From positions 2,108,001 through 2,172,000 of the forward strand of contig NZ_LT670818.1 in NCBI RefSeq assembly GCF_900129505.1: 64,000 nucleotides of DNA, given 5' to 3'. The translations under genes were made by a program, and so were the position numbers. The notes below the pieces were generated by a model. The model was not told the DNA's origin and did not search any database. It was given only the letters and a program-made list of their open reading frames with translations. This DNA is from Bradyrhizobium erythrophlei (lineage in GTDB: Bacteria; Pseudomonadota; Alphaproteobacteria; Rhizobiales; Xanthobacteraceae). Positions 1-64,000 of this stretch are shown here, piece after piece (position 1 is the stretch's first letter; each line of letters opens with the position of its first letter).

Positions 1-1285
1 AGTTCACCTGGCGCTCGCCGACCGGCATGTTGCCGCGCAGCTCACCCTCCAAGCGTTTTGCCACCTCTTCCTTCGCTTGCTCGATGGTCATGCCGTCGAG
101 GAAGCGCGAATTGATCATGCGGCCGTCGCCGTCATAGGCGGTGTCGGTGATCACAAACGTCGTGGGGTCCTGGCCCTCGGGGCACACCACAGGAATATTG
201 CCGAGCCCGTATTTGTTGACGAAATCAAGGTCGCGCTGGTCGTGCGCGGGGCAGCCGAAGATCGCGCCGGTGCCGTATTCCATCAGCACGAAGTTTGCCA
301 CGTAGACCGGCAATTTCCAGTTCGGATCGAACGGGTGGATCGCGCGGATGCCGGTATCGAAACCCTGCTTCTCGGCGGTGTCGATGATTTCCTGCGCGGT
401 GCCGATGCGCTTGGTCTCGGCGATGAACTCGGCGAGTTTTTGATCCTTTGCAGCGGCAGCCTGCGCCAGCGGATGGTCGGCCGCGATCGCCATGAACTTG
501 GCGCCAAACAAGGTGTCGGGCCGCGTGGTAAAAATCTTCAGTTCGGTTTCGCCGGCCGGCGTGGTCGAGGGATCGAGCGCGAAACGGACCAAGAGGCCCT
601 CGGATCGCCCGATCCAGTTGCGCTGCATCAGCCGCACCTTGTCGGGCCAGCGATCCAGCGTGTCGAGCGCGTCGAGCAATTCCTGCGAATACTTCGTAAT
701 CTTGAAGACCCACTGGTTCATCTCGCGCTGCTCGACGACCGCGCCGGAACGCCAGCCGCGTCCGTCGATCACCTGCTCGTTGGCGAGCACGGTCATGTCG
801 ACCGGGTCCCAGTTGATCTTGCGCTTCTCGCGCTCGGCCAGGCCTTCGCGCAGAAAATCCAGGAACATCTTCTGCTGATGCTTGTAGTAAGCGGGATCGC
901 AGGTCGCGAATTCGCGTGACCAGTCGAGCGACAGCCCGATCGAGCGCAGCTGTTTCTTCATCGCGGCGATGTTGTCGTAGGTCCACGCCTTGGGCGCCAC
1001 CTTGCGCTCGATGGCGGCGTTCTCGGCCGGCAGCCCGAACGCGTCCCAGCCCATCGGGTGCAGCACGTTGAACCCCTTGGCGCGCATGAACCGCGCCAGC
1101 ACGTCGCCCAGCGTGTAGTTGCGGACATGCCCGATATGGATGCGCCCGGAGGGGTAGGGGAACATCTCGAGCACGTAATATTTCGGCCGCGGATCGTCGT
1201 TTTTGGCGGCGAAGATCGTCTTTTCGTCCCACTGGCGCTGCCAGCGCGGCTCGGATTCACGGGCGTTGTAGCGTTCGGAGGTCAT
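1..1285 (-). CDS. leuS: Leucyl-tRNA synthetase, N-terminal half (cut by left window edge)
   Basis: LeuS charges tRNA-Leu with leucine in the cytoplasm and is a class I synthetase. About 428 codons are visible out of roughly 870 in the family, and the gene continues past base 1. The N-terminus reads [19 protein letters not shown]. The class I signature follows as [14 protein letters not shown] (HIGH motif near residue 50). The CP1 editing domain is recognisable from [12 protein letters not shown] and further on from [17 protein letters not shown]. The KMSKS loop would lie outside the window. The start is the ATG at 1285-1283. Missing only because of the window edge, not a frameshift as far as can be read. 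Confidence 0.97.
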
Positions 1286-1509
1286 GGATTCGCTAGGCTT
1301 TTCAGGGATTCGGAGCCATCTAGGGGACGGCGGACTAGGCCATAAAAGACCGCGATGGGTCAATGGCTTGGGGGCCGGCGATACCGCCGTTTGCGGGATG
1401 TGGAAATTCGGAAAATCAACATTCGATCGTTGCGAAAAAGCGGCGATCCCCGGCCCCTCGCCAGTCGGAACATTTCGCTCGATCGGATTGAGGCAGGCTT
1501 AACCCTTCC

Positions 1510-2622
1510 GTGAGACGATGTGTCGGGCGAACCGCAACAGCAGACGCGAGATCATTTCAGATCGTGACCGGGGACGCGTTCGACGAGCTTGATTTTGAAT
1601 ACGCTACGGCTTTCGCGGAAAAAGCCGTGCGCGCGATGTCGCAATATCGCGTACCGCCGACGCCGAACAATTTTCACACCTGGTTCAAATATTCCCTCGG
1701 CGTCTCGCCCGATCTCAAGCGGGCCATCGACATTCTGATCGGCAACAAGCGAAAGTTCGACGCCGCTACCAATCGTGACTTGTTCGCCATGTATGTCCGG
1801 GCCGACACCGGCGACGACAGTGACGTCAACAATTTTTCACAGCAGCTGCATTCGGTCATGGCCTCCGCCAAGCAGTATCTGAACGTGGCCATCGCCGATA
1901 ACCGGTCGCAAATGATGGCGATCGGCGATATCGCCGAGCGAAGCGAAGCCGGGGTCGATCCGGCACCGCTGGTCGAAAATCTGCTGAACGAGCTGGCCAA
2001 GGCCGTCAACCGGGCAGCGAAGCTGGAGGCTCGCTTCGCCGAGTCGACGCGGGAACTGGACGCGATCCGCGACTCCTTGAGCAAATCGGAGGAACGCGCC
2101 AAGACCGACACGCTCACCGGCCTGCCAAACCGCCGCGCGCTCGAGGAATTTTTCCGCAAGGCCCAGATCGCGGCGATGGAAAAAGGCGAGCCGCTCAGCG
2201 TCCTTTTGATCGACATCGATCATTTCAAGAAGTTCAACGACAGTTTTGGGCACGGGGTCGGCGACCAGGTGCTTCGGTTGATGGCCAGCGTGCTGCGGGA
2301 ACGGCTGCGGGAATCCGATCTGCCCGCCCGGTACGGCGGGGAAGAACTGATCGCCGTGCTTCCGGGCGCAGACCTTGCCACCTGTGCGGCGGTCGCCGAG
2401 CGGATACGCCGCCTGATCTCGGAGTGTCGTATCACCCGCCGCTCGACCCAGGAGCTGCTTCCCAGCATCACGGTGTCGATTGGCGTCGGACAATTTCAGT
2501 TCGGCGAGTCGATGGCGGATCTAATTGAGCGATGCGATCGCGCGCTCTATCTGGCCAAGCGAAACGGCCGGAACCGGGTCGTGACCGAGGCCGAGCTTGA
2601 TCGCGAAATGGCTGCGAGCTGA
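1510..2622 (+). CDS. GGDEF-domain diguanylate cyclase (soluble)
   Basis: Predicted to make cyclic di-GMP from two GTP. The 370-residue protein has an N-terminal helical region of about 190 residues without recognisable sensor domain or membrane segment, then a GGDEF domain beginning at TLTGLPNRRA. The active-site loop reads RYGGEEL, so the signature is GGEEL. An RESD motif sits five residues before it and fits the RxxD inhibitory site for product feedback. The start used is a GTG at 1510 with a poor ribosome binding site. A second GTG at 1564 (VTGDAFDELDF) is an equally possible start. It lies divergent from leuS, and no regulated partner is adjacent. Confidence 0.85.
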   Translation: MRRCVGRTATADARSFQIVTGDAFDELDFEYATAFAEKAVRAMSQYRVPPTPNNFHTWFKYSLGVSPDLKRAIDILIGNKRKFDAATNRDLFAMYVRADTGDDSDVNNFSQQLHSVMASAKQYLNVAIADNRSQMMAIGDIAERSEAGVDPAPLVENLLNELAKAVNRAAKLEARFAESTRELDAIRDSLSKSEERAKTDTLTGLPNRRALEEFFRKAQIAAMEKGEPLSVLLIDIDHFKKFNDSFGHGVGDQVLRLMASVLRERLRESDLPARYGGEELIAVLPGADLATCAAVAERIRRLISECRITRRSTQELLPSITVSIGVGQFQFGESMADLIERCDRALYLAKRNGRNRVVTEAELDREMAAS

Positions 2623-2675
2623 GGCTCTTTCGGACGACAAGAAAAAAGAAGCGTCAAAAGTCAAAACGAGAGAGT

Positions 2676-4367
2676 CTAGCTCGCCATAGCGACCGCGCCG
2701 TCGGTGCCTCGCCCAAAACCGTGTTCGACCACGGCGTTGCGGCCGCGGTGTTTGGCGGCATAGAGGGCAGCATCGGCGGCCTCGATCAGGTCGCCCGGCT
2801 GCTGCTCGGCATTTGGCCTGGTGCAGGCGACGCCGACACTGACGGTGACTTTCTGGTAGCTCGAGGTCGCGTGCGGCATCGCCAGGGCTTCGACCGATAT
2901 ACGGACCGTTTCGCCGATCTCCACCGCCCGCTTCGCCTCGGTGTTCGGCAGCAACAGACAAAATTCCTCGCCACCATAGCGCCCGGCAAAGCCTATGGTC
3001 TCGGCGGCAATTCCGGCCAGCGCTTCGCCGAGCCTGGAGAGGCAGGCGTCGCCTTCGGGATGGCCGTAGGTATCGTTGAACAGCTTGAAGTGATCGACAT
3101 CGATCATCAGAAGCGACAATTCGCTGTTGTATTGCTGGGCCTTCATCCATTCGAAATCGAGCCGGCTCTGGAACCCGCGGCGGTTGGCGAGTCCGGACAG
3201 CATGTCGATCGAGGCGATCACGGTCAGCCGGTCGTTGGTCGCGACCAGCTCGCGCTCGCGCTCGCAAAGCTGCGCCGCCATCGCGTTGAAGGCGCGGGCC
3301 AGCGGAACGAATTCCGCCGGCAGCGATTTAGGCGCCGCGCGCACCGACCAGTCGCCCTGGCCGAAGCATTTCGCCACCGACGTGATCATCTCGATCGGCC
3401 CGATGATGAGTTTCTCGGCCGCGATCAGGGCGCCGAGCAGCACGAACAGGCTGACGAAGCCGAGCTGCAGATAGGCGGTGCGGATGTCGCGGTTGATGGC
3501 GGCCGATACCCTGGCTTCATCGATGCTGATGATCAGCCGCGATTCCGTGCCGGCGATGCGCGCATAACTGAGCGCGCGCCTCGATCCATCGGCGGCGACG
3601 AACGACAGCGTTCCCTGCGGCGCCTCCGAACCCATCGCCTCTTCGGCGATGGCCGACAGCAGCGGTATCGTATCCAGCGAATGACCGATCATGCTGGCCT
3701 CGTCCGCCGGCGCCGCCAGCACGGTCCCCGAGCCGTCGACCAGCACCGCCGAAATGCCGGGCCGGCCGCCGAGATTGCTCATGATCTTCGACATCCAGTC
3801 GAGATTGACGCCGGCGAGAATGACGGAATCCGACTCGTCGCTGATAGCCGATACCGGATAGGCCGCCATCACCACCGGCTTGTTGGTGATCCTGGCGAAC
3901 AAATAGTCGCTGAAGACGATCTCGCGGGTTTCGCGCGCCTTCTTGAAATAGGGCCGATCATGGACGTCGAGCCCGACAAAGACGTTGTTGGTCGAGCATT
4001 GCACGCGGCCGTCACCTCCCACAATCAGCAGCGTGCGGATCCATGGCAGATTGGTCGGCAGGCTGGCGCGCAGGATTTCGCAACTGCGGCCGATGCCGCC
4101 CGCCGAGGCACGAATATAGGCGGCCGATTTCAATACCGTTTCGACCGACGAGATGACTTCCTGCTGGGCGTCGGCGCTGTGTTGCGCAAGGCTCGCAAAT
4201 TCGGCGGTGGCGGCGGCGACTTGCTTGCTGCGGGCGTCCTCGAGCGATCGCACGCGTTCCAGCATCAAGGGCGCCACCAGGATCAGAGCCAGCAACGCGA
4301 GCCGCGCGCGGATTCCCAGAAGCTGTTTGAGCCTCACTCTGTTCCGGTTGAAACTGACGCGTGACAT
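2676..4367 (-). CDS. Membrane-bound sensor diguanylate cyclase (periplasmic sensor - HAMP - GGDEF)
   Basis: A 563-residue c-di-GMP synthase candidate. It has a first membrane helix near residues 20-35 (ARLALLALILVAPLML) and a periplasmic Cache-like region of about 240 residues. A second helix (LQLGFVSLFVLLGALIAAEKLI) is followed by a HAMP-like linker and a C-terminal GGDEF domain (RYGGEEF). No RxxD inhibitory motif is present five residues upstream of the signature, unlike the neighbouring cyclase at 1510. The frame is open to 4511, but the ATG at 4367 (MSRVSF), preceded by GGGGA, gives a normal N-terminus ahead of the first helix. Converges with the upstream GGDEF gene. Confidence 0.88.
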   Translation of the reverse strand: MSRVSFNRNRVRLKQLLGIRARLALLALILVAPLMLERVRSLEDARSKQVAAATAEFASLAQHSADAQQEVISSVETVLKSAAYIRASAGGIGRSCEILRASLPTNLPWIRTLLIVGGDGRVQCSTNNVFVGLDVHDRPYFKKARETREIVFSDYLFARITNKPVVMAAYPVSAISDESDSVILAGVNLDWMSKIMSNLGGRPGISAVLVDGSGTVLAAPADEASMIGHSLDTIPLLSAIAEEAMGSEAPQGTLSFVAADGSRRALSYARIAGTESRLIISIDEARVSAAINRDIRTAYLQLGFVSLFVLLGALIAAEKLIIGPIEMITSVAKCFGQGDWSVRAAPKSLPAEFVPLARAFNAMAAQLCERERELVATNDRLTVIASIDMLSGLANRRGFQSRLDFEWMKAQQYNSELSLLMIDVDHFKLFNDTYGHPEGDACLSRLGEALAGIAAETIGFAGRYGGEEFCLLLPNTEAKRAVEIGETVRISVEALAMPHATSSYQKVTVSVGVACTRPNAEQQPGDLIEAADAALYAAKHRGRNAVVEHGFGRGTDGAVAMAS

Positions 4368-4475
4368 TTTTGGTCCCCAACCCCACATTTGAGGGTAAAG
4401 GGAATGGTTCAAAAAGACTTTCCCGGATTCGCTAAAATTCGAAAGACCCCGTAGATTTACCACCGGTCGACGAGC

Positions 4476-5165
4476 ATGGCACCGCAAGACACTTCGCTGA
4501 TAACCCCGCATTCACCAAATGGACTTGCCAATGTGGAGCAGGAGATCGCGCGCGCCTGCAAGGAAGCGCGCCGCGACCGTGCGTCGGTGACGCTGATCGC
4601 GGTGTCGAAGACGTTCGCCGCCGATGCGATTATCCCTGTAATCGAGGCCGGGCAGCGCGTTTTCGGGGAGAATCGCGTGCAGGAAGCCAAGGCCAAATGG
4701 CCAGGGTTAATGTCGTCTTACCAGGGCGTCGCCCTGCATCTGATCGGCCCGTTGCAATCCAACAAGGCAAAGGAAGCCGTGGCGCTGTTCGACGCCATCC
4801 ATTCGGTCGACCGTCCCAGTATTTGCGAAGCGTTAGCCAAGGAAATCGAAACCCAGAAACGCCGGCCGCAATTATTCGTCCAGCTCAACACAGGCGAGGA
4901 GCCGCAGAAGGCCGGCGTCGCACCGGGCGAGGCCGATGCGTTTATCGCCAGCTGCCGCGATCGATATGGCCTGGCAATCTCCGGCCTGATGTGCATTCCG
5001 CCGGTCAGCGACGCACCCGCCCCGCATTTCGCGTTGACCGCAAAGATCGCCGCGCGCAACGGCCTGACTGGTCTGTCGATGGGCATGAGCGCCGATTTTG
5101 TCACCGCGATTCAGTTCGGGGCGACGCATGTGCGCGTGGGATCGGCGATCTTCGGGCACCGATAG
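4476..5165 (+). CDS. YggS/PLPBP family pyridoxal-phosphate homeostasis protein
   Basis: A 229-residue single-domain PLP-binding protein of the YggS/PROSC family. The family buffers pyridoxal phosphate and affects amino-acid and keto-acid balance, and no catalytic activity is established. The PLP lysine is in LIAVSKTF near residue 44. Other family blocks are FGENRVQEAKAKW, HLIGPLQSNKAK and the C-terminal phosphate-binding segment LSMGMSADF...VRVGSAIFG. Length matches the family. It is divergent from the membrane diguanylate cyclase with about 108 bases between the start codons. Confidence 0.93.
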   Translation: MAPQDTSLITPHSPNGLANVEQEIARACKEARRDRASVTLIAVSKTFAADAIIPVIEAGQRVFGENRVQEAKAKWPGLMSSYQGVALHLIGPLQSNKAKEAVALFDAIHSVDRPSICEALAKEIETQKRRPQLFVQLNTGEEPQKAGVAPGEADAFIASCRDRYGLAISGLMCIPPVSDAPAPHFALTAKIAARNGLTGLSMGMSADFVTAIQFGATHVRVGSAIFGHR

Positions 5166-5180
5166 CGCAAGGCCCTCGCC

Positions 5181-5298
5181 GTCGTCCTGAGGAGCGCGAA
5201 GCGCGTCTCGAAGGATGAGCCGCACATACCCCTGCCCTTCATCCTTCGAGGCTCCCTCAACGGCGCGATGCACCGTTGAACTCGCACCTCAGGATGAC
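5181..5298. repeat. Palindromic intergenic repeat (GTCCTGAGGAGC / CATCCTTCGAG type)
   Basis: Just after the YggS-like gene the sequence has GTCCTGAGGAGCGC...CTCGAAGGATGAG, followed by the inverse CATCCTTCGAG...CCTCAGGATGAC. It can therefore fold into a long hairpin. The same family reappears at 38361-38469. Such repeats are common between genes in Bradyrhizobium and Rhodopseudomonas (established knowledge). No function is assigned, though placement between convergent genes would allow a role in transcription termination. Confidence 0.75.
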
Positions 5299-5309
5299 CC
5301 GCTCGGGTT

Positions 5310-6095
5310 TTACGCGAACCTGACCGAGACCTTTCCAAGCGAACCGAAATCGGCCTCGCAGACATCGCCTGATCGAATCGGCAGCGGCGGGTGGCAGGTG
5401 CCGGTGGTCACCACCTCGCCGGCCCGGAGCGTCGATCCGAGCTGCCGCAATTCGTTGGCGAGCCACGTCAGTGCGAGCCTGGGATCGCCGAGCACGTTCT
5501 TGCCGTGACCGATGAATTGCTGACCCCGCATCGTGATCACCGGCCTTTCGTCGACGAGGTCGAGTGCGCGCCAGTTCGCAACGGTCGGCGCGCCCAGCAC
5601 GAACAAATGCGCGCAGGCATTGTCCGCGATGATCTGCTCGGTGCCGGCGCTGACGAAATCGGCGAACCGCGAATCCGGAATCTCGATCGCCGGATGCAGC
5701 GTGCCGACCGCGTCGAGCACCTCGCGCACGGCGTAGGGCTGCGACTGCGGCGGCAAGTCGGCAGCCATGCGAAAGGCAAATTCCGGCTCGGCGACGCGCA
5801 TTTCATTTCCCGCCATCGAAGCGTTGCCGCCATCGGCAATCACGGTTTCGGACAGGATGCGTCCGGCCATCGGGCCGTCGACATTGATGTGCTTTTGCCC
5901 GGCCTCGCTGGTGGCTGCGATTTTCCAGCCGAACAGTTTCGCGTTCGAATAAATCTCGATCTTCTCCTGGATGGCATAGGCCTCGGCTCGGCTGCGCGGA
6001 CGCAGCCGTGGTTCGAGGCCTGCGAACTTGGTGCCGGCGCGCCAATGATCGTGCAATGTCCGTGACGCTGCCGCTATCTGGTCTTCGTCGAGCAT
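5310..6095 (-). CDS. 2-keto-4-pentenoate hydratase-like protein
   Basis: A 261-residue member of the fumarylacetoacetate hydrolase / 2-keto-4-pentenoate hydratase group, which adds water to 2-hydroxydienoates in meta-cleavage catabolism using a divalent metal. The metal-binding acidic residues fit EPEFAF near residue 102 and the later PAIEIPDSRF block. The C-terminal GEVVTTGTCHPPLPIRSGD segment is typical of the fold. No other meta-cleavage genes are adjacent, so the physiological substrate is unknown. The ATG at 6095 starts the reading frame, and length agrees with the family. Confidence 0.82.
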   Translation of the reverse strand: MLDEDQIAAASRTLHDHWRAGTKFAGLEPRLRPRSRAEAYAIQEKIEIYSNAKLFGWKIAATSEAGQKHINVDGPMAGRILSETVIADGGNASMAGNEMRVAEPEFAFRMAADLPPQSQPYAVREVLDAVGTLHPAIEIPDSRFADFVSAGTEQIIADNACAHLFVLGAPTVANWRALDLVDERPVITMRGQQFIGHGKNVLGDPRLALTWLANELRQLGSTLRAGEVVTTGTCHPPLPIRSGDVCEADFGSLGKVSVRFA

Positions 6096-6162
6096 GGTTC
6101 TTGATACCCCTGAACGTAGCCCGGATTACGCTTCGCGTGCGCGGGGATGCAATACGGCAATC

Positions 6163-6747
6163 TCAGCCGATTACAATTTTCGTATTGGGTCCCAGCCGCG
6201 CCAACAGCCGCAGCATGGCCGATTTTGTCATCGAAACGCAGCCCGCGGTAGGCCCGAAATTTCCGCGTGCCAGATGCAGGAATACCGCGCTGCCGCGGCC
6301 TGCGATGCGCGGCGAGCGGTTGTGATCGATCTCGATGATAAAATCATAGAGGTGGTCGTCACGCCGGAGGCGGTCGCCGTCTTGGGCCCGATCCAGCCGG
6401 ATGGGCTGGTTGTAATGGCGGCTTGCGGGGTCTTCGCACCAGGCGTCGTCAGCCGCGATCGTGCGAATCGGCAAGAAAGTCCGCGGCCGGGGGTGGCGGT
6501 CGGCGCGCCACCACAATTGCCGTGGCCTGAAGGTGCCTCGCGGGGTGCCGCCGTCGCCTTCGCGCTTGTTTGCCTTGATTCCACCGCGCCCCAAGGCAAC
6601 CGGCACGCTCAAATCCCTCGCTCTGAGCCAGCCCCGGCGCGGGTCGCCGGCCGCGGAGCGAATCCAGATCGCGGAAAGCGGCAAGTCGCCCCGGGTTGAT
6701 CGATAAGCGTTTGAAATGACTATATTTCCTCTAAGATTATCCACCAT
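6163..6747 (-). CDS. L,D-transpeptidase (YkuD) family protein
   Basis: A 194-residue protein with the YkuD catalytic block near its C-terminus: FLHLARGNFGPTAGCVSM, giving the active-site His, the TxGC core and the catalytic Cys. Family members cross-link peptidoglycan or attach proteins to it using L,D peptide bonds. The region RSPRIAGRGSAVF precedes the motif as expected. No clear signal peptide is seen at the ATG used (6747), and no good ribosome binding site, so the N-terminus is uncertain. Some DUF/YkuD relatives of this compact form lack recognisable export signals. Confidence 0.8.
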   Translation of the reverse strand: MVDNLRGNIVISNAYRSTRGDLPLSAIWIRSAAGDPRRGWLRARDLSVPVALGRGGIKANKREGDGGTPRGTFRPRQLWWRADRHPRPRTFLPIRTIAADDAWCEDPASRHYNQPIRLDRAQDGDRLRRDDHLYDFIIEIDHNRSPRIAGRGSAVFLHLARGNFGPTAGCVSMTKSAMLRLLARLGPNTKIVIG

Positions 6748-6968
6748 CCGGATTGTCTGTTCGCCCGCAATGCCCTATTTCATCCCCATTACAGGACATT
6801 CATCCAAATGGCACCGAGTTCTGGGCTAGACTGTGCTTCGGCTTGTGAATCTGTAACAGCCTCCTACCTCAATACGAATAAGACCTGACGAACCCTGAAT
6901 CTACCAACCAAGACCAAGGCTCAAGGCGCGCTTTCTGCTTGCCCCGCAGCCCCCAGAGGATTGTACGC

Positions 6969-7655
6969 ATGGCCAATGCCCGCAAGATCCTGATCGTGGA
7001 TGACGATACCGATCTGCGTGATACGCTGGTGGAGCAATTATCGCTGCACGACGAGTTCGAAGCCTCCGCAGTGGATACCGGCGCCAAGGGCGCCAGCGCG
7101 GCCAAGGCCAATGCGCCGGATCTCGTGTTGATGGACGTCGGGCTGCCGGATACCGACGGGCGCGAGGTCGTGCGCTCCCTGCGCAAGGGCGGCTTCAAGG
7201 CGCCTATCATCATGCTCACCGGGCACGATACCGATTCGGACACCATTCTCGGCCTCGAATCAGGGGCCAACGACTACGTGGCGAAGCCGTTTCGGTTTGC
7301 GGTGCTGCTGGCACGGATCCGGGCGCAGCTCCGCCAGCATGAGGCCAGCGAGGACGCGGTATTTTCCGTCGGTCCCTACAGTTTCCGGCCCGGCTCCAAG
7401 ATGTTGACCGGCGCCAACGCCCGGAAGGTGCGGCTGACGGAAAAGGAGACCGCGATCCTGCGTTTCCTGTACCGAGCCGGCCAGTTGCCGGTGTCGCGCG
7501 AGACGCTGTTGCAGGAGGTCTGGGGCTATAATTCCGGTGTCACCACCCACACGCTGGAAACCCATATCTACCGGCTGCGCCAGAAGATCGAAAAAGATGC
7601 AGCCAATCCCGAGATCCTGGTGACGGAGGCCGGTGGCTACAAGCTGGTGCCGTGA
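6969..7655 (+). CDS. OmpR/PhoB-type DNA-binding response regulator (orphan)
   Basis: A 228-residue two-component response regulator. The receiver domain has the acidic pair DDD at 11-13, the phospho-acceptor Asp56 in LMDVGLPD, and a Lys in VAKPF. The winged-helix output domain is recognisable from LTEKETAILRFL and the recognition helix THTLETHIYRLRQKIE, ending in GGYKLVP. The ATG at 6969 is preceded by AGAGGATT and gives a standard N-terminus; an in-frame start at 6939 is less likely. No histidine kinase is encoded nearby, so the partner must be elsewhere. A cyclic-nucleotide-binding protein follows 79 bases downstream. Confidence 0.92.
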   Translation: MANARKILIVDDDTDLRDTLVEQLSLHDEFEASAVDTGAKGASAAKANAPDLVLMDVGLPDTDGREVVRSLRKGGFKAPIIMLTGHDTDSDTILGLESGANDYVAKPFRFAVLLARIRAQLRQHEASEDAVFSVGPYSFRPGSKMLTGANARKVRLTEKETAILRFLYRAGQLPVSRETLLQEVWGYNSGVTTHTLETHIYRLRQKIEKDAANPEILVTEAGGYKLVP

Positions 7656-7734
7656 TACGATTCGGACCGTGATGCGAATCGGGCGGTGATTCGTATCCAT
7701 CGGCTTAATTGCGCGCCCCGATCACCGGTCCTCT

Positions 7735-8178
7735 ATGTCGATCGAAGATGATGTTGCCCTGCTCGAGCGAGTCCCAACCCTGCGCCTGTTGGGAGCGGGT
7801 TCCTTGCGCATGCTCGCGATCGGCTCCGAGCAGCGCGGTTTCGCTCGCGGCGATGTGCTGTTCAACGTAGGCGATGAGGCCGACGCGGGCTTCGTCGTTC
7901 AGCGCGGCGCGTTCCGGATCGAGGACGGCGCCGGCGCCGAAATGATCGCAGGTCCGGGCGCTCTGATCGGCGAGCTCGCGCTGATCACTGCGATGGCGCG
8001 CCCCGCCTCCGCGACGGCGATCGAACATTCCGCGGTGATCAGGATCGCGCGAAGCCTGTTTCAGCGCGTGCTGGAGAGCGATCCGGCCGCGGCACGCCGG
8101 CTGCGCGACGAATTCGCTTCCCGTACCAGCCAGATCGCCAGCGATATTCTGATGGCGGGCGCGAAGCTGAGTATCTAG
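7735..8178 (+). CDS. Cyclic nucleotide-binding domain protein
   Basis: A 147-residue protein that consists essentially of one cNMP-binding (CRP N-terminal type) beta-roll. The hallmark pattern is present as FARGDVLFNVGDEAD...FVVQRGAFRI and then GPGALIGELALIT...RPASATAIE, which contains the phosphate-binding cassette GELAL...RPASA. It has no DNA-binding domain. A helical C-terminus ends in SDILMAGAKLSI. It follows the response regulator gene on the same strand, so it may belong to the same signalling unit (inference). Confidence 0.85.
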   Translation: MSIEDDVALLERVPTLRLLGAGSLRMLAIGSEQRGFARGDVLFNVGDEADAGFVVQRGAFRIEDGAGAEMIAGPGALIGELALITAMARPASATAIEHSAVIRIARSLFQRVLESDPAAARRLRDEFASRTSQIASDILMAGAKLSI

Positions 8179-8220
8179 CGCCACCGGCTCTACAGGGCGT
8201 GGGAATAGAGTTCGAAGGAC

Positions 8221-9036
8221 TCACACCTCCAGCGTCACCGTTACCGGCACATGGTCGGACGGCCGCTCCCAGCCACGCGCATCGCGCGTGATCCGGAAAT
8301 CGCTGACGCCATCCTTCAATGCGCGCGAGACCCAGATGTGATCGAGCCTTCGGCCGCGATCGCCCACCGTCCAGTCCGCGGCGCGGTAGCTCCACCAGGT
8401 GTAGACCTTTTCCGACAGCGGAATGCGCTCGCGCGCGACGTCGAACCATTCGCCATGCGCCTGCGCTGCCAACAGCTTCTCGCATTCGATCGGGGTATGC
8501 GACACCACCTTCAGTAGCTGCTTGTGCGACCACACGTCGTTGTCGTGCGGCGCGACATTGAGATCGCCGACCAGGATATGGCGGTCGTCGCCGCGCGGAT
8601 GCAACGGCTCGCAGGCCTTCATCTCGTCGAGAAACTGCAGCTTGTGCTCGAATTTCGGGTTGAGCGCGGGATCGGGAATATCGCCGCCGGCCGGAACGTA
8701 GAAATTATGCACGACCAGGGGTTTCGACAGTTGCGCCTTTTCGCCGAAGGCGACCGTGATGTGCCGCGAATCGATCTTGTCGCAGAAGGTGCGGATATCC
8801 GTGGTCTCGAACGGCAGCTTCGAAACCACGGCGACACCGTGATAGCCCTTCTGCCCGTTCAGCGCGACGTGCTCATAGCCCAAGCGCTTGAAGCGCTTCA
8901 GCGGGAAAGCGTCATCGATGCATTTGGTTTCCTGCAGGCACAGCACGTCCGGCCGCACCGCCTTGAGGAATTTGGCGACGAGGTCGATGCGCAACCGCAC
9001 CGAATTGATATTCCAGGTTGTCAGAGAGAAGCGCAT
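8221..9036 (-). CDS. xthA: Exodeoxyribonuclease III (AP endonuclease)
   Basis: ExoIII removes abasic-site DNA and 3'-blocking groups in base excision repair. The protein starts MRFSLTTWNINSVR and carries LQETKCID (metal-binding Glu), the GDLNVAPHDNDVW block, and the catalytic SDHVPVTVTLEV at the C-terminus. At 271 residues it has the family length. The frame is open further upstream to 9096, but the ATG at 9036 is the conserved start of the family. It lies downstream of the LolA-like gene on the same strand with a 69-base gap. Confidence 0.96.
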   Translation of the reverse strand: MRFSLTTWNINSVRLRIDLVAKFLKAVRPDVLCLQETKCIDDAFPLKRFKRLGYEHVALNGQKGYHGVAVVSKLPFETTDIRTFCDKIDSRHITVAFGEKAQLSKPLVVHNFYVPAGGDIPDPALNPKFEHKLQFLDEMKACEPLHPRGDDRHILVGDLNVAPHDNDVWSHKQLLKVVSHTPIECEKLLAAQAHGEWFDVARERIPLSEKVYTWWSYRAADWTVGDRGRRLDHIWVSRALKDGVSDFRITRDARGWERPSDHVPVTVTLEV

Positions 9037-9105
9037 GGCGTCCGGCTGGGCAGGAAAACGTGCGATTGAAGACGCACGTCTCTGCCCGGCAATCAAGAAT
9101 GATTT

Positions 9106-9897
9106 TCAGCCGGGCGGCGTTCCGTAGTTGGTAAAGTCGATCTTGAACAGGCTGGGATCGGGTTTCCTCGAGGAGTCCAGATTGTAGATCGCGACCGTGG
9201 TGTCATAGCCCTGCGGATCGGTCACCGTCCACTGCTTGAGCTGGCCGTCCTTGGCGCCGACCATCAGCATCAGTCGGCTGGTGCCGATCAGCGCCTGCTT
9301 CTCCTCGATGGTGACGCTGACGAAGAGGTCATCGGACGTCACGCTGACGACGTTGGTGTCCTTCATGAGGTCGATGCGATCCGACAACAGATAGCGCAGC
9401 GGCGTCTGCGATAGCGGATAGATGTCCTGGGTCGCGAGCTTGCGATCGCGCACCGCCACCGCCGATCCGTCGGCGATGATGTCGATCGGACTCGGATCGT
9501 CATACTCGAAGCGCACTTTGCCGGGCTTCTGGATGTAGAAGTCGCCCTTGGTCTTGCTGCCGTCGGGACCTACTTGCACAAAATTTCCGGCCAGTGTCTG
9601 CAGCGACGACAAATAGGCGCTCACCTTGGCGGCCTGGGCCTTCTGGCCGGCATCGAAGCTCGCAAAAATGCTGGCAGGAATATTCCGCCGCGGATCCGGA
9701 ATCACCGGGTCCGGCGGCGTCGCCGAAGTCGCACCGGTCGTGACCGGCGCTTTCTGCTGTTCCGATGCACCCATCTGTACGCGGTCGCGTGCCTTCGGCG
9801 CGGGCTTTGGTATCGGGAGGTTCTGCGCGGAAGCGGATGGTGCGACGGCAACGCAGACCACGGATGCCGTAATCAGCAATATCAGCCCATGGCGCAT
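9106..9897 (-). CDS. LolA-like outer-membrane lipoprotein carrier
   Basis: A predicted periplasmic LolA-fold protein that escorts lipoproteins from the inner to the outer membrane. With the ATG at 9897 it begins with a good 24-residue signal peptide (MRHGLILLITASVVCVAVAP..ASA). Blocks typical of LolA follow: AYLSSLQTLAGNFVQV, GDFYIQKPGKVRFEYDDPSP, and the C-terminal SSRKPDPSLFKIDF. Between the signal and the domain lies a proline-rich linker of about 60 residues. The frame extends to a TTG at 9966, but that would bury the signal peptide. It follows ftsK on the same strand, a common alphaproteobacterial order. Confidence 0.87.
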   Translation of the reverse strand: MRHGLILLITASVVCVAVAPSASAQNLPIPKPAPKARDRVQMGASEQQKAPVTTGATSATPPDPVIPDPRRNIPASIFASFDAGQKAQAAKVSAYLSSLQTLAGNFVQVGPDGSKTKGDFYIQKPGKVRFEYDDPSPIDIIADGSAVAVRDRKLATQDIYPLSQTPLRYLLSDRIDLMKDTNVVSVTSDDLFVSVTIEEKQALIGTSRLMLMVGAKDGQLKQWTVTDPQGYDTTVAIYNLDSSRKPDPSLFKIDFTNYGTPPG

Positions 9898-10082
9898 GCC
9901 GCCCCCGGCGGTTGGCCGGGCCCTTCGAAGTTTTGGATTTCCAGGAAGTTTTGGATTTCTATTCAACGCGGGATCCTGTCGGGCTATCGCCTATTTTATC
10001 GTGATTTCGACTAAAGGAGATAACGTTTTTCCGTGAAAATTAAATTCCAATCTCGCAAAATCCTTCGGCCGGGTGCTTCCAC

Positions 10083-12527
10083 TCAAAAGCCGCTTTCTTC
10101 CTCCTCGACCAGAATCTCGCGTTTTCCGGCGTGATTCGCCTGGCCGACGATGCCCTCGAGTTCCATACGCTCCATCAGCGAGGCTGCGCGGTTATATCCG
10201 ATCTGCAGCCGGCGCTGGATGTAACTGGTGGAGGCCTTGCGGTCGCGCTTGACGATCGCCACCGCCTGCGAGAACAGGTCGCCGCCGCCATCGCTGCCCA
10301 TGCTGGTGGAGTCGAACACCGCACCGTCTTCGTCGGTGGGCTCTTCCGCGGTGACCGCTTCGAGATATTCCGGCTGACCCTGCGTCTTGAGGTGACGCAC
10401 CACCTTCTCAACCTCTTCGTCCGAGACGAAGGGCCCGTGCACGCGGCTGATGCGGCCGCCGCCGGCCATATAGAGCATGTCGCCCTGTCCGAGCAGCTGT
10501 TCGGCGCCCATCTCGCCGAGGATGGTGCGGCTATCGATTTTCGAAGTGACCTGGAATGAGATGCGGGTCGGGAAGTTCGCCTTGATGGTGCCGGTAATGA
10601 CGTCGACTGAGGGGCGCTGCGTGGCGAGAACCACGTGCAGGCCGGCGGCGCGCGCCATTTGCGCCAGGCGCTGCACCGCGCCTTCGATGTCCTTGCCGGC
10701 GACCATCATAAGGTCGGCCATTTCGTCGACGATGATGACGATATAGGGCAGCGGGTCGAGATCGAGCTTCTCGTCCTCGTAGATCGCCTTGCCGGTCTCC
10801 TTGTCGAAGCCGGTATGCACCGTGCGCGTCAGTTCCTCGCCCTTGGATTTGGCTTCCAGCAGGCGAGCGTTGTAGCCGTCGATGTTGCGCACGCCGAGCT
10901 TCGACATCCTCTTGTAGCGCTCTTCCATCTCGCGCACCGCCCATTTCAGTGCGACCACGGCCTTTTTCGGGTCGGTCACGACCGGCGTCAGCAAATGCGG
11001 AATGCCGTCATAGACGGAGAGCTCAAGCATCTTGGGATCGACCATGATCAGGCGGCACTGATCCGGACGCAGCCGGTACAGCAGGCTAAGGATCATGGTG
11101 TTGATGGCGACCGATTTGCCGGAGCCGGTGGTGCCCGCGATCAGCAGATGCGGCATGCGCGCCAGGTCGACGATGATGGAATCGCCGCCGATATTCTTGC
11201 CGAGACATAGCGGAAGCTTCGCGACCGTTTCCGCATAGTCCTTGATCGCCAGCAATTCGCGCAAATAGACCTTCTCGCGATGCGGATTCGGCAGTTCGAT
11301 GCCGATAGCGTTGCGGCCGGGAACCACCGCGACGCGCGCCGAGAGCGCGCTCATTGATCGCGCGATGTCGTCGGAAAGCCCGATCACCCGCGACGATTTG
11401 ATGCCGGGCGCGGGCTCGAGTTCGTACAGCGTCACCACCGGACCCGGATGAGCCTTGACGATTTCGCCGCGGACGCCGAAATCGCCGAGCACGCCTTCCA
11501 GCGCGCGCGAATTGGATTCCAGCTCCGACTTGCTGAGCGGCTGGCGGTCGGAGGCCCTCGGCGCGGTCAGCACGGAAACCGGCGGCAGTTCGAACCGGTC
11601 GGAGGATTTGCGCGACGGCGCACGGGCCGCGGCCTTCTTGCGCGGAGCGCGGGCGGCGGGCGCCCCCTCTTCCTCGTCGTCTTCCTCGTCGTCGAGTTCT
11701 TCTTCCGCCCGCGGGGCCAATGATGGCGCCGTGCGGCCGAGGCTGGGCTCCTGGCGTTCGAACGAGAGCGGGCGTGGCGTCGCCGCGCTTGAGACCAGCG
11801 AGCCATAAGCCAGCGTCAACAACCGCCACAGCCGCGCCTTCGCGCTCATCGCGGCGTGAAACGCCCATCCCAGCGACACCGAACCGGCGTCTTCGTCTTC
11901 CTCGAACGGCGTTTCATCGTCCTCGATCGAGGTCAAATCGTCCTCCTGCGGGCGCGAGCCCATGCCGCTCGCGAACAAGAATGCCGCGACGCAGGCCGCG
12001 AACAGGATAGTCCCGAGCACCAGCCGATAGAGCAGACCGGGCGGGCCGAACACCACCGCCGGCGCGCGTACCAGCGCGTCGCCAACGACGCCGCCGAGTC
12101 CGGTCGGCAGCGGCCACGCGCCGCCATGCGGCCAGCAGCTGGCAAAACCCGCAGCGATCGCCGCGCACAGGATCCAGCAACCGATTCGCAGCGCCTCGCG
12201 GTCGAAGCCGCGATGGGTCAACATCCGCCAGCCCCATATGGCGACCGGCAGGATCAGCATGATCGCGCCCAAACCCATAATCTGCATCAGGAGATCGGCG
12301 GCGATTGCGCCTGGATAACCGAGGACGTTGCGGATGGCGCGCGACGTCGCATGGCTGAGGCTCGGGTCCTGCACCGACCAGGTCATCAGCGCTGCCGCCG
12401 CCAAGCCCGAGAGTCCGATCAGGCCGAGGCCTGCGAGTTCGCGCAGGCGCCGCGTCAGGGCCTCGCGGATCACGGCCGGCAACTGGCCGACCAGGGGAAT
12501 GACACGTTCGATCGCCGGCATGCTCAT
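10083..12527 (-). CDS. ftsK: DNA translocase FtsK
   Basis: FtsK pumps chromosome DNA at the division septum and helps resolve dimers. The 814-residue protein has four N-terminal membrane segments within residues 30-190, then an acidic and Ala/Arg-rich linker. The motor domain has the Walker A motif GTTGSGKS near residue 464 and the Walker [13 protein letters not shown] near 596. The C-terminal gamma winged helix ([22 protein letters not shown]) reads KOPS-like sites. The linker is shorter than in E. coli FtsK but normal for alphaproteobacteria. It starts 12 bases after the aminotransferase stop, suggesting co-transcription. Confidence 0.97.
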
Positions 12528-12539
12528 GGGCCTTCGCGA

Positions 12540-13754
12540 CTAATCCAGAATTTCCACCAGCCGGTGCAACGCCTCGGCTGTCGTTTCGCTGTCCGCGACC
12601 AGCGCCAGGCGAATATAGCCGGCACCGGGATTGCTTCCGTCGTGTTGCGGCCGCGCCAGGTAGCTTCCGGGCACCACGCGCACGCCGGCTTCCTTGTAGA
12701 GTCTCACCGTGGCCGCCTCGTCGCCGCCGCGATCCGACACGTCGAGCCAGACGCAGAAGCCGCCGGCCGGCCTGACATAGCCATAGCGATTGCCGAGGAT
12801 CTGGTCGGCGAGATCGAATTTCATGCGGTAGAGGCGGCGGTTTTCCTCGACATGTGCCTCGTCGCCATAGGCCGCGATCGCGACATGCTGCAGTGGCACC
12901 GGCACCTGGGGCGCTGCGACGTTGCGCAGCTCGTGAAACATGCCGAGAAACTTGCTGTCGCCGGCGGCAAAGCCGACCCGCATGCCCGGCAGGTTCGAGC
13001 GCTTCGACAGCGACTGGAACGCGACCACATTGGTGAAATCAGGCCCGGCGCATTCCAGCATGCTGCCGGGCGCTTGCTTGGTGTAGATTTCCGAATAACA
13101 CTCGTCGCTCAGGATCATGAAACCATGGCGGTCGGCGAGGGTTTTCAGACGGCTGAAATATTCCTTCGGGGCAACCGCGCCTTGCGGGTTTGCGGGCGAG
13201 GCGATGTAGATCGCGACCGTGCGGGCCAGCGTGGCGTCATCGAGCGCATCGAGATCGGGTAGAAAGCCATTGGCCAGCGTGGTCGGCAGAAAGATCGCCT
13301 CGCAGCCTGCGGCGCGGGCGCCCGCGGCGTAAGCGGGATAAAACGGATTCGGAATCAGAATCGCCGGCCTGCCCCGGCGTTCGCGGACAAAGCGGGCCGC
13401 GGTGAGCGCTGCGAAGAACAATCCCTCGCGGCTGCCGTTGAGCACCAGAAGTTCGGCCTCGGGATCGACCGCCCGGGGCAGCTGGAACCGGCTGGAAAGC
13501 CAGCTCGCCGCCGCCCGCCGGAACGGCTCGATGCCCCTGGCCATGGGATAGCGGCCGAAATCGGCGATATGTTTCGCCAGCACCGGGCCAACGAACGCCG
13601 GAACCGGATGCTGCGGCTCGCCCAATGACAGCGTAATCAAGGGCTTACCGGGCTGGTACGGGGCCAGCAATTCGGTCAGCCGGGCGAATGGCGAGCGCTC
13701 GCTTTCGTTGCTGCCGGCGCGCTCTGGCGCACGGGATGAAGCGGTCATTGCCAT
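12540..13754 (-). CDS. Class I/II PLP aminotransferase (DapC-like)
   Basis: A 404-residue fold-type I aminotransferase. Recognisable elements include LSLGEPQHPVP near the N-terminus, NGSREGLFFA (cofactor phosphate site), IASPANPQGAV with the conserved Asn, LSDECYSEIY with the cofactor Asp-Glu-Tyr cluster, and SLSKRSNLPGMRVG with the Schiff-base Lys near residue 248. The pattern best fits the succinyldiaminopimelate transaminase-like group used in lysine and cell-wall biosynthesis in alphaproteobacteria, but substrate cannot be proven here. It directly precedes ftsK. Confidence 0.88.
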   Translation of the reverse strand: MAMTASSRAPERAGSNESERSPFARLTELLAPYQPGKPLITLSLGEPQHPVPAFVGPVLAKHIADFGRYPMARGIEPFRRAAASWLSSRFQLPRAVDPEAELLVLNGSREGLFFAALTAARFVRERRGRPAILIPNPFYPAYAAGARAAGCEAIFLPTTLANGFLPDLDALDDATLARTVAIYIASPANPQGAVAPKEYFSRLKTLADRHGFMILSDECYSEIYTKQAPGSMLECAGPDFTNVVAFQSLSKRSNLPGMRVGFAAGDSKFLGMFHELRNVAAPQVPVPLQHVAIAAYGDEAHVEENRRLYRMKFDLADQILGNRYGYVRPAGGFCVWLDVSDRGGDEAATVRLYKEAGVRVVPGSYLARPQHDGSNPGAGYIRLALVADSETTAEALHRLVEILD

Positions 13755-13882
13755 ACTTTAAAGCGCCAGCATTGTTGGGCAGCCGCTCGCTGGGCGAGAC
13801 CGGCCGGAGACGGATCAAACCACCATAGATACGGCGAGGTTAAGACGCGATTAACCATCGACGGAGCTGGACAATTTGCAAG

Positions 13883-13910
13883 GTATTACCACATGCTCAT
13901 CGAGTATTAC
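13883..13910 (+). promoter_or_regulatory. Direct repeat GTATTAC upstream of the antitoxin gene (candidate operator)
   Basis: GTATTAC occurs at 13883-13889 and again at 13904-13910, exactly 21 bases apart (two helical turns), ending 15 bases before the antitoxin start codon. AbrB-type antitoxins commonly autoregulate their own promoter, so this is a plausible binding site. This is inference from spacing only. Confidence 0.35.
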
Positions 13911-13925
13911 TTCTAGAGGCCCGCC

Positions 13926-14162
13926 ATGGCAAGCAAGCTCACCCGTAAGGGGCAGGTGACGATCCCAAAACCGGTTCGCGACCAACTTGGAATCGGCCCC
14001 GGCAGCCAAATCGTCTTCCGCCGCGCCGACGACGGCAGCATTTTTATCGAGAAAGCCGATGGGACGCGTCGGCCAAGCCGGTTCGCGAAGGTGATTGGCA
14101 GCGCGGGTCCCGGCCCTTCCACCGACGAAATCATGGCGTTGCTTCGCGGGAATGACCTGTGA
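13926..14162 (+). CDS. AbrB/SpoVT-type antitoxin
   Basis: A 78-residue swapped-hairpin AbrB-type DNA-binding protein. The N-terminal half is the diagnostic part: SKLTRKGQVTIPKPVRDQLGIGPGSQIVFR. The C-terminal half is presumed to bind and block the toxin encoded next. Its stop codon overlaps the toxin's GTG start (GTGA), the usual translational coupling of a toxin-antitoxin operon. The family often binds its own promoter together with the toxin. Confidence 0.88.
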   Translation: MASKLTRKGQVTIPKPVRDQLGIGPGSQIVFRRADDGSIFIEKADGTRRPSRFAKVIGSAGPGPSTDEIMALLRGNDL

Positions 14163-14566
14163 CGCTTGTCGACACCAACGTGCTGCTCGATGTTTTCACG
14201 GAAGATCCAAAATGGCTCGGGTGGTCGCTAACCCGGCTGGAGCAAGCCGCCTTCAAAGGATCTTTGCTGATCAATGACGTTATTTATGCGGAGACATCGA
14301 CTCGCTATCCCAGCATTGAAGATTTTGAAGCTGCGCTCGTCAGCGCCGGCATCACCGTAGCTCCGATATCGTGGGCGGCTCTGTTTCTGGCCGGCAAGGC
14401 TTACACGCGATACCGCAGTGCGGGCGGGATTCGCACCGGCGTACTTGCCGATTTTTTTATTGGCGCCCATGCCGCGGTTGAGCAATTGCCACTGTTGACG
14501 CGCGACGCGCGGCGGTACCGTAGTTATTTTCCGACCGTGGAGTTGATCGCCCCCGAAGCCGATTGA
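14159..14566 (+). CDS. PIN-domain toxin (VapC-like ribonuclease)
   Basis: A 135-residue PIN-domain protein, predicted Mg-dependent RNase. The acidic active-site residues are visible as Asp in TLVDTNVLLD, Glu in VIYAETSTRY, Asp in GVLADFFIGAHA and Asp in LLTRDARRYRSYFP. The start is a GTG overlapping the antitoxin stop by four bases. Together they form a compact VapBC-like module between the dapC-like gene and the ammonium transporter terminator. Confidence 0.88.
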   Translation: MTLVDTNVLLDVFTEDPKWLGWSLTRLEQAAFKGSLLINDVIYAETSTRYPSIEDFEAALVSAGITVAPISWAALFLAGKAYTRYRSAGGIRTGVLADFFIGAHAAVEQLPLLTRDARRYRSYFPTVELIAPEAD

Positions 14567-14652
14567 GCGCATTGCGGGCTAAGGCTGTGCTTCGTCCGGA
14601 ACGCGCCCGGCTTCTGTGCTTCGATACACGCAAAAACAACGCTTCCGTACAG

Positions 14653-14690
14653 AGAAAAAAGAAAGGGGCTCCAACTTGCGCTGGAGCCCC
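14653..14690 (-). terminator. Rho-independent terminator of the glnK-amtB unit
   Basis: Nine-base perfect stem GGGGCTCCA/TGGAGCCCC (14665-14673 with 14682-14690). On the minus strand the stem is followed by a T-rich run (the plus strand reads AGAAAAAAGAAA just before it). It lies about 85 bases beyond the amtB stop and is the clearest terminator in the window. Confidence 0.85.
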
Positions 14691-14774
14691 TCAACGGTCA
14701 GGGCATTGCCGGGTATGTGCCCGAACCGTAGTTCTGGGCGCGACCATCGCGAGATGATCGCGCCCCGGGAGAAC

Positions 14775-16307
14775 TCAATAGTTGTAAGCGCGCTCGCCGT
14801 GATCGGTAATGTCGAGACCTTCGCGTTCTGCTTCCACGGAGGGACGAAGACCGACGATCACGTCGACGAACTTGTAGAGGATCGCCGATCCAATGCCGGA
14901 CCAGAGCAGCGTGGCTCCGACGGCCTTGCCCTGCGAAATCATCTGGGCGACGAAGTCGTAGGTACCGGCGTTGTTGCCGGTGATGTTGGTGTAGTCGGTG
15001 ATGCCGACGCCACCGAGGGCAGGATTGACCAGAATGCCGGTGCCGAGCGCACCGATGATTCCGCCGATGCAGTGGACACCGAACACGTCCAGGGCGTCGT
15101 CATAGCCGAGCGAGTTCTTCACCGCGCTGACGAAGAACAGGCAGACGGGGGAGACGACCAGGCCCAGCACCAGCGCCCCGATCGGGCCGGCGAAGCCGGA
15201 AGCCGGCGTCACCGCCACCAGACCCGCCACCGCGCCGGAGCAGATGCCCAGGAGCGAGGGCTTGCCCTTGACGATCCATTCGCAGAGCAGCCAGGACAGC
15301 GCCGCACCCGCGGTGGCCACCATGGTGTTGACGAAGGCCAGCGCCGTGGTGCCGTTGGACTCGAGGTTCGATCCGGCGTTGAAGCCGAACCAGCCGACCC
15401 ACAGCAGCGAGGCGCCGATCATGGTCATGGTCAGCGAATGCGGAGCCATCAGGTCCTTGCCGTAACCGGTACGCTTGCCGATGATCAGCGCGCCCACCAG
15501 ACCGGCAATGCCGGCGTTGATGTGCACGACCGTACCGCCGGCGAAGTCGAGAGCGCCCGCGCCGGCGAGCCAGCCGACAGCACCCGTGACGTCGTCGAGC
15601 TTGGCCTGGGCCGCCGTCTTGGCCGCGGCATCCGTCGCGGCGGCAAGCGCCTTGGCAGCAGCAGCGACGTCATCCGGAGCGGCGACGTACCAAACCCAAT
15701 GCGCGATCGGGAAGTAGATGAAGGTTACCCACAGCAGGATGAACAGCATCACGGCCGAGAATTTGATGCGTTCGGCGAAAGCGCCGACGATCAGGGCCGG
15801 GGTGATCATCGCGAACGTCATCTGGAACACGAAGTAGGCGAGTTCCGGAATGACGACGCCGTTGGAGAAGGTGGCCGCGGTCGAATTGGCGTCGATGCCG
15901 TGCATGAACGCCTTGGAGAGGCCGCCGATCCAGGGCGTCATGCTGCCGCCATCGGTGAAGGCCAGCGAGTAGCCGTAGAGCGTCCAGACAACGCCGACCA
16001 TGGCTACGATCGCGAACACCTGGGTCAGGATCGAGGCCATGTTCTTGGTGCGGACGAGACCGCCGTAGAACAAGGCGAGGCCGGGAATCGACATCATCAG
16101 AACGAGCGCGCTGGAAACGAGCATCCAGGCGGTATCGCCCTTGTTGGGAACGGGGGCGGCAGGCGCCGCCGCGGCGGCTGCATCGGCCGCCGGAGCCGCG
16201 GCGGGTGCCGCATTCTGCGCGAGCGCGGCATCGACGAAGCCTACGGCGCAGAGCGCTCCGATAGCGAGGATTGCCCATCCCGCGCTTGTTGGACGTTTGA
16301 ACGTCAT
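14775..16307 (-). CDS. amtB: Ammonium transporter AmtB, long form with Ala-rich insertion
   Basis: An Amt/MEP/Rh channel for ammonium uptake. The 510-residue precursor has a signal-like N-terminus, an Ala/Pro-rich stretch, then about 11 membrane helices. Family hallmarks are DTAWMLVSSALVLMM, the first pore His in HINAGIAGLVGAL and the second in VFGVHCIGGIIGALG. Compared with the second amtB copy at 16994 it carries an extra Ala-rich loop of about 40 residues (AAKALAAATDAAAKTAAQ) after the SAVMLFILLWVTFIYFP helix. The ATG at 16307 has AGGAG eight bases upstream. glnK lies 39 bases upstream on the same strand. Confidence 0.95.
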   Translation of the reverse strand: MTFKRPTSAGWAILAIGALCAVGFVDAALAQNAAPAAAPAADAAAAAAPAAPVPNKGDTAWMLVSSALVLMMSIPGLALFYGGLVRTKNMASILTQVFAIVAMVGVVWTLYGYSLAFTDGGSMTPWIGGLSKAFMHGIDANSTAATFSNGVVIPELAYFVFQMTFAMITPALIVGAFAERIKFSAVMLFILLWVTFIYFPIAHWVWYVAAPDDVAAAAKALAAATDAAAKTAAQAKLDDVTGAVGWLAGAGALDFAGGTVVHINAGIAGLVGALIIGKRTGYGKDLMAPHSLTMTMIGASLLWVGWFGFNAGSNLESNGTTALAFVNTMVATAGAALSWLLCEWIVKGKPSLLGICSGAVAGLVAVTPASGFAGPIGALVLGLVVSPVCLFFVSAVKNSLGYDDALDVFGVHCIGGIIGALGTGILVNPALGGVGITDYTNITGNNAGTYDFVAQMISQGKAVGATLLWSGIGSAILYKFVDVIVGLRPSVEAEREGLDITDHGERAYNY

Positions 16308-16346
16308 CTGTTTAACTCCTGATTGGTAAATTGGGTGAGCGCGAAA

Positions 16347-16685
16347 TCAGAGGGCCGCGGCATCGGCCTCGCCGGTGCGGATGCGAACCGCATGGTCGAG
16401 GTTGATGACGAAGATCTTGCCGTCGCCGATCTGTCCGGTTTTCGCGGCAGACGTGATGGCATCGATGGTCTTGTCGACCTGGTCCGAGGCGACAGCGACC
16501 TCGATCTTGATCTTGGGCAGGAAACTCACAGCATATTCAGCACCGCGATAAATTTCCGTATGGCCTTTTTGGCGGCCATATCCCTTGACTTCCGTCACCG
16601 TGAGACCGTGAACGCCAATGGCGGTCAGGGCGTCACGGACTTCTTCCAGCTTGAATGGCTTGATGATCGCCATAACAATTTTCAT
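16347..16685 (-). CDS. glnK: PII signal-transduction protein GlnK (unit next to long amtB)
   Basis: A 112-residue PII trimer subunit that senses ATP/ADP and 2-oxoglutarate and blocks AmtB when nitrogen is plentiful. The T-loop reads [20 protein letters not shown] with the uridylylatable Tyr51 in EIYRGAEY. The conserved KPFKLEEVRDAL near the N-terminus and the C-terminal GKIFVINLDHAVRIRTGE confirm PII. It is followed by amtB, the usual gene pair. Its near-twin at 18377 differs at scattered positions. Confidence 0.96.
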   Translation of the reverse strand: MKIVMAIIKPFKLEEVRDALTAIGVHGLTVTEVKGYGRQKGHTEIYRGAEYAVSFLPKIKIEVAVASDQVDKTIDAITSAAKTGQIGDGKIFVINLDHAVRIRTGEADAAAL

Positions 16686-16791
16686 GGGTCCTATCCCCGC
16701 TTGGGCCCGGTCCAGACGCGACCGGGCGTTCTCGACTGAGGTTCACCACGCGGAGAAAGTTCACTACGCGGGCACAGCCAGAACCCTTAGA

Positions 16792-16807
16792 ATCAAATGC
16801 CGTGCCA
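16792..16807 (-). promoter_or_regulatory. Weak sigma-54-like promoter upstream of glnK
   Basis: On the minus strand the sequence reads TGGCACGGCATTTGAT, close to the -24/-12 consensus TGGCACG-N4-TTGCT, but with GA in place of the -12 GC. It lies about 107 bases upstream of the glnK start. glnK-amtB operons are typically NtrC and sigma-54 dependent, which is the reason for listing it. No clear NtrC site was identified. Confidence 0.3.
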
Positions 16808-16927
16808 GATCAGTCAGGTTCCCTAACGGACTATGAACGCGCGCCTTTTCGCACTTGGCGGGAATCGGTCCGACCTGCGCCATTCCGTCGCGCCTAAAAA
16901 CTAATCAGGTGTGATCAAAACACAGGC

Positions 16928-16945
16928 GTGTCGGACCCCCGACAC
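16928..16945 (-). terminator. Candidate terminator after the short amtB
   Basis: Seven-base stem GTGTCGG/CCGACAC with a four-base loop, about 50 bases beyond the stop of the amtB at 16994. On the minus strand it is followed by GCCTGTGTTTTGATC, a weak T-run. It may separate the two glnK-amtB units. Confidence 0.4.
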
Positions 16946-16993
16946 AAAGATGCCCATCGCAAGGGCAGATAAACGGTATCCTGATGGGGAACT

Positions 16994-18301
16994 CTACTGG
17001 AGGGCCTCGCCATGCTGCGAAATATCGAGGCCTTCGAGCTCCTGCTGCATGGAAACCCGCCGCGGCACGAAGACGCTGACGAGCTTGAGCAGTACATAGG
17101 TGACGCCGACGGACCAGGCCAAAGTGACCCCGACGCCGTAGAGCTGGATCAGCAGCAGTTGCGGGTTACCTTCGATCAGGCCGGAAGTCGCGCCGATCGA
17201 GGCGGTGGCGAACACCCCGGCGAGCAGGATCCCGGTCATTCCGCCGACGCCATGGACGCCGAACACGTCGAGCGAATCGTCATAGTTGAAGCGGCGCTTG
17301 ACCGTGGTGCAGGCCCAGAAGCAGATCAGCCCGGCGGCGATGCCGATGACAATGCCGTGCCAGGGCGCAACGAATCCGGAAGCCGGCGTGATCGTGCCCA
17401 GACCCGCGACCGCGCCGGAAATCATGCCGAGCACCGACGGCTTGCGCTGGATCGACCATTCGACCGCGCCCCATGTCAGCGCGCCGGCGCAGGCGGCGAG
17501 ATGGGTAGCGGTGATCGCCATCACCGCGCGTGAATTCGCCGCCAGCGCCGATCCGCCGTTGAAACCGAACCAGCCCACCCACAACAGCCCGGTGCCGACC
17601 ACCGCGAGCGACAGATCGAACGGCGACAGGTTTTCGGTGCCATAGCCATGACGTCGGCCCATCACTTTGGCCGCGACCAGGCCGCCGGCACCGGCCGACA
17701 GATGCACCACCAGGCCACCGGCAAAATCCAGCACGCCGGCGGCGCCGAGGAAACCACCGCCCCAGACCCAATGTGCCAGCGGAATGTAGACGAAGATGAA
17801 CCAGCCGACGGAAAACAGGAGATACGCCGAAAACCGCATCCGGTCGGCGACCGAACCCGCCACCAGGGCCACGGTGATGATCGCAAAAGTCATCTGGTAG
17901 AGCATGAACAGCACTTCCGGAATCGTCTTCGCCGCCGGATTGACGCCGTCCATCGTCATGCCGGCAAGAAACCAGCGATCGAGCGTGCCGAGCCAGGGAC
18001 CGTCGCCGACGAACACCAGCGAATAACCGAACGCCACCCAGAGTATGGAGATAACGGCCACGGCCGCGAGGCTTTGCGCCATGGTCGCCAGCACGTTCTT
18101 CTTGCGCACCATGCCGGAATAGAACAGCGCCAGGCCCGGTATCGTCATCATCAGCACCAGCGCCGTCGCAACGATCATCCAGGCGGTGTCGGCGGCGTTG
18201 ATCCCGGATGTTTCGGCTAAAGCCGGCGTCGCAAACGCCGCGATCGCCGCAACACTGATTGGCGCAGCAAGCTTCGCTGCGCGACACGAACGTGCCCCCA
18301 T
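16994..18301 (-). CDS. amtB: Ammonium transporter AmtB, short form
   Basis: A 435-residue Amt channel. It has a cleavable-looking N-terminus (APISVAAIAAFATPALAETS), DTAWMIVATALVLMMTIPGLALFYSG, the pore His residues in VHLSAGAGGLVAAK and VFGVHGVGGMTGILL, and a C-terminal tail ISQHGEALQ that could contact PII. It lacks the Ala-rich loop of the copy at 14775. glnK sits 75 bases upstream. Two complete glnK-amtB pairs in a row suggest an old duplication. Confidence 0.95.
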   Translation of the reverse strand: MGARSCRAAKLAAPISVAAIAAFATPALAETSGINAADTAWMIVATALVLMMTIPGLALFYSGMVRKKNVLATMAQSLAAVAVISILWVAFGYSLVFVGDGPWLGTLDRWFLAGMTMDGVNPAAKTIPEVLFMLYQMTFAIITVALVAGSVADRMRFSAYLLFSVGWFIFVYIPLAHWVWGGGFLGAAGVLDFAGGLVVHLSAGAGGLVAAKVMGRRHGYGTENLSPFDLSLAVVGTGLLWVGWFGFNGGSALAANSRAVMAITATHLAACAGALTWGAVEWSIQRKPSVLGMISGAVAGLGTITPASGFVAPWHGIVIGIAAGLICFWACTTVKRRFNYDDSLDVFGVHGVGGMTGILLAGVFATASIGATSGLIEGNPQLLLIQLYGVGVTLAWSVGVTYVLLKLVSVFVPRRVSMQQELEGLDISQHGEALQ

Positions 18302-18376
18302 GGTATTTCCCCAGCCAATTTTTCGATGAATCGCATTTCCGGCGTCGTTGCCGGACGCAACGGAAATGCAGAGATT

Positions 18377-18841
<465 letters not shown>

Positions 18842-18956
18842 TTACCTTCGTTGGATAGCCTCATCCCTTGGGGCCTGAACATTTCACCAAAATCCGATCT
18901 CATCGCCAGCGGTCTTGTGGCCCACCCGCCCGCATCAGCGTTCTGAGGGGGATAAC

Positions 18957-19835
18957 ATGGCCGACCGATCCTGGTTCTTTGCGTCCCAAGGGCAGCAGCA
19001 GGGGCCCGTTTCGGAAGCGCAGTTGCGCGACTTGATAGCCACCGGGAGAGTGACCCCGGAGACGCTGGTCTGGACCGAGGGCATGGCGAATTGGCAAAAG
19101 GCCGGCGATGTTCCGGGCCTTTTGGCGGGTGGCGGTCCCCTGGCGATGCCACAACCGGGCGGCCTGCCCGTAAGCGGCGGCTATGGCGGCGGCTCGCTTT
19201 CGATCGATTTCGGAATCTGGGATTTCATTTGGCGCGGCCTGGTGCTGTTCGTCAGCCTTCTGTTCGTTATCCCGGTGCCGTGGGCGTTGCTGATGTATTG
19301 CCGCTGGATCGTTTCCTGCGTCCGCATCCCCCAGCGGCCAAATCTCGCCTTCACCGGTCGCGCAGTCGATCTGATGTGGTTCTACGCCCTCGTAGTCCTT
19401 TTCGTCGCGGCGTCGTGGACCCAGAACCAGGTGCTCAACCTGGCGGTAACCATCAGCGAGTTTGTGCTCTACTGGCTGCTAATCAAATGGTTCGTCGCGA
19501 ACCTCAGTTCTGATGGGCAACCACTGGGGCTTCGATTTTCGGGCTCATTCTGGGGCTTCCTTGGCTGGAGCCTGCTGGCCGTCCTTTCCGTCATCACCAT
19601 TATCGGGTGGGCGTGGGTCTATGTGGCGCAGCTACGCTGGATGTGCCGTCACATCGAGGGCACGCGCCGCGGCGTTGCTTTCAACGGCACCGGGCTGGAG
19701 TTTCTTTGGCGGGCGATCGTGACGGCGCTCCTCAGCGTCTTCATCATCCCGCTGCCGTGGGCGTACCGCTGGTTCGCCCGCTGGCTGGCGTCGCAGACGA
19801 CGCTGGTCGACAGGGGCACGCTCGCCAACGCCTGA
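18957..19835 (+). CDS. GYF_2-domain membrane protein with DUF898-like repeats
   Basis: A 292-residue protein. Residues 1-55 form a GYF_2 (DUF4339) module: WFFASQGQQQGPVSEAQLRDLIATGRV...LVWTEGMANWQ. After a Gly/Pro linker come about six hydrophobic segments arranged in units that resemble DUF898/YjgN repeats (AFTGRAVDLMW, RFSGSFWGFLGW, AFNGTGLEFLW). GYF_2 modules are thought to mediate protein contacts, and the function of this combination is unknown. The ATG at 18957 follows GAGGGGGATA, a strong ribosome binding site. It is divergent from glnK. Confidence 0.82.
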   Translation: MADRSWFFASQGQQQGPVSEAQLRDLIATGRVTPETLVWTEGMANWQKAGDVPGLLAGGGPLAMPQPGGLPVSGGYGGGSLSIDFGIWDFIWRGLVLFVSLLFVIPVPWALLMYCRWIVSCVRIPQRPNLAFTGRAVDLMWFYALVVLFVAASWTQNQVLNLAVTISEFVLYWLLIKWFVANLSSDGQPLGLRFSGSFWGFLGWSLLAVLSVITIIGWAWVYVAQLRWMCRHIEGTRRGVAFNGTGLEFLWRAIVTALLSVFIIPLPWAYRWFARWLASQTTLVDRGTLANA

Positions 19836-19842
19836 ACGCGCC

Positions 19843-20703
19843 TTACTTGCGCTGGCGCAGCGAGCCTTCCTGCGCCACGGACGCCACCAGCGTCCCGTCC
19901 TGCTTGAAGATCATGCCCCGCGTCAGGCCGCGGCCGCTCTGCGCGCTCGGCGAGTCCTGGGCGTAAAGCAGCCATTCGTCGGCGCGGAACGGCCGGTGAA
20001 ACCACATCGCGTGATCGAGGCTCGCCGGCATCATGCGCTTGTCGAACAGGGTGCGGCCGTAACGCGCCATCGCGGCGTCGAGCAGCGAGAAATCCGACGC
20101 ATAGGCCAGCGCACACATGTGCAGTGCCGGATCGTCGGACAGCTTCGAGGCGGTGCGGATCCAGACATGGATGCGGCCGTCCTCGATCTTCTGGCCGAAA
20201 TAGCGATTGAGCTCGACCGGACGCAGCTCGATCGGGCGGTCGGATTCGTAATAGCGGCGGATGAATTCCGGCATCTCGCGGAAGATCGGCTGCTTGGCCA
20301 CCTCCTCGGCGGTGAGCTTTTCCGGCGGCGGAACGTCGGGCATCCTGTCCTGATGGTCGAACGCGGTTTCTTCATCGATATGGAACGACACCATGATCGA
20401 GAAGATCGCGTTGCCGTGCTGGATCGCGGTGACCCTTCGGGTCGAATAGCTCTTGCCGTCGCGCAGCCGCTCGACCTCGTAGATGATCGGGATTTGTGGA
20501 TCGCCGGGCAGGATGAAGTAACAATGCAGCGAGTGCGGCAACCGGCCCTCGACGGTACGGCACGCCGCCACCATGGCCTGCCCGATCACCTGCCCGCCGA
20601 ACACCCGCTGCCAGCTCGTCTTCGGGCTGTTGCCGCGAAACATGTTCACCTCGATCGGCTCGAGATCGAGAATGGAAATCAGGTCAATCAGGCCGTTGGA
20701 CAT
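19843..20703 (-). CDS. tesB: Acyl-CoA thioesterase II
   Basis: A 286-residue double-hotdog thioesterase that hydrolyses medium and long acyl-CoA. Family blocks: QRVFGGQVIGQAM, LHCYFILPGDPQIPI, CALAYASDFSLLDAA with the catalytic Asp, SLDHAMWFHRPFRADEWLLY, and the C-terminal ASVAQEGSLR with the catalytic Gln. It ends eight bases from the end of the convergent GYF_2 gene. The ATG at 20703 is the family start. Confidence 0.95.
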   Translation of the reverse strand: MSNGLIDLISILDLEPIEVNMFRGNSPKTSWQRVFGGQVIGQAMVAACRTVEGRLPHSLHCYFILPGDPQIPIIYEVERLRDGKSYSTRRVTAIQHGNAIFSIMVSFHIDEETAFDHQDRMPDVPPPEKLTAEEVAKQPIFREMPEFIRRYYESDRPIELRPVELNRYFGQKIEDGRIHVWIRTASKLSDDPALHMCALAYASDFSLLDAAMARYGRTLFDKRMMPASLDHAMWFHRPFRADEWLLYAQDSPSAQSGRGLTRGMIFKQDGTLVASVAQEGSLRQRK

Positions 20704-20720
20704 GGAAGCGCGCTCTCCTG

Positions 20721-20800
20721 GTCATTCCGGGACGACACGCGGTGTTGACCCCGGAATCTCGAGATTCCGGGTTCACGCCAACGGGTGCCCCGGAATGACG
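20721..20800. repeat. Palindromic intergenic repeat (GTCATTCCGGG type)
   Basis: GTCATTCCGGGACGACACG at the left is mirrored by GCCCCGGAATGAC at the right, with an internal palindrome CCGGAATCTCGAGATTCCGG. The element lies between tesB and the UbiH-like gene. A related copy occurs at 56818-56905. This repeat type is common in Bradyrhizobium intergenic regions. Confidence 0.75.
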
Positions 20801-20902
20801 ATTAAGCCTTGTTTCAGGCCCCTGTTTCGCCCAGCTATTGTCCTGTAGCAAGTATAGACTATGGCTACGGGTTTAAGGGTACGGCGGGTTTAAGGGTACG
20901 GC

Positions 20903-22123
20903 ATGTCGGCACAGCGAAGCATTGTCATCGGCGGTGGCGCGTTTGCGGGGCTGGCGCTGGCATTGGCGCTGCGCCAGGGCCTTGGCCCCGATATTCCGGT
21001 CATTGTCGCTGATCCGGCGCTTGCGATCCGCCCGAGCCGCGATCCGCGCGCGACCGCCATCGTGGCCGCATGCCGGCGGCTGCTCGCTGCCGTAGGCGTC
21101 TGGGATCAGGTCGCTCCCGGGGCACAGCCGATCCTCGATATGGTCATCACCGATTCAAAACTGGAAGACGCTACCCGCCCGGTGCTCCTGACCTTCGGCG
21201 GCCATGTCGAGCCGGGCGAGCCCTTCGCCCACATGGTCGAAAACCGCCAGCTGATCGACGCGCTGGCGGCGCGCGCCGAAGCCGAGGGCGTCGACCTGCG
21301 CGCCAGCGCGGTGACGGATTTTGCCGCGCGTTCTGACGGCGTCGATGTGACGCTGGCCGATGACAGCACGATCGAGGCGAGCCTGTTGGTGGCGGCGGAC
21401 GGCGCGCGCTCCAGACTGCGCGAGCGCGCCGGCATCGCCACCCATGGCTGGGATTACGATCAGTCCGGCATCGTCGTCACCGTCGGCCACGAGCGCGATC
21501 ATCACGGCCGCGCCGAGGAGCACTTCCTGCCCGCCGGACCCTTCGCGATCCTGCCTTTGACCGGCAAGCGCTCCTCGCTGGTATGGACCGAGAAGCGCAG
21601 CGAAGCCGCGCGCATCACAGCCCTGGGCGAAGATGAATTTCACGCCGAGCTCGAGCAGCGCTTCGGCCTGCATCTCGGCGAGATCAAGGCGCTCGACAAG
21701 CCGCGCGCGTTTCCGCTGAGCTATTTCGTGGCGCGCTCGTTCATCGGCGAACGGCTGGCGCTGGTCGGTGACGCCGCGCATGTCATCCACCCGATCGCGG
21801 GGCAAGGCCTCAATATGGGCCTGAAGGACGTCGCGGCGCTCGCCGAAGTGATCGTCGACGCCGCGCGGCTCGGCATGGACTTGGGCCAGGCCGACGTGCT
21901 CGACCATTATCAGCGCTGGCGGCGGTTCGACACCATGGCGATGGGGCTCGCGACCAATTCGCTGAATTTCCTGTTCTCGAACGAATCGAAATTGCTGCGC
22001 GCGGTGCGCGATATCGGACTCGGCCTGGTCGACCGCACGCCGCCGCTGAAGAGCATGTTCATCCGCCAGGCGGCAGGGCTTGCCGGCGAGGTGCCGCGGC
22101 TGTTGAAGGGCGAGGCGTTGTAG
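20903..22123 (+). CDS. UbiH/UbiF-family FAD-dependent hydroxylase
   Basis: A 406-residue class A flavin monooxygenase, predicted to hydroxylate the ring of a ubiquinone precursor. The FAD-binding elements are GGGAFAGLALALAL at the N-terminus (a variant GxGxxG), ADGARSRLRERAGI (DG motif), and GDAAHVIHPIAGQGLNMGLKDVAALAEVI (GD motif, strongly UbiH-like). Alphaproteobacteria use several such enzymes (UbiH, UbiF, UbiL), and which ring carbon this one attacks cannot be told from sequence. It starts with the ATG at 20903 and is monocistronic in appearance. Confidence 0.9.
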   Translation: MSAQRSIVIGGGAFAGLALALALRQGLGPDIPVIVADPALAIRPSRDPRATAIVAACRRLLAAVGVWDQVAPGAQPILDMVITDSKLEDATRPVLLTFGGHVEPGEPFAHMVENRQLIDALAARAEAEGVDLRASAVTDFAARSDGVDVTLADDSTIEASLLVAADGARSRLRERAGIATHGWDYDQSGIVVTVGHERDHHGRAEEHFLPAGPFAILPLTGKRSSLVWTEKRSEAARITALGEDEFHAELEQRFGLHLGEIKALDKPRAFPLSYFVARSFIGERLALVGDAAHVIHPIAGQGLNMGLKDVAALAEVIVDAARLGMDLGQADVLDHYQRWRRFDTMAMGLATNSLNFLFSNESKLLRAVRDIGLGLVDRTPPLKSMFIRQAAGLAGEVPRLLKGEAL

Positions 22124-22129
22124 CGGGCG

Positions 22130-22198
22130 AATGGCGAATACGAAGTAGCGAATAGAAGCTTCTCTATTCGCGATTCGCCACTCCCTACTCGCCTGCTC
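22130..22198. repeat. Palindromic repeat of GCGAATGGCGAATA units
   Basis: GGCGAATGGCGAATACGAAG and its inverse CTATTCGCGATTCGCC flank a short HindIII-like centre (GAAGCTTC). It sits just after the UbiH-like gene, before the convergent Trm112-like gene. A longer copy is at 37526-37606. Confidence 0.65.
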
Positions 22199-22200
22199 CC

Positions 22201-22398
22201 TCACTCGATCTTCCGCGCTTCTTCCGGCAGCATGATCGGGATGCCGTCGCGAATGGGGTAAGCGAGTTTTGCGGAACGCGAGATCAATTCGTGCCGCGCC
22301 GCGTCGAATTCGAGCGGGCCCTTGGTCAGCGGACAGACCAGGATCTCCAGCAGTTTCGGATCGACGGTGCCTTCGAGGCGCTCGGGTGGGGAACTCAT
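22201..22398 (-). CDS. Trm112-family (UPF0434) small protein
   Basis: A 65-residue protein of the bacterial Trm112-like family: [19 protein letters not shown], then [25 protein letters not shown]. The eukaryotic homologue activates methyltransferases, while the bacterial role is poorly defined. Only one CP pair is visible, so a full zinc site is doubtful. It begins with ATG 22398 and is convergent with the UbiH-like gene. Confidence 0.92.
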
Positions 22399-22467
22399 GT
22401 TTGTCGTCTCCAGCTTGATCCTAATTCTCTAGCATATTCTATTCGATCCGGCGGGGTGGGCGGCGGC

Positions 22468-23004
22468 TTATCGCGAGGCGATCTGCAGCAATTCGTCGAG
22501 CACCGCCTGCAGCCGCGCCCGGGGCAAGGGCTTGTCCGACAAAGCAAAGCCGAGAAACGCCCAGTAGAGAATTTGCGCGCGGGCGCGCGCCACTCTGGGC
22601 GCGAGCCCGGAAGCCCTGAGCAACCGCTCCAAATAGCTCAGCCGGCGCCGGTCGATCGCCTGCACCGCGCGACGAGCCAAGGAATCGTGCGCCGCCCAGC
22701 TGCGGACCGCGTTTTCCAGCGAAAGCCTGCCGCCGAACGCCTGGCGCAGCAATAGCTGCAACGGATTGTCGTTGCCGGCGGCGGCCTCGACATTGGCAAT
22801 GATCTGCTCGGCCGCGACCTCGCGCCAATGCTTGAGGATGGCGGCGTGGAACGCGCCGATATCGGCGAAATGCCAGTAGAAGCTGCCGCGCGACACCCCC
22901 ATCGCTTTTGCCAGCGGGTCGGCCTTCAGCGCGGTAAAACCGCTCTCGGCCAGCACTTTGAGCCCGAGATCGAGCCAGTCTTTCGCGGAAAGTTGATCGG
23001 TCAT
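22468..23004 (-). CDS. TetR-family transcriptional regulator
   Basis: A 178-residue TetR repressor. The N-terminal helix-turn-helix reads AESGFTALKADPLAKAMGVSRGSFYWHFADIGAFHAAIL, with the typical GSFYWHF recognition helix. The rest is an all-helical ligand domain without an obvious effector clue. The frame is open far upstream, but the ATG at 23004 (MTDQLSAKDW) is the natural start. It is divergent from a small membrane protein gene with 93 bases between start codons, and that gap contains two similar palindromes, so this regulator probably controls both itself and its neighbour. Confidence 0.93.
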   Translation of the reverse strand: MTDQLSAKDWLDLGLKVLAESGFTALKADPLAKAMGVSRGSFYWHFADIGAFHAAILKHWREVAAEQIIANVEAAAGNDNPLQLLLRQAFGGRLSLENAVRSWAAHDSLARRAVQAIDRRRLSYLERLLRASGLAPRVARARAQILYWAFLGFALSDKPLPRARLQAVLDELLQIASR

Positions 23005-23025
23005 GGCGTGCCTTGCGTCATCTGA

Positions 23026-23043
23026 CCATACACTACTGTATTG
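23026..23043. promoter_or_regulatory. Imperfect TetR operator candidate (CCATACA-N4-TGTATTG)
   Basis: Inverted repeat with one mismatch, centred 44 bases from the perfect copy at 23070-23087, within the divergent promoter region. A good -35 hexamer TTGACA begins inside it at 23041. Confidence 0.6.
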
Positions 23044-23069
23044 ACAGTCACCAGCGTCCGGCCTACCAA

Positions 23070-23087
23070 CCATACAGCCCTGTATGG
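23070..23087. promoter_or_regulatory. Perfect TetR operator candidate CCATACAGCCCTGTATGG
   Basis: An 18-base perfect palindrome ending 10 bases before the membrane protein start codon at 23098. It shares half-site CCATACA with the imperfect palindrome at 23026. Placement next to the divergent tetR gene makes it the likely operator. Confidence 0.75.
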
Positions 23088-23097
23088 AGCCCAGCCA

Positions 23098-23448
23098 ATG
23101 CGAGATCTCCTGTTGCAATGTTCGGGCATCGCCGCGATTGCGGCCGCGCTGATCCACGGCGTGCTCGGCGAAACCAAAGTGATGCCGCGCGTCACCATCG
23201 AGCCGGCACGGCTGCGGACTCTGATCCGGCTGGTGTGGCAGGCCGGCACGGTGGCCTGGATCGGCGGTGGCGTGCTCCTGATCGCCGCGCCCTGGATGGC
23301 CTCGGAGCCGGCGCGGCACTGGATCGTCGTCACCATGGGCTGCGTGTTCGCCTTCGGCGCGCTGGCCAATGCACTCGCGACCCGCGGCCGCCATTTCGGC
23401 TGGATGGCGCTCAGCGCCGTGGTCGCGCTGGCGGTCGCCGGATATTAG
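23098..23448 (+). CDS. Small integral membrane protein under TetR control
   Basis: A 116-residue protein with about four hydrophobic helices: near residues 5-20 (CSGIAAIAAALIHGVLG), 46-63 (AGTVAWIGGGVLLIAAPWM), 73-90 and 98-115. It begins MRDLLLQC at ATG 23098 and ends in AVVALAVAGY. I do not recognise a characterised family. The divergent TetR gene and the palindromes between them suggest induction by a small ligand. Confidence 0.78.
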   Translation: MRDLLLQCSGIAAIAAALIHGVLGETKVMPRVTIEPARLRTLIRLVWQAGTVAWIGGGVLLIAAPWMASEPARHWIVVTMGCVFAFGALANALATRGRHFGWMALSAVVALAVAGY

Positions 23449-23570
23449 CAGTCGACCCGCCAACCCCTTGATCCATCGCAACACCTTAGAATGCCTCTAG
23501 TTTAGAGCGAGTCTCTTTGCCCCTCCGGCTGCGAGACGCTAGCTGTGGGCGTCAATCGGGGGATGTGGTG

Positions 23571-24485
23571 GTGCGTCAGGGCATACGAGCGGCGATAAAA
23601 TCGGTGCGTGTTCACGTCATTGCAATGGGCGCAGCGGCATGCCTTTCCTTCTGGCAAGGCGGCGCGGCACGCGCCGAGGATGCGAGCTCCTGGCGCGAGC
23701 TCGAAACCAAGTACATTTTCGGGTTCACCACTGGCTCCGGTATCGGCATCGAGGGCGAGAAAGAATTCACCATCGACACCATCGGCCGGTTCGGCAAGCG
23801 CGACGGTCACTACACGGCGACCGAGACCAAATATGAATTCGAATTCACGCCGTCGCAGTTCGTCCAGATCGAATTCGGTGCGCTGGGCGCGACCCATAAT
23901 ATTCGAGGCATGACCGATCTGGATGACCGCAACCAGGTCGCTTTCGCCGGCGGCTTTGCCGAATTCCGTTATCTCGCGATCGAGCGCACTTCCAACAATC
24001 CGCTCTCGGTGACGCTGGCGTTCGAGCCCAACGTGCGGCTGATCGACGAGACCAGCGGCGAGCACGTGCACAATTACGAGTTCGAAACCGCCGTCAACGC
24101 CGATCTCGAACTGATGAAGAATCGCCTGTATGCCGGGTTCAATCTGCTCTACGAGCCCGAATACACGCAGACGCTGTTTGGCGACACCGTGCGCGAAGCG
24201 ACCGTCGGCGGCTCGGCCGCGCTCTCGGTTCGCGTGCTGTCCAACGTCGTGCTCGGTGGCGAGGTGTGGTACCTCCGGCATTACGACGCTGTCGATCTGT
24301 CGGCCTTTACCGGCGACGCGGTCCTGCTCGGGCCGTCTCTCTATATCCGGTTCACGCCGAAAATGTTCATGACCGCGGCCTGGAACGCCCAGGTCTGGGG
24401 CCGCGAGATCGGCAACCCCGTCTCGCTCAATCTGTCAGAGTTCCAGCGCCAGCGTGCGCGACTCAAGTTCGCCTGGGAATTTTGA
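23571..24485 (+). CDS. Putative outer-membrane beta-barrel protein of iron cassette
   Basis: A 304-residue exported protein I cannot place in a named family. An N-terminal signal region ends at GGAARAEDASS. The remainder alternates short hydrophobic and polar stretches suggesting beta strands (KYEFEFTPSQFVQIEFG, YEFETAVNADLEL). It ends in LKFAWEF, and a terminal Phe is the usual outer-membrane-barrel signature. The GTG at 23571 is preceded by GGGGGA with seven-base spacing; the frame is open to 23517. It is followed 27 bases later by a cupredoxin and then an FTR1 permease, so it may let iron or another metal cross the outer membrane (inference). Confidence 0.75.
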   Translation: MRQGIRAAIKSVRVHVIAMGAAACLSFWQGGAARAEDASSWRELETKYIFGFTTGSGIGIEGEKEFTIDTIGRFGKRDGHYTATETKYEFEFTPSQFVQIEFGALGATHNIRGMTDLDDRNQVAFAGGFAEFRYLAIERTSNNPLSVTLAFEPNVRLIDETSGEHVHNYEFETAVNADLELMKNRLYAGFNLLYEPEYTQTLFGDTVREATVGGSAALSVRVLSNVVLGGEVWYLRHYDAVDLSAFTGDAVLLGPSLYIRFTPKMFMTAAWNAQVWGREIGNPVSLNLSEFQRQRARLKFAWEF

Positions 24486-24512
24486 TCTCCTCAACACCGG
24501 AAAGGATGACAG

Positions 24513-24866
24513 GTGTTCGCTGTGCCGATGATGAAAAGACTAACCTTGGCTGCCGCGGTCTGCGGCATCGCGACGCTTCAAGCGGCTCCGTCGCAGGCGC
24601 AGCAGGCGACCGAGATCCGGCTGACCTATTCCAACGGCCAGTTCCAGCCGAGCCAGGTGAGCGCGCCGGCCGACAAGCCGATCTTGTTCCGGGTGAAAAA
24701 TCTCGACGGCAAGGCCATGGAGTTCGAGAGCACGTCGCTGCGGGTCGAAAAAGTGGTTGCCGCGGGTACCGAAGGCGTCATCAACGTGCGGGCGCTGAAG
24801 CCCGGACGCTATGAATTCTACGATGACTTCAACGACAAGGCGCGTGGCGCCCTGACCGTGCAATAG
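24513..24866 (+). CDS. Periplasmic cupredoxin-like protein
   Basis: About 117 residues with a signal peptide (MMKRLTLAAAVCGIATLQAAPSQA) and a cupredoxin-type beta domain: IRLTYSNGQFQPSQVSAPADKPILFRVKNLDGKAMEFES, ending RYEFYDDFNDKARGALTV. Similar domains accompany EfeO and FtrB in ferrous iron uptake and may oxidise Fe(II). The usual copper Cys is not visible, so metal loading is uncertain. The GTG at 24513 has AGGA six bases upstream; ATG codons at 24528 and 24531 are alternatives. The FTR1 gene starts 11 bases after its stop. Confidence 0.82.
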   Translation: MFAVPMMKRLTLAAAVCGIATLQAAPSQAQQATEIRLTYSNGQFQPSQVSAPADKPILFRVKNLDGKAMEFESTSLRVEKVVAAGTEGVINVRALKPGRYEFYDDFNDKARGALTVQ

Positions 24867-24877
24867 GTGAACGCACG

Positions 24878-25708
24878 GTGCTGGCTGCCCTCATCATCGT
24901 GTTCCGCGAGGTGTTCGAAGCCGGATTAATCGTCGGCATCGTGCTCGCGGTGACCGGTTCGGTGCCGCACCGCAATCGCTGGATCGGCGGCGGGGTGCTG
25001 GCGGGCGTCCTCGCGGCCTGCGTCGTTGCCGCGTTTGCCGGTGCATTGTCCCAGCTGTTCGCGGGCATGGGGCAGGAGCTGTTCAACGCGGCGATCCTGG
25101 GCGTCGCCGTTGTCATGCTGACCTGGCACAATGTCTGGATGGCGCATCATGGCCGGGAAATGGCCGGCGAACTGCGCCAGGTCGGCCAGGCGGTGGTTGA
25201 CGGCAGCAAGTCGCTGCTGGCGCTGGCCGTGGTGGTCGGTGTCGCCGTCTTGCGCGAAGGCAGCGAGGTTGCGCTGTTTCTCTATGGCGTTGCCGCCTCC
25301 GATGGTGGATCGGCCTTTAGCCTTGCGATCGGCGGCTTCATCGGTCTCGCGCTCGGAGTGGGCGTTTGCCTGTTGACCTATTTCGGCCTGATGCGGATCC
25401 CGCCGCGCGCGCTGTTTACGACCACCACCGCCCTGATCACGTTGCTCGCGGCCGGCATGGCGACGCAGGCGGTGGCTTTCCTCGAGCGCGCCAATTGGCT
25501 CACCTCGCTCGACACTGTGGTCTGGGACACCGGCTGGCTCCTTCCCGAAACGGGTATCGCCGGGCGGACCCTGCATACCCTCATCGGTTACACCGATCAG
25601 CCGACCGAAATGCAGCTAGTGGTCTACGCCGCCGTGGTGCTGGCGACCTTCATGCTGATGCGGCTGACTGGATCGCATCCCAACGACCGCGCCGTCGCCG
25701 TCGGCTGA
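24878..25708 (+). CDS. FTR1-family iron permease
   Basis: A 276-residue polytopic inner-membrane protein related to EfeU/FtrC/Ftr1. It carries the two diagnostic iron-binding motifs of the REXXE type: REVFE in IIVFREVFEAGLIVG near residue 10, and REGSE in VLREGSEVALFLYG near residue 126. About seven membrane helices are predicted. The start is GTG 24878. Directly downstream of a cupredoxin and a barrel-like protein, it forms a compact three-gene uptake unit without the usual peroxidase (EfeB) or ferredoxin (FtrD) partner. Confidence 0.92.
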   Translation: MLAALIIVFREVFEAGLIVGIVLAVTGSVPHRNRWIGGGVLAGVLAACVVAAFAGALSQLFAGMGQELFNAAILGVAVVMLTWHNVWMAHHGREMAGELRQVGQAVVDGSKSLLALAVVVGVAVLREGSEVALFLYGVAASDGGSAFSLAIGGFIGLALGVGVCLLTYFGLMRIPPRALFTTTTALITLLAAGMATQAVAFLERANWLTSLDTVVWDTGWLLPETGIAGRTLHTLIGYTDQPTEMQLVVYAAVVLATFMLMRLTGSHPNDRAVAVG

Positions 25709-25746
25709 CGCTGGTCGTTTCGGAAACTGTCCTCGTTCACGGCGCC

Positions 25747-25770
25747 GAGACGCGGCAGGCACCGCGTCTC
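25747..25770. terminator. Hairpin between convergent FTR1 and subtilase genes
   Basis: Perfect nine-base stem GAGACGCGG/CCGCGTCTC with a six-base loop, lying between the two convergent stop codons. There is no T-run on either side, so it may act as a transcript 3'-end stabiliser or a Rho-linked stop rather than a classic terminator. Confidence 0.5.
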
Positions 25771-25787
25771 CCGGTTCGCGCGGCGGA

Positions 25788-27569
25788 CTAGCGTCTGTCG
25801 GAAAGACCCGCCAGCATCATCGCCACCTTGAGATCCTGCATTCCCGCTCTGGCGTCGCTCGCAACCTGGAATGCCAGTGGGGTCGGGTTCAACGGCAAAT
25901 GCGTAACGTTGGCTGGGCCGCGCGGCGGCTCAAACGCTTCAGCGCCGCTCGCGCCGGAGCGAATCCGGTCCAGCTGCCGGACGGCGCGGCGCATCTCGCG
26001 CAGTCCGGCATCGAGCGGCGCCGCCAGCGGCCGATGCCCGGAGGTGACGCCGAGCGCCTGCGCCGCATTCGGCAGTCCGGCGCCGGTCTGCCAGGGGGCG
26101 CCGATCGGCTGCGCCGTGCCTTTGAGGATCTGGAACAGCCGCTCGATCCGCTGAAGATCCCGGCTCGCAAAGCCACTTCTGAAGTCGCCATGGTGGGCCA
26201 GGACCAAGGCCGCAAGCGCCGTCACATGGGCTGCGGCCAGCGAGGTGCCGTCGCAAACCGCGTAGCCGTCCGGCGACTGGCACGCAACGACCGCGACACC
26301 GGGCGCGCACAGGTCGAGTTCGGGTCCGCGGCATGAAAACAGCGGCACAAACAACCCTCCCCCGACCGCAACGGCGGCCGCCGCCTGAACCGCTTGTGGG
26401 CTGTCTTCCGGGTAGCTCCCGGTCTGGCCGATCGCCCCGATCGCCATGACATGCGGAGAGCACGCGGGAAACAGCACCGGTCCGGCAGAATTTCCCGCGG
26501 CGGCGATCACACCGACGCCTTGCTGTTTCGCCGCGGCGATACGCTGCTCGATGATAGCCGAACCGCGTTCGCAGCCGAAACCGAGGCACGCAACATCGAT
26601 GCCCGCTTGCAGACAATAATCCAGCGCCGCTATGAGGTCGCTGCAACGCGCGTCGGGAGGAAGCTTGCAAACATACAGCTCGCTGTCCGGTGCGTAACCG
26701 CGGATCATGTGCGCCTCGTCCGGCGTGGCGGCTATGAGGCCCGCGCACGGCGTGCCATGGCCCATGAAATCCTGTGTCCAGGAGCGCTCTTCGCCGCCTC
26801 TGACATCGATGCCGTGAGTCACGCCCGCCAGTTGCTTGTGGCTGGTAGCAACGCCGCTGTCGATCAGGGCGATCTTGATACCAGCGCCGCGACATTCAGT
26901 CGGGAGCTGATCGAACCTCATTGCCGATGCGCCCCAGTCCAACTGGTCGGTTGGCGACAGCGGTTCCAGGGTAAGAGGGTTTACGGTGTCGGCCTGAAGG
27001 TCTGGCCGGTGACGCCATAACCCCCAATAGCCCGAGCGCGCATTGACAAACAGCTCGGCGACCGTTTCCGGCAGTTCGCCATGGAGGGCCAGATCTATTC
27101 TGCCATCCTTGCCGGTCTGCCCTTGCGCAGAGGCCTGGCTGCCGAGCAGGCGCACCTCGGCTTGCTCAATGGGTTCGCCGCCCTTGCCCGACACCTGGAT
27201 TGTCACCGTGGAATCCGGGCCGAGCGCGGTCATCGCAGGCATGGTCTGGAACCGTAGCGGCGCAGCCGCAAATGAAGCCGCTCGCAGGTAACGGTCCGGC
27301 TCGACGACGAATGCGCCAGCGCCGGACCGGCGCAGCGCGGCGGCGTTTTCTTCGGACATGCGGACCACCGCGATCGGCGGGGCAACCGCTTCGCGTTCGG
27401 CGTAGGTCCGCAGGATTTCGATATTGCCCGCACGTTTAAGCCGGTCGACCAGTTCCTGCTGAGTTACTTCCGATGCCACCGGGGCGATCATGTAGTGGCG
27501 TCCGGATGCGGGCTTGGGGCGCCGGCTGCTGCGCGAGGCGGAACGGGTATCGTCTGCACTTGCCATCAT
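25788..27569 (-). CDS. Leaderless S8 subtilisin-like protease with carboxypeptidase-regulatory-like domain
   Basis: A 593-residue protein with no signal peptide (MMASADDTRSASRSSRRPK). Residues about 30-110 resemble a subtilase prodomain. About 118-190 look like a carboxypeptidase-regulatory beta domain (TVTIQVSGKGGEPIEQAEV). The S8 domain follows with catalytic Asp in ALIDSGV near 236, His in DFMGHGTPCAG near 272, oxyanion Asn in AAAGNSAG, and Ser in CDGTSLAAAH near 443, a variant of GTSMAAPH. A charged tail of about 100 residues follows. ATG 27569 has GAGAGG upstream. It begins 16 bases after the small helical protein and is probably in one operon with it and the repeat protein, so it may process them. 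Confidence 0.88.
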   Translation of the reverse strand: MMASADDTRSASRSSRRPKPASGRHYMIAPVASEVTQQELVDRLKRAGNIEILRTYAEREAVAPPIAVVRMSEENAAALRRSGAGAFVVEPDRYLRAASFAAAPLRFQTMPAMTALGPDSTVTIQVSGKGGEPIEQAEVRLLGSQASAQGQTGKDGRIDLALHGELPETVAELFVNARSGYWGLWRHRPDLQADTVNPLTLEPLSPTDQLDWGASAMRFDQLPTECRGAGIKIALIDSGVATSHKQLAGVTHGIDVRGGEERSWTQDFMGHGTPCAGLIAATPDEAHMIRGYAPDSELYVCKLPPDARCSDLIAALDYCLQAGIDVACLGFGCERGSAIIEQRIAAAKQQGVGVIAAAGNSAGPVLFPACSPHVMAIGAIGQTGSYPEDSPQAVQAAAAVAVGGGLFVPLFSCRGPELDLCAPGVAVVACQSPDGYAVCDGTSLAAAHVTALAALVLAHHGDFRSGFASRDLQRIERLFQILKGTAQPIGAPWQTGAGLPNAAQALGVTSGHRPLAAPLDAGLREMRRAVRQLDRIRSGASGAEAFEPPRGPANVTHLPLNPTPLAFQVASDARAGMQDLKVAMMLAGLSDRR

Positions 27570-27585
27570 GGCACTGCCTCTCAAT

Positions 27586-28044
27586 TCAATGAATTGACGA
27601 TAGAGTCTGTTCGGACGATGCCGAGCGCGGCGGTGGGATCCGGGGATCGGCGGCGCGGATCGTTTCAATCACGCGGTACGCCAGCCAAATCCGATTGAAG
27701 GCCTCGGCATAATCCCGCACGGCAAACCGATGCGCGGCTTGCGTGACGACGGGAACGCAGCCTTCCAGGCCGGCATACAACGCGGCATTGGCCTCAAGAT
27801 AGGCCGAAAGCGTGCGGAGCGAGTCCGCAATCATATCTGCGATCAGGTTCGCCGCTGCCTGGTGATCGAGCGCCGGGTTCGGAACCACGGCGTTGTCTTG
27901 TGTAGTCTGGGAGGGCTGCTCAAAGCCTTGCGACTGCAGCCGCATCAAGAGCGGCATCAAATTGCCGAGCAAGCCAAGGAGCCGTTGAATGTCTGGCGGC
28001 TGCGGCTGGGATGCCGTCGCGGCAGAGGGATTGGAAGCTGACAT
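27586..28044 (-). CDS. Small helical protein of the subtilase cassette (unknown function)
   Basis: A 152-residue protein without signal peptide or recognised domain. The N-terminus is Ser/Ala/Gln/Pro-rich. Residues 18-41 (DIQRLLGLLGNLMPLLMRLQ) form an amphipathic helix with a pattern like the triple repeat of the next gene upstream. The middle (AAANLIADMIADSLRTLSAYLEANA) and later part (RDYAEAFNRIWLAYRVIETI) also look helical. The tail is Pro/Ser-rich. ATG 28044 has GGAGAA upstream, much like the site of its neighbour. Flanked by a repeat protein and a subtilase, it could be a substrate, adaptor or structural partner (inference). Confidence 0.72.
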   Translation of the reverse strand: MSASNPSAATASQPQPPDIQRLLGLLGNLMPLLMRLQSQGFEQPSQTTQDNAVVPNPALDHQAAANLIADMIADSLRTLSAYLEANAALYAGLEGCVPVVTQAAHRFAVRDYAEAFNRIWLAYRVIETIRAADPRIPPPRSASSEQTLSSIH

Positions 28045-28148
28045 CGATGTTCTCCTTCATCGGGACGCATTCGTTAGTAGCGGAGGGCGACGGCCGCCGC
28101 TTCACGCGAGCGGCGGCCGTACCTCACCGTCGGGCTGGCAGCGCGCGG

Positions 28149-28916
28149 TCAGATCATCCGTTGCTGGTTAAAAGCCTGAAGGTTGCCGATGACTTGCGGG
28201 ATCACCCCGATGAGCTGGCGGGTAACATCCGCGACGTCCTGTTGTGTCAGTTGACGCTGCTGCTGTCCCCAGGCGCCCGGAGCGCCGAAGGCCGATTGGA
28301 ACTGCGGCATTCCATACGGCGCGCCGAAACTCTGCCCGGGATTGCCCTGCCCGAATTGGCCGAGACCGAGCCCGCCCTGCATGGCCGCGTACTGGAGCTG
28401 CGGCTGGCCCTGCAGCATCCCGATAATCTGCGGCACGATCGGCAGCAGCTGCCTTACCACTTCGTTGACATCCTGCTGACTGAGCTGCCGCGGTGCCTGG
28501 CCGTAAGCGGCGTATCCCATTGCAGCATGCGGTGACTGCGCCTGAGCCAGAATCTGCGGCAGCGCCGGCGCCAACTGCCGCACCACTTCGGTCACGTCCT
28601 GCTGTGAAAGCTGCCGCTGCTGCTGGCCGCCCCATTGAGGCTGCTGTTGTTGGCCCCAGCCCTGAGGTTGCGCGCCCCATCCGGCGTTGTATCCGAAAGC
28701 GCCGATAGAGGGCTGTCCGCCATATTGGCCGTATTGCTGGCCATAGGCTGCTTGTCCATAACCGCCGTGCCCGTAACCGCCAATCGCCTGCATCCACGGC
28801 GCGTTGGCCCACGCGCCGTATGGCTGGGCGGTTTGAGAACTGAAACCGCCCCATTGCTGCGGACCGAACTGAGGATTATGCGCCGGATTCTGTTGCTGTG
28901 TGTCGAAGTAGGTCAT
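28149..28916 (-). CDS. Gln/Gly/Tyr-rich protein with three copies of a helical repeat
   Basis: A 255-residue, signal-less protein. The first 95 residues are low complexity, rich in Gly, Gln, Tyr, Trp and Ala (YGHGGYGQAAYGQQYGQYGG), like prion-like or amyloid-forming segments. Three copies of a repeat of about 24 residues follow near 101, 143 and 221, with consensus RQL-S/T-QQDV-x-E/D-V-V/T-RQL and then a hydrophobic PQI-I/L end. They are joined by Gly/Gln/Pro-rich linkers. It ends NLQAFNQQRMI. Strong ribosome binding site AAGGAG before ATG 28916. I do not recognise the family. It is the first gene of an apparent operon with the small helical protein and subtilase. Confidence 0.78.
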   Translation of the reverse strand: MTYFDTQQQNPAHNPQFGPQQWGGFSSQTAQPYGAWANAPWMQAIGGYGHGGYGQAAYGQQYGQYGGQPSIGAFGYNAGWGAQPQGWGQQQQPQWGGQQQRQLSQQDVTEVVRQLAPALPQILAQAQSPHAAMGYAAYGQAPRQLSQQDVNEVVRQLLPIVPQIIGMLQGQPQLQYAAMQGGLGLGQFGQGNPGQSFGAPYGMPQFQSAFGAPGAWGQQQRQLTQQDVADVTRQLIGVIPQVIGNLQAFNQQRMI

Positions 28917-29492
28917 CGCTTTTCTCCTTGCGATGGTTGGTGCCCCTCAGCCCACTACGAACAAAGACCATCGGCCTTCGCACGCTAACTACTCGTAATG
29001 AGAGCAAAGCCTTGGTCGCACAGCCAAGCTTTGGTCGCACAACTAAAGACGAAATCACTCGCTCTCCGTCACTGAAGATCAATCGGGATCACTCAATCGG
29101 GACAGGTCCGCCCGAGCGCGTCTGCCCAAATCCGTCAACGTCCGTGCCGTTTCCGCGGCGAGACGCTTTTCAGAGAACAGAAGGATGGCGGTGTTGGACA
29201 GAGTCGAGGGACGAATGCGAATGCGGCCGTCGTTGCCTGTCGCGCTTGAATTCATCCCGGATGCGAGCTGACCGTGGTCCGGTTCGATGCTCCGTTTTGT
29301 TCGCTCCCGAAATATTTTTTATGAGCGTGAGAATTCTGATGCGACAATGCATCGAACGAGCGATATTTTTGCGGAGCCCCAGCGTTATTTTTGTGAAGAC
29401 TCTGTGCACGGTTCCAAAATGCCGTGCCCTCGCTGCGCGACCGGCAAATGCAGCTATGCAATTTTATACGGCTACGACATTTGATTCGAACA
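28917..29492. other. Long leader region upstream of the repeat-protein operon
   Basis: A 576-base gap less GC-rich than its surroundings (for example ATATTTTTTATGAG near 29312). No convincing gene was found; a 228-codon plus-strand frame over it runs into the M48 gene and lacks coding character. An exact 11-base direct repeat, TTGGTCGCACA, at 29012 and 29031 is listed separately. Confidence 0.6.
29012..29041 (-). promoter_or_regulatory. Direct repeat TTGGTCGCACA upstream of the repeat-protein operon
   Basis: Two exact 11-base copies, 29012-29022 and 29031-29041, 19 bases apart, about 100 bases upstream of the start of the Gln/Gly-rich protein. Position and spacing fit a regulator-binding site, but no regulator is known. 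Confidence 0.35.
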
Positions 29493-30572
29493 TCAGCAGG
29501 CAAGACCAAGCAGCGCGCCGACGCGCTCCGAGGTGGCGGGATGGCTTCGAAGCAGGCGCATTGGGCCATCCTCATACGCCGTGACGGAAAGGGCCGGAAA
29601 ACCGGCATGGTGCCGCTCGAGCTTGTCGAGCGCGGCGATCAGCGCTTGGGAGTCTCCGGTCAGTTCCAGCGCGGTCGCATCCGCATCCAGTTCGCGCGTG
29701 CGTGACAGGGCCAGGCGAAGCAACTGGCCGATTGCCGGCGCGGCATTCAGCAGCGCCGCCAGGTACCGATTGAGCGGCATGCCGCCATGTTGCGCACGCA
29801 GCGATGCGAGACCGGTCGACGAGGTCCACTCGATCGCACGATGCTGCGCCGCTGCCCAGCTCATCGCCCAGGCGTCATTGTTGCGGATGTGAGCGACTTC
29901 ATGGGCCATGATGCCGGCCATCTCGTCGCGCGTCATCCCGCGCAGCAGTCCCTCGGTCAGCACGATCGCGGCGTCCTCGGGGCCACCCAGTGCATAGGCA
30001 TTCATGTCGGCGGGAGCCGCGATGCAATAAAGATCCGGTAATCGGGACAGGCCGGCGCGGTGGCAGACGCTCGCCAGCATATCAAAGAGTTCGGGCAGTT
30101 CAGCCGGATTCAGGAGGCGCGCGCCGAACCAGCGGTACATCGCCTCGCGCGATATCGTCGAGCCGCCGGGTTGCGGTGCGTTTCCGACCAGTGCTCGCCG
30201 AGCGCCCTCGGGCCCGCCGACGATCCAGCCGCATACCGCGTGCAGCAGCGTCATCGCCGCCAGTGCCAACGCCGACGATCGAAGGTTTGAACTTGGATGG
30301 GCCGGCCGTTGAGGCCGCCTGAGCGCTTGATCCTGCGAATCCACCTGAATCTGGCAGCGCAGGAAAGTGCCGGCCTGTTGTAACGGGAAAAGGATTTCGA
30401 CGATGACGGCCGCGCCGGATCGTAGAACGCGCAGCATTTGCATCTGCGGTGCAGGACGCACCAGCGCAAATGATATGCGAGGGGAGGGTTCGGCGAAGGC
30501 ATAGGGCCGCGCGCGCCGAGCTTCGCGTTCCAAGCTAATGTTAAACACCCCCGCAGTCCCCCAAACCGCCAC
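29493..30572 (-). CDS. M48-family zinc metallopeptidase (HtpX/BepA-like catalytic domain)
   Basis: About 359 residues. The zinc site HEVAH is near residue 224 in IMAHEVAHIRNNDAWA. The third ligand Glu lies in RTRELDADATALELTG near 290, the standard M48 pattern. One hydrophobic segment (SALALAAMTLLHAVCGWIVGG) lies around residues 100-120 and could anchor the enzyme, leaving an unusual N-terminal part of about 100 residues. The GTG at 30572 is only the longest possible start; ATG 30443 or 30437 would shorten it. It lies 576 bases upstream of the repeat-protein operon on the same strand. M48 proteases usually handle membrane-protein quality control. Confidence 0.85.
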   Translation of the reverse strand: MAVWGTAGVFNISLEREARRARPYAFAEPSPRISFALVRPAPQMQMLRVLRSGAAVIVEILFPLQQAGTFLRCQIQVDSQDQALRRPQRPAHPSSNLRSSALALAAMTLLHAVCGWIVGGPEGARRALVGNAPQPGGSTISREAMYRWFGARLLNPAELPELFDMLASVCHRAGLSRLPDLYCIAAPADMNAYALGGPEDAAIVLTEGLLRGMTRDEMAGIMAHEVAHIRNNDAWAMSWAAAQHRAIEWTSSTGLASLRAQHGGMPLNRYLAALLNAAPAIGQLLRLALSRTRELDADATALELTGDSQALIAALDKLERHHAGFPALSVTAYEDGPMRLLRSHPATSERVGALLGLAC

Positions 30573-30818
30573 CCCATCGTCAGGCTAAGCTTCGACCAGG
30601 CTACTGTCATGCCAATTTCATGCCGCAGCCACAGAAAAGACTCACACAGCAACTGAATACCGTGGAACTACGGTGAACGCGGGCCAGACAACCGGCGCGC
30701 TGCCATCCATTGGAAATCTCAATTGGCATTGGTCTCTGTCACCGCGCCAAGGCGATTGCGTTCAATTCGCAACGCCGCTGCCTCGGGGCCGCTTGCCGCC
30801 GCGCGCGGTGCACTCCCA

Positions 30819-31493
30819 CTACTGCAGTGGCGGATCCCCGCTGGTGCGCTTCTTGGCGAGATCCATTTCGGTGACCGCGATCAGGATTTCCGCGCGGGTC
30901 TTGAGGTCGGGCGCTTCAAGCATCGCCTGCTTCTCCGGCGGGCCGTAGGGCGACATCATCGCCAGCGCATTGACCAGCGCCTCATTGGGCGCGCTCTCGA
31001 CGCCTTCCCAGTCGACCTTGAGATCGTTGGCCTTGAGAAAATCCGTCAGCACCGCCAGTAACGCCTCGCGGTCGACCGCTTCCTCGCCCTTACGCGCGGT
31101 GAAATCGTCGATGAAGGGAAAAAAATCCACCTTGCATTGCCGGTACGCCGTCAGCACCGTCATCTCCTCGATCACCTTGAAGCGCGCGATGCCGGTGAGT
31201 TCGAGGATGTAGCGGCCGTCGCCGGATTCGGCGAGCTGAGTGATGCGTCCGGCGCAGCCGACGCGAAACAGTCTCGGTCTGGTCTCGTCCTGCGTATGGG
31301 ACACGTCGGGCTGGATCATCCCGATCAGCCGATGGCCGTCGCGGAACGTGTCGTCCACCATCGCCAGATAGCGCGTCTCGAAGATGTTGAGCGGCATCTG
31401 GCCGCGCGGCAGCAGCAACGCGCCGGGCAGCGGAAACACCGGGATCACCTCGGGAAGGTCGCCGGGCCCGCGATATTCGGCATTGATCGGCAT
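30819..31493 (-). CDS. LON substrate-binding-domain protein
   Basis: A 224-residue protein matching the N-terminal (substrate-binding) domain of Lon protease but lacking the ATPase and peptidase parts. Signature: VIPVFPLPGALLLPRGQMPLNIFETRYLAMV, then RLIGMIQP, FRVGCAGRITQ and LTGIARFKV. Such stand-alone proteins are widespread and of unknown function. The ATG at 31493 gives the family start; the frame is open to 31634. It follows the CnoX-like gene on the same strand with a 26-base gap, suggesting a protein-quality-control pair (inference). Confidence 0.92.
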   Translation of the reverse strand: MPINAEYRGPGDLPEVIPVFPLPGALLLPRGQMPLNIFETRYLAMVDDTFRDGHRLIGMIQPDVSHTQDETRPRLFRVGCAGRITQLAESGDGRYILELTGIARFKVIEEMTVLTAYRQCKVDFFPFIDDFTARKGEEAVDREALLAVLTDFLKANDLKVDWEGVESAPNEALVNALAMMSPYGPPEKQAMLEAPDLKTRAEILIAVTEMDLAKKRTSGDPPLQ

Positions 31494-31519
31494 CGGCGGT
31501 CCGAACTGTTCGCTGGTGG

Positions 31520-32425
31520 TTATGAAAACAGTATGGTCGACAGCCGCTTGCGTCCCTCGACGGTGGCCTCGTCGGTCGGCCCCCAGGCCTCGAAGAACTG
31601 CACCAGTTGCTTGCGCGCGCCGTCCTCGTTCCATTTGCGGTCGCGCTTGACGATTTCGAGCAGCTGTTGGGTCGCTTCAGCGCGCTTGCCGGAGGCGTTG
31701 AGCGCAGTCGCCAGATCGAATCTAGCCTGATGATCGAGCGGATTTGCGGCGACTTTCTGTTCCAGCTCAGTGACCGGGCCGACCGACTTGGCCTGCTCGG
31801 CGAGATCGATCGAAGCCTGCACGGCTTTCACCGCCGCATCGTTGCGCTTCGATTCCGGGACCATGGCCAGCGTCTGCTTGGCCTGGTCTATGGCGCCGGT
31901 CGCCACGTAGGTTTTCGCCAGTCCCGCGAGCGCTGCGATATTGGTGGCATCCGTCGCCAGCACCTCGGCGTAGATCTGCGCCGCGGTAGCAGGGTCGCCA
32001 TCGGCAAGAACGGCCTCGGCCTCTTTGAGGACTTCCTCGACATTGGGCTCGCCCGGCGCGCCGGCGGTCAGCTTGTTGATAAAGGCGGTGACCTGGCTCT
32101 CCGGGACGGCGCCCATGAAGCCGTCGGCGGGTCGGCCGTCGACGAAGGCGATCACGGCGGGAATCGACTGGATACCCATCTGTCCCGGGATCGTGGGGTG
32201 CTCATCGATGTTCATCTTGACCAGCTTCACCTTGCCCTTGGCAGCCCGCACCGCCTTTTCAAGGAGCGGCGTGAGCTGGCGGCAGGGGCCGCACCAGGGC
32301 GCCCAGAAGTCGATCAGCACCGGCTGGCGCTTGGACTCCTCGATGACGTCCTTCACGAAGGTCTGGGTGGTCGTTTCCTTGATCAGATCGGGCGTCGGTC
32401 CGCTGCCCTGCTCTACTATCGTCAC
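31520..32425 (-). CDS. cnoX: Thioredoxin-TPR chaperone (CnoX/YbbN family)
   Basis: A 301-residue protein with an N-terminal thioredoxin fold (VLIDFWAPWCGPCRQLTPLLEKA, active-site WCGPC) and a C-terminal TPR region (LAGLAKTYVATGAIDQAKQTL, RFDLATALNASGKRAEATQQL). This architecture defines CnoX/YbbN, a chaperone that holds oxidised proteins and passes them to GroEL. The full CGPC pair suggests it also has redox activity, unlike E. coli CnoX. The GTG at 32425 has GAGG six bases upstream and gives VTIVEQGSG; the frame runs to 32509 without better signals. Confidence 0.92.
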   Translation of the reverse strand: MTIVEQGSGPTPDLIKETTTQTFVKDVIEESKRQPVLIDFWAPWCGPCRQLTPLLEKAVRAAKGKVKLVKMNIDEHPTIPGQMGIQSIPAVIAFVDGRPADGFMGAVPESQVTAFINKLTAGAPGEPNVEEVLKEAEAVLADGDPATAAQIYAEVLATDATNIAALAGLAKTYVATGAIDQAKQTLAMVPESKRNDAAVKAVQASIDLAEQAKSVGPVTELEQKVAANPLDHQARFDLATALNASGKRAEATQQLLEIVKRDRKWNEDGARKQLVQFFEAWGPTDEATVEGRKRLSTILFS

Positions 32426-32891
32426 GGGAATCCTCGCCTGATGTCTTGGTCCAATATCTTGGCCCGGTGTTCTGGCCCAATGTTTTGCGGATCGGGCCCG
32501 TTCTAGCACGCCCGCCGGGCTGGTTCAGAAATCTTCTCACCCAGATGGCGGTTGGCGGGCAAATTTCAATCGGTCCCGGGGACGGCAACGGGCCTCCCGA
32601 TCGGGCGGGCGACCTCGATCGCGACGCCGGCCGGCGGAAAGTACTGACGGGGAGGTTTCGCGGCTGGTTCGCCAAACGGCCCGAATCGCTGCGCGCGACC
32701 CTGGGCCGCTTGGCCGGGTTCCCGGCGAAACACGCGGAAACCGGGGTTTGGAGGGTATAGCGGTGGTTTTCGGGCCAATCTGGGCGCCCGATGGCGGGCC
32801 AAGAGCTCGCGTCTGCTGTTGCATTCAGGGGCGGCTTTTGGCATAGCTCTGCCCGTTGTTGTCGGCGTCACCGCCGCCAGCTCTTTCGGAC
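32426..32891. other. Gap upstream of CnoX with a 13-base tandem repeat
   Basis: A 466-base gene-free stretch. Near the CnoX start it contains three imperfect tandem copies of a 13-base unit (32445-32483; CTTGGTCCAATAT, CTTGGCCCGGTGT, TCTGGCCCAATGT). The rest holds only frames without coding character. Confidence 0.6.
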
Positions 32892-32966
<75 letters not shown>

Positions 32967-32998
32967 AATGTTTTCGGATTTGGCAGAGTTTGACGAAG

Positions 32999-33020
32999 GC
33001 CCGCTGACAAGCGGGCTTTT
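32999..33020 (+). terminator. Terminator after tRNA-Gly
   Basis: Stem GCCCGCT/AGCGGGC with loop GACA, followed by TTTTCGTT, about 33 bases after the tRNA 3' end. Confidence 0.75.
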
Positions 33021-33226
33021 CGTTGTTGGGCGATCCGCATCATCGCAACCCCGCGACGTCCCGTCCCGGATCCAGAGGCTTCACGCTCCTGTCGAGATCG
33101 GCCCATCGCCGGGCTCGGGCGGCAATCGGTCTGATCCTCGCGGATCTCATAAGCGGTCGTTGTCTTCATCCGCGGGTTGGGCTTTGATCCAGACATTCTT
33201 TATTTTGCAAATATTGGGAGGGTTCA

Positions 33227-33685
33227 TTGCGAAGACTTCACGCCCTGATCATCGCGCTTGCTGTTGTTGGTTTAACCCTTTCAGGTCCCGCCGGCGCCGA
33301 TCCCGCGGAGCAGGCCGTATCCAGCATCATCGAAAAATGGTCCGCCGGATTCACCAGGCTCGATGCTGACGCGCTGGCGTCGCTGTATTCCAGGAATGCA
33401 TTGTTCTTTGGTTCGACACCGCCGCTCTATAAAGGAAAAGAGGGTGTCGCAGCCTATTTCAACGCGCTGCCGCGATGGAAGTCACCGACAGTCCAGTTCA
33501 CCGATCTCGTAACCACGCCGATCGGCTCCGACGTCATCAACGTCGCCGGCACCGCTTCTTTCGTGGTGAGCGAGAACGCGCCCCCCGTCTCCTTCCGCCT
33601 GACATGGGTGATCATTCGAGAGGATGGCGACTGGAAAATCGCCAGTCACCATGTATCGCCCAAGACTGCCCCAGCGCCAAAGTAA
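33227..33685 (+). CDS. Secreted SnoaL/DUF4440-like protein
   Basis: A 152-residue protein with a signal peptide (MRRLHALIIALAVVGLTLSGPAGA) and a NTF2-like cone domain: AVSSIIEKWSAGFTRLDADALASLYSRNALFFG, YKGKEGVAAYFNALP, ending RLTWVIIREDGDWKIASHHVSP. This family includes SnoaL, DUF4440 and SgcJ-like proteins with many roles, so no activity can be assigned. The start is TTG 33227, supported by GGGAGGG five bases upstream. The first cistron after the tRNA. Confidence 0.82.
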   Translation: MRRLHALIIALAVVGLTLSGPAGADPAEQAVSSIIEKWSAGFTRLDADALASLYSRNALFFGSTPPLYKGKEGVAAYFNALPRWKSPTVQFTDLVTTPIGSDVINVAGTASFVVSENAPPVSFRLTWVIIREDGDWKIASHHVSPKTAPAPK

Positions 33686-34132
33686 GGGCGCTGGCCGAGA
33701 TTTCGGTGGGCCGGCGGAAGTAAATGAAGACGCTCTTCTTTCCGCCGATGCATCGACGCGCGCAGTGCCCTGAGATGATGCCCACGCTTGACGAACTCTC
33801 GCACCGTGGGAGCGCCGATTGCACGGCCCCCGGTTCGGCGCTGACGGGCTGCCTTCCGCCTAAGCAGCCCAGCATAAATGTATGCGATGCCATCTGCGAT
33901 GCCGCAGTGCAGCGCAGCCGATCGCAAAAATCCTCTCGAATGAAACCGGCTGGAAGAAATTTCTTCTCAATTTGTTGCGGCGTAATAACGGCGCGCGGCA
34001 ACGCTTCTCAGTCGCAATGGATGTGATAGCATTCCTCCGTCTGATCCACCTCACAACAGACCAAACGACGTCTCTCACGGGCGTTGAAAATAAGTAACAG
34101 GGCAGCCGCTTGGCTGCGTAGGGAGTGACGCG
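33686..34132. other. Gene-poor interval before the PQQ dehydrogenase
   Basis: A 447-base stretch with frames on both strands (for example plus 33724-34026) but no recognisable domain or good ribosome binding site for them. A small hairpin GGGCTGC...GCAGCCC lies near 33847. A promoter for the sugar dehydrogenase probably lies towards its end. Confidence 0.5.
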
Positions 34133-35395
34133 ATGAAATCGGCCTTCAATCGATCCATTTTTGCGCTCGCGGCAATCGTCGTTGTCGCGGGGGCCAGCCA
34201 GGCCAACGCACAGCAAAAAGCTCTGCATAGCTATCAGTCCGGAACCAAGGAATTCTGGACCCATCCACCGGATGACTGGTTCCTCGGCGACGAGACCGAA
34301 GCCCAGAAGGGCCTCGCGCCGCCGTCGGGCCCGCCGACCGGTGCGTCGGAAGCGGAACTCGCTACGATGATGAAAAAGATCAAGCTGCCGCCGGGCTTCA
34401 AGATAGAGGTCTACGCGCCCGGCGTGCTGGCCGCGCGGCAGATGGCATGGGGCGACAAGGGCACCTTGTTCGTCGGTTCCTTCGGCCTCGGTAACGTCTA
34501 CGCCATCAAGGACAATGGCGGCAAGAAAGAGGTCAAGACCATCCTCAAGGGCCTCAACATGCCCACCGGCCTCGCCTTCAAGGACGGCGCGCTCTACGTC
34601 ATCGCGGTCGACAAGCTGATCAAATACGACAACGCCGAAGCCAATCTCGATAAGCTTGGCGACGGCAAGGTGGTCTATGACGACATGCCGTCCTACGCGG
34701 CCCATGGCTGGAAGTACCTCGCCGCCGACAAGGATGGCTGGTTCTACATTCCGTTCGGACCTCCCTTCAACGTCGGCATTCCGCCGACCAGCGTGTCGCA
34801 GATCCGCCGCGTCGATCCCAAGACCGGCAACGCCGAACTGGTGGCGCTTGGCGTCCGCAACAGCGTCGGCGGCGACGTCGATCCGCGCTCCGGCAAATAC
34901 TGGTTCACCGAAAACGCCCGCGACTGGATCAGCGACGATCTGCCCAGCGACAAGCTCAACATGATCTCGAAGCCGGGCGAGCATTTCGGCTATCCCTATT
35001 GCCACCAGGGCAATTTGCCGGACACCAAGTTTGCGATGGGTCACAAGTGCTCGGAGTTCACCCCTCCGGTGCTCAATCTCGGCGCCCACGTGGCTCCGCT
35101 CGGCATGAAGTTCTATACCGGCGACCAGTTCCCTGCCGAGTACAAGAACAACATCCTGATCGCCGAACACGGCTCCTGGAACCGGCATAAATATCAGGGC
35201 GGCCGGATCATGCGCGTGACCGTCGGCCCCGACGGCAAGAATCCCAAGCAGGAAGTGTTCGCTTCCGGCTGGATCGAAGGCGACCAGGGCTATCTCGGCC
35301 GTCCGGACGATATCATTCTGGACAAGGACGGCTCGATCCTCGTTGCCGACGACTGGGCCGGCGCGATCTATCGCATCAGCTACAGCAAGAAGTAA
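34133..35395 (+). CDS. PQQ-dependent sugar (sorbosone-type) dehydrogenase, periplasmic
   Basis: A 420-residue exported enzyme with a 26-residue signal peptide (MKSAFNRSIFALAAIVVVAGASQANA). The mature part is a beta-propeller of the soluble glucose/sorbosone dehydrogenase type, with blocks KLPPGFKIEVYAPGVLAARQMAWG, GLNMPTGLAFKDGALYV, YAAHGWKYLAADKDGWFY, RVDPKTGNAELVALGVRNSVG and LIAEHGSWNRHKYQGGRI. Such enzymes oxidise aldoses or sorbosone with PQQ and pass electrons to a cytochrome. AGGGAG precedes the ATG at 34133. A dihaem cytochrome c follows 257 bases later, a likely electron acceptor. Confidence 0.86.
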   Translation: MKSAFNRSIFALAAIVVVAGASQANAQQKALHSYQSGTKEFWTHPPDDWFLGDETEAQKGLAPPSGPPTGASEAELATMMKKIKLPPGFKIEVYAPGVLAARQMAWGDKGTLFVGSFGLGNVYAIKDNGGKKEVKTILKGLNMPTGLAFKDGALYVIAVDKLIKYDNAEANLDKLGDGKVVYDDMPSYAAHGWKYLAADKDGWFYIPFGPPFNVGIPPTSVSQIRRVDPKTGNAELVALGVRNSVGGDVDPRSGKYWFTENARDWISDDLPSDKLNMISKPGEHFGYPYCHQGNLPDTKFAMGHKCSEFTPPVLNLGAHVAPLGMKFYTGDQFPAEYKNNILIAEHGSWNRHKYQGGRIMRVTVGPDGKNPKQEVFASGWIEGDQGYLGRPDDIILDKDGSILVADDWAGAIYRISYSKK

Positions 35396-35652
35396 GGCTC
35401 GATCGATCGGAGGCTGCGGCCGCTCGGGAACGGGTGGCCGCAGTTTTTCATTGTAGCGCCGCGGCGGTCTCGTTCGGGTCGTCGTGCCCGGAGCCCTGTC
35501 CCCGACCTGATCGGGATGACTTGGGCAACTATCATCATCCATCATAATGAAAACGCCTTTTGAGAGATGGATTGCCGGGAGCGCAGACGAGATACGCAGT
35601 CTGCGCAAAGCAGACGGCGATGCCCGGCAATGGCGACAGTACAGGAGTTGTG

Positions 35653-36237
35653 ATGAGAGTTTTCTTCCTCGGAGCCTTAGCGGCTGCAATGATCTGCGGA
35701 TCGGCCGCCCATGCCGCCGATGCCGCCGCCGGCAAGGAAAAGGCCGAGATGTGCGCCGGCTGTCACGGCGAGAATGGCGTTTCGCAGACCGAGAACATTC
35801 CCTCGCTCGCGGGCCAACCCGATCAGTTCCTTCAGTGGCAGCTGGTGTTCTTCCGCGGCGGCGCGCGCAAGAACGAGCAGATGCAGCCGATCGCGGAGCA
35901 GGTCGGCAATGAAGACGTCCGCGCGCTCGGTGCCTATTTCGCTTCGCTCACGCCGCCCAAGACGACAGCGCCCGACGATAATCCCGATCTGTCCAAGAAA
36001 GGTGCCCAGGCGGCTGTGGGGCGGCGCTGCGCGTCATGCCACACCGACACCTTCGCCGGAACCAAAGCCGTCGCGCGGCTTGCCGGCCAGCGCGAGGAAT
36101 ATCTGGTCAAGGCGCTGCATGACTACAAATCGGGCGTCCGTTCCGGCGGCGCAGGTGCTGCGATGACGGATGTCGCCTATCCCCTCAGCAACGAGGAAAT
36201 CGAAGCGCTCGCGCATTATCTCGCGCATTTCCAGTAG
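35653..36237 (+). CDS. Dihaem cytochrome c (c4-like)
   Basis: A 194-residue periplasmic cytochrome with a signal peptide (MRVFFLGALAAAMICGSAAHA). Two haem-binding CXXCH motifs are visible: CAGCH at residues 34-38 and CASCH at about 126-130, with axial Met candidates in each half (EQMQPIA and GAAMTDVAYPLS). The two-domain arrangement and length fit cytochrome c4. The ATG at 35653 has AGGAG six bases upstream; the frame is open to 35560. It probably receives electrons from the sugar dehydrogenase next to it. Confidence 0.9.
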   Translation: MRVFFLGALAAAMICGSAAHAADAAAGKEKAEMCAGCHGENGVSQTENIPSLAGQPDQFLQWQLVFFRGGARKNEQMQPIAEQVGNEDVRALGAYFASLTPPKTTAPDDNPDLSKKGAQAAVGRRCASCHTDTFAGTKAVARLAGQREEYLVKALHDYKSGVRSGGAGAAMTDVAYPLSNEEIEALAHYLAHFQ

Positions 36238-36258
36238 GAACGGGCGCGGTATTCTTCA

Positions 36259-36432
36259 CCTCGCCCCGCTTGCGGCAGGGGAATCGCATATGGAATTTTT
36301 CGATTCTTTTCCCGTCCAAAGAGGCCGAATTGGATTCGAAAATTTCCTAGCGAAGGCCCCTGCGATTCTAAAGTTGCGCAGACTGGGCTTTGGAAAGTCA
36401 TATGCGATAGCCCTGCCGCTTGCGGGGAGAGG
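36259..36432. mobile_element. MITE-like element with imperfect 35-base terminal inverted repeats
   Basis: A 174-base non-coding segment whose ends are near-mirror copies (36259-36293 and 36398-36432). The common core of both ends is GCGGCAGGG followed after two bases by TCGCATATG. The interior is less GC-rich and contains no gene. It abuts a palindromic repeat at 36415-36547, suggesting insertion in or near it. No transposase is present, as expected for a MITE. Confidence 0.55.
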
Positions 36433-36547
36433 TCGAAATTCGCGGAGCGAATTTCGCGTGAGGGGGACTCACCGCACGCTCTCTGCTTCAGAATTTGCCG
36501 AGGCGGCCCCTCACCCCAGCCCTCTCCCCGCAAGAGCGGGGCGAGGG
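36415..36547. repeat. Palindromic repeat (CTCACCCCAGCCCTCTCC type), copy 1
   Basis: Contains GGGGAGAGG, GTGAGGGGGACTC, GAATTTGC and CCCCTCACCCCAGCCCTCTCCCCGC in an inverted arrangement. It is the reverse complement of the element at 62992-63165 and is related to the one at 57742-57953. Confidence 0.75.
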
Positions 36548-36566
36548 AGAAGAGAAGCTTGCGTTG

Positions 36567-37487
36567 CTACCCCCGCTGCTTCTCATACGCCTTGAGATGG
36601 GTGTAAGCGGTGCGCAGTTTCGGCACCGGCACCTTGGCGGCGTCGCCGCGCTTGATCAGATCGCCGATCACGTGATCGGCTTCGACGGCGGCGCCCGCCT
36701 TGATGTCGCGGAACATCGAGGCCGTCATCGGCGAGCCTTCCGTGGTCAGCATGCCGCGGGTTCGTTCCAGAAACGGCGCGCGCGGCGCGTAGCCCTCGAC
36801 CTCGGCGACCGCCCTGCATTCATCGAGCATGCCCAGGATGAAATCCCTGCCACCGGGCGCGCCGAGGATTTGGCCGACGGAAGCGCGCATCAGGCAGGTC
36901 GAGGCCGCCAGCGAGGCGAGGAACACCCATTTCTCCCACATGTCCTGCAGGATGGTTTCGCTGGCGACCGATCCGAACTTGCCGCTCGCCATTACCTCGG
37001 CAATGGCGCGGACCCGGTTCGACACTTTGCCGTCGCGTTCCCCGAAGGTCAGCGACTGCATCGGCTGCAGCTGGACCACCTCGCGCTTGTCGTTGAGCGT
37101 CACCGCGATCGCGCAGAGGCCGCCGAGCACGCGCTCGCGGCCGAACTTGCCGTCCAGCAGATCGAGATGCAGCATGCCGTTGAGCAGCGGGATGATCGAG
37201 GTCTGCGGCCCTACCGCCGGCGCAAAGGACTTTATCGCGTCGTCGAGGTCGAAGGCCTTGCAGCTCAGCAGCACGACGTCGAATTTCTCGCCGAGTTTGT
37301 CCGCCTGCACCGCCGGAGGGTTCTTCAAGGTGACATCGCCGTTGGGGCTTCTGATGACGAGGCCGGCATCGGCCAGTTCAGCGGCGCGCCGCGGGCGGAC
37401 CAGGAAGGTCACGTCGCGGCCGGCCTGAAGCATCCTGCCGCCGAAATATCCGCCGATGGCGCCGGCGCCGACCACGAGAACGCGCAT
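36567..37487 (-). CDS. Ketopantoate reductase-like oxidoreductase
   Basis: A 306-residue NADPH-dependent reductase of the ApbA/PanE family. The dinucleotide fold is MRVLVVGAGAIGGYFGGRM; VVLLSCKAFDLDDAI and LLNGMLHLDLL are typical, and the catalytic Lys sits in MWEKWVFLASLAA. PanE makes pantoate for coenzyme A, but paralogues act on other 2-oxo acids. It lies upstream of repeats and next to a SDR on the same strand; the 119-base gap contains a palindromic repeat. Confidence 0.85.
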   Translation of the reverse strand: MRVLVVGAGAIGGYFGGRMLQAGRDVTFLVRPRRAAELADAGLVIRSPNGDVTLKNPPAVQADKLGEKFDVVLLSCKAFDLDDAIKSFAPAVGPQTSIIPLLNGMLHLDLLDGKFGRERVLGGLCAIAVTLNDKREVVQLQPMQSLTFGERDGKVSNRVRAIAEVMASGKFGSVASETILQDMWEKWVFLASLAASTCLMRASVGQILGAPGGRDFILGMLDECRAVAEVEGYAPRAPFLERTRGMLTTEGSPMTASMFRDIKAGAAVEADHVIGDLIKRGDAAKVPVPKLRTAYTHLKAYEKQRG

Positions 37488-37525
37488 TATGTGGATCCTG
37501 TTCGTTATTGTTCTTTAAGGGCGAA

Positions 37526-37606
37526 TAGTGAGTGGCGAACGGCGAATAGGGAAGCGCCTATATCGGCTACCCGCCATTCGCTATTCGCCATTCGCCATTC
37601 GCCTCT
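37526..37606. repeat. Palindromic repeat of GGCGAATAGTGAGTGGCGAA units
   Basis: Repeated GGCGAAT/ATTCGCC units inverted about a central GCGCCTATATCGGC segment, between the PanE-like and SDR genes. It is a longer relative of the repeat at 22130-22198. Confidence 0.7.
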
Positions 37607-38344
37607 TCACCACTTCTCGCCAAACGGCCGTATCTCAAGCTCGAACGTCCAGGCGCTGCGCGGCTGCTGGTAGAGCTGCCAGTACGACGTCGCAACCGAG
37701 GCGGGCGGCATCAGCAGGTCCGGGTTGTCGAGCGCCTCCTTGCCCCAGAGTTTTTCCCTCCGCTCCCTGACCCAGGCGGTATCGACGCCGGAATCGATGA
37801 TGAGATGCGCGACGTGGATGTTTTTCGGGCCCAGCTCGCGCGCCATCGATTGCGCCACCGCGCGCAGGCCGAATTTCGCGCTGGCGAAGGCGGCAAAGCC
37901 GCTGCCGCCGCGCAAGGAGGCGGTGGCGCCGGTGAAGAAGATATTGCCCCTGCCCCGCGGCAGCATCAGCCGCGCCGATTCGCGTCCCGCCAGGAAACCG
38001 GCCCAGCAGGCCATCTCCCACACCTTGCGGAACACGCGGTCCGTGGTTTCCAGGATCGGGAAGTTGACATTGGCGCCGACGTTGAAGATGCAGACCTCCA
38101 GCGGCGCGTGCTTGTCGGCGTCGTTGAGGAAGGCCGCGACCTCCTCCTCCTTCCGCGCGTCCAGGGCGCGTGCCACGATCGATCCGCCCGCGCCCTCGAT
38201 CTCCCTGCCCAGCGGCTCGAGCTTGGCGCCGTCGCGCCGGCCGGCGAATACGGTAAATCCCTCGGCCGCGAATTTCTTCGCGATCTCGGCGCCGATATAA
38301 TCGCCGGCGCCGATCACGGCACAGGTCGCGTTGCGTTTTTGCAT
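37607..38344 (-). CDS. Short-chain dehydrogenase/reductase with altered active site
   Basis: A 245-residue Rossmann-fold protein. The cofactor loop is atypical (VIGAGDYIGAEIAKKFAAEGF). The catalytic Tyr of the YxxxK motif is replaced by Phe in GFAAFASAKFGLRAVAQSM; the Lys is kept. Other SDR elements remain, such as NVGANVNFPILE (variant of NNAG). It may therefore be non-catalytic or use a different mechanism. ATG 38344 follows GGGAGATCCT upstream. Upstream lies a palindromic repeat, then the HCCA isomerase. Confidence 0.82.
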   Translation of the reverse strand: MQKRNATCAVIGAGDYIGAEIAKKFAAEGFTVFAGRRDGAKLEPLGREIEGAGGSIVARALDARKEEEVAAFLNDADKHAPLEVCIFNVGANVNFPILETTDRVFRKVWEMACWAGFLAGRESARLMLPRGRGNIFFTGATASLRGGSGFAAFASAKFGLRAVAQSMARELGPKNIHVAHLIIDSGVDTAWVRERREKLWGKEALDNPDLLMPPASVATSYWQLYQQPRSAWTFELEIRPFGEKW

Positions 38345-38360
38345 TGCAGGATCTCCCTCA

Positions 38361-38469
38361 GGCCTCATCCTGAGGAGCGGCGTCTTCGCCGCGTCTCGAA
38401 GGATGTGCGATAAAACCGGCCTCGTGGTTCGAGACGCCGCGCAAGTTGCGCGGCTCCTCACCACGAGGG
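38361..38469. repeat. Palindromic intergenic repeat, second copy of the 5181 family
   Basis: GGCCTCATCCTGAGGAGCG...GTCTCGAAGGATG and the inverse half GGTTCGAGACGC...GGCTCCTCACCACGAGG. Same organisation as the element at 5181-5298. Confidence 0.75.
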
Positions 38470-38477
38470 TTGCGAAA

Positions 38478-39086
38478 TTATTTCCCCGCGATCATTTCCT
38501 CGACCTCGCGCAACTGCTCCTTGCCGAAGAACATTTCCTTGCCGACGAAGAAGGTCGGCGAACCGAACGCGCCGCGCTCGACCGCGTGTTGCGTATTCTC
38601 GATCAGTTTTGCCTTCACCTCGGGCTCCTGCGCGCGGGTCAAGAGTTTTGCGCCGTCGAGGCCGGAGGCGGTCAGGGCCTTCGTGGCGACCTCCATATCG
38701 TCCATTTTCTTCGGCTCGACCCACATGTGATGAAACGCGGCGTCGACGTATTTTTCGAACACGCCCTCCAATTGCGCGGCAACAGCGGCGCGCATCAGAT
38801 TGAGGGTGTTGACGGGAAAGAACGGGTTCATCGTGTAGGGATTGACGTGGAAGCGCTTGACAAAACGCTCGGTCTCCAGCGCATGGAACTCGCGCTTGTT
38901 CTTGACGCCGGCGAGCGTCTCGGCCGGGGACTTGTTGTTGGTGGCCTTGAAGATGCCGCCGAGCAGGATCGGCACATATTCGAATTTCGCGCCGGTACGC
39001 TGTTCGATCGCGGGGATCGCCTCGTGGCTGAGGAAAGCATTGGGGCTGCCGAAGTCGAACATGAATTGCGGGGCGGCTGGGCTCAC
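38478..39086 (-). CDS. 2-hydroxychromene-2-carboxylate isomerase-like (DsbA superfamily)
   Basis: A 202-residue thioredoxin-fold protein of the HCCA isomerase/kappa-GST group, acting in naphthalene-type aromatic breakdown with glutathione. Blocks: FMFDFGSPNAFLSHEAIP with the active-site Ser, EYVPILLGGIFKATNN, ERGAFGSPTFFVGKEMFFGKEQL. The GTG at 39086 has GGGAG six bases upstream; the frame is open to 39134. No ring-cleavage genes are adjacent, so the substrate is unknown. Confidence 0.87.
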   Translation of the reverse strand: MSPAAPQFMFDFGSPNAFLSHEAIPAIEQRTGAKFEYVPILLGGIFKATNNKSPAETLAGVKNKREFHALETERFVKRFHVNPYTMNPFFPVNTLNLMRAAVAAQLEGVFEKYVDAAFHHMWVEPKKMDDMEVATKALTASGLDGAKLLTRAQEPEVKAKLIENTQHAVERGAFGSPTFFVGKEMFFGKEQLREVEEMIAGK

Positions 39087-39162
39087 GGCGATCTCCCGGT
39101 GACGGTGGTTTCTTATATGATCCCTATCATTCAAACCAGCCTAGCCGTTCACTTCCGCGCGA

Positions 39163-39783
39163 TCAACCGGCAACGGCGGGCGCTGCCGGTTGTTCGAACG
39201 CCGTGGCGGCGAGCCGGCGGGCGTGGTCGCGCACGTCGGCGGGCCAGGCCGCCGTCCAGGCCTGAAAGCGCTCCGCATCGCCCGCGAATAACGCGCGCGC
39301 CACTTCCTCGTAATGCGGCTTGTTCTCGCCCATCGCCGCGATGAAGCGATACGCCGCTTCCCGCGCCTGCCGGACGCGGTCCTTGTCCTTGTTGGCGCGC
39401 CGGGCCTCGTCGACCAGCCGGCGCAGCGCGACGGACGCGCCGCCCGATTGCTGAGCCAGCCACTCCCAGTGCCGCGGCAGCAGCGTGACCTCCCGCGCGA
39501 CCACGCCCAGCTTTGGCCTTCCTGGACCGCGGGGAGCGGGCTGAGCGACGTCTTCCGCGGCGACGGCGCGCTCAGGGTTGGGCAATCGTGCCAGAACGTC
39601 GTCGACCGAGCCGCGGAAATCGATCTCGACCGGGCCGCTCGAGGAGCCGAACACGAGGACGACGGTGTCCCTGCGCCGGTCGAGTGTCTCCTTGGCCGCC
39701 CGTGCGACCATGCGAAGATCGCCCGAGGCGACGCAGCGGTCGCCCTCGAAGGCGATGTAGGCAATATCGGATGCCGGAGTCAT
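39163..39783 (-). CDS. DUF2239-family protein
   Basis: A 206-residue cytoplasmic protein of uncharacterised family DUF2239. The start MTPASDIAYIAFEGDRC and the core RGPGRPKLGVVAREVTLLPRHWEWLAQQ are typical. The latter includes an AT-hook-like GRPK, so DNA binding is possible. The remainder is helical. ATG 39783; the frame is open to 39840. It is divergent from the GST gene and shares a compact promoter region with it. Confidence 0.85.
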   Translation of the reverse strand: MTPASDIAYIAFEGDRCVASGDLRMVARAAKETLDRRRDTVVLVFGSSSGPVEIDFRGSVDDVLARLPNPERAVAAEDVAQPAPRGPGRPKLGVVAREVTLLPRHWEWLAQQSGGASVALRRLVDEARRANKDKDRVRQAREAAYRFIAAMGENKPHYEEVARALFAGDAERFQAWTAAWPADVRDHARRLAATAFEQPAAPAVAG

Positions 39784-39810
39784 CAAAAGTCTCCCGTTTC
39801 CGTCTGAATT

Positions 39811-39851
39811 ATCCGGGTAAATTGACGGTGTCAATAACATCCGGGTAATAC
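39811..39851. promoter_or_regulatory. Overlapping divergent promoters with a shared TTGAC-GGT-GTCAA palindrome
   Basis: Plus strand: TTGACG (39822) and, 18 bases on, TAATAC (39846-39851), reading to the GST. Minus strand: TTGACA (complement of 39829-39834), 17 bases, then TAATTC, reading to DUF2239. The two -35 boxes overlap within one palindrome. ATCCGGGTAA occurs at 39811-39820 and 39839-39848, each overlapping a -10 box. Confidence 0.6.
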
Positions 39852-39941
39852 AGGCGACGATTGGGCGTCTCGACTTTCGGGCCTCCGACTGGCACCACCA
39901 TGCACCGCGCCCAAGCGGCTGCGTCCGTCCGGGGAATCGCT

Positions 39942-40607
39942 ATGCTCACCGTCCATCATCTCAACAATTCCCGCTCCCAGCGTGTGCTGTGGCTCTTGGA
40001 AGAACTTGGTGTGCCCTACGAAATCGTCCGCTATCAGCGGCAGCCGGACATGCGCGCGCCAGCCGAATTGCGCGCGATCCATCCGCTCGGCAAATCGCCC
40101 GTCGTCACCGACAACGGCAATACCGTCGCCGAATCGGGTGCGATCGTCGAATACATCATCGATACCTATGGCGAGGGACGCCTAATCCCGCTGTCCAAGA
40201 CGCCGGAGCGGCTGCGCTACACCTATTGGCTGCATTACGCGGAGGGCTCGGCGATGCCCCCGCTGCTGTTAAAACTGCTGTTCACGCTGATGCCGAAGCG
40301 CGCACCGGCGCTGCTGCGGCCCCTGGTGCGCAAAGTCTCCAACCAGGCGCTGACCGCCTTGGTCAATCCGCAGCTCAAGCAGCACATGGCGTATTGGGAG
40401 AGCGAACTCGGCAGATACGAATGGTTCGCCGGGCCTGAATTTTCCGCCGCCGACATTCAGATGAGCTTTCCACTCGAAGCCGCCGCCGCACGCGGCGGGC
40501 TTGAGCAGGGCCACCCCAAGGCGATGGCGTTTCTGGATCGCATTCACGCCCGCCCGGCTTATAAGCGCGCCCTTGAGAAGGGCGGGCCGTACGTCGTGGG
40601 GCGTTAA
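39942..40607 (+). CDS. Glutathione S-transferase
   Basis: A 221-residue GST. The N-terminal thioredoxin-like domain reads MLTVHHLNNSRSQRVLWLLEELGVPYEIVRY (catalytic Ser region), then HPLGKSPVVTDNG and AESGAIVEYIIDTYG, the glutathione site. The all-helical C-terminal domain ends with FSAADIQMSFPLEAA and RPAYKRALEKGG. The ATG at 39942 has GGGGAA upstream. It is divergent from DUF2239 and might be stress- or substrate-induced through the shared promoter. Confidence 0.93.
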   Translation: MLTVHHLNNSRSQRVLWLLEELGVPYEIVRYQRQPDMRAPAELRAIHPLGKSPVVTDNGNTVAESGAIVEYIIDTYGEGRLIPLSKTPERLRYTYWLHYAEGSAMPPLLLKLLFTLMPKRAPALLRPLVRKVSNQALTALVNPQLKQHMAYWESELGRYEWFAGPEFSAADIQMSFPLEAAAARGGLEQGHPKAMAFLDRIHARPAYKRALEKGGPYVVGR

Positions 40608-40705
40608 CGCCCACGTCCGCCTATTTCACCCGGGTATAATTGACGCGGGCGTCTTTCTCCCCTATGCGATCCCCACGCAGGCGGATCCTGCTTCGGGGGC
40701 GGTAC

Positions 40706-41041
40706 ATGAAAATCGAGGACAGGAAGGCGGCGATCGCCGCCTACAAGAAGCGCAACAGCGCCGCCGGCATTTACGCCGTTCGCTGCACGGCTTCGGGCGA
40801 GACCTGGATTGGCCAGACGCTCAATCTGGAAACCATCCAGAACCGGATCTGGTTCGCGCTGCGCGCCGGCGGCCATTCCAACCGGGAACTCCAGCGCGCC
40901 TGGACGGCTCACGGCGCCGATGCCTTCTCCTTCGAGTCGCTCGAGCAATTGAAGGATGAGGAATTGGCTTACATCAGGGATACGCTCTTGAAGGAACGTT
41001 TTGTTCACTGGCAGTCGACGCTGAACGGGCTGACGCTCTAA
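40706..41041 (+). CDS. GIY-YIG-like domain protein
   Basis: A 111-residue protein. The core GIYAVRCTASGETWIGQTLNLETIQNRIW is a GIY-YIG-type motif (GIY...WIG) with the downstream Arg of the nuclease helix. The later part, HSNRELQRAWTAHGADAFSFESLEQL, matches the family's C-terminal segment. Many small bacterial members lack known targets. The ATG at 40706 follows GGGGGCGG. It converges with the serine hydrolase gene, whose end is 10 bases away. Confidence 0.82.
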   Translation: MKIEDRKAAIAAYKKRNSAAGIYAVRCTASGETWIGQTLNLETIQNRIWFALRAGGHSNRELQRAWTAHGADAFSFESLEQLKDEELAYIRDTLLKERFVHWQSTLNGLTL

Positions 41042-41051
41042 ATGTGAGCTT

Positions 41052-42440
41052 TCAGGGTTGCGTCGCGGCGATCACTTCCTTGACCAGCCGTCCGAGGCCA
41101 CGAATATCGCCGGTAGGGTCGACGGAATCGCCGAGCCGGACGATTACCAGATGCTGCGACGGAATGATCACGACGCGCTGGCCGAGATTGCCGGAGGCAA
41201 AGAACGCGTCGCGCGGAATCCCGATGCGGACGCGACCTTGGGCATATTCGTGCTCGCTGCGGTTGGTCCAGAAGCCTGCGCCATAATCGGTATCGAGCGT
41301 CGGGGAGGCTGAAAAATCCACCCAGTCGTCCTCCAGAATACGCCGGCCGCCGACCGCGCCGTCATTCAGGTATAGCAATCCAAATCGCGCCCAGTCCCGG
41401 GCGCTCGCCAGCATGTTGGCCGAGCCCTGCAGCGTGCCGCTGGCATCGAATTGCAGCGTCACGTTGCGCATCCCCAGCGGATTGAACAACTCGCGCCAGG
41501 CGAGCGCCAGCGTCTTCTCGGGACCGCCAACGCCATCCCGGATGATCCGCGCCAGGATTTGCGCGGTCGCGCTGGAGTAGGCCCATCGCGTCCCCGGCGG
41601 CGCGATCAGCGGCGCCTTCACCGCAAAGCCTGCCATGTCGCCGTACAGGTACATCAGGTTGGAGGGATCGAAGCCGGAATTGGTTTCGTCCAGCGCGAGA
41701 CCCGTCGTCATCCGCATCAAGTGCTCGACCTCGATCTCGCGGCGCGGGACGCCCGAGGCACGCCATTCCGGGACCGGCGCCGGCATCGATGGAGTCAGGA
41801 TGCCCTGCTGCGCCATGATTCCGAGCAGGGCGTTGACCACGGACTTGGTCATGGAGAAGCCGGGCAGCTGCGTATCGACACCGACACCCGCCGCATAGCG
41901 TTCGGCGATAACGCTGCCATCGCGCACCACGACGACCGCCTTGGTTCTGCGGAATGGCGGCTCGGCGGGTTCCTCGAATGCATGAACCAGCGCCGCCTTC
42001 AGAGCGGGAGCCGAGGCCTCAACCACGCCGGGACCGGCGATTTCCGGCAGCAGCGGCGGGCTCTTCGGCATCTTCAGCGCTTCAAGGTCGCTTCGCAGCA
42101 GATACGGCGCCTCCGATCCATGCAGCAACACGCAACCGAACCCGTCGTGAAAAGCGGCGCGGCTGCCCAGCAGGCCCATCATGGAAACGTCGACGATCTT
42201 GGCGGCACGATCGAGCCGATACCGCATTCCCGCCCGCAGCCGGCGAATGCCCGGACGGTCCATGGTCTCAGCGAAAACGGCGTCTGGATCCAGTCCCGAT
42301 ACGAACGTCTTCGCGCAGACGCTGTCGGCGACGGCGCTCGCCGCCACCCGAACCGCGCGATCGGGGCGGTAGATCACGGCCAGTGCCACCGGCACGGCGA
42401 GGATCAGCGCTCCTGCGATCAGCCTTCGCGCAACCACGCC
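41052..42440 (-). CDS. Beta-lactamase-family serine hydrolase
   Basis: A 462-residue membrane-anchored or exported hydrolase (N-terminal helix VARRLIAGALILAVPVALAVIY). The catalytic SxxK is SMTK in PGFSMTKSVVNALLGIM, and the YxN position is YSS in WAYSSATAQIL. The class C/DD-peptidase fold includes esterases, so function is open. The GTG at 42440 has GGGAG six bases upstream; a TTG at 42494 would overlap the SDR gene. It lies 28 bases after the SDR stop, likely co-transcribed. Confidence 0.83.
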   Translation of the reverse strand, partial: GVVARRLIAGALILAVPVALAVIYRPDRAVRVAASAVADSVCAKTFVSGLDPDAVFAETMDRPGIRRLRAGMRYRLDRAAKIVDVSMMGLLGSRAAFHDGFGCVLLHGSEAPYLLRSDLEALKMPKSPPLLPEIAGPGVVEASAPALKAALVHAFEEPAEPPFRRTKAVVVVRDGSVIAERYAAGVGVDTQLPGFSMTKSVVNALLGIMAQQGILTPSMPAPVPEWRASGVPRREIEVEHLMRMTTGLALDETNSGFDPSNLMYLYGDMAGFAVKAPLIAPPGTRWAYSSATAQILARIIRDGVGGPEKTLALAWRELFNPLGMRNVTLQFDASGTLQGSANMLASARDWARFGLLYLNDGAVGGRRILEDDWVDFSASPTLDTDYGAGFWTNRSEHEYAQGRVRIGIPRDAFFASGNLGQRVVIIPSQHLVIVRLGDSVDPTGDIRGLGRLVKEVIAATQP

Positions 42441-42468
42441 GCTCTCCCATGCCGGCCCGGCTTCGGTT

Positions 42469-43365
42469 TCAGCGCGCCTTCTGGACCTCGCCAACCGAAG
42501 GCAGCGCCATCACGGTAACGCCCGGCGGCGGCAAATCGTCATCCGGCACGAAGAAATCCGACATCAGCGGCACCGTGCGATCGACGCGATAAGGCTCGAA
42601 GTCGCGCACGCCGCTCGCATACAGCACCTTGTCGTCGATGCAGAACTGTCCGGTGAATTCGCGCGACGGCCTGGTGAAAATCACGTACGCGGCGTCGCCC
42701 ATGATCTCCGGCGTGCGGCTGGCGCGCATCATGGCGTCGCCGCCCAAGAGATTGCCGACCGCGGCGGTGGCGATGGTGGTACGCGGCCACAGCGCGTTGA
42801 CCGCGATGCCGGCGGCCTTCTGTTCGGCCGAGAGCCCGAGCACGCAGAGGCTCATGCCGAATTTCGCCAGCGTGTAGGCGGTGGAGTGCTCGAACCATTT
42901 GGCCTTGATGTCGAGCGGTGGCGACAGCGTCAGGATGTGCGGATTCTCCGCCTTCTTGAGGTGCGGGATACAGTACTTCGAGACCATGAAGGTGCCGCGG
43001 GTATTGATGCCCATCATCAGGTCGAAGCGCTTCATGTCGGTCGCCTGCGAGTTGGTCAGGCTGATGGCGCTGGCATTGTTGACGCAGATATCGATGCCGC
43101 CGAATTCGACCACGGTTTTGTCGATGGCCGCGATCACCTGGGCTTCCTCGCGGATGTCGCAGAGGATCGGCAGCGCCTTGCCGCCGGCGGCGCGGATCTC
43201 GTCGGCGGCGGTATAGATCGTGCCCTTGAGTTTCGGATGCGGCTCCGCCGTCTTGGCGGCGATCGCGACATTGGCGCCGTCGCGCGCCGCACGCAACGCG
43301 ATCGCAAGCCCGATACCGCGGCTGCCCCCGGATACGAACAGCGTCTTGCCCTTGAGCGATGTCAT
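42469..43365 (-). CDS. Short-chain dehydrogenase (HSDL2-like)
   Basis: A 298-residue classical SDR. The cofactor motif is VSGGSRGIGLAIALRAA (GxxxGxG), the structural motif CVNNASAISL, the catalytic triad Ser in ILTLSPPL and Tyr/Lys in YTLAKFGM. The pattern resembles hydroxysteroid dehydrogenase-like protein 2 members, predicted to act on fatty or steroid substrates. The serine hydrolase gene follows. Confidence 0.92.
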   Translation of the reverse strand: MTSLKGKTLFVSGGSRGIGLAIALRAARDGANVAIAAKTAEPHPKLKGTIYTAADEIRAAGGKALPILCDIREEAQVIAAIDKTVVEFGGIDICVNNASAISLTNSQATDMKRFDLMMGINTRGTFMVSKYCIPHLKKAENPHILTLSPPLDIKAKWFEHSTAYTLAKFGMSLCVLGLSAEQKAAGIAVNALWPRTTIATAAVGNLLGGDAMMRASRTPEIMGDAAYVIFTRPSREFTGQFCIDDKVLYASGVRDFEPYRVDRTVPLMSDFFVPDDDLPPPGVTVMALPSVGEVQKAR

Positions 43366-43431
43366 GTTGCGAACTCCGATCCTGGAAGCATAAGAAGGAC
43401 AGTGCTCTCTAATCGAAGAGGGGATGCTCCC

Positions 43432-44730
43432 TTACGCCTCCGCATGCAGAACACGGCCACGCGTCTCCGGCAGCGCAAAGGCGGCGAGGAAGAATACACC
43501 ATACGCCGCAACGGCGAAGATCGCGATGGCATTTCCCAGCGATGTCGAGTTCGATAGCGCGCCGACCAGGAACGGAAACAGTGCGCCGATCCCCCGGCCG
43601 AAATTGTAGCAGAAGCCCTGTCCCGATCCTCGCAATCGGGTCGGATAGAGTTCGGTGAGAAACGCGCCGACGCCGGAAAAATAGCCCGATGCAAAGAAGC
43701 CGAGCGGGAAGCCAAGCAGCCACAACACTTCGTTGGTCAGCGGCAATTGCGTGTAAAGCAGGGTGATGGCGATCGCCCCGAGCGAGAAGGTCAGGAACAA
43801 ATTGCGCCGGCCGATGCGGTCCGCCAGCCACGCGCCGACCAGGTAGCCGACAAACGAGCCGATAATCAGCGCGGAAAGGTAACCGGTCGAACTGACGATC
43901 GAGAGCTTGCGTTCGGTGGTGAGAAAACGCGGCACCCAGAAGGTGATAGCGTAATAGCCACCCTGGCATCCCGTCGCCATCAGCGATGCCAGGATCGTCG
44001 TCTTGAGAACGGGCGCGCCGAAAATCTCCCACAGCGCCGGCCGCTCGCCCGACGCGATCTGTTTGGCGCGCGCGGCGGCGGCGATCTCCGGCTCCTTAAC
44101 ATGGCGGCGCAGGAAAAATACCAATAGCGCCGGCAGCGCGCCGATGGCGAACATCCAGCGCCAGGCAATCTCCGGCGCCAGCCAGTAGAACAGGATGGCC
44201 TGCGACAGCACCGCAAGTCCCCAGCCGACCGCCCAGCCCGACTGTACCGAGCCCACGGCGCGCCCGCGGTATTGCGGGCGGATCGCCTCGCCCATCAGCA
44301 CCGCGCCGGCCGCCCATTCGCCACCGAAGCCGAGACCCAGAACCGCACGGGCGATCAGCAGCTGATCGAAATTCTGCACAAAGGCGCAAACCAGCGAGAA
44401 GAACGAGAACCACAGGATCGTCAGTTGCAACGTCCTCACGCGTCCGATCCGGTCGGCGAGGTATCCGCCGAGCCAGCCCCCGATCGCCGAGGACAGCAAT
44501 GTAACGGTTCCGGCGAGCCCCGCCGTGCCGGGGTCGACTTTCCAAAGCGCGATAATGGTGCCGATCACGAGCGGATAGATCATGAAGTCCATGCCGTCGA
44601 GCGCCCAGCCGGCCGCGCAGGCCCAGAACGTCCGCCGCTCCGGCAGGGTCATGTCGCGATAGAAGGCGAGAAGGCTGGTATCCTCGATGGCAGCGGTTTC
44701 AATGGCGATGGACGGTTCGACTTTGCTCAC
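43432..44730 (-). CDS. MFS transporter (sugar/aromatic-acid symporter type)
   Basis: A 432-residue, 12-helix major facilitator. Signature motifs: WALDGMDFMIYPLVIG in helix 1, GGYLADRIGRVRTLQ (loop 2-3 motif), RAVLGLGFGGEWAAGAVLMGE, GAWLADRIGRRNLFL (loop 8-9), and ELYPTRLRGSGQGFCYNFGRG. This pattern is of the AAHS/sialate group of proton symporters. The GTG at 44730 gives VSKVEPSIAI; the frame is open to 44889 without a better start. It lies upstream of the SDR on the same strand. Confidence 0.92.
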   Translation of the reverse strand: MSKVEPSIAIETAAIEDTSLLAFYRDMTLPERRTFWACAAGWALDGMDFMIYPLVIGTIIALWKVDPGTAGLAGTVTLLSSAIGGWLGGYLADRIGRVRTLQLTILWFSFFSLVCAFVQNFDQLLIARAVLGLGFGGEWAAGAVLMGEAIRPQYRGRAVGSVQSGWAVGWGLAVLSQAILFYWLAPEIAWRWMFAIGALPALLVFFLRRHVKEPEIAAAARAKQIASGERPALWEIFGAPVLKTTILASLMATGCQGGYYAITFWVPRFLTTERKLSIVSSTGYLSALIIGSFVGYLVGAWLADRIGRRNLFLTFSLGAIAITLLYTQLPLTNEVLWLLGFPLGFFASGYFSGVGAFLTELYPTRLRGSGQGFCYNFGRGIGALFPFLVGALSNSTSLGNAIAIFAVAAYGVFFLAAFALPETRGRVLHAEA

Positions 44731-44863
44731 GATGGACGTTTCCTGAAAAATGATCGGACCAGCTTTTTTGCCGGTTCGCGATCGGCTCACCTGTGCCGCC
44801 AATCTAGGCGGTCCGCTGATGTTGTCATCAGCCGAATCCGCACATGTCCCGGTTCGCAGATGA

Positions 44864-46612
44864 TTACTGTCCCGCGGCTTCCGCGCCACGGGTACGCGGA
44901 TCGGGAGCGCCGAGCAATCCGTTTGGCGTCACCGCGATCGAGTTGGCCGAGGTCTGTCCCATCGGCTCGATCAGTTGATGGCCCATGGCCTTCAGGCCGG
45001 CCAGCGTGTCCTCGGAGAAACCGCGCTCGATCCGCACCTCGTCCGGCAGCCATTGGTGGTGCAACCGTGGCGCCGCCACGGCGGCGGCAACGTCCATGTG
45101 ATAATCGAGCACATTGACGATCACCTGCAGCACCGTGGAGATGATCCGGCTACCGCCGGGCGATCCCGTCACCAGCACCGGCTTGCCATCCTTCAGCACG
45201 ATGGTCGGCGACATCGAGGACAGCGGCCGTTTTCCCGGTCCGGGCAGATTGGCCTCGAATCCGACCAGGCCGAACGCATTGGATGCGCCGGGTGCCGCGG
45301 TGAAATCGTCGAGTTCGTTGTTGAGCAGCACGCCGGTGCCTTCGGCAACCAGGCCGACGCCGTAGGGAAAGTTGAGCGTATAGGTGTTGCTGACCGCGTT
45401 GCCGAGGCTGTCGACCACCGAGAAATGCGTGGTGTTGCTGCCCTCGCGCGGCGGCACCGCCGATAGCGCATCGGTCCACGGCGTCGCGCGGTCGAGATCG
45501 ATCGAGGCGCGCTGCTTCGCAGCATAATCCTTCGAGGTCAGCGCCACGACCGGCGCATTGACAAAGGCGGGATCGCCGAGATAGCGCGCGCGATCGGCAT
45601 AGGCGCGCTTCATCGCCTCGATCAGGACATGCAGCTCCGGCGCGGAGCCCTGCTTCATGTCGGCCAGCGGAAAGCCTTCGAGGATATTGAGCATCTCCAC
45701 CAGCACGACGCCGCCGGAGGAGGGCAGCGGCATCGAGAGGATGTCGTAGCCGCGATAGTTGCCGCGCACCGGGGCGCGGATCACGGCGGAATAGGATTTG
45801 AGATCGTCCGGCGTCATGATGCCGCCGGCGTCGCGCACCGCTTTTGCGAGTTTTTCGGCGATCGGCCCTTCGTAAAACCCGCGCGAGCCCTGTTCGGCAA
45901 TCGCGCCAAGCGTCGCCGCCAGATCCTTCTGAACCAGGGCATCGCCCTCGCGCAACGGGCTGCCGTCGGCGCGCGAAAAAATCCTGGCGGTCGCCGGCCA
46001 GTGCGCCAGCCGCGGATAGATCGCGGGGAGCGTGTCGGCCATGTCGTCGGCCAGCGCGAGGCCATTGCGCGCCAGCTCGATCGCCGGCTGCAGCAATTCG
46101 CCCAGCGTGAATTTGCCCGAACCGTATTTCTCCAGCGCCAATGTCAGCCCGGCGACGGTACCGGGAACGCCGACGCCGAGCGCGGAATCTCGCGATTTGG
46201 CGATATCCGGTTTGCCGTCGGCCCCGAGGAAAATGTCAGGCTTGGTCGCGGCCGGTGCGGTTTCGCGATAATCGATCGCGACATCTTCATGCTTATCAGC
46301 GGAGTGGATCACCATGAAGCCACCGCCGCCGATATTTCCCGCGCGCGGATAGGTCACGGCCATTGCGAAACCGGTGGCCACCGCCGCATCGACCGCGTTG
46401 CCGCCACGCCGCAGCACGTCCGCGCCGATGCCTGCGGCGATCCTTTCCTGCGTCACCACCATGCCGTGTTCGGCGACGACGGCGTGAATGGCGTCCGCCG
46501 GCGGTGGCGTGTAGGTGCCGCGACGTTCCTGCGCGGCTGCAGGCAGGCAAAACGCGACAATCAGCAGGATCGCCGCAGCGATCGAACGCCGTTCAGCTCT
46601 CAATAGCATCAT
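44864..46612 (-). CDS. ggt: Gamma-glutamyltransferase
   Basis: A 582-residue periplasmic enzyme that cleaves or transfers the gamma-glutamyl group of glutathione. It has an N-terminal signal (SIAAAILLIVAFCLPAAAQ), GNAVDAAVATGFAMAVTYPRAGNIGGGGFMV in the large subunit, the autocleavage site before Thr in SNTTHFSVVD (Thr becomes the nucleophile of the small subunit), and LSSMSPTIVLKDGKPVLVTGSPGGSRII. The ATG at 46612 has GGAAG upstream; the frame is open to 46639. It is divergent from an MFS transporter. Confidence 0.95.
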   Translation of the reverse strand: MMLLRAERRSIAAAILLIVAFCLPAAAQERRGTYTPPPADAIHAVVAEHGMVVTQERIAAGIGADVLRRGGNAVDAAVATGFAMAVTYPRAGNIGGGGFMVIHSADKHEDVAIDYRETAPAATKPDIFLGADGKPDIAKSRDSALGVGVPGTVAGLTLALEKYGSGKFTLGELLQPAIELARNGLALADDMADTLPAIYPRLAHWPATARIFSRADGSPLREGDALVQKDLAATLGAIAEQGSRGFYEGPIAEKLAKAVRDAGGIMTPDDLKSYSAVIRAPVRGNYRGYDILSMPLPSSGGVVLVEMLNILEGFPLADMKQGSAPELHVLIEAMKRAYADRARYLGDPAFVNAPVVALTSKDYAAKQRASIDLDRATPWTDALSAVPPREGSNTTHFSVVDSLGNAVSNTYTLNFPYGVGLVAEGTGVLLNNELDDFTAAPGASNAFGLVGFEANLPGPGKRPLSSMSPTIVLKDGKPVLVTGSPGGSRIISTVLQVIVNVLDYHMDVAAAVAAPRLHHQWLPDEVRIERGFSEDTLAGLKAMGHQLIEPMGQTSANSIAVTPNGLLGAPDPRTRGAEAAGQ

Positions 46613-46699
46613 CAAACTTCCGCCGCGGGTTGAGGCCAATCTGGCGCCGGCAAATTCGCAAATTTGTCATGTCAACCGATGCTATATGGTTTCCGATGC

Positions 46700-46718
46700 A
46701 GGAGGCAAAACGCCTCCT
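46700..46718 (+). promoter_or_regulatory. Leader hairpin holding an AGGAGG in its stem
   Basis: AGGAGGC-AAAAC-GCCTCCT, a perfect 7-base stem in the 5' leader of the MFS gene at 46745, upstream of a separate AGGGA. It could hold the leader in an alternative fold or act as an mRNA stability element. This is inference. Confidence 0.3.
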
Positions 46719-46744
46719 CGTGATGATCAGGGATATTTTCGCGC

Positions 46745-48130
46745 ATGGCGGTGATCGCTTCCGACGCACGCATTGCTGATATGCAACGAGATTATCCGCC
46801 GCGATCGGCCGTCATTAGCTGGATTTTCTTCGACTGGGCGGCGCAGCCTTATTTCACACTGATCACCACCTTCGTGTTCGCGCCCTATTTCGCCACCCAT
46901 GTCGCCTCCGACCCCGCGAGCGGACAATCGCTGTGGGGCTTTGCCACCGCTGCGGCCGGACTGCTGATCGCGCTGCTGTCGCCGGTTCTGGGCGCCATCG
47001 CCGATGCCAGTGGCCGGCGCAAGCCGTGGATCGCGGCGTTCGGCGCGCTGCTCGTGATCGGCTCGTGCCTGATGTGGTTTGGCAAGCCCGGCGATCCCGG
47101 CGTGATTCCGCCACTGCTGTTCGCCTATGGCCTTGCGACCATCGGCGCTGAATTCGCCACCGTCTTCAACAATGCAATGATGCCGACGCTGGTGCCGCCT
47201 GACCAGATCGGGCGATTGTCCGGCACCGGCTGGGCCACCGGCTATGTCGGCGGCATCCTCAGCCTGATCCTGGTGCTCGGCTTTCTCGCCGCCAGCCCCG
47301 AAACCGGACGCACGCTGTTTGGATTCACGCCGCTGTTCGGTCTCGACCCCGTCACCCATCAGGGCGACCGCATCTCGGGCCCCCTGACGGGGATCTGGTT
47401 CATCGTCTTCGTGCTGCCGATGTTTCTGCTGACGCCGGATTATCCCGCCAAGCGGCGAATCGGCGACGCGCTGCGCGAGGGCCTGACCGAACTGAAACAG
47501 ACGCTCGCCGAATTGCCGCAACGGAAATCGCTGGCCGCGTTTCTGCTCGCCAACATGATCTATACCGACGGGCTGGTGTCATTGTTCGCTTTCGGCGGCA
47601 TCTACGCGGCCGGCACGTTCGGCTGGAACACCATTCAGATCGGCAGCTTCGGTATTATACTGGCCATCGCCGGCACCTTCGGCGCGTGGCTTGGCGGCAA
47701 GCTCGACGACAAGCTTGGACCGAAACGCGTCATCGCTGGCAGCATGCTGCTGCTGCTGTTTGCGATTGTCGCGATCCTGTTCGTGGACAAGGACCGGATC
47801 CTGTTCATCGAGGTCGCACCTCCCGTCCCCGGTGGCGGGCTGTTCGCAGCCAGCGCCGAACGCGCCTACCTGCTGCTGGGCTGCCTGATCGGAGCCGCCG
47901 GCGGTCCGCTGCAGGCGGCGTCGCGGACGCTGCTGATTCGTTTGGCGCCTCAAGACCGCATCGCGCAGTATTTCGGGCTTTTTGCGCTGACGGGAAAGGT
48001 CACTTCCTTCGTCGGGCCGCTCTTGATCGGCGCGATTACCGCTGTGACTGCGAGCCAGAAAGCCGGCATGGCGGTCTTGGTGCTGTTCTTCGTCGCGGGG
48101 CTGGCGTTGCTGGCGCGGGTGAAGGACTAA
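46745..48130 (+). CDS. MFS transporter, UMF1/Atg22-like
   Basis: A 461-residue polytopic protein related to the UMF1 (Atg22-like) family. Diagnostic: IFFDWAAQPYFTLITTFVFAPYFA in helix 1, SPVLGAIADASGRRKPWIAAFGALLV in the helix 2-3 loop, FNNAMMPTLVPPDQIGRLSGTGWATGYVGGI, and GGPLQAASRTLLIRLAPQDRIAQYFGLFALTGKVTSFVGP. Substrate unknown; eukaryotic Atg22 exports amino acids from vacuoles. Divergent from ggt, so glutathione-derived amino acids or peptides are a possible substrate (inference). Confidence 0.9.
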   Translation: MAVIASDARIADMQRDYPPRSAVISWIFFDWAAQPYFTLITTFVFAPYFATHVASDPASGQSLWGFATAAAGLLIALLSPVLGAIADASGRRKPWIAAFGALLVIGSCLMWFGKPGDPGVIPPLLFAYGLATIGAEFATVFNNAMMPTLVPPDQIGRLSGTGWATGYVGGILSLILVLGFLAASPETGRTLFGFTPLFGLDPVTHQGDRISGPLTGIWFIVFVLPMFLLTPDYPAKRRIGDALREGLTELKQTLAELPQRKSLAAFLLANMIYTDGLVSLFAFGGIYAAGTFGWNTIQIGSFGIILAIAGTFGAWLGGKLDDKLGPKRVIAGSMLLLLFAIVAILFVDKDRILFIEVAPPVPGGGLFAASAERAYLLLGCLIGAAGGPLQAASRTLLIRLAPQDRIAQYFGLFALTGKVTSFVGPLLIGAITAVTASQKAGMAVLVLFFVAGLALLARVKD

Positions 48131-48161
48131 GTGCTTGAAGTCGCGTCGGCTCGAAAACGCC

Positions 48162-49142
48162 TTAACCGCCGTCGCCTTGATAGAGCGTATTCACGGTAAT
48201 CGCGCCGACAGCACGCGAGACACAGGGACAGATCTTGCTGCCCTCGCCTTTCTGGTGATCGCTGAAGAATACGTCGCGATGATCGATCTTGCCGTCCACC
48301 GCAACGACATCGATTGCGCAGACGCCGCATTCGCCGCGCTGGCAGTCCGAGATCACTTCAAAGCCGGCCTCGTTGAGCGCATCCAGTAGCGATTTGTTTT
48401 CCGGAACCACGATCTCCCGGCCCGACCGATCGATCCGGACACGAAACGACTCCGTCGGCAATAGTCCACTCGAGCCAAACGTTTCGTATCGCAAATCGTC
48501 CGGCGCACGTCCGGCCGACGTCCAACTGCGTCGCGCCGCCTCGAGCAACCGCAGCGGACCGCACAGGATCGCGGAGGAGTCCGGCGGCAGGCGGCGAAAA
48601 GTGTCATCGAGCTCAATCCGGTTGGCCTCGTCGCTCGCATGAACGATCAGGCGATCTGCGAGCATGCCGGACAACTCATCGAGAAACGCGGCATCGCGCC
48701 GCGACGTGACGGCGTAATGCAGCTCCATCGCGGCATTACGGCGATTCAGCATGCCGGCGATGCCGAGGATCGGCGTAATGCCGATTCCGCCCGCGATCAG
48801 GCAATAGGATCTTCGTGTCCAGTCGATCTCGAACAGCGAGGTTGGGGTAGATATTTCGACGCGCGCGCCCGGCTGCAGCGACCACATATAGAGCGAACCG
48901 CCGCGACTGTCGGCCGCGCGACGAACGGCGATCCGGTAGCCGTCAGGGCCGAAATCTCCCACCAGCGAATAACAGCGTGTTTGCGGCCGTCCATCGATGA
49001 ACACGCCGACATTGATGTGGCTGCCAGGGGCGTAGTTTTCGACGCTCGGTCCCGCTGGCCGCAGCACGAATTCGCGAATCGCGGGCGCAACGTCGCGAAT
49101 CGCCTTAACGGTGCAGCTGATCCACCTCTCTGCAAATCGCAT
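48162..49142 (-). CDS. Rieske-oxygenase reductase component (VanB/phthalate dioxygenase reductase type)
   Basis: A 326-residue class IA reductase: FMN-binding domain (GSHINVGVFIDGRPQTRCYSLVG), NAD domain (LIAGGIGITPILGIAGML), and a C-terminal plant-type 2Fe-2S domain with CQRGECGVCAIDVV and KICPCVS. It passes electrons from NADH to the Rieske oxygenase encoded in the same operon. Its ATG (49142) is 7 bases after the GntR stop. Substrate is not evident from sequence. Confidence 0.93.
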   Translation of the reverse strand: MRFAERWISCTVKAIRDVAPAIREFVLRPAGPSVENYAPGSHINVGVFIDGRPQTRCYSLVGDFGPDGYRIAVRRAADSRGGSLYMWSLQPGARVEISTPTSLFEIDWTRRSYCLIAGGIGITPILGIAGMLNRRNAAMELHYAVTSRRDAAFLDELSGMLADRLIVHASDEANRIELDDTFRRLPPDSSAILCGPLRLLEAARRSWTSAGRAPDDLRYETFGSSGLLPTESFRVRIDRSGREIVVPENKSLLDALNEAGFEVISDCQRGECGVCAIDVVAVDGKIDHRDVFFSDHQKGEGSKICPCVSRAVGAITVNTLYQGDGG

Positions 49143-49149
49143 GGCTCGC

Positions 49150-49905
49150 CTATTCGGTGACGGGAGAGCGGATCAGCGCCAGTGCCGGCAGCAGATCCAG
49201 ATGGGTTCGATTGCGCAGCGCCAGCCGCAGGTTCCGAGCGGCCAGCCGCGCATGCTCGCGCATGACGGCTTCCGCCCTTGCCCCTTCCCGGTTCTCGATG
49301 GCGTCGACGACAACGCGGTGATGATCCTGTGCGATGACCAGGATCTGATGCGCTTCCGGCAGCACGGATTGCGCCATCACGAAGGCGCTGGGAGATGCGA
49401 ATGGCAGCGCGGAGGCGCGGTCGATCTGCCGGATCAGCGGTGCACTGTGGGACAATTCGGTGAGCAGCGCGTGAAACCGCGCATTCAGCGTGACATAGGA
49501 CGAGAACGCATCCACCGAGACCGGGTCGCGTGCGACCAGTTGGTCCAGCTCGGCGAGGCTCTCCTTGAGCGGTTCTAGATCGCGCGCGGATACCCCGCGC
49601 TCGGCGGCGAACCTGGCGGCGAGCCCCTCAAGTACGCCGCGCAATTCGATGGAGTCGAGGATGTCACGCTCGCTGAATGCCTTCACCATGAAGCCGCCGG
49701 ACGGAATGGCTTCGAGCAGGCCTTCTTCCTCGAGCCGGACCAGCGCCATGCGTACCGGCGTGCGCGAGACGCCGGTGGTCTCGACCGCCTGCAGTTCCGA
49801 GATCCGCTCGCCAGGCCGCAGCCGGCCCGAAAGGATCAGGTCGCGCAGCGCCAGTTGGGCGCGCACCGTCTGGGACACGGCGCGATCGGGGTCGCGTTCG
49901 CTCAT
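49150..49905 (-). CDS. GntR-family regulator (FCD type)
   Basis: A 251-residue FadR-subfamily GntR regulator. The winged helix reads LRDLILSGRLRPGERISELQAVETTGVSRTPVRMALVRLEEEGLLEAIPSGGFMV. The FCD ligand domain follows, with helical blocks RGVLEGLAARFAAERG and HHRVVVDAIENREGARAEAVMREHA holding metal-binding His residues. It lies between the oxygenase and reductase genes, 4 bases after the oxygenase stop, so it is co-transcribed and likely autoregulates the operon through GTATAC sites upstream. Confidence 0.92.
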   Translation of the reverse strand: MSERDPDRAVSQTVRAQLALRDLILSGRLRPGERISELQAVETTGVSRTPVRMALVRLEEEGLLEAIPSGGFMVKAFSERDILDSIELRGVLEGLAARFAAERGVSARDLEPLKESLAELDQLVARDPVSVDAFSSYVTLNARFHALLTELSHSAPLIRQIDRASALPFASPSAFVMAQSVLPEAHQILVIAQDHHRVVVDAIENREGARAEAVMREHARLAARNLRLALRNRTHLDLLPALALIRSPVTE

Positions 49906-49909
49906 CGGC

Positions 49910-50959
49910 TCACTCCGCCGCCTGCAGCGTGGCGGACGAATCCTCGCGCGCGACCATGCGATCGATCATGCGCCGCGCCCACATCGCGCCGGCGTCGATG
50001 TTGAGATTGTAGAACACGCGATCGGGATTCTCGTCGATGGCCCGCTGCTGGGCTTCGAGAATGATTTCATCTTCGCGGAAAATGCCCGCGACGCCTTCGC
50101 GGATTTCCGTGGTCAGCCGCTGTTCGCTTAAGCGATAATTGCGCGCGAAGGCCCAGAAATAGTGGCACGTTGTTTCGGTTTCCGGCGTCATGGTATTGAG
50201 CACGTAGCCGTTGACGCCCTGCGAGCGATCGCCTTCCGGCGCGCCGCTCCCGGCCGGCGCCACCCCGACGTCGATGGTGACGGTGCCGGGCGCCTCGAAG
50301 CGAATGATCTGCCAGCGGTCGACCAGTCCCGGCCTTTGCAGTTGCGCGGCCCAGAACGGCGGCGGTTCGATGCCCCGCATCCAGCGGGTCACGGTGACAG
50401 TCCTGTCGCCATGGGTCACATCGAATGGTGCTTCCGCGACGGCCTCGTCGCCGATACTGCCGCCATGGACAAAGGTTTCGTGGGTCAGGTCCATCAAATT
50501 ATCGACCACCAGCCGGTAGTCGCATTTGACGTGAATCGTTTTGCCGTCTCCGGCCCAGGCCGGATCGTTGTTCCAGTGCATGTCCGGAACCAGCGCAGGG
50601 TCGGCCAGCGCCGGATCGCCCAGCCACAGCCAGACGAAGCGGTGGCGTTCGACGACAGGATAAGCCCGGACGCAGGCCGACGGATTGATGGTTTCCTGCG
50701 ACGGCATGAAGGTGCAGCGGCCGGAGGAATTGTATTTCAGGCCGTGATAGCCGCAAACCACGCTGTCGCCTTCGAGACGGCCCTTCGACAGCGGCACCAG
50801 ACGATGCCAGCAGGCGTCTTCCAGCGCTGTGACGTGCCCATTAGCCTGCCGGTACATCACGATATGCTTGCCGCAGATCGTCCGCGGAAACAGCGCGTGC
50901 TTGATATCGGCATCCCAGGCGGCGGCGTACCAGGCGTTCATGGGAAAGGATCGGGCCAT
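49910..50959 (-). CDS. Rieske 2Fe-2S ring-hydroxylating or demethylating oxygenase (VanA-like)
   Basis: A 349-residue monooxygenase alpha subunit. The Rieske motif is CWHRLVPLSKGRLEGDSVVCGYHGLKY (CXH and CXXH). The non-haem iron site has Asp in NLMDLTHETFVHGG with two His. The family includes vanillate O-demethylase and toluate-type oxygenases; the substrate here is unknown, though a methoxylated or carboxylated aromatic is likely. The ATG at 50959 has AAGGGA upstream; the frame is open to 50995. It is the first gene of an oxygenase-GntR-reductase operon. Confidence 0.92.
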   Translation of the reverse strand: MARSFPMNAWYAAAWDADIKHALFPRTICGKHIVMYRQANGHVTALEDACWHRLVPLSKGRLEGDSVVCGYHGLKYNSSGRCTFMPSQETINPSACVRAYPVVERHRFVWLWLGDPALADPALVPDMHWNNDPAWAGDGKTIHVKCDYRLVVDNLMDLTHETFVHGGSIGDEAVAEAPFDVTHGDRTVTVTRWMRGIEPPPFWAAQLQRPGLVDRWQIIRFEAPGTVTIDVGVAPAGSGAPEGDRSQGVNGYVLNTMTPETETTCHYFWAFARNYRLSEQRLTTEIREGVAGIFREDEIILEAQQRAIDENPDRVFYNLNIDAGAMWARRMIDRMVAREDSSATLQAAE

Positions 50960-50995
50960 GCGAAAATCCCTTTGCTCGGGCCTTATGCATTCCAC

Positions 50996-51006
50996 ATGTA
51001 TACAAT
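50996..51006 (-). promoter_or_regulatory. GntR operator candidate 1 (ATTGTATACAT)
   Basis: Core palindrome TGTATACA (50997-51004), 37 bases upstream of the oxygenase start. It closely matches the ATTGTATACAAT-like boxes of VanR/FadR-type GntR regulators. Confidence 0.65.
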
Positions 51007-51058
51007 TTTGATCGGAAAAGCAATATTTTTGGCAGAAATGGGTCGGATATGGCTATTT

Positions 51059-51068
51059 CGGTATACAG
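51059..51068 (-). promoter_or_regulatory. GntR operator candidate 2 (CTGTATACCG)
   Basis: A second GTATAC core at 51061-51066, centred 63 bases (six helical turns) from site 1. Such spacing would allow two dimers on the same DNA face. Confidence 0.5.
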
Positions 51069-51160
51069 AACAGAATAAGGCTCGAAGCCTGAGGAGCTTA
51101 GCTTGCGAACCCGGACGGCACGCACCGGGCGGTAGGGCCGTTGGCGCTGTAATAGCTCGG

Positions 51161-51192
51161 CTCGTCGTTCCAGCGTTTGCCGGAACGACGAG
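51161..51192. other. Hairpin between purH and the oxygenase operon
   Basis: An 11-base perfect stem CTCGTCGTTCC/GGAACGACGAG with a 10-base loop, 25 bases beyond the purH stop. No T-run follows, so a terminator role is only possible. Confidence 0.45.
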
Positions 51193-51216
51193 AGAAGCTC
51201 GGATAGACCGTCTAGA

Positions 51217-52809
51217 CTAGTGGCGGAAGTGGCGCACGCCGGTGAACACCATGGCGATGCCGGCATCGTCGGCGGCCTTTATCACTTCATCGTCGCGGAT
51301 CGAGCCGCCGGGTTGGATCACCGCGGTAGCGCCGGCCTCGATCGCGACCAGCAGGCCGTCCGCGAACGGAAAGAACGCATCCGACGCCACCACTGAACCC
51401 ACCGTCATCGGCTGCGCGAGTTTTGCCTCGGCCGCCGCATCCTGCGCCTTGCGCGCGGCGATGCGCGAGGAATCCACTCGGCTCATCTGGCCGGCGCCGA
51501 TGCCGACGGTGGCGAGGTCCTTGGCATAGACGATGGTGTTGGACTTGACGTGCTTGGCGACGCGGAACGCGAATTTGAGGTCGCGCAATTCGGCATCGGT
51601 GGGCGCCCGCCTGGTTACGGTCTTCAGCGCGATGTCGTCGACCACGGCGTTGTCGCGGCTCTGCACCAGCAAACCGCCGGCGACGGTCTTGGCCGTCAGG
51701 CCCGACGCGCGCGGATCGGGCAGGCTGCCCGCGAGCAGAAGCCGTAAGTTGCGCCGCTTGGCGATGATCGCGATGGCCTCCTCGGTCGCATCTGGCGCGA
51801 TGATGACTTCGGTCAGGATTTCCGTGATGACGCGGGCGGTGTCGGCATCGAGCGTCCGGTTGACGGCGATGATGCCGCCATAGGGCGATTGGGTGTCGCA
51901 GGCGAAGGCCTTGCGATAGGCAGTGCCTAGATCGGCTCCCTCGGCGACGCCGCACGGGTTGGCGTGCTTGACGATGACGCAGGCTGCGGTTCGCGCGGGA
52001 TCGAACTCGGCGATGCACTCATAGGCCGCGTCGGTGTCGTTGATGTTGTTGTAGGACAATTCCTTGCCCTGCAATTGCCGCGCGGTGGCGACGCCCGGGC
52101 GCTTGTCGGGCGTTCGATAGAACGCGGCGGTCTGGTGCGGGTTCTCGCCATAGCGCAGCGCCTGGATCAAACGGCCGCCGAAGGCGCGGTAATCCGGCGC
52201 GTCGGTCTTGAGCTGAAGCGCAAACCAGTTCGAGATCGCGGCATCATAGGCGGCGGTGCGGGCATAGGCCTTGGCGGCCAGGCGCCGCCGCAGCGACAGC
52301 GTGGTCGAACCCGCATTGGCGGCGAGCTCGTCGAGCACGGCCTGGTAATCCTGCGCTTCGACCACGACGGCGACGTCGTCATGGTTCTTCGCCGCGGCGC
52401 GGATCATCGCCGGCCCGCCGATGTCGATATTCTCGATACATTCCTCGTAAGCCGCGCCCTTATCGACAGTGGCCTCGAACGGATAGAGATTGACGACGAG
52501 CAGGTCGATCGGCGCGATGCCATGCGCCTTCATCGCCTGTGCATGTTCGGTATTGTCGCGGATCGCAAGCAGCCCGCCATGCACCTTGGGATGCAGGGTC
52601 TTGACCCGGCCGTCCATCATTTCCGGAAAACCGGTCAGCTCCGAAACATCCCTGACCTTCAGCCCCGCCGCGGCGATCGCTTTCGCCGTGCCGCCGGTCG
52701 AGACCAGCTCGACACCGTGGCCGACCAGCGCGCGGGCGAACTCGATCAGGCCGGTCTTGTCGGAAACGGACAACAGGGCGCGGGTTACGCGGCGCGGGTG
52801 GTCGGTCAT
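51217..52809 (-). CDS. purH: Bifunctional AICAR transformylase / IMP cyclohydrolase
   Basis: PurH catalyses the last two steps of IMP synthesis. The 530-residue protein has the cyclohydrolase (MGS-like) N-terminal domain: [45 protein letters not shown]. The transformylase domain carries [41 protein letters not shown] and [11 protein letters not shown], ending [16 protein letters not shown]...GVRHFRH. ATG 52809 ([15 protein letters not shown]). Upstream lies heparinase, the usual order in this lineage. Confidence 0.97.
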
Positions 52810-53000
52810 GGGCGTGGTTCCTGCGGGATGAGGCCGCCGGTTAGCACGGTTTTGGCAGCGATGAAACCGTGCCCGGCTCCGGTGCCCGGAAAATCCCACG
52901 GGATATTGGCGGGGCAGATTCCGGAAGTTTAATTCAGGCGGCCTTGGCCATGGTCACTCCTTTAGCGGCGATGATCTTACCAGAGTTGGATCGTTTTTTC

Positions 53001-53088
53001 GTCATTGCGAGGCGCGCAGCGACGAAGCAACCCAGCTTCGCCTTATCGAGCGACAAAAGATGGGTTGCTTCGCTTCGCTCGCAATGAC
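53001..53088. repeat. Palindromic repeat (GTCATTGCGAGG type), copy 1
   Basis: GTCATTGCGAGGCGCGCAGC and the inverse GCTCGCAATGAC, with GAAGCAACCCA/TGGGTTGCTTC inside. It lies between the purH leader and the end of heparinase. A second copy is at 61495-61570. Confidence 0.8.
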
Positions 53089-53098
53089 GGCCGTATTT

Positions 53099-54850
53099 CT
53101 ACAGCGGCAATTCCGGCTCGCGGCGGGCGTTGCGTCTTCCCGAATTCGCTGAGGCCGACGTCGTCGAGCGCACGAAGCTCCAGCGGACCGAGGGGGCGTG
53201 CCGGGAATCCTGCCGGATCACGATCTGGGCGGTGCGGCGGGGGCCGTCGTTTCCGGCCAGGAACACGCTGTCTTCGAGTTCAACCTTGTCGTCGAGCGCC
53301 TCGAAGGTCCAGACGTCGCGGTTCGGCAGCACCAGCATGACGCCGCGGGCATCGCTCAAGCGGCTCGCCTTCACCGAGGGATGCAGATGAAACCGCACCG
53401 CGTAATCGGTCTCGTTGCCCTTGATGCGGGCCCCCGGCGCCGGCGCCACGGTATCCTCGCCGTCGAGCCGCGTGCCGTCATGCGCGACCATCAGCACCCG
53501 GCGATGCATGACGCCGAACCGCGGCATATAGCCGTCATGCGATGTCGTCAGCAGCACGCCGTTGGCGACCACCTCGCGGTAGCTCTCCACGTTCGACGGG
53601 CCGCTGACAACCGGCGCGCCCTGCAGGAACCGTTTCATCGCCGACAGCTCGACGAACTGGCAGGAGGAGGTCTCGTGATAGGTCAGCGTCGAGTGCGCGG
53701 CCGTCGAGCGCGCAAAGGCGCGCCAATTGTCGCGGCTGGTCGAGGGCATGCCGCAATTGACGACGATCCGGCTCGGCCCCGCCGACAATTCGAAGGAAAG
53801 ACAGCCGGCATGGGCGTCCTGGCTGACGCTCGGCGGCGGCGGCGGGCCGGTGTCCATGATCACCGTCATCGCGCCGGCATCGAGGCGCTGATAGCCGGTA
53901 TGCGGCATGTTCGCCATCGGCGCGCCGTGGGTGTCGTCATAGGCGAGCAGCGTCGCCAGAATATCGGATGGCGCGCTGCTCATGCCGTTGAACAGCGCGA
54001 ACGCTCCGTCGCCGTGGCGGAAGAAGCGCAGCATCGGCATCATGCGGTCGATTGCGTTCAACAGCGCCGGCGGGGGCGCGATGTTGCGGGCGGCGAAGGT
54101 CTGCCGCAGCGGCAACAGGTCGATCAGGAGTTCGATCAGCGCGCCGGGGTTGCGCGAGAAGTGGCCGCCGTCGGGCAGTATCTGCCGCTGCAGCTCGTCG
54201 GAGAGTTTTCGCGTGGCGGCGCGGATGTGCCGGCCCTGGTTGGCGAGGCAGAGCGCGGCATAGCACAGCGCGATCAAGACCTGCAGCCGCGGCACGCCGT
54301 CGGTATCCAGCATCGTGTAGCGCAAATAGCGGATCTCGCGCGCCAGGCCCCGCAGATAGCGCCGGTAGAATTTACCGTCGGTATCGCCGAGCACCAGGGG
54401 CGCCTGCGACAACAGCGAGATGACGCGGCGCGACAGCACGTCGGCGCGGCGGCCGACGGGACGCTTGCGCGACGGGTTGGAAATCCAGTCGTCGACCAGC
54501 GAGCGGGCATTGGCGCGGGTCAGCGCGGTATCGGCGGCGCGCAGATGCCGCAGCCAGCCGAAGCCGAGCAGCGCCACCTCCCAGTCTTCCGACGGCGGCT
54601 CGAGATCGAAGATCGAACGGCCGTGACAGGTGACGATCTTGCCGGCGAACACGAAGCGGCCGGCATAGATTTCAGCCGCGCGGGTGGCGTCGGCGGTACG
54701 CAAATCGTGCGGGGCGATAATCAGCCGATCGGTGCGGCCGGGCCACAGCCGCGACAGTGCGACCGAGCCGCCACTTGCGCGCGCCATCAGGTTCCGCGCG
54801 AAGCGGCCCATGATCAGCGTCGAGATGCGTCTGCGTTGAGCGACCGACAC
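53099..54850 (-). CDS. Heparinase II/III family protein
   Basis: A 583-residue polysaccharide-lyase-like protein with an all-helical toroid in the first ~290 residues (YLRGLAREIRYLRYTMLDTDGVPRLQVLIALCYA) and a beta-sandwich HepII/III domain after it. Blocks in that domain: NMPHTGYQRLDAGAMTVIMD, HAGCLSFELSAGPSRIVVNCG, STAAHSTLTYHETSSCQF, and DGYMPRFGVMHRRVLMV. Family members degrade uronic-acid polymers or cell-wall sugars. The start is GTG 54850 with AGGG upstream. It is downstream of rsmB and upstream of purH, a conserved neighbourhood whose logic is unknown. Confidence 0.9.
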   Translation of the reverse strand: MSVAQRRRISTLIMGRFARNLMARASGGSVALSRLWPGRTDRLIIAPHDLRTADATRAAEIYAGRFVFAGKIVTCHGRSIFDLEPPSEDWEVALLGFGWLRHLRAADTALTRANARSLVDDWISNPSRKRPVGRRADVLSRRVISLLSQAPLVLGDTDGKFYRRYLRGLAREIRYLRYTMLDTDGVPRLQVLIALCYAALCLANQGRHIRAATRKLSDELQRQILPDGGHFSRNPGALIELLIDLLPLRQTFAARNIAPPPALLNAIDRMMPMLRFFRHGDGAFALFNGMSSAPSDILATLLAYDDTHGAPMANMPHTGYQRLDAGAMTVIMDTGPPPPPSVSQDAHAGCLSFELSAGPSRIVVNCGMPSTSRDNWRAFARSTAAHSTLTYHETSSCQFVELSAMKRFLQGAPVVSGPSNVESYREVVANGVLLTTSHDGYMPRFGVMHRRVLMVAHDGTRLDGEDTVAPAPGARIKGNETDYAVRFHLHPSVKASRLSDARGVMLVLPNRDVWTFEALDDKVELEDSVFLAGNDGPRRTAQIVIRQDSRHAPSVRWSFVRSTTSASANSGRRNARREPELPL

Positions 54851-54964
54851 TTCTGCCCTTGATTGGAGGATTCCGTTTGCGAATCCTTTTAATCCGGAAA
54901 CGCGGCCAAGACACCATCTTGAAAGCGCGCGAATCAGCGAGGGCGGCGGAAAAGCGGTGCAGAA

Positions 54965-56317
54965 TCAGGATTTAACCAGCCGCGCGGCGTAAAAACCGTC
55001 AAGCCCGGCCAGCCGGGGGTCGGGGTGCGGCAGGTGGCAGGGCAGCGTCCTCAGGTCGCCTTCGGCGGTCACTATTTCCTGCAGGCCCGCAACCTCGCCG
55101 GCCTCGATCGGCGCACGGCGCATGCCGGATTCCGAGGCGAGCAGGGCGGCGATCGCCTGCTCACCCTCTTCGGGTTCCAGCGAGCAGGTACAATAGACCA
55201 GGGTCCCGCCGGGACGCAGCAGCGTGACCGCCTTTTGCAGCAGGCGCTTCTGCAACGCCGCCAGCGCGGCGATATCGACTTCCTGCCGCAGCCAGGCGAC
55301 ATCGGGGTGGCGGCGGATGGTGCCGGTCGAGGTGCAGGGCGCGTCGATCAGGATACCGTCAAAACCTTCGCCGCTTTTTGTCCCCGGCCATTCGGCGGCA
55401 TCGGCGACCACGGTCTCGGCTTCGAGCGAAAGACGCGTGAGATTGTCGCGCAGCCGCGCCATGCGGGCCGGCGAACGGTCGACCGCGGTAACGCGCGCGC
55501 CGGCATGGACGAGTTGCGCGGTCTTGCCGCCGGGCGCGGCGCAGAAGTCGGCGATGGATTTGCCGGCGATTTCGCCGAACAAGCGCCCCGGCAGCGCGGC
55601 GGCGGCGTCCTGCACCCACCAATGGCCCTCGATGAAACCCGGCAGCATCTTCACCGAGCCTTGCAGCAGCGTGCGCACGGTTGCCGTCGGCAATATTTCG
55701 CCGTGCAGGCGGCTCGCCCACTGCTCCGGATCGGATTTCACGGTGATATCGAGCGACGGCTCGTAGCTGATCGCAAGCGCGATGTCGCGCGCGACGCTCT
55801 CGCCATAATGAGCGGTCCAGCGCGCGAGCAGCCACGGCGGAATATCGAGCGTCTGCGACTTGACCTCGTCGATCAGCGGTTGTCCCTCGCGCGCGCAACG
55901 GCGCAGCACCGCGTTGACGAGGCCGGCATATTTGGCGGCGCGCCGGTCCGACTGCACCAGCCGCACCGACAGATCGACCGCGGCATGATCGGGCACATCC
56001 ATCCAGAGAATCTGCGCGGCGCCGATCAGCAATGCGCTTTGCGCGCGCGGCGCGTCGGTCGGAATGCCGCGATCGAGCAGTCGCGACAACAAATGGCCCA
56101 GCGTGCCGAGCCGACGCAGGATCGTCGCCACCAGGCGCCGCATCAGGGCACGGTCGCGATCGGAGAGCGTCTTCAGTCCGGGATGAGCGGCGGCGCCGTC
56201 GAGTTGTTCGTCGAGCGTGCGCTGCTTATGCAGCACGCCGTCGAGTATATCTGCCGCGATCCGCCGCGCCGCAAGACCGGGCACCTCGGATGGTAGTGCG
56301 AATCGTTGAGAAGGCAT
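54965..56317 (-). CDS. rsmB: 16S rRNA cytosine-C5 methyltransferase
   Basis: A 450-residue SAM-dependent enzyme. The N-terminal NusB-like domain includes RDRALMRRLVATILRRLGTL and AQILWMDVPDHAAVDLSVRLV. The methyltransferase has FCAAPGGKTAQLVHAGARVTAVDRSPARM (SAM site), DAPCTSTGTIRRHPDV (PC motif), and LVYCTCSLEPEEGEQAI (second catalytic Cys). RsmB methylates C967 of 16S rRNA in E. coli. ATG 56317. Confidence 0.93.
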   Translation of the reverse strand: MPSQRFALPSEVPGLAARRIAADILDGVLHKQRTLDEQLDGAAAHPGLKTLSDRDRALMRRLVATILRRLGTLGHLLSRLLDRGIPTDAPRAQSALLIGAAQILWMDVPDHAAVDLSVRLVQSDRRAAKYAGLVNAVLRRCAREGQPLIDEVKSQTLDIPPWLLARWTAHYGESVARDIALAISYEPSLDITVKSDPEQWASRLHGEILPTATVRTLLQGSVKMLPGFIEGHWWVQDAAAALPGRLFGEIAGKSIADFCAAPGGKTAQLVHAGARVTAVDRSPARMARLRDNLTRLSLEAETVVADAAEWPGTKSGEGFDGILIDAPCTSTGTIRRHPDVAWLRQEVDIAALAALQKRLLQKAVTLLRPGGTLVYCTCSLEPEEGEQAIAALLASESGMRRAPIEAGEVAGLQEIVTAEGDLRTLPCHLPHPDPRLAGLDGFYAARLVKS

Positions 56318-56501
56318 GGAGCGCGGACATCTTGGAGAATCGGATAGCGTTCAGCGTTTCAGCTTATGCGGCGGGAAGGAAATCACTTTTGCCACTGGAA
56401 TATGCCAAATATAAGAATCGCCTGCCGTTGGCACCGTAGCACATCGTCTTTATATCGGGCGCGTTGAATTGAATGAGCCGCTCCTGCGGCGGGACATCGA
56501 G

Positions 56502-56720
56502 ATGACCGACGATCCTTCTTTGCCACAAGCCGCAGCGCCTGTCGCGGCACGCAAGCCGCTGACGCCGGCGGCACAGCGCGCGCTCGCCGAAGCCGAAGCG
56601 CGCCGCAAGCAAGCCGAGGCGAATGCAAAGCCGGTGCCGAAGGAGTTCCAGGGTCCCAAGGGTCCGGAACCAACCCGCTATGGCGATTGGGAGACCAAGG
56701 GCATCGCCTCGGATTTTTGA
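56502..56720 (+). CDS. DUF1674 / SDHAF4-like protein
   Basis: A 72-residue protein ending with GPKGPEPTRYGDWETKGIASDF, the signature of DUF1674, homologous to eukaryotic succinate dehydrogenase assembly factor 4. It probably helps flavinylated SdhA assembly. The Ala/Lys-rich N-terminal part is disordered-looking. ATG 56502 is the likely start rather than the TTG at 56469. It is followed by a strong terminator. Confidence 0.9.
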   Translation: MTDDPSLPQAAAPVAARKPLTPAAQRALAEAEARRKQAEANAKPVPKEFQGPKGPEPTRYGDWETKGIASDF

Positions 56721-56783
56721 GCGCCGGCGAGCCGATTGCCGCTGACGTCGGCGTCGGGCGCAAGCGGATGATCCTGCAAACAA

Positions 56784-56809
56784 AAAAACCGCGCGGTCGC
56801 GCGGTTTTT
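56784..56809. terminator. Bidirectional Rho-independent terminator
   Basis: Perfect stem ACCGCGCG/CGCGCGGT (56788-56805), with A-run on the left and T-run on the right, so it works for both the DUF1674 gene and the convergent L,D-transpeptidase gene. Confidence 0.85.
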
Positions 56810-56817
56810 GCGACGCC

Positions 56818-56905
56818 GTCATTCCGGGGCGCGAGTGAAGCGAGCGAACCTCAACGCGCAATTGCGCATTTGAGGTCTGGTGCTTCGGACTATCGCGGAA
56901 TGATG
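56818..56905. repeat. Palindromic intergenic repeat (GTCATTCCGGG type), copy 2
   Basis: GTCATTCCGGGGCGCGAGTGAAGCG at the left and GCGGAATGATGC at the right, with AACGCGCAATTGCGC inside. Related to the element at 20721-20800. Confidence 0.65.
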
Positions 56906-56915
56906 CGACGAGATC

Positions 56916-57428
56916 TCAGCGTGTCACCACCACGGTCGTGCCGACCGAGACGCGCTGGTAGAGATCGGTGATGTCGGGATTCAGCATGCGGATGCAGCCG
57001 TAGGAGACAAAACCGCCGACCGATCCCGGCACGTTGGTGCCGTGGATGGCGTATTCGCCGCCGGCCAGCGTCATCGCGGCGACGCCCATCGGATTGTGCG
57101 GCGAGCCGCCGGGAATCAGGTTTGGGATCGTCGGCTTGTCGCGCTTCACTTCGGCGGGCGGTGCCCAGGCCGGGTTTTGATACTTGCCCTCGATCCGGGT
57201 CACGCCGGCCCATTGCTTGCCGGCCTTGCCGACGCCGACGGGATAGCGCACGGCGTGGTCCTGATCGACCACCAGATAGAGTCGGCGTTCATTGGTCTTC
57301 ACCACGATCGTGCCCGGCGAATAGTCGCCCCTGAAACCGACCACATCCGGCCGCGCCTGCGCCGCCGTCGACATCAGCATCCCCGCCCCGATGGTGGCCG
57401 CCAGCGCCACCGCAATCCTCAACGACAT
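56916..57428 (-). CDS. L,D-transpeptidase (YkuD), exported
   Basis: A 170-residue periplasmic peptidoglycan cross-linker. It has a signal peptide (MSLRIAVALAATIGAGMLMSTAAQA), the fold core IVVKTNERRLYLVVDQDHAVRYPVGVGK, and the active-site motif HGTNVPGSVGGFVSYGCIRM with catalytic His and Cys, plus NPMGVAAMTL before it. Short Ldt proteins of this form are often highly duplicated in Bradyrhizobium. The ATG at 57428 has GGAGAG upstream; a TTG at 57431 is the alternative. Confidence 0.93.
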   Translation of the reverse strand: MSLRIAVALAATIGAGMLMSTAAQARPDVVGFRGDYSPGTIVVKTNERRLYLVVDQDHAVRYPVGVGKAGKQWAGVTRIEGKYQNPAWAPPAEVKRDKPTIPNLIPGGSPHNPMGVAAMTLAGGEYAIHGTNVPGSVGGFVSYGCIRMLNPDITDLYQRVSVGTTVVVTR

Positions 57429-57741
57429 CAATCTCTCCGCTTCTTTCTCGCATCACCCCGCCGGGGCGTGAAATTCGATGCAAATCCCGCAAAAACACGG
57501 AGGTTTACCGCCGGTTTGCCCACGCATTCTTAACCGCGCACGTTAACCAGGCGGTTTCCGCGAGGGCCCTGGCGGGGTCCAGCCGTCCACAAAAAGGAAA
57601 ATGTTGGAAACAAAGTAAATGCCCGGAAAACAACACCCGCCCGAAAACGGTCGCGCCGTGCCGCTTGCTCCTGACGATCGCGTGAGGGGGCAAAGGACAG
57701 AGCGGGTTTTTGTACCGAACATTGCCACGGGGACGGTGCGC
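57429..57741. other. Gene-free interval upstream of the L,D-transpeptidase
   Basis: A 313-base interval between the L,D-transpeptidase start and the palindromic repeat. It probably contains the transpeptidase promoter, but no coding frame or strong motif was found. Confidence 0.5.
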
Positions 57742-57953
57742 TCCCTCGCCCCGCTCTTGCGGGGCTGAGACGAGCGTAGCTCGCTCTGAGAGGGTTGGGG
57801 TGAGGGGCTGCCGCAGCAAATTCTGAAGCTGCGGATTGCGCGGAGAGTCCCTCTCACCCGGCGCTAACGCGATAGCCGAGGCTTGGCCTCGGCGTTCTTT
57901 TCCAAGAACGGCCGCCGAAGGCGGCCTATGCTCTCCCCGCAAGCGGGGCGAGG
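57742..57953. repeat. Palindromic repeat (CTCACCCCAGCCCTCTCC type), copy 2
   Basis: CCCTCGCCCCGCTCTTGCGGGG...GAGGGTTGGGGTGAGGGGC, GCAAATTCTGAAG..., GAGAGTCCCTCTCACCC, and CTCTCCCCGCAAGCGGGGCGAGG at the right. Nearly the whole 541-base gap between acs and the L,D-transpeptidase is this element plus unremarkable sequence. Confidence 0.75.
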
Positions 57954-57972
57954 TGCAAGTTGCGACCGCAGC

Positions 57973-59925
<1,953 letters not shown>

Positions 59926-60332
59926 TTCACACCCTCCACCCTTCTCCACCCTTGCGGCCAGTGAACCCTGACACTGCAAGCCGTCTTCATTCTTATAACG
60001 ATTATGCGTCGGCGCCGTTGGCGCCGACAAGCGGAACAAATACGACCTTTGGCGGCCTCCTCGCTTGCGCCCGATCAAATTACGGGGCGTGGCGGGACGC
60101 CGCATTCCCCATGGTGCGGCCATCACGATCGCGTTTTCGGGGCGGTCAAAAGGCCGCAGAGCAGGTCTGCGCGTTCCCTAGCGGTAACCAGCAACCGCAG
60201 TTTCTGCTGGATGGGCTGGCGCTCCCGGCGATTACCCCCTAAATGGCCTCCCCGGGGCGAAAGCCACCTGCCGGAACCAGAGATCAACAAACGGCATTAG
60301 CAGGGTGTAGTTGGAACGAGGCGTCTAAGGTC
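59926..60332. other. acs / topoisomerase intergenic region with a perfect palindrome
   Basis: A 407-base divergent region. It holds GTCGGCGCC-GTT-GGCGCCGAC (60008-60028), a perfect nine-base palindrome about 83 bases upstream of the acs start, which could be an operator or a leader hairpin. No genes were found here. Confidence 0.55.
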
Positions 60333-61484
60333 ATGATGGATCAACAGAATTTGGAGGCTGCGCGGCCCGCTTCCGCCGATCCGTCCGTTGCCCTGGCCGA
60401 AGCCTTGGGGCAATTGCCCAAGGAATTACCCAAGGCAGCGCCGGCAAAACCGGCCTTGGCCGCCTCCGTGGAGACGCTGGCCCGCGAGATGGGCCTGAAG
60501 CTCGGCGACCAGAACCAGCTCACCATCCGCCGCATCAAGCGGGGAAAAAGCTACTCCTTCGTGCGCGCCAACGGCACGCCGATCCGTCACGCCGGCACCA
60601 TTCGCCGCCTGCACTCGATGGCGGTGCCCCCGGCCTATGCCGAGGTCCGCTACTCGCCCGATCCGAGCTCGCATCTGCAGGCGGTCGGCCGCGACGCCGC
60701 GGGCCGGCTGCAATACCGCTACCATTCCGACTGGGAGAAGGTCCGCGAACACCGCAAGGCGCACCGGCTGGCGAAGCTCGTGGCGGCGCTGCCCAAGATC
60801 CGCCGCAACGTCTCCATGCACCTGTCGGGCGACACGCCGACCCGTGAATTCGCGCTGTCGGCGGTGATCGAACTGATCGCGCGCACCGCGATCCGTCCCG
60901 GCAATGAATCCTACGCCCGCCTCAACGGTACCCGCGGCGCGACCACGATGCTGAAGTCCAACGTGACGCTGGAAGACGACAGCGTCGTGCTGTCCTTCAA
61001 GGCCAAGGGCGGCAAGGCCGTGCGCAAGGAATGCGATGCCGCCAAACTCGTGCGCGCCATCGGCATCCTGCGCGGCGTGCCGGGCAAGCGCATGTTCCAG
61101 TACCGCGACAATTCCGGCAATGTCCGCGCGGTCTCCACCACCCAGGTCAACGCCTTCCTGCGCGAGATCGCCGGCATCAAGATTTCGCTGAAGGATTTCC
61201 GCACCCTGATGGCATCCGCGGTGGTGCTGGAATCGCTGTCGCGGATTTCACCGGCGGCCAGCGCCCGCGGCCGCAAGAAGCAGGTGCTGGCTGCCGTCCG
61301 CGCCGCGGCGGACGAACTTTCCAACACGCCGGCGATCTGCCGCAAGAGCTATGTGCACGACACCATCGTCACCGCCTTCGAGGACGGTATCCTCGAGCGT
61401 TTCGCGGCGACCATGAAGGGCTATCGCTCGCAGTCCAAGCGCGAGGCGCTGCTGGCGCAGGTGGTGGCGGCCGTCGCGGCGTAG
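60333..61484 (+). CDS. DNA topoisomerase IB
   Basis: A 383-residue poxvirus-like type IB topoisomerase that relaxes supercoils. The N-terminal part carries KRGKSYSFVRANGTPIRH...IRRLHSMAVPPAYAEV. The catalytic core has ARTAIRPGNESYARLNGTRGATTM (active-site Arg), FLREIAGIKISLKDFRTLMASAVV, and the Tyr nucleophile in CRKSYVHDTIV. Common in rhizobia. ATG 60333 or 60336 (MMDQQNLEA) follows CTAAGG; the frame is open to 60243. Confidence 0.93.
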   Translation: MMDQQNLEAARPASADPSVALAEALGQLPKELPKAAPAKPALAASVETLAREMGLKLGDQNQLTIRRIKRGKSYSFVRANGTPIRHAGTIRRLHSMAVPPAYAEVRYSPDPSSHLQAVGRDAAGRLQYRYHSDWEKVREHRKAHRLAKLVAALPKIRRNVSMHLSGDTPTREFALSAVIELIARTAIRPGNESYARLNGTRGATTMLKSNVTLEDDSVVLSFKAKGGKAVRKECDAAKLVRAIGILRGVPGKRMFQYRDNSGNVRAVSTTQVNAFLREIAGIKISLKDFRTLMASAVVLESLSRISPAASARGRKKQVLAAVRAAADELSNTPAICRKSYVHDTIVTAFEDGILERFAATMKGYRSQSKREALLAQVVAAVAA

Positions 61485-61494
61485 CCCCTCAATC

Positions 61495-61570
61495 GTCATT
61501 GCGAGGAGCGCAGGCGACGAAGCAATCCAGTTTGCTGCTTGATGGATTGCTTCGCTTCGCTCGCAATGAC
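61495..61570. repeat. Palindromic repeat (GTCATTGCGAGG type), copy 2
   Basis: GTCATTGCGAGGAGCGCAGG and GCTCGCAATGAC with GAAGCAATCCA/TGGATTGCTTC inside. It lies between the convergent topoisomerase and EVE genes. Same family as 53001-53088. Confidence 0.8.
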
Positions 61571-61575
61571 GGGCT

Positions 61576-61989
61576 TCACAATCCGCCCATCTTGCAGACC
61601 ATCTTCCATTCCTCCGCCGTCACTGGCTGCACCGACAGCCGCGAATATTTCACCAGCGCCATCTCGGCGAGCCGCTTGTCGGCCTTGATCGCCGCCATCG
61701 TGACCGGAATCTTCAGCGGCTCGTCCGCCTTGATGTCGACGCAGACGAATTTTCCGGTTTTGTCGGTCGGATCCGGATAGGCTTCCTTGATCACTTCGGC
61801 GATGCCGACAATCTCCTTGCCCTCGTTGGAGTGATAGAAGAAGGCGCGGTCGCCCATCTTCATCTTCACGAGGTTTTGGCGCGCGGTGAAATTGCGCACG
61901 CCAGTCCAGGCCTCGCCCTTGGCGCCCTTTGCCACCTGCTGGTCCCACGACCAGGCCGAAGGTTCGGATTTCACCAGCCAGTACGCCAT
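61576..61989 (-). CDS. EVE-domain protein
   Basis: A 137-residue EVE (PUA-like) protein. Blocks: MAYWLVKSEPSAWSWDQQ, WTGVRNFTARQNLVKMKMGDRAFFYHSNEGKEIVGIAEV, and VQPVTAEEWKMVCKMGGL. EVE domains in other systems bind modified bases in DNA or RNA. The better start is ATG 61989 rather than 61995, because GGAGGG is seven bases upstream of the former. It overlaps or abuts the gpsA stop, so the two are co-transcribed. Confidence 0.92.
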   Translation of the reverse strand: MAYWLVKSEPSAWSWDQQVAKGAKGEAWTGVRNFTARQNLVKMKMGDRAFFYHSNEGKEIVGIAEVIKEAYPDPTDKTGKFVCVDIKADEPLKIPVTMAAIKADKRLAEMALVKYSRLSVQPVTAEEWKMVCKMGGL

Positions 61990-61991
61990 TT

Positions 61992-62972
61992 TCATCCCTC
62001 CGCCTTGAACGGGCGCGTCAGCAGGCCTTCGATCGCGTCGTCGATGGTCACCGCGCCACGCAGGATCGCCGCCACCGCATTTGATACCGGCATATCGACA
62101 TTTTGCGAAGCCGCCAGTTCGATCAGCACGGGTGCGGTGAATTCGCCCTCGGCCAGTTTGTCGCGGGCGGGTGTTTCGCCGCGCCCGAGCGCGATGCCGA
62201 GCGCGAGATTGCGCGATTGCGGGCTGGAACAGGTCAGGATCAGATCGCCCAGCCCCGACAGCCCCGCCATGGTCTCGCCGCGCGCGCCGCAGGCGCGGCC
62301 GAGCCGCACCAGTTCAGCGAAGCCGCGCGTGGTCAGCGCCGCCTGCGCCGAGGCGCCGAGGTTTCTGCCCATCACGATGCCGGCGGCGATCGCCAGCACG
62401 TTTTTCGCTGCCCCGCCGATCTCGACGCCGCGGACATCTGCCGTGTGGTAGGGCCGGAAGGTCGAGGATCCCAGCGCCTGCACCAGCGCGCGCGCGAGCG
62501 CTTCGTCCTTTGCCGCCAGCGTCACCGCGGTGGGCAGGCCGCGCGCCACGTCCTCGGCGAAACTCGGCCCGGACAAAATGGCCGGGCTGGCATCGGGGGC
62601 GGTCTCCGCGATCACCTCGGTCATGAATTTGTGGCTGCCGCGCTCGATGCCCTTTGCGGTCGCGATCACTGGCGTCGCCCTGGCGAGATGCGGCGCGAGC
62701 GCGGCAACAGCCTCGCGCAGATGCTGCGCCGGCGTCGCGATCAGGATGATGTCGGCGGTCGCGGCCCGCGCGATCTCGCAGGTGACGGCAACGCTGGCGT
62801 CCAGCCGGACTTGCGGCAATCTCGGATTTATTCGCGTGGTGGCGATTTCTGCCGCGCCGGCCGCGTCGCGCGCGTAAAGCGTGACCTTGCGCCCGGCCCG
62901 CGCGGCGACGCCGGCCAGCGCCGTCCCCCACGCGCCGGCACCGATCACGGAGACAGAGTTGAATGACGGCAT
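61992..62972 (-). CDS. gpsA: Glycerol-3-phosphate dehydrogenase [NAD(P)+]
   Basis: A 326-residue enzyme that makes sn-glycerol 3-phosphate for phospholipid synthesis. The N-terminal dinucleotide site is [19 protein letters not shown]. The middle has [22 protein letters not shown]. The catalytic region includes [20 protein letters not shown] (catalytic Lys) and [18 protein letters not shown]. It is in the conserved order tsaD - gpsA - EVE. Confidence 0.97.
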
Positions 62973-62991
62973 CGGCGAGACTCAGTGCACT

Positions 62992-63165
62992 CCCTCGCCC
63001 TGCGCTTGCGGGGAGAGGGTTGGGGTGAGGGGCTGCTTCAGCAAATTCCGATGGTGAGGAGTGCGTTGAGAGTCCCCCTCACCCGCCGCGCGAAGTGCGC
63101 GGCGACCTCTCCCCGCATCCGCCTTCGCCCGAAGGCGGGCTTCGGCGGACAAGAGCGGGGCGAGG
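62992..63165. repeat. Palindromic repeat (CTCACCCCAGCCCTCTCC type), copy 3
   Basis: CCCTCGCCCTGCGCTTGCGGGGAGAGG, GTTGGGGTGAGGGGC, GCAAATTCC, GAGAGTCCCCCTCACCC and the mirrored ACCTCTCCCCGC...CGGGGCGAGG. Fills the gap between gpsA and tsaD. Confidence 0.8.
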
Positions 63166-63208
63166 TTAAGATGGCGCGCGTGGCTCGATCTGTTGCCCAT
63201 CGCAAATC

Positions 63209-64000
63209 TCAAAATCCCGCCCGGGTATTGGGATATCCCGCCGGCGCGGTGGCGTTGGCGTCAAGCAGCCAGCGGGCGCGGGGCGCGGCGTCCATGGTGT
63301 CGACCAGTCCCAGCGCCAGCCGTTCCGCGCCGGCCCAGGCGATCATCGCGCCGTTGTCGGTGCACAGCGCCGGCGGCGGGATGATCAGTGTGGTCTGCGC
63401 TTTCGCCGCCACATCCTGCAACGCGCCGCGGATCGCCTGGTTGGCGGCGACGCCGCCGGCGGCGACCAGCGCGCGCGGTGGTCCGAACTGCTCGTGAAAC
63501 AATTTTAGGCCCACGCTCAATCGGTCCGCCGTCGATTCCAGCACCGCCGCCTGAAAGCTGGCGCAGAGATCGCTGACGTCCTGCGGCTCCATCGGATCGA
63601 GCCGCGCGGCTTCGTTGCGCACGGCCGTCTTCAATCCCGACAATGAAAAATTCGCATCCGGGCGTCCCATCATCGGCCGCGGAAACGCAAAGCGTTTTGC
63701 GTTGCCGCCGGAGGCCGCGCGCTCGACCTCGGGGCCGCCCGGGTAAGGCAGCCCCAGCATCTTGGCGACCTTGTCGAACGCCTCGCCCATGGCGTCGTCG
63801 ACGGTGGTGCCGAGCCGAACATAGTTGCCGACGCCGACCACGGCGACGATCTGGGTATGACCGCCGGAGGCGAGAAACAGGCAATAGGGAAACGCCAGCG
63901 CGCAGGTCAGCCGCGGCGTCAGCGCGTGCGCCTCCAGATGATTCACCGCGATCAGCGGCGTGTCGTGCACCATCGCGATCGCCTTGGCCGTGGTCAGCCC
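63209..64000 (-). CDS. tsaD: tRNA threonylcarbamoyladenosine biosynthesis protein TsaD, C-terminal part (cut by right edge)
   Basis: TsaD transfers threonylcarbamoyl to A37 of ANN-reading tRNAs. About 263 residues are visible of about 350. The metal site is [30 protein letters not shown] holds the ASGGHT motif. The ATP site has [30 protein letters not shown] and [30 protein letters not shown] and [13 protein letters not shown] complete the family. The gene's start lies beyond 64000. Confidence 0.96.

What the first reader, a model, noticed from the sequence alone, without database searches (positions are those of the whole stretch)
25788..30572. Protease-repeat protein cassette: leaderless subtilase, Gln/Gly-rich repeat protein, small helical protein and M48 peptidase
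Seen directly: four minus-strand genes. The first three after the leader are closely spaced (104 and 16 bases apart), and the first two share near-identical AAGGAG-type ribosome binding sites. None of those three has a signal peptide. The Gln/Gly/Tyr-rich protein has a prion-like N-terminus and three copies of a helical motif. The subtilase has an extra carboxypeptidase-regulatory-like domain and a variant Ser motif. Known: subtilases act as maturation proteases in RiPP systems such as cyanobactins, or as effectors/activators in bacterial defence. Inference: the subtilase may process or be triggered by assemblies formed by the repeat protein, with the M48 enzyme at the membrane as a partner. 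I know of no described system of this composition.
Basis: partly seen in the sequence, partly recalled or inferred. Interest (0 to 1): 0.78.

Follow-up and report, generated by a model that had tools for sequence, protein, structure and literature searches.

The report
Internal protease paired with sticky-helix protein
A soil bacterium carries a compact gene set in which a protein-cutting enzyme that seems to stay inside the cell sits next to a glutamine-rich repeat protein that is probably its target, and distant relatives of the enzyme in other bacteria sit next to similarly odd proteins, so this looks like an undescribed molecular system whose purpose is still unknown.

Summary
Four minus-strand genes (M48 peptidase, Gln/Gly-rich repeat protein QREP, small protein HEL, leaderless subtilase SUB) form a conserved unit. 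Across 146 genomes of the window's genus (Bradyrhizobium), QREP, HEL and M48 occur in exactly the same 14; close SUB homologues occur in 12 of those 14 and in no other. Gene order is kept while flanks change.

The core is wider than the finding. In a tree of 28 subtilases, 19 form one clade (98/98), and each has a low-complexity or tandem-repeat gene upstream with at most one small gene between. They come from Bradyrhizobium, another family of its order, Streptomyces plasmids and a prophage-like contig. Partners differ in sequence. In three of five other partner types a small protein resembling the subtilase's own prodomain lies between.

Best reading: a cytoplasmic subtilase and its cognate repeat-protein substrate, whose helices are released or activated by cutting, as in HET-Q1/HET-Q2 or QhpE/QhpC. 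Cleavage, toxicity and location are untested. Rivals: multi-copy peptide precursor, protease-controlled assembly, protease toxin. Ten open-library searches turned up no description of this composition.

The parts
25788..27569 (-). SUB: leaderless subtilase, 593 aa; prodomain-like region about 24-95, beta-strand domain about 120-201, Peptidase_S8 228-462 (D237, H271, N360, S443), conserved C-terminal tail ending in 'AGL'
   Evidence: Pfam E 3.4e-32; catalytic residues invariant; AlphaFold N-terminal b-a-b-b-a-b order, block pLDDT about 71-84, but mean pLDDT 46 overall; 12 of 146 genus genomes at 65% identity or more
27586..28044 (-). HEL: 152-aa protein of no known family, helical by eye; between QREP and SUB in the type-1 cassette
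   Evidence: no Pfam or NCBIfam match; same 14 of 146 genomes as QREP; no similarity to the prodomain (hhalign 0.4%)
28087..28123 (-). intercistronic G+C-rich stem-loop between QREP and HEL, no U-tract
   Evidence: folds in the window and 18 other loci; 91.4% of 266 cells paired over 19 sequences (5 of 500 shuffles reach this), 10 cells changed on both sides versus shuffled mean 4.1 (0 of 500); slid controls 29-61% paired; weaker on other measures (see report)
28149..28916 (-). QREP: 255-aa Gln/Gly-rich protein with three copies of an amphipathic 26-residue motif (residues 101, 143, 221)
   Evidence: Q 22.7%; helical moment 0.60, 0.63, 0.56, reached by 0, 1 and 10 of 1000 shuffles
28914..28935 (-). 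possible start-codon hairpin of QREP: CATCGC - AAGGAG-containing loop - GCGATG
   Evidence: 5-bp form in 21 of 21 QREP leaders tested, 6-bp form in 19 of 21; comparable complementarity at 2 of 55 other window ORFs; sequence is conserved, so no covariation support
29493..30443 (-). M48: HtpX-like metallopeptidase with one hydrophobic N-terminal stretch (by eye); specific to the type-1 cassette within the genus sample
   Evidence: Pfam Peptidase_M48 E 1.1e-26; HtpX models below NCBIfam cut-offs; same 14 of 146 genomes as QREP at E <= 1e-40; start inferred from conservation

Best explanation
A cognate protease-substrate cassette. SUB is made without an export signal and carries its own N-terminal prodomain, so it is probably cytoplasmic and held in check until needed. 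QREP is a nearly uncharged, Gln/Gly-rich protein, probably made in excess, carrying three amphipathic helices on flexible linkers. On a trigger, SUB cuts QREP (probably in linkers), freeing or exposing helices that act on membranes or assemble, most likely to arrest or kill the producing cell (a phage-defence or stress role) and less likely to harm neighbours. HEL and, in this genus, M48 are accessory: HEL may control or bridge SUB and QREP, M48 may act at the membrane or clear products. Shown here: linkage, co-inheritance, purifying selection, conserved catalytic residues, recurrence of the pairing in six partner types, and a separate prodomain-like protein in three of them. Inferred: that QREP is the substrate, that cutting activates it, membrane action, and the biological purpose.
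For: Identical presence of QREP, HEL and M48 in 14 of 146 genomes, and SUB in 12 of those. Order is kept at different genomic sites. All 19 members of the subtilase clade have a low-complexity or tandem-repeat gene upstream, with at most one small gene between: QREP; R2 (16 of 16 type-2 loci, 3-8 units each); Gly-zipper-like repeats (G064); Q-rich proteins in G449 and on Streptomyces plasmids; a repeat protein in a prophage-like contig; tree. Units of three partner types (QREP, R2, prophage) have a high helical moment. Type-2, G064 and prophage cassettes have a separate small protein; a joint alignment of 18 of them matches the subtilase prodomains (hhalign 95.2%, E 2.5e-8; controls HEL 0.4%, QREP 0.2%), a sign that an intracellular protease must be restrained. 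A conserved hairpin after QREP, and one after R2 in the two loci folded, fits more partner than protease being made. The prophage copy lies between integrase and AimR-like and repressor-like genes. Precedents: HET-Q2 subtilase cutting gasdermin-like HET-Q1 (PMC10989679, passages); QhpE, a cytoplasmic subtilase for its operon partner (PMC7876137, passages).
Against: No cleavage, toxicity, membrane or defence data exist. Two of 14 genomes keep M48-QREP-HEL with no SUB. Streptomyces partner helices are not unusually amphipathic (589 and 130 of 1000 shuffles), nor is the R2 N-terminus (198), and the G064 unit is borderline (35); segments were chosen by eye. The QREP motif profile finds no homology in the other partners beyond shuffles, so the partners may not share one function. 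PADLOC gives only a generic subtilase hit (E 3.7e-22). The type-1 cassette has no separate prodomain-like protein. The G064 and prophage small proteins were tested only inside the joint alignment; the prophage one was added by hand. Partners outside Bradyrhizobium were identified by reading translations, and the tree has long branches and composition warnings. Exporter genes do lie near some cassettes (see rival 1), which an internal effector would not need.
Confidence: 0.4

Rival explanations
1. Multi-copy peptide precursor: the repeat proteins are polyproteins from which the subtilase releases several copies of a short amphipathic peptide that is then exported as a bacteriocin or signal, as in RiPP maturation but without modifying enzymes.
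For: Type-2 partners hold 3-8 near-identical units separated by Pro/Ala-rich linkers; QREP has three units; hairpin after the precursor gene. HlyD- and MacB/FtsX-type exporter genes lie next to the subtilase, convergent, in 4 of 16 type-2 loci (L066, L067, L071, L072), and in one type-1 locus (L032) an RTX protein and a C39-type ABC transporter lie 2-6 kb downstream. The subtilase L084, outside the clade, sits beside APH, HopA1 and LANC_like genes. Cytoplasmic S8 proteases mature RiPPs, e.g. ElxP (PMC10885120, passages).
Against: The exporter genes are 90-91% identical in the four loci and absent at E 1e-10 from the other 12 type-2 loci as far as fetched (some contigs are cut) and from the 16 type-1 loci searched, so they may be a shared address rather than a part. 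No modifying enzyme was noticed beside the clade members. The Streptomyces and G449 partners show no tandem units by eye.
Confidence: 0.25
2. Assembly under protease control: QREP forms condensates, fibres or a coat inside the cell; SUB and M48 trim or dismantle it, HEL is a client or chaperone.
For: Nearly uncharged Gln/Gly/Tyr-rich sequence; strongly conserved repeats with variable linkers; two genomes keep QREP and HEL without SUB; co-inheritance with an M48 peptidase; very Q-rich partners in Streptomyces.
Against: Gly-zipper-like and lysine-containing repeats of other partners look membrane-active rather than scaffold-like (by eye); patchy distribution and mobile contexts are unusual for a structural organelle.
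Confidence: 0.2
3. Protease toxin with partner control: SUB itself is the effector, cutting host or phage proteins, and the low-complexity partner holds or senses it, as in the IetS and AAA-ATPase/subtilase toxin-antitoxin pairs.
For: Subtilase toxins are known: AAA-ATPase/S8 pairs tested in mycoplasmas, and IetS (PMC8562856, passages); weak IetS profile hits for type-2 SUB (E 2.5e-4 and 9e-4); plasmid and prophage locations.
Against: No AAA-ATPase partner in the type-1 cassette; QREP-HEL-M48 survive without SUB in two genomes, odd for an antitoxin; partner repeats are kept as conserved units.
Confidence: 0.15

Closest known systems
HET-Q1/HET-Q2 and Q2-like pairs of fungi
   Same: two-gene cluster of an S8 subtilase beside a protein that it activates by cutting (PMC10989679, passages)
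   Different: Pfam gave no gasdermin match for QREP; the partner is low-complexity with short helices; other domain of life; activation not shown here
QhpE of the quinohemoprotein amine dehydrogenase operon
   Same: cytoplasmic subtilase encoded with its protein substrate (PMC7876137, passages); S8 domain matches NF049966 at E 6.2e-17
   Different: 61.7 bits versus cut-off 165; extra prodomain and beta-strand domain; other qhp genes were not noticed in flanks read by eye and were not searched for
RiPP leader proteases (PatA/PatG, ElxP) and class V lanthipeptide-like clusters
   Same: S8 proteases acting on a neighbouring precursor; subtilase L084 is in an APH/HopA1/LANC_like cluster (class V label recalled)
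   Different: L084 lies outside the 19-member clade; no modifying enzyme noticed beside clade members; PatA profile far below cut-off (26.6 versus 421.05)
Type VII secretion mycosins
   Same: best NCBIfam S8 match (E 5.5e-30)
   Different: 104.7 bits versus cut-off 278.75; no signal peptide or anchor noticed by eye; T7SS genes not searched for
IetS-type AAA-ATPase/subtilase toxin-antitoxin
   Same: S8 protease with a controlling partner, on mobile DNA (PMC8562856, passages)
   Different: no AAA-ATPase partner in the type-1 cassette; only weak profile hits, for type-2 SUB
PopC/PopD of Myxococcus
   Same: subtilase without a signal peptide, held by an inhibitory partner (PMC6434023, passages)
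   Different: PopC is secreted and cuts a surface protein; no low-complexity repeat substrate appears in the passages seen

Membership tests
Peptidase S8 (subtilase) | catalytic Asp, His, Ser and oxyanion Asn in an S8 domain | tested here: met
   Pfam E 3.4e-32; D237, H271, N360, S443 invariant in 11 of 11 and 9 of 9 aligned sequences
Mycosin (TIGR03921) | score above the curated cut-off | tested here: not met
   104.7 versus 278.75 bits
QhpE (NF049966) | score above the curated cut-off | tested here: not met
   61.7 versus 165 bits
Cyanobactin PatA/PatG protease (TIGR03895) | score above the curated cut-off | tested here: not met
   26.6 versus 421.05 bits
RiPP precursor-protease system | precursor cut by the protease to give a modified, exported peptide | not testable with these tools
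   needs mass spectrometry; exporter genes beside 4 of 16 type-2 loci and one type-1 locus only
Gasdermin-type pore former | gasdermin fold of the partner | tested here: inconclusive
   no gasdermin match for QREP in Pfam; sequence level only, no QREP structure made
Known anti-phage defence system | complete match to a PADLOC system | tested here: not met
   generic subtilase model only (E 3.7e-22); a Cas11e hit for QREP at E 0.0021 looks like chance; none for HEL or M48
M48 peptidase | Peptidase_M48 domain with HExxH | tested here: met
   Pfam E 1.1e-26; HEVAH in the translation
HtpX equivalog | score above an NCBIfam HtpX cut-off | tested here: not met
   best 114.3 versus 369 bits
Amyloid or prion protein | ordered cross-beta assembly | not testable with these tools
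   composition only

The most novel reading that the evidence does not exclude
A cross-phylum bacterial system, outside the family libraries searched, in which an intracellular prodomain-bearing subtilase and a fast-changing, low-complexity helix protein act together as a protease-triggered membrane-active effector: a gasdermin-like logic built from disordered repeat proteins instead of a folded pore-former, carried by chromosomes, plasmids and prophages.
Probability: 0.25. Interest if true: 0.88.

Novelty: new variant of a known kind. Interest (0 to 1): 0.7.

Why it matters
If true, a subtilase beside a low-complexity helix protein is a recurring module that annotation misses, because the partners match no family and share no detectable sequence. 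It would add a protease-controlled effector class to bacteria, link intracellular subtilases of unknown use to a substrate, and give a simple two-gene system for asking how proteases control membrane-active or aggregating proteins. The pair can be tested in E. coli with one catalytic mutant.

Tried and rejected
Rejected: HEL as a fourth copy of the QREP motif. It looked alike by eye, but the motif profile gave HEL no significant score, and shuffled HEL sequences scored higher. Not supported: common ancestry of QREP with the other partners. Of 1000 shuffles, 191 (prophage), 580 (R2), 558 (G064, where the real sequence gave no hit at all), 172 and 416 (Streptomyces) and 356 (G449) scored at or above the real one. 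The profile is narrow, so distant homology is not excluded.

Corrected on re-check: I had written that no exporter recurs beside the cassettes. A search showed HlyD- and MacB/FtsX-type genes beside 4 of 16 type-2 loci.

Dropped after inspection: L033 (29-residue HEL match inside a 1658-aa ORF); L035 (inside a membrane-fusion-type ORF) and L036 (39 residues in a short frame overlapping another ORF). HEL was then found in 1 of 297 order-level genomes (self) and QREP in self only. QREP had no match in plasmids or viral contigs (140 stretches, none confirmed). Phage hits with the Streptomyces subtilase covered the S8 domain only, 12 records; the prophage subtilase found none in 'phages' at E <= 1e-40. 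Of 78 viral-contig loci found with the subtilase alignment, only the best (L105) was read further. Only plasmids, not chromosomes, of Streptomyces were searched.

Not obtained: the SUB model is poor overall (mean pLDDT 46, catalytic domain low). No HEL model and no fold search, because the machine stayed busy. A genome-wide composition background was not possible, so 60 window ORFs served. The promoter scan found none and terminators at the chance level. Literature: ten searches of an open-licence library gave no description of this composition in the listings; subscription papers are not covered. PMC5380434 (Caulobacter glycine-zipper proteins) was seen in a listing only. PMC11896636 (Bradyrhizobium self-suppression) was seen in abstract and passages; its authors think the agent is unlikely to be a protein, so it is not used as evidence.

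Selection effect to weigh: clade members were found by subtilase similarity and their partners then read by eye. The nine subtilases outside the clade were not examined with equal care: upstream ORFs were looked at for L080-L084, L093 and L102; L092 has almost no upstream sequence; L019 was not read.
Full report
What is there. The window lies in a 9.18-Mb genome of one contig. Genus-mates given by the tool have contigs of the same length and position as named Bradyrhizobium records (for example G140:C39 and the Gha contig), so the genus is taken as Bradyrhizobium. On the minus strand run M48 (29493 to about 30443), QREP (28149-28916), HEL (27586-28044) and SUB (25788-27569). SUB is a Peptidase_S8 (E 3.4e-32), M48 an HtpX-like peptidase (E 1.1e-26), and QREP and HEL match no family. 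QREP has three copies of a motif of the form RQL(S/T)xQDVxxVxRQLxxxxPQ(I/V). dN/dS is 0.09-0.26 for all four genes in the pairs compared (several dS above 1).

One unit. In one set of 146 genus genomes, QREP was found in 14, HEL in 14 and M48 in 14 (E <= 1e-40), the same genomes each time. SUB at 65% identity or more was found in 12 of these 14 and in no other. G007 and G046 keep the other three genes without SUB. In the Bradyrhizobium loci the order is M48, QREP, HEL, then SUB where present and reached. The flanks differ: the window's FTR1, LON-domain and thioredoxin-type neighbours were not found in the other loci; several loci share a TonB-receptor side; L020 and L099 lie near kynurenine genes; L032 lies elsewhere (most flank names read by eye). 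The cassette is thus kept as a unit at several addresses.

Exporters. None recurs in all. HlyD- and MacB/FtsX-type genes lie convergent beside the subtilase in 4 of 16 type-2 loci, 90-91% identical to each other; an RTX protein and a C39-type ABC transporter lie 2-6 kb past SUB in one type-1 locus, L032. No homologues of these at E 1e-10 with full length were seen in the other loci searched, some of which are cut.

Signals in the RNA. A G+C-rich stem-loop without a U-tract follows QREP in the 19 loci aligned. Pairing is 91.4% of 266 cells (5 of 500 shuffles reach this) and 10 cells are changed on both sides (shuffled mean 4.1, 0 of 500). Other measures are weaker: covariation score 24 of 500, pairs changed on both sides 84 of 500, further pair types reached or exceeded by 495 of 500 shuffles. 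Slid versions pair at 29-61%. A similar hairpin follows the type-2 partner in the two loci folded. Such elements can make an upstream cistron more abundant than a downstream one (general knowledge, not shown here). The QREP start codon can pair with an upstream CATCG in 21 of 21 leaders tested.

The pairing is wider. A second subtilase family (39-47% identity) occurs in 15 other genomes of the same sample, none with QREP. Its cassette is BTAD regulator, tandem-repeat protein R2, small protein, subtilase (BTAD by Pfam in L073; the regulator is found in 14 of 16 type-2 loci). Counting two further genomes from the order search, 16 of 16 type-2 loci hold R2 units (3-8 each, some contigs cut or masked) and the small protein. 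The fifteenth genome, G064, has a partner made of Gly-zipper-like repeats plus a small protein. In G449, from another family of the order, a Q-rich protein precedes the subtilase and a LuxR-type regulator is nearby. Two Streptomyces plasmids hold three full copies, each after a Q-rich protein (the tool counts one stop inside the match of one copy). A 40-kb IMG/VR contig, Bacillota-type by eye, holds repeat protein, small protein and subtilase between a phage integrase and an AimR-like regulator followed by an HTH_3 gene. Close relatives are rare: 6 of 397 order genomes at E <= 1e-50 and 2 of 385 class genomes at E <= 1e-55, self included in both.

Tree. Of 28 subtilases, the 19 with such partners form one clade (98/98); L084, in an APH/HopA1/LANC_like cluster, lies outside. 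Long branches and composition warnings (L188, L190, L104, L103) apply. The other partner types share no detectable sequence with the QREP motif, though R2, G064 and the prophage partner share a PQ(G/D) plus aromatic or aliphatic pattern seen by regular expression. Helical moment is high for QREP repeats (0, 1 and 10 of 1000 shuffles), the R2 unit (0) and the prophage unit (3); less so for the HEL N-terminus (18) and G064 unit (35); not for the R2 N-terminus (198) or Streptomyces helices (589, 130).

The small protein. A joint alignment of 18 small proteins (17 picked by pattern from type-2 and G064 loci, the prophage one added by hand) matches an alignment of 19 subtilase prodomains: hhalign probability 95.2%, E 2.5e-8 over 59 columns; HEL gives 0.4% and QREP 0.2%. 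The SUB model shows a beta-alpha-beta-beta-alpha-beta order at residues 24-91, though the catalytic part is not modelled well. That this resembles the I9 inhibitor fold is recalled, not searched.

Mechanism. The most economical reading is that a cytoplasmic subtilase is kept beside the protein it cuts. Precedents seen in paper passages: HET-Q2 activating HET-Q1, QhpE processing QhpC in the cytoplasm, cytoplasmic ElxP, and subtilase toxins with AAA-ATPase antitoxins. The amphipathic or glycine-zipper-like character of several partners, restraint by prodomain-like proteins, and plasmid and prophage homes favour a protease-triggered, membrane-active effector. The multi-copy units and the exporters near some loci favour a peptide precursor. 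The Gln/Gly-rich Streptomyces partners favour an assembly. None of these is excluded. The two genomes without SUB weigh against a strictly obligate pair.

Verdict. No family library or open-library search used here describes it.

Noticed in passing
L084 (G028:C4:190000-203850): A subtilase outside the clade sits beside APH, HopA1 and LANC_like genes, a class V lanthipeptide-like cluster in Bradyrhizobium (the class V label is recalled).
   Followed up: partly
L188, about 8500-12615 (G914): In a Bacillota-type prophage the cassette lies directly between integrase and an AimR-family (arbitrium-type) regulator (Pfam E 4.4e-44).
   Followed up: partly
window 28914-28935: QREP start codon can pair with an upstream CATCG(C), with the Shine-Dalgarno sequence in the loop, in 21 of 21 leaders tested.
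   Followed up: yes
L066, L067, L071, L072: HlyD- and MacB/FtsX-type exporter genes convergent beside the type-2 subtilase in these four loci.
   Followed up: partly
L096 2067-2978 (G090:C11): A second M48 copy without QREP on a 5.5-kb contig, about 0.5 kb from a transposase-like ORF (transposase by eye).
   Followed up: no
L020, L099: QREP-HEL-M48 without the subtilase, near kynurenine-pathway genes by eye; no subtilase remnant found at E 1e-3 to 1e-4.
   Followed up: partly
L066 and L071, upstream of the BTAD gene: A protein of over 1000 aa that looks like nucleotide cyclase, ATPase and repeat domains (by eye) precedes the type-2 cassette in these two loci.
   Followed up: no
L080 7194-7424: A 76-aa protein just upstream of a subtilase outside the clade looks like another separate prodomain by eye; not tested.
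   Followed up: no
window 24513-25708: Plus-strand FTR1-family permease and a Cupredoxin_1 protein (Pfam), convergent with SUB; looks like an iron uptake set.
   Followed up: partly
window 32892-32966: tRNA-Gly (gcc), 2.4 kb from the M48 start; whether it is an integration site was not tested.
   Followed up: no
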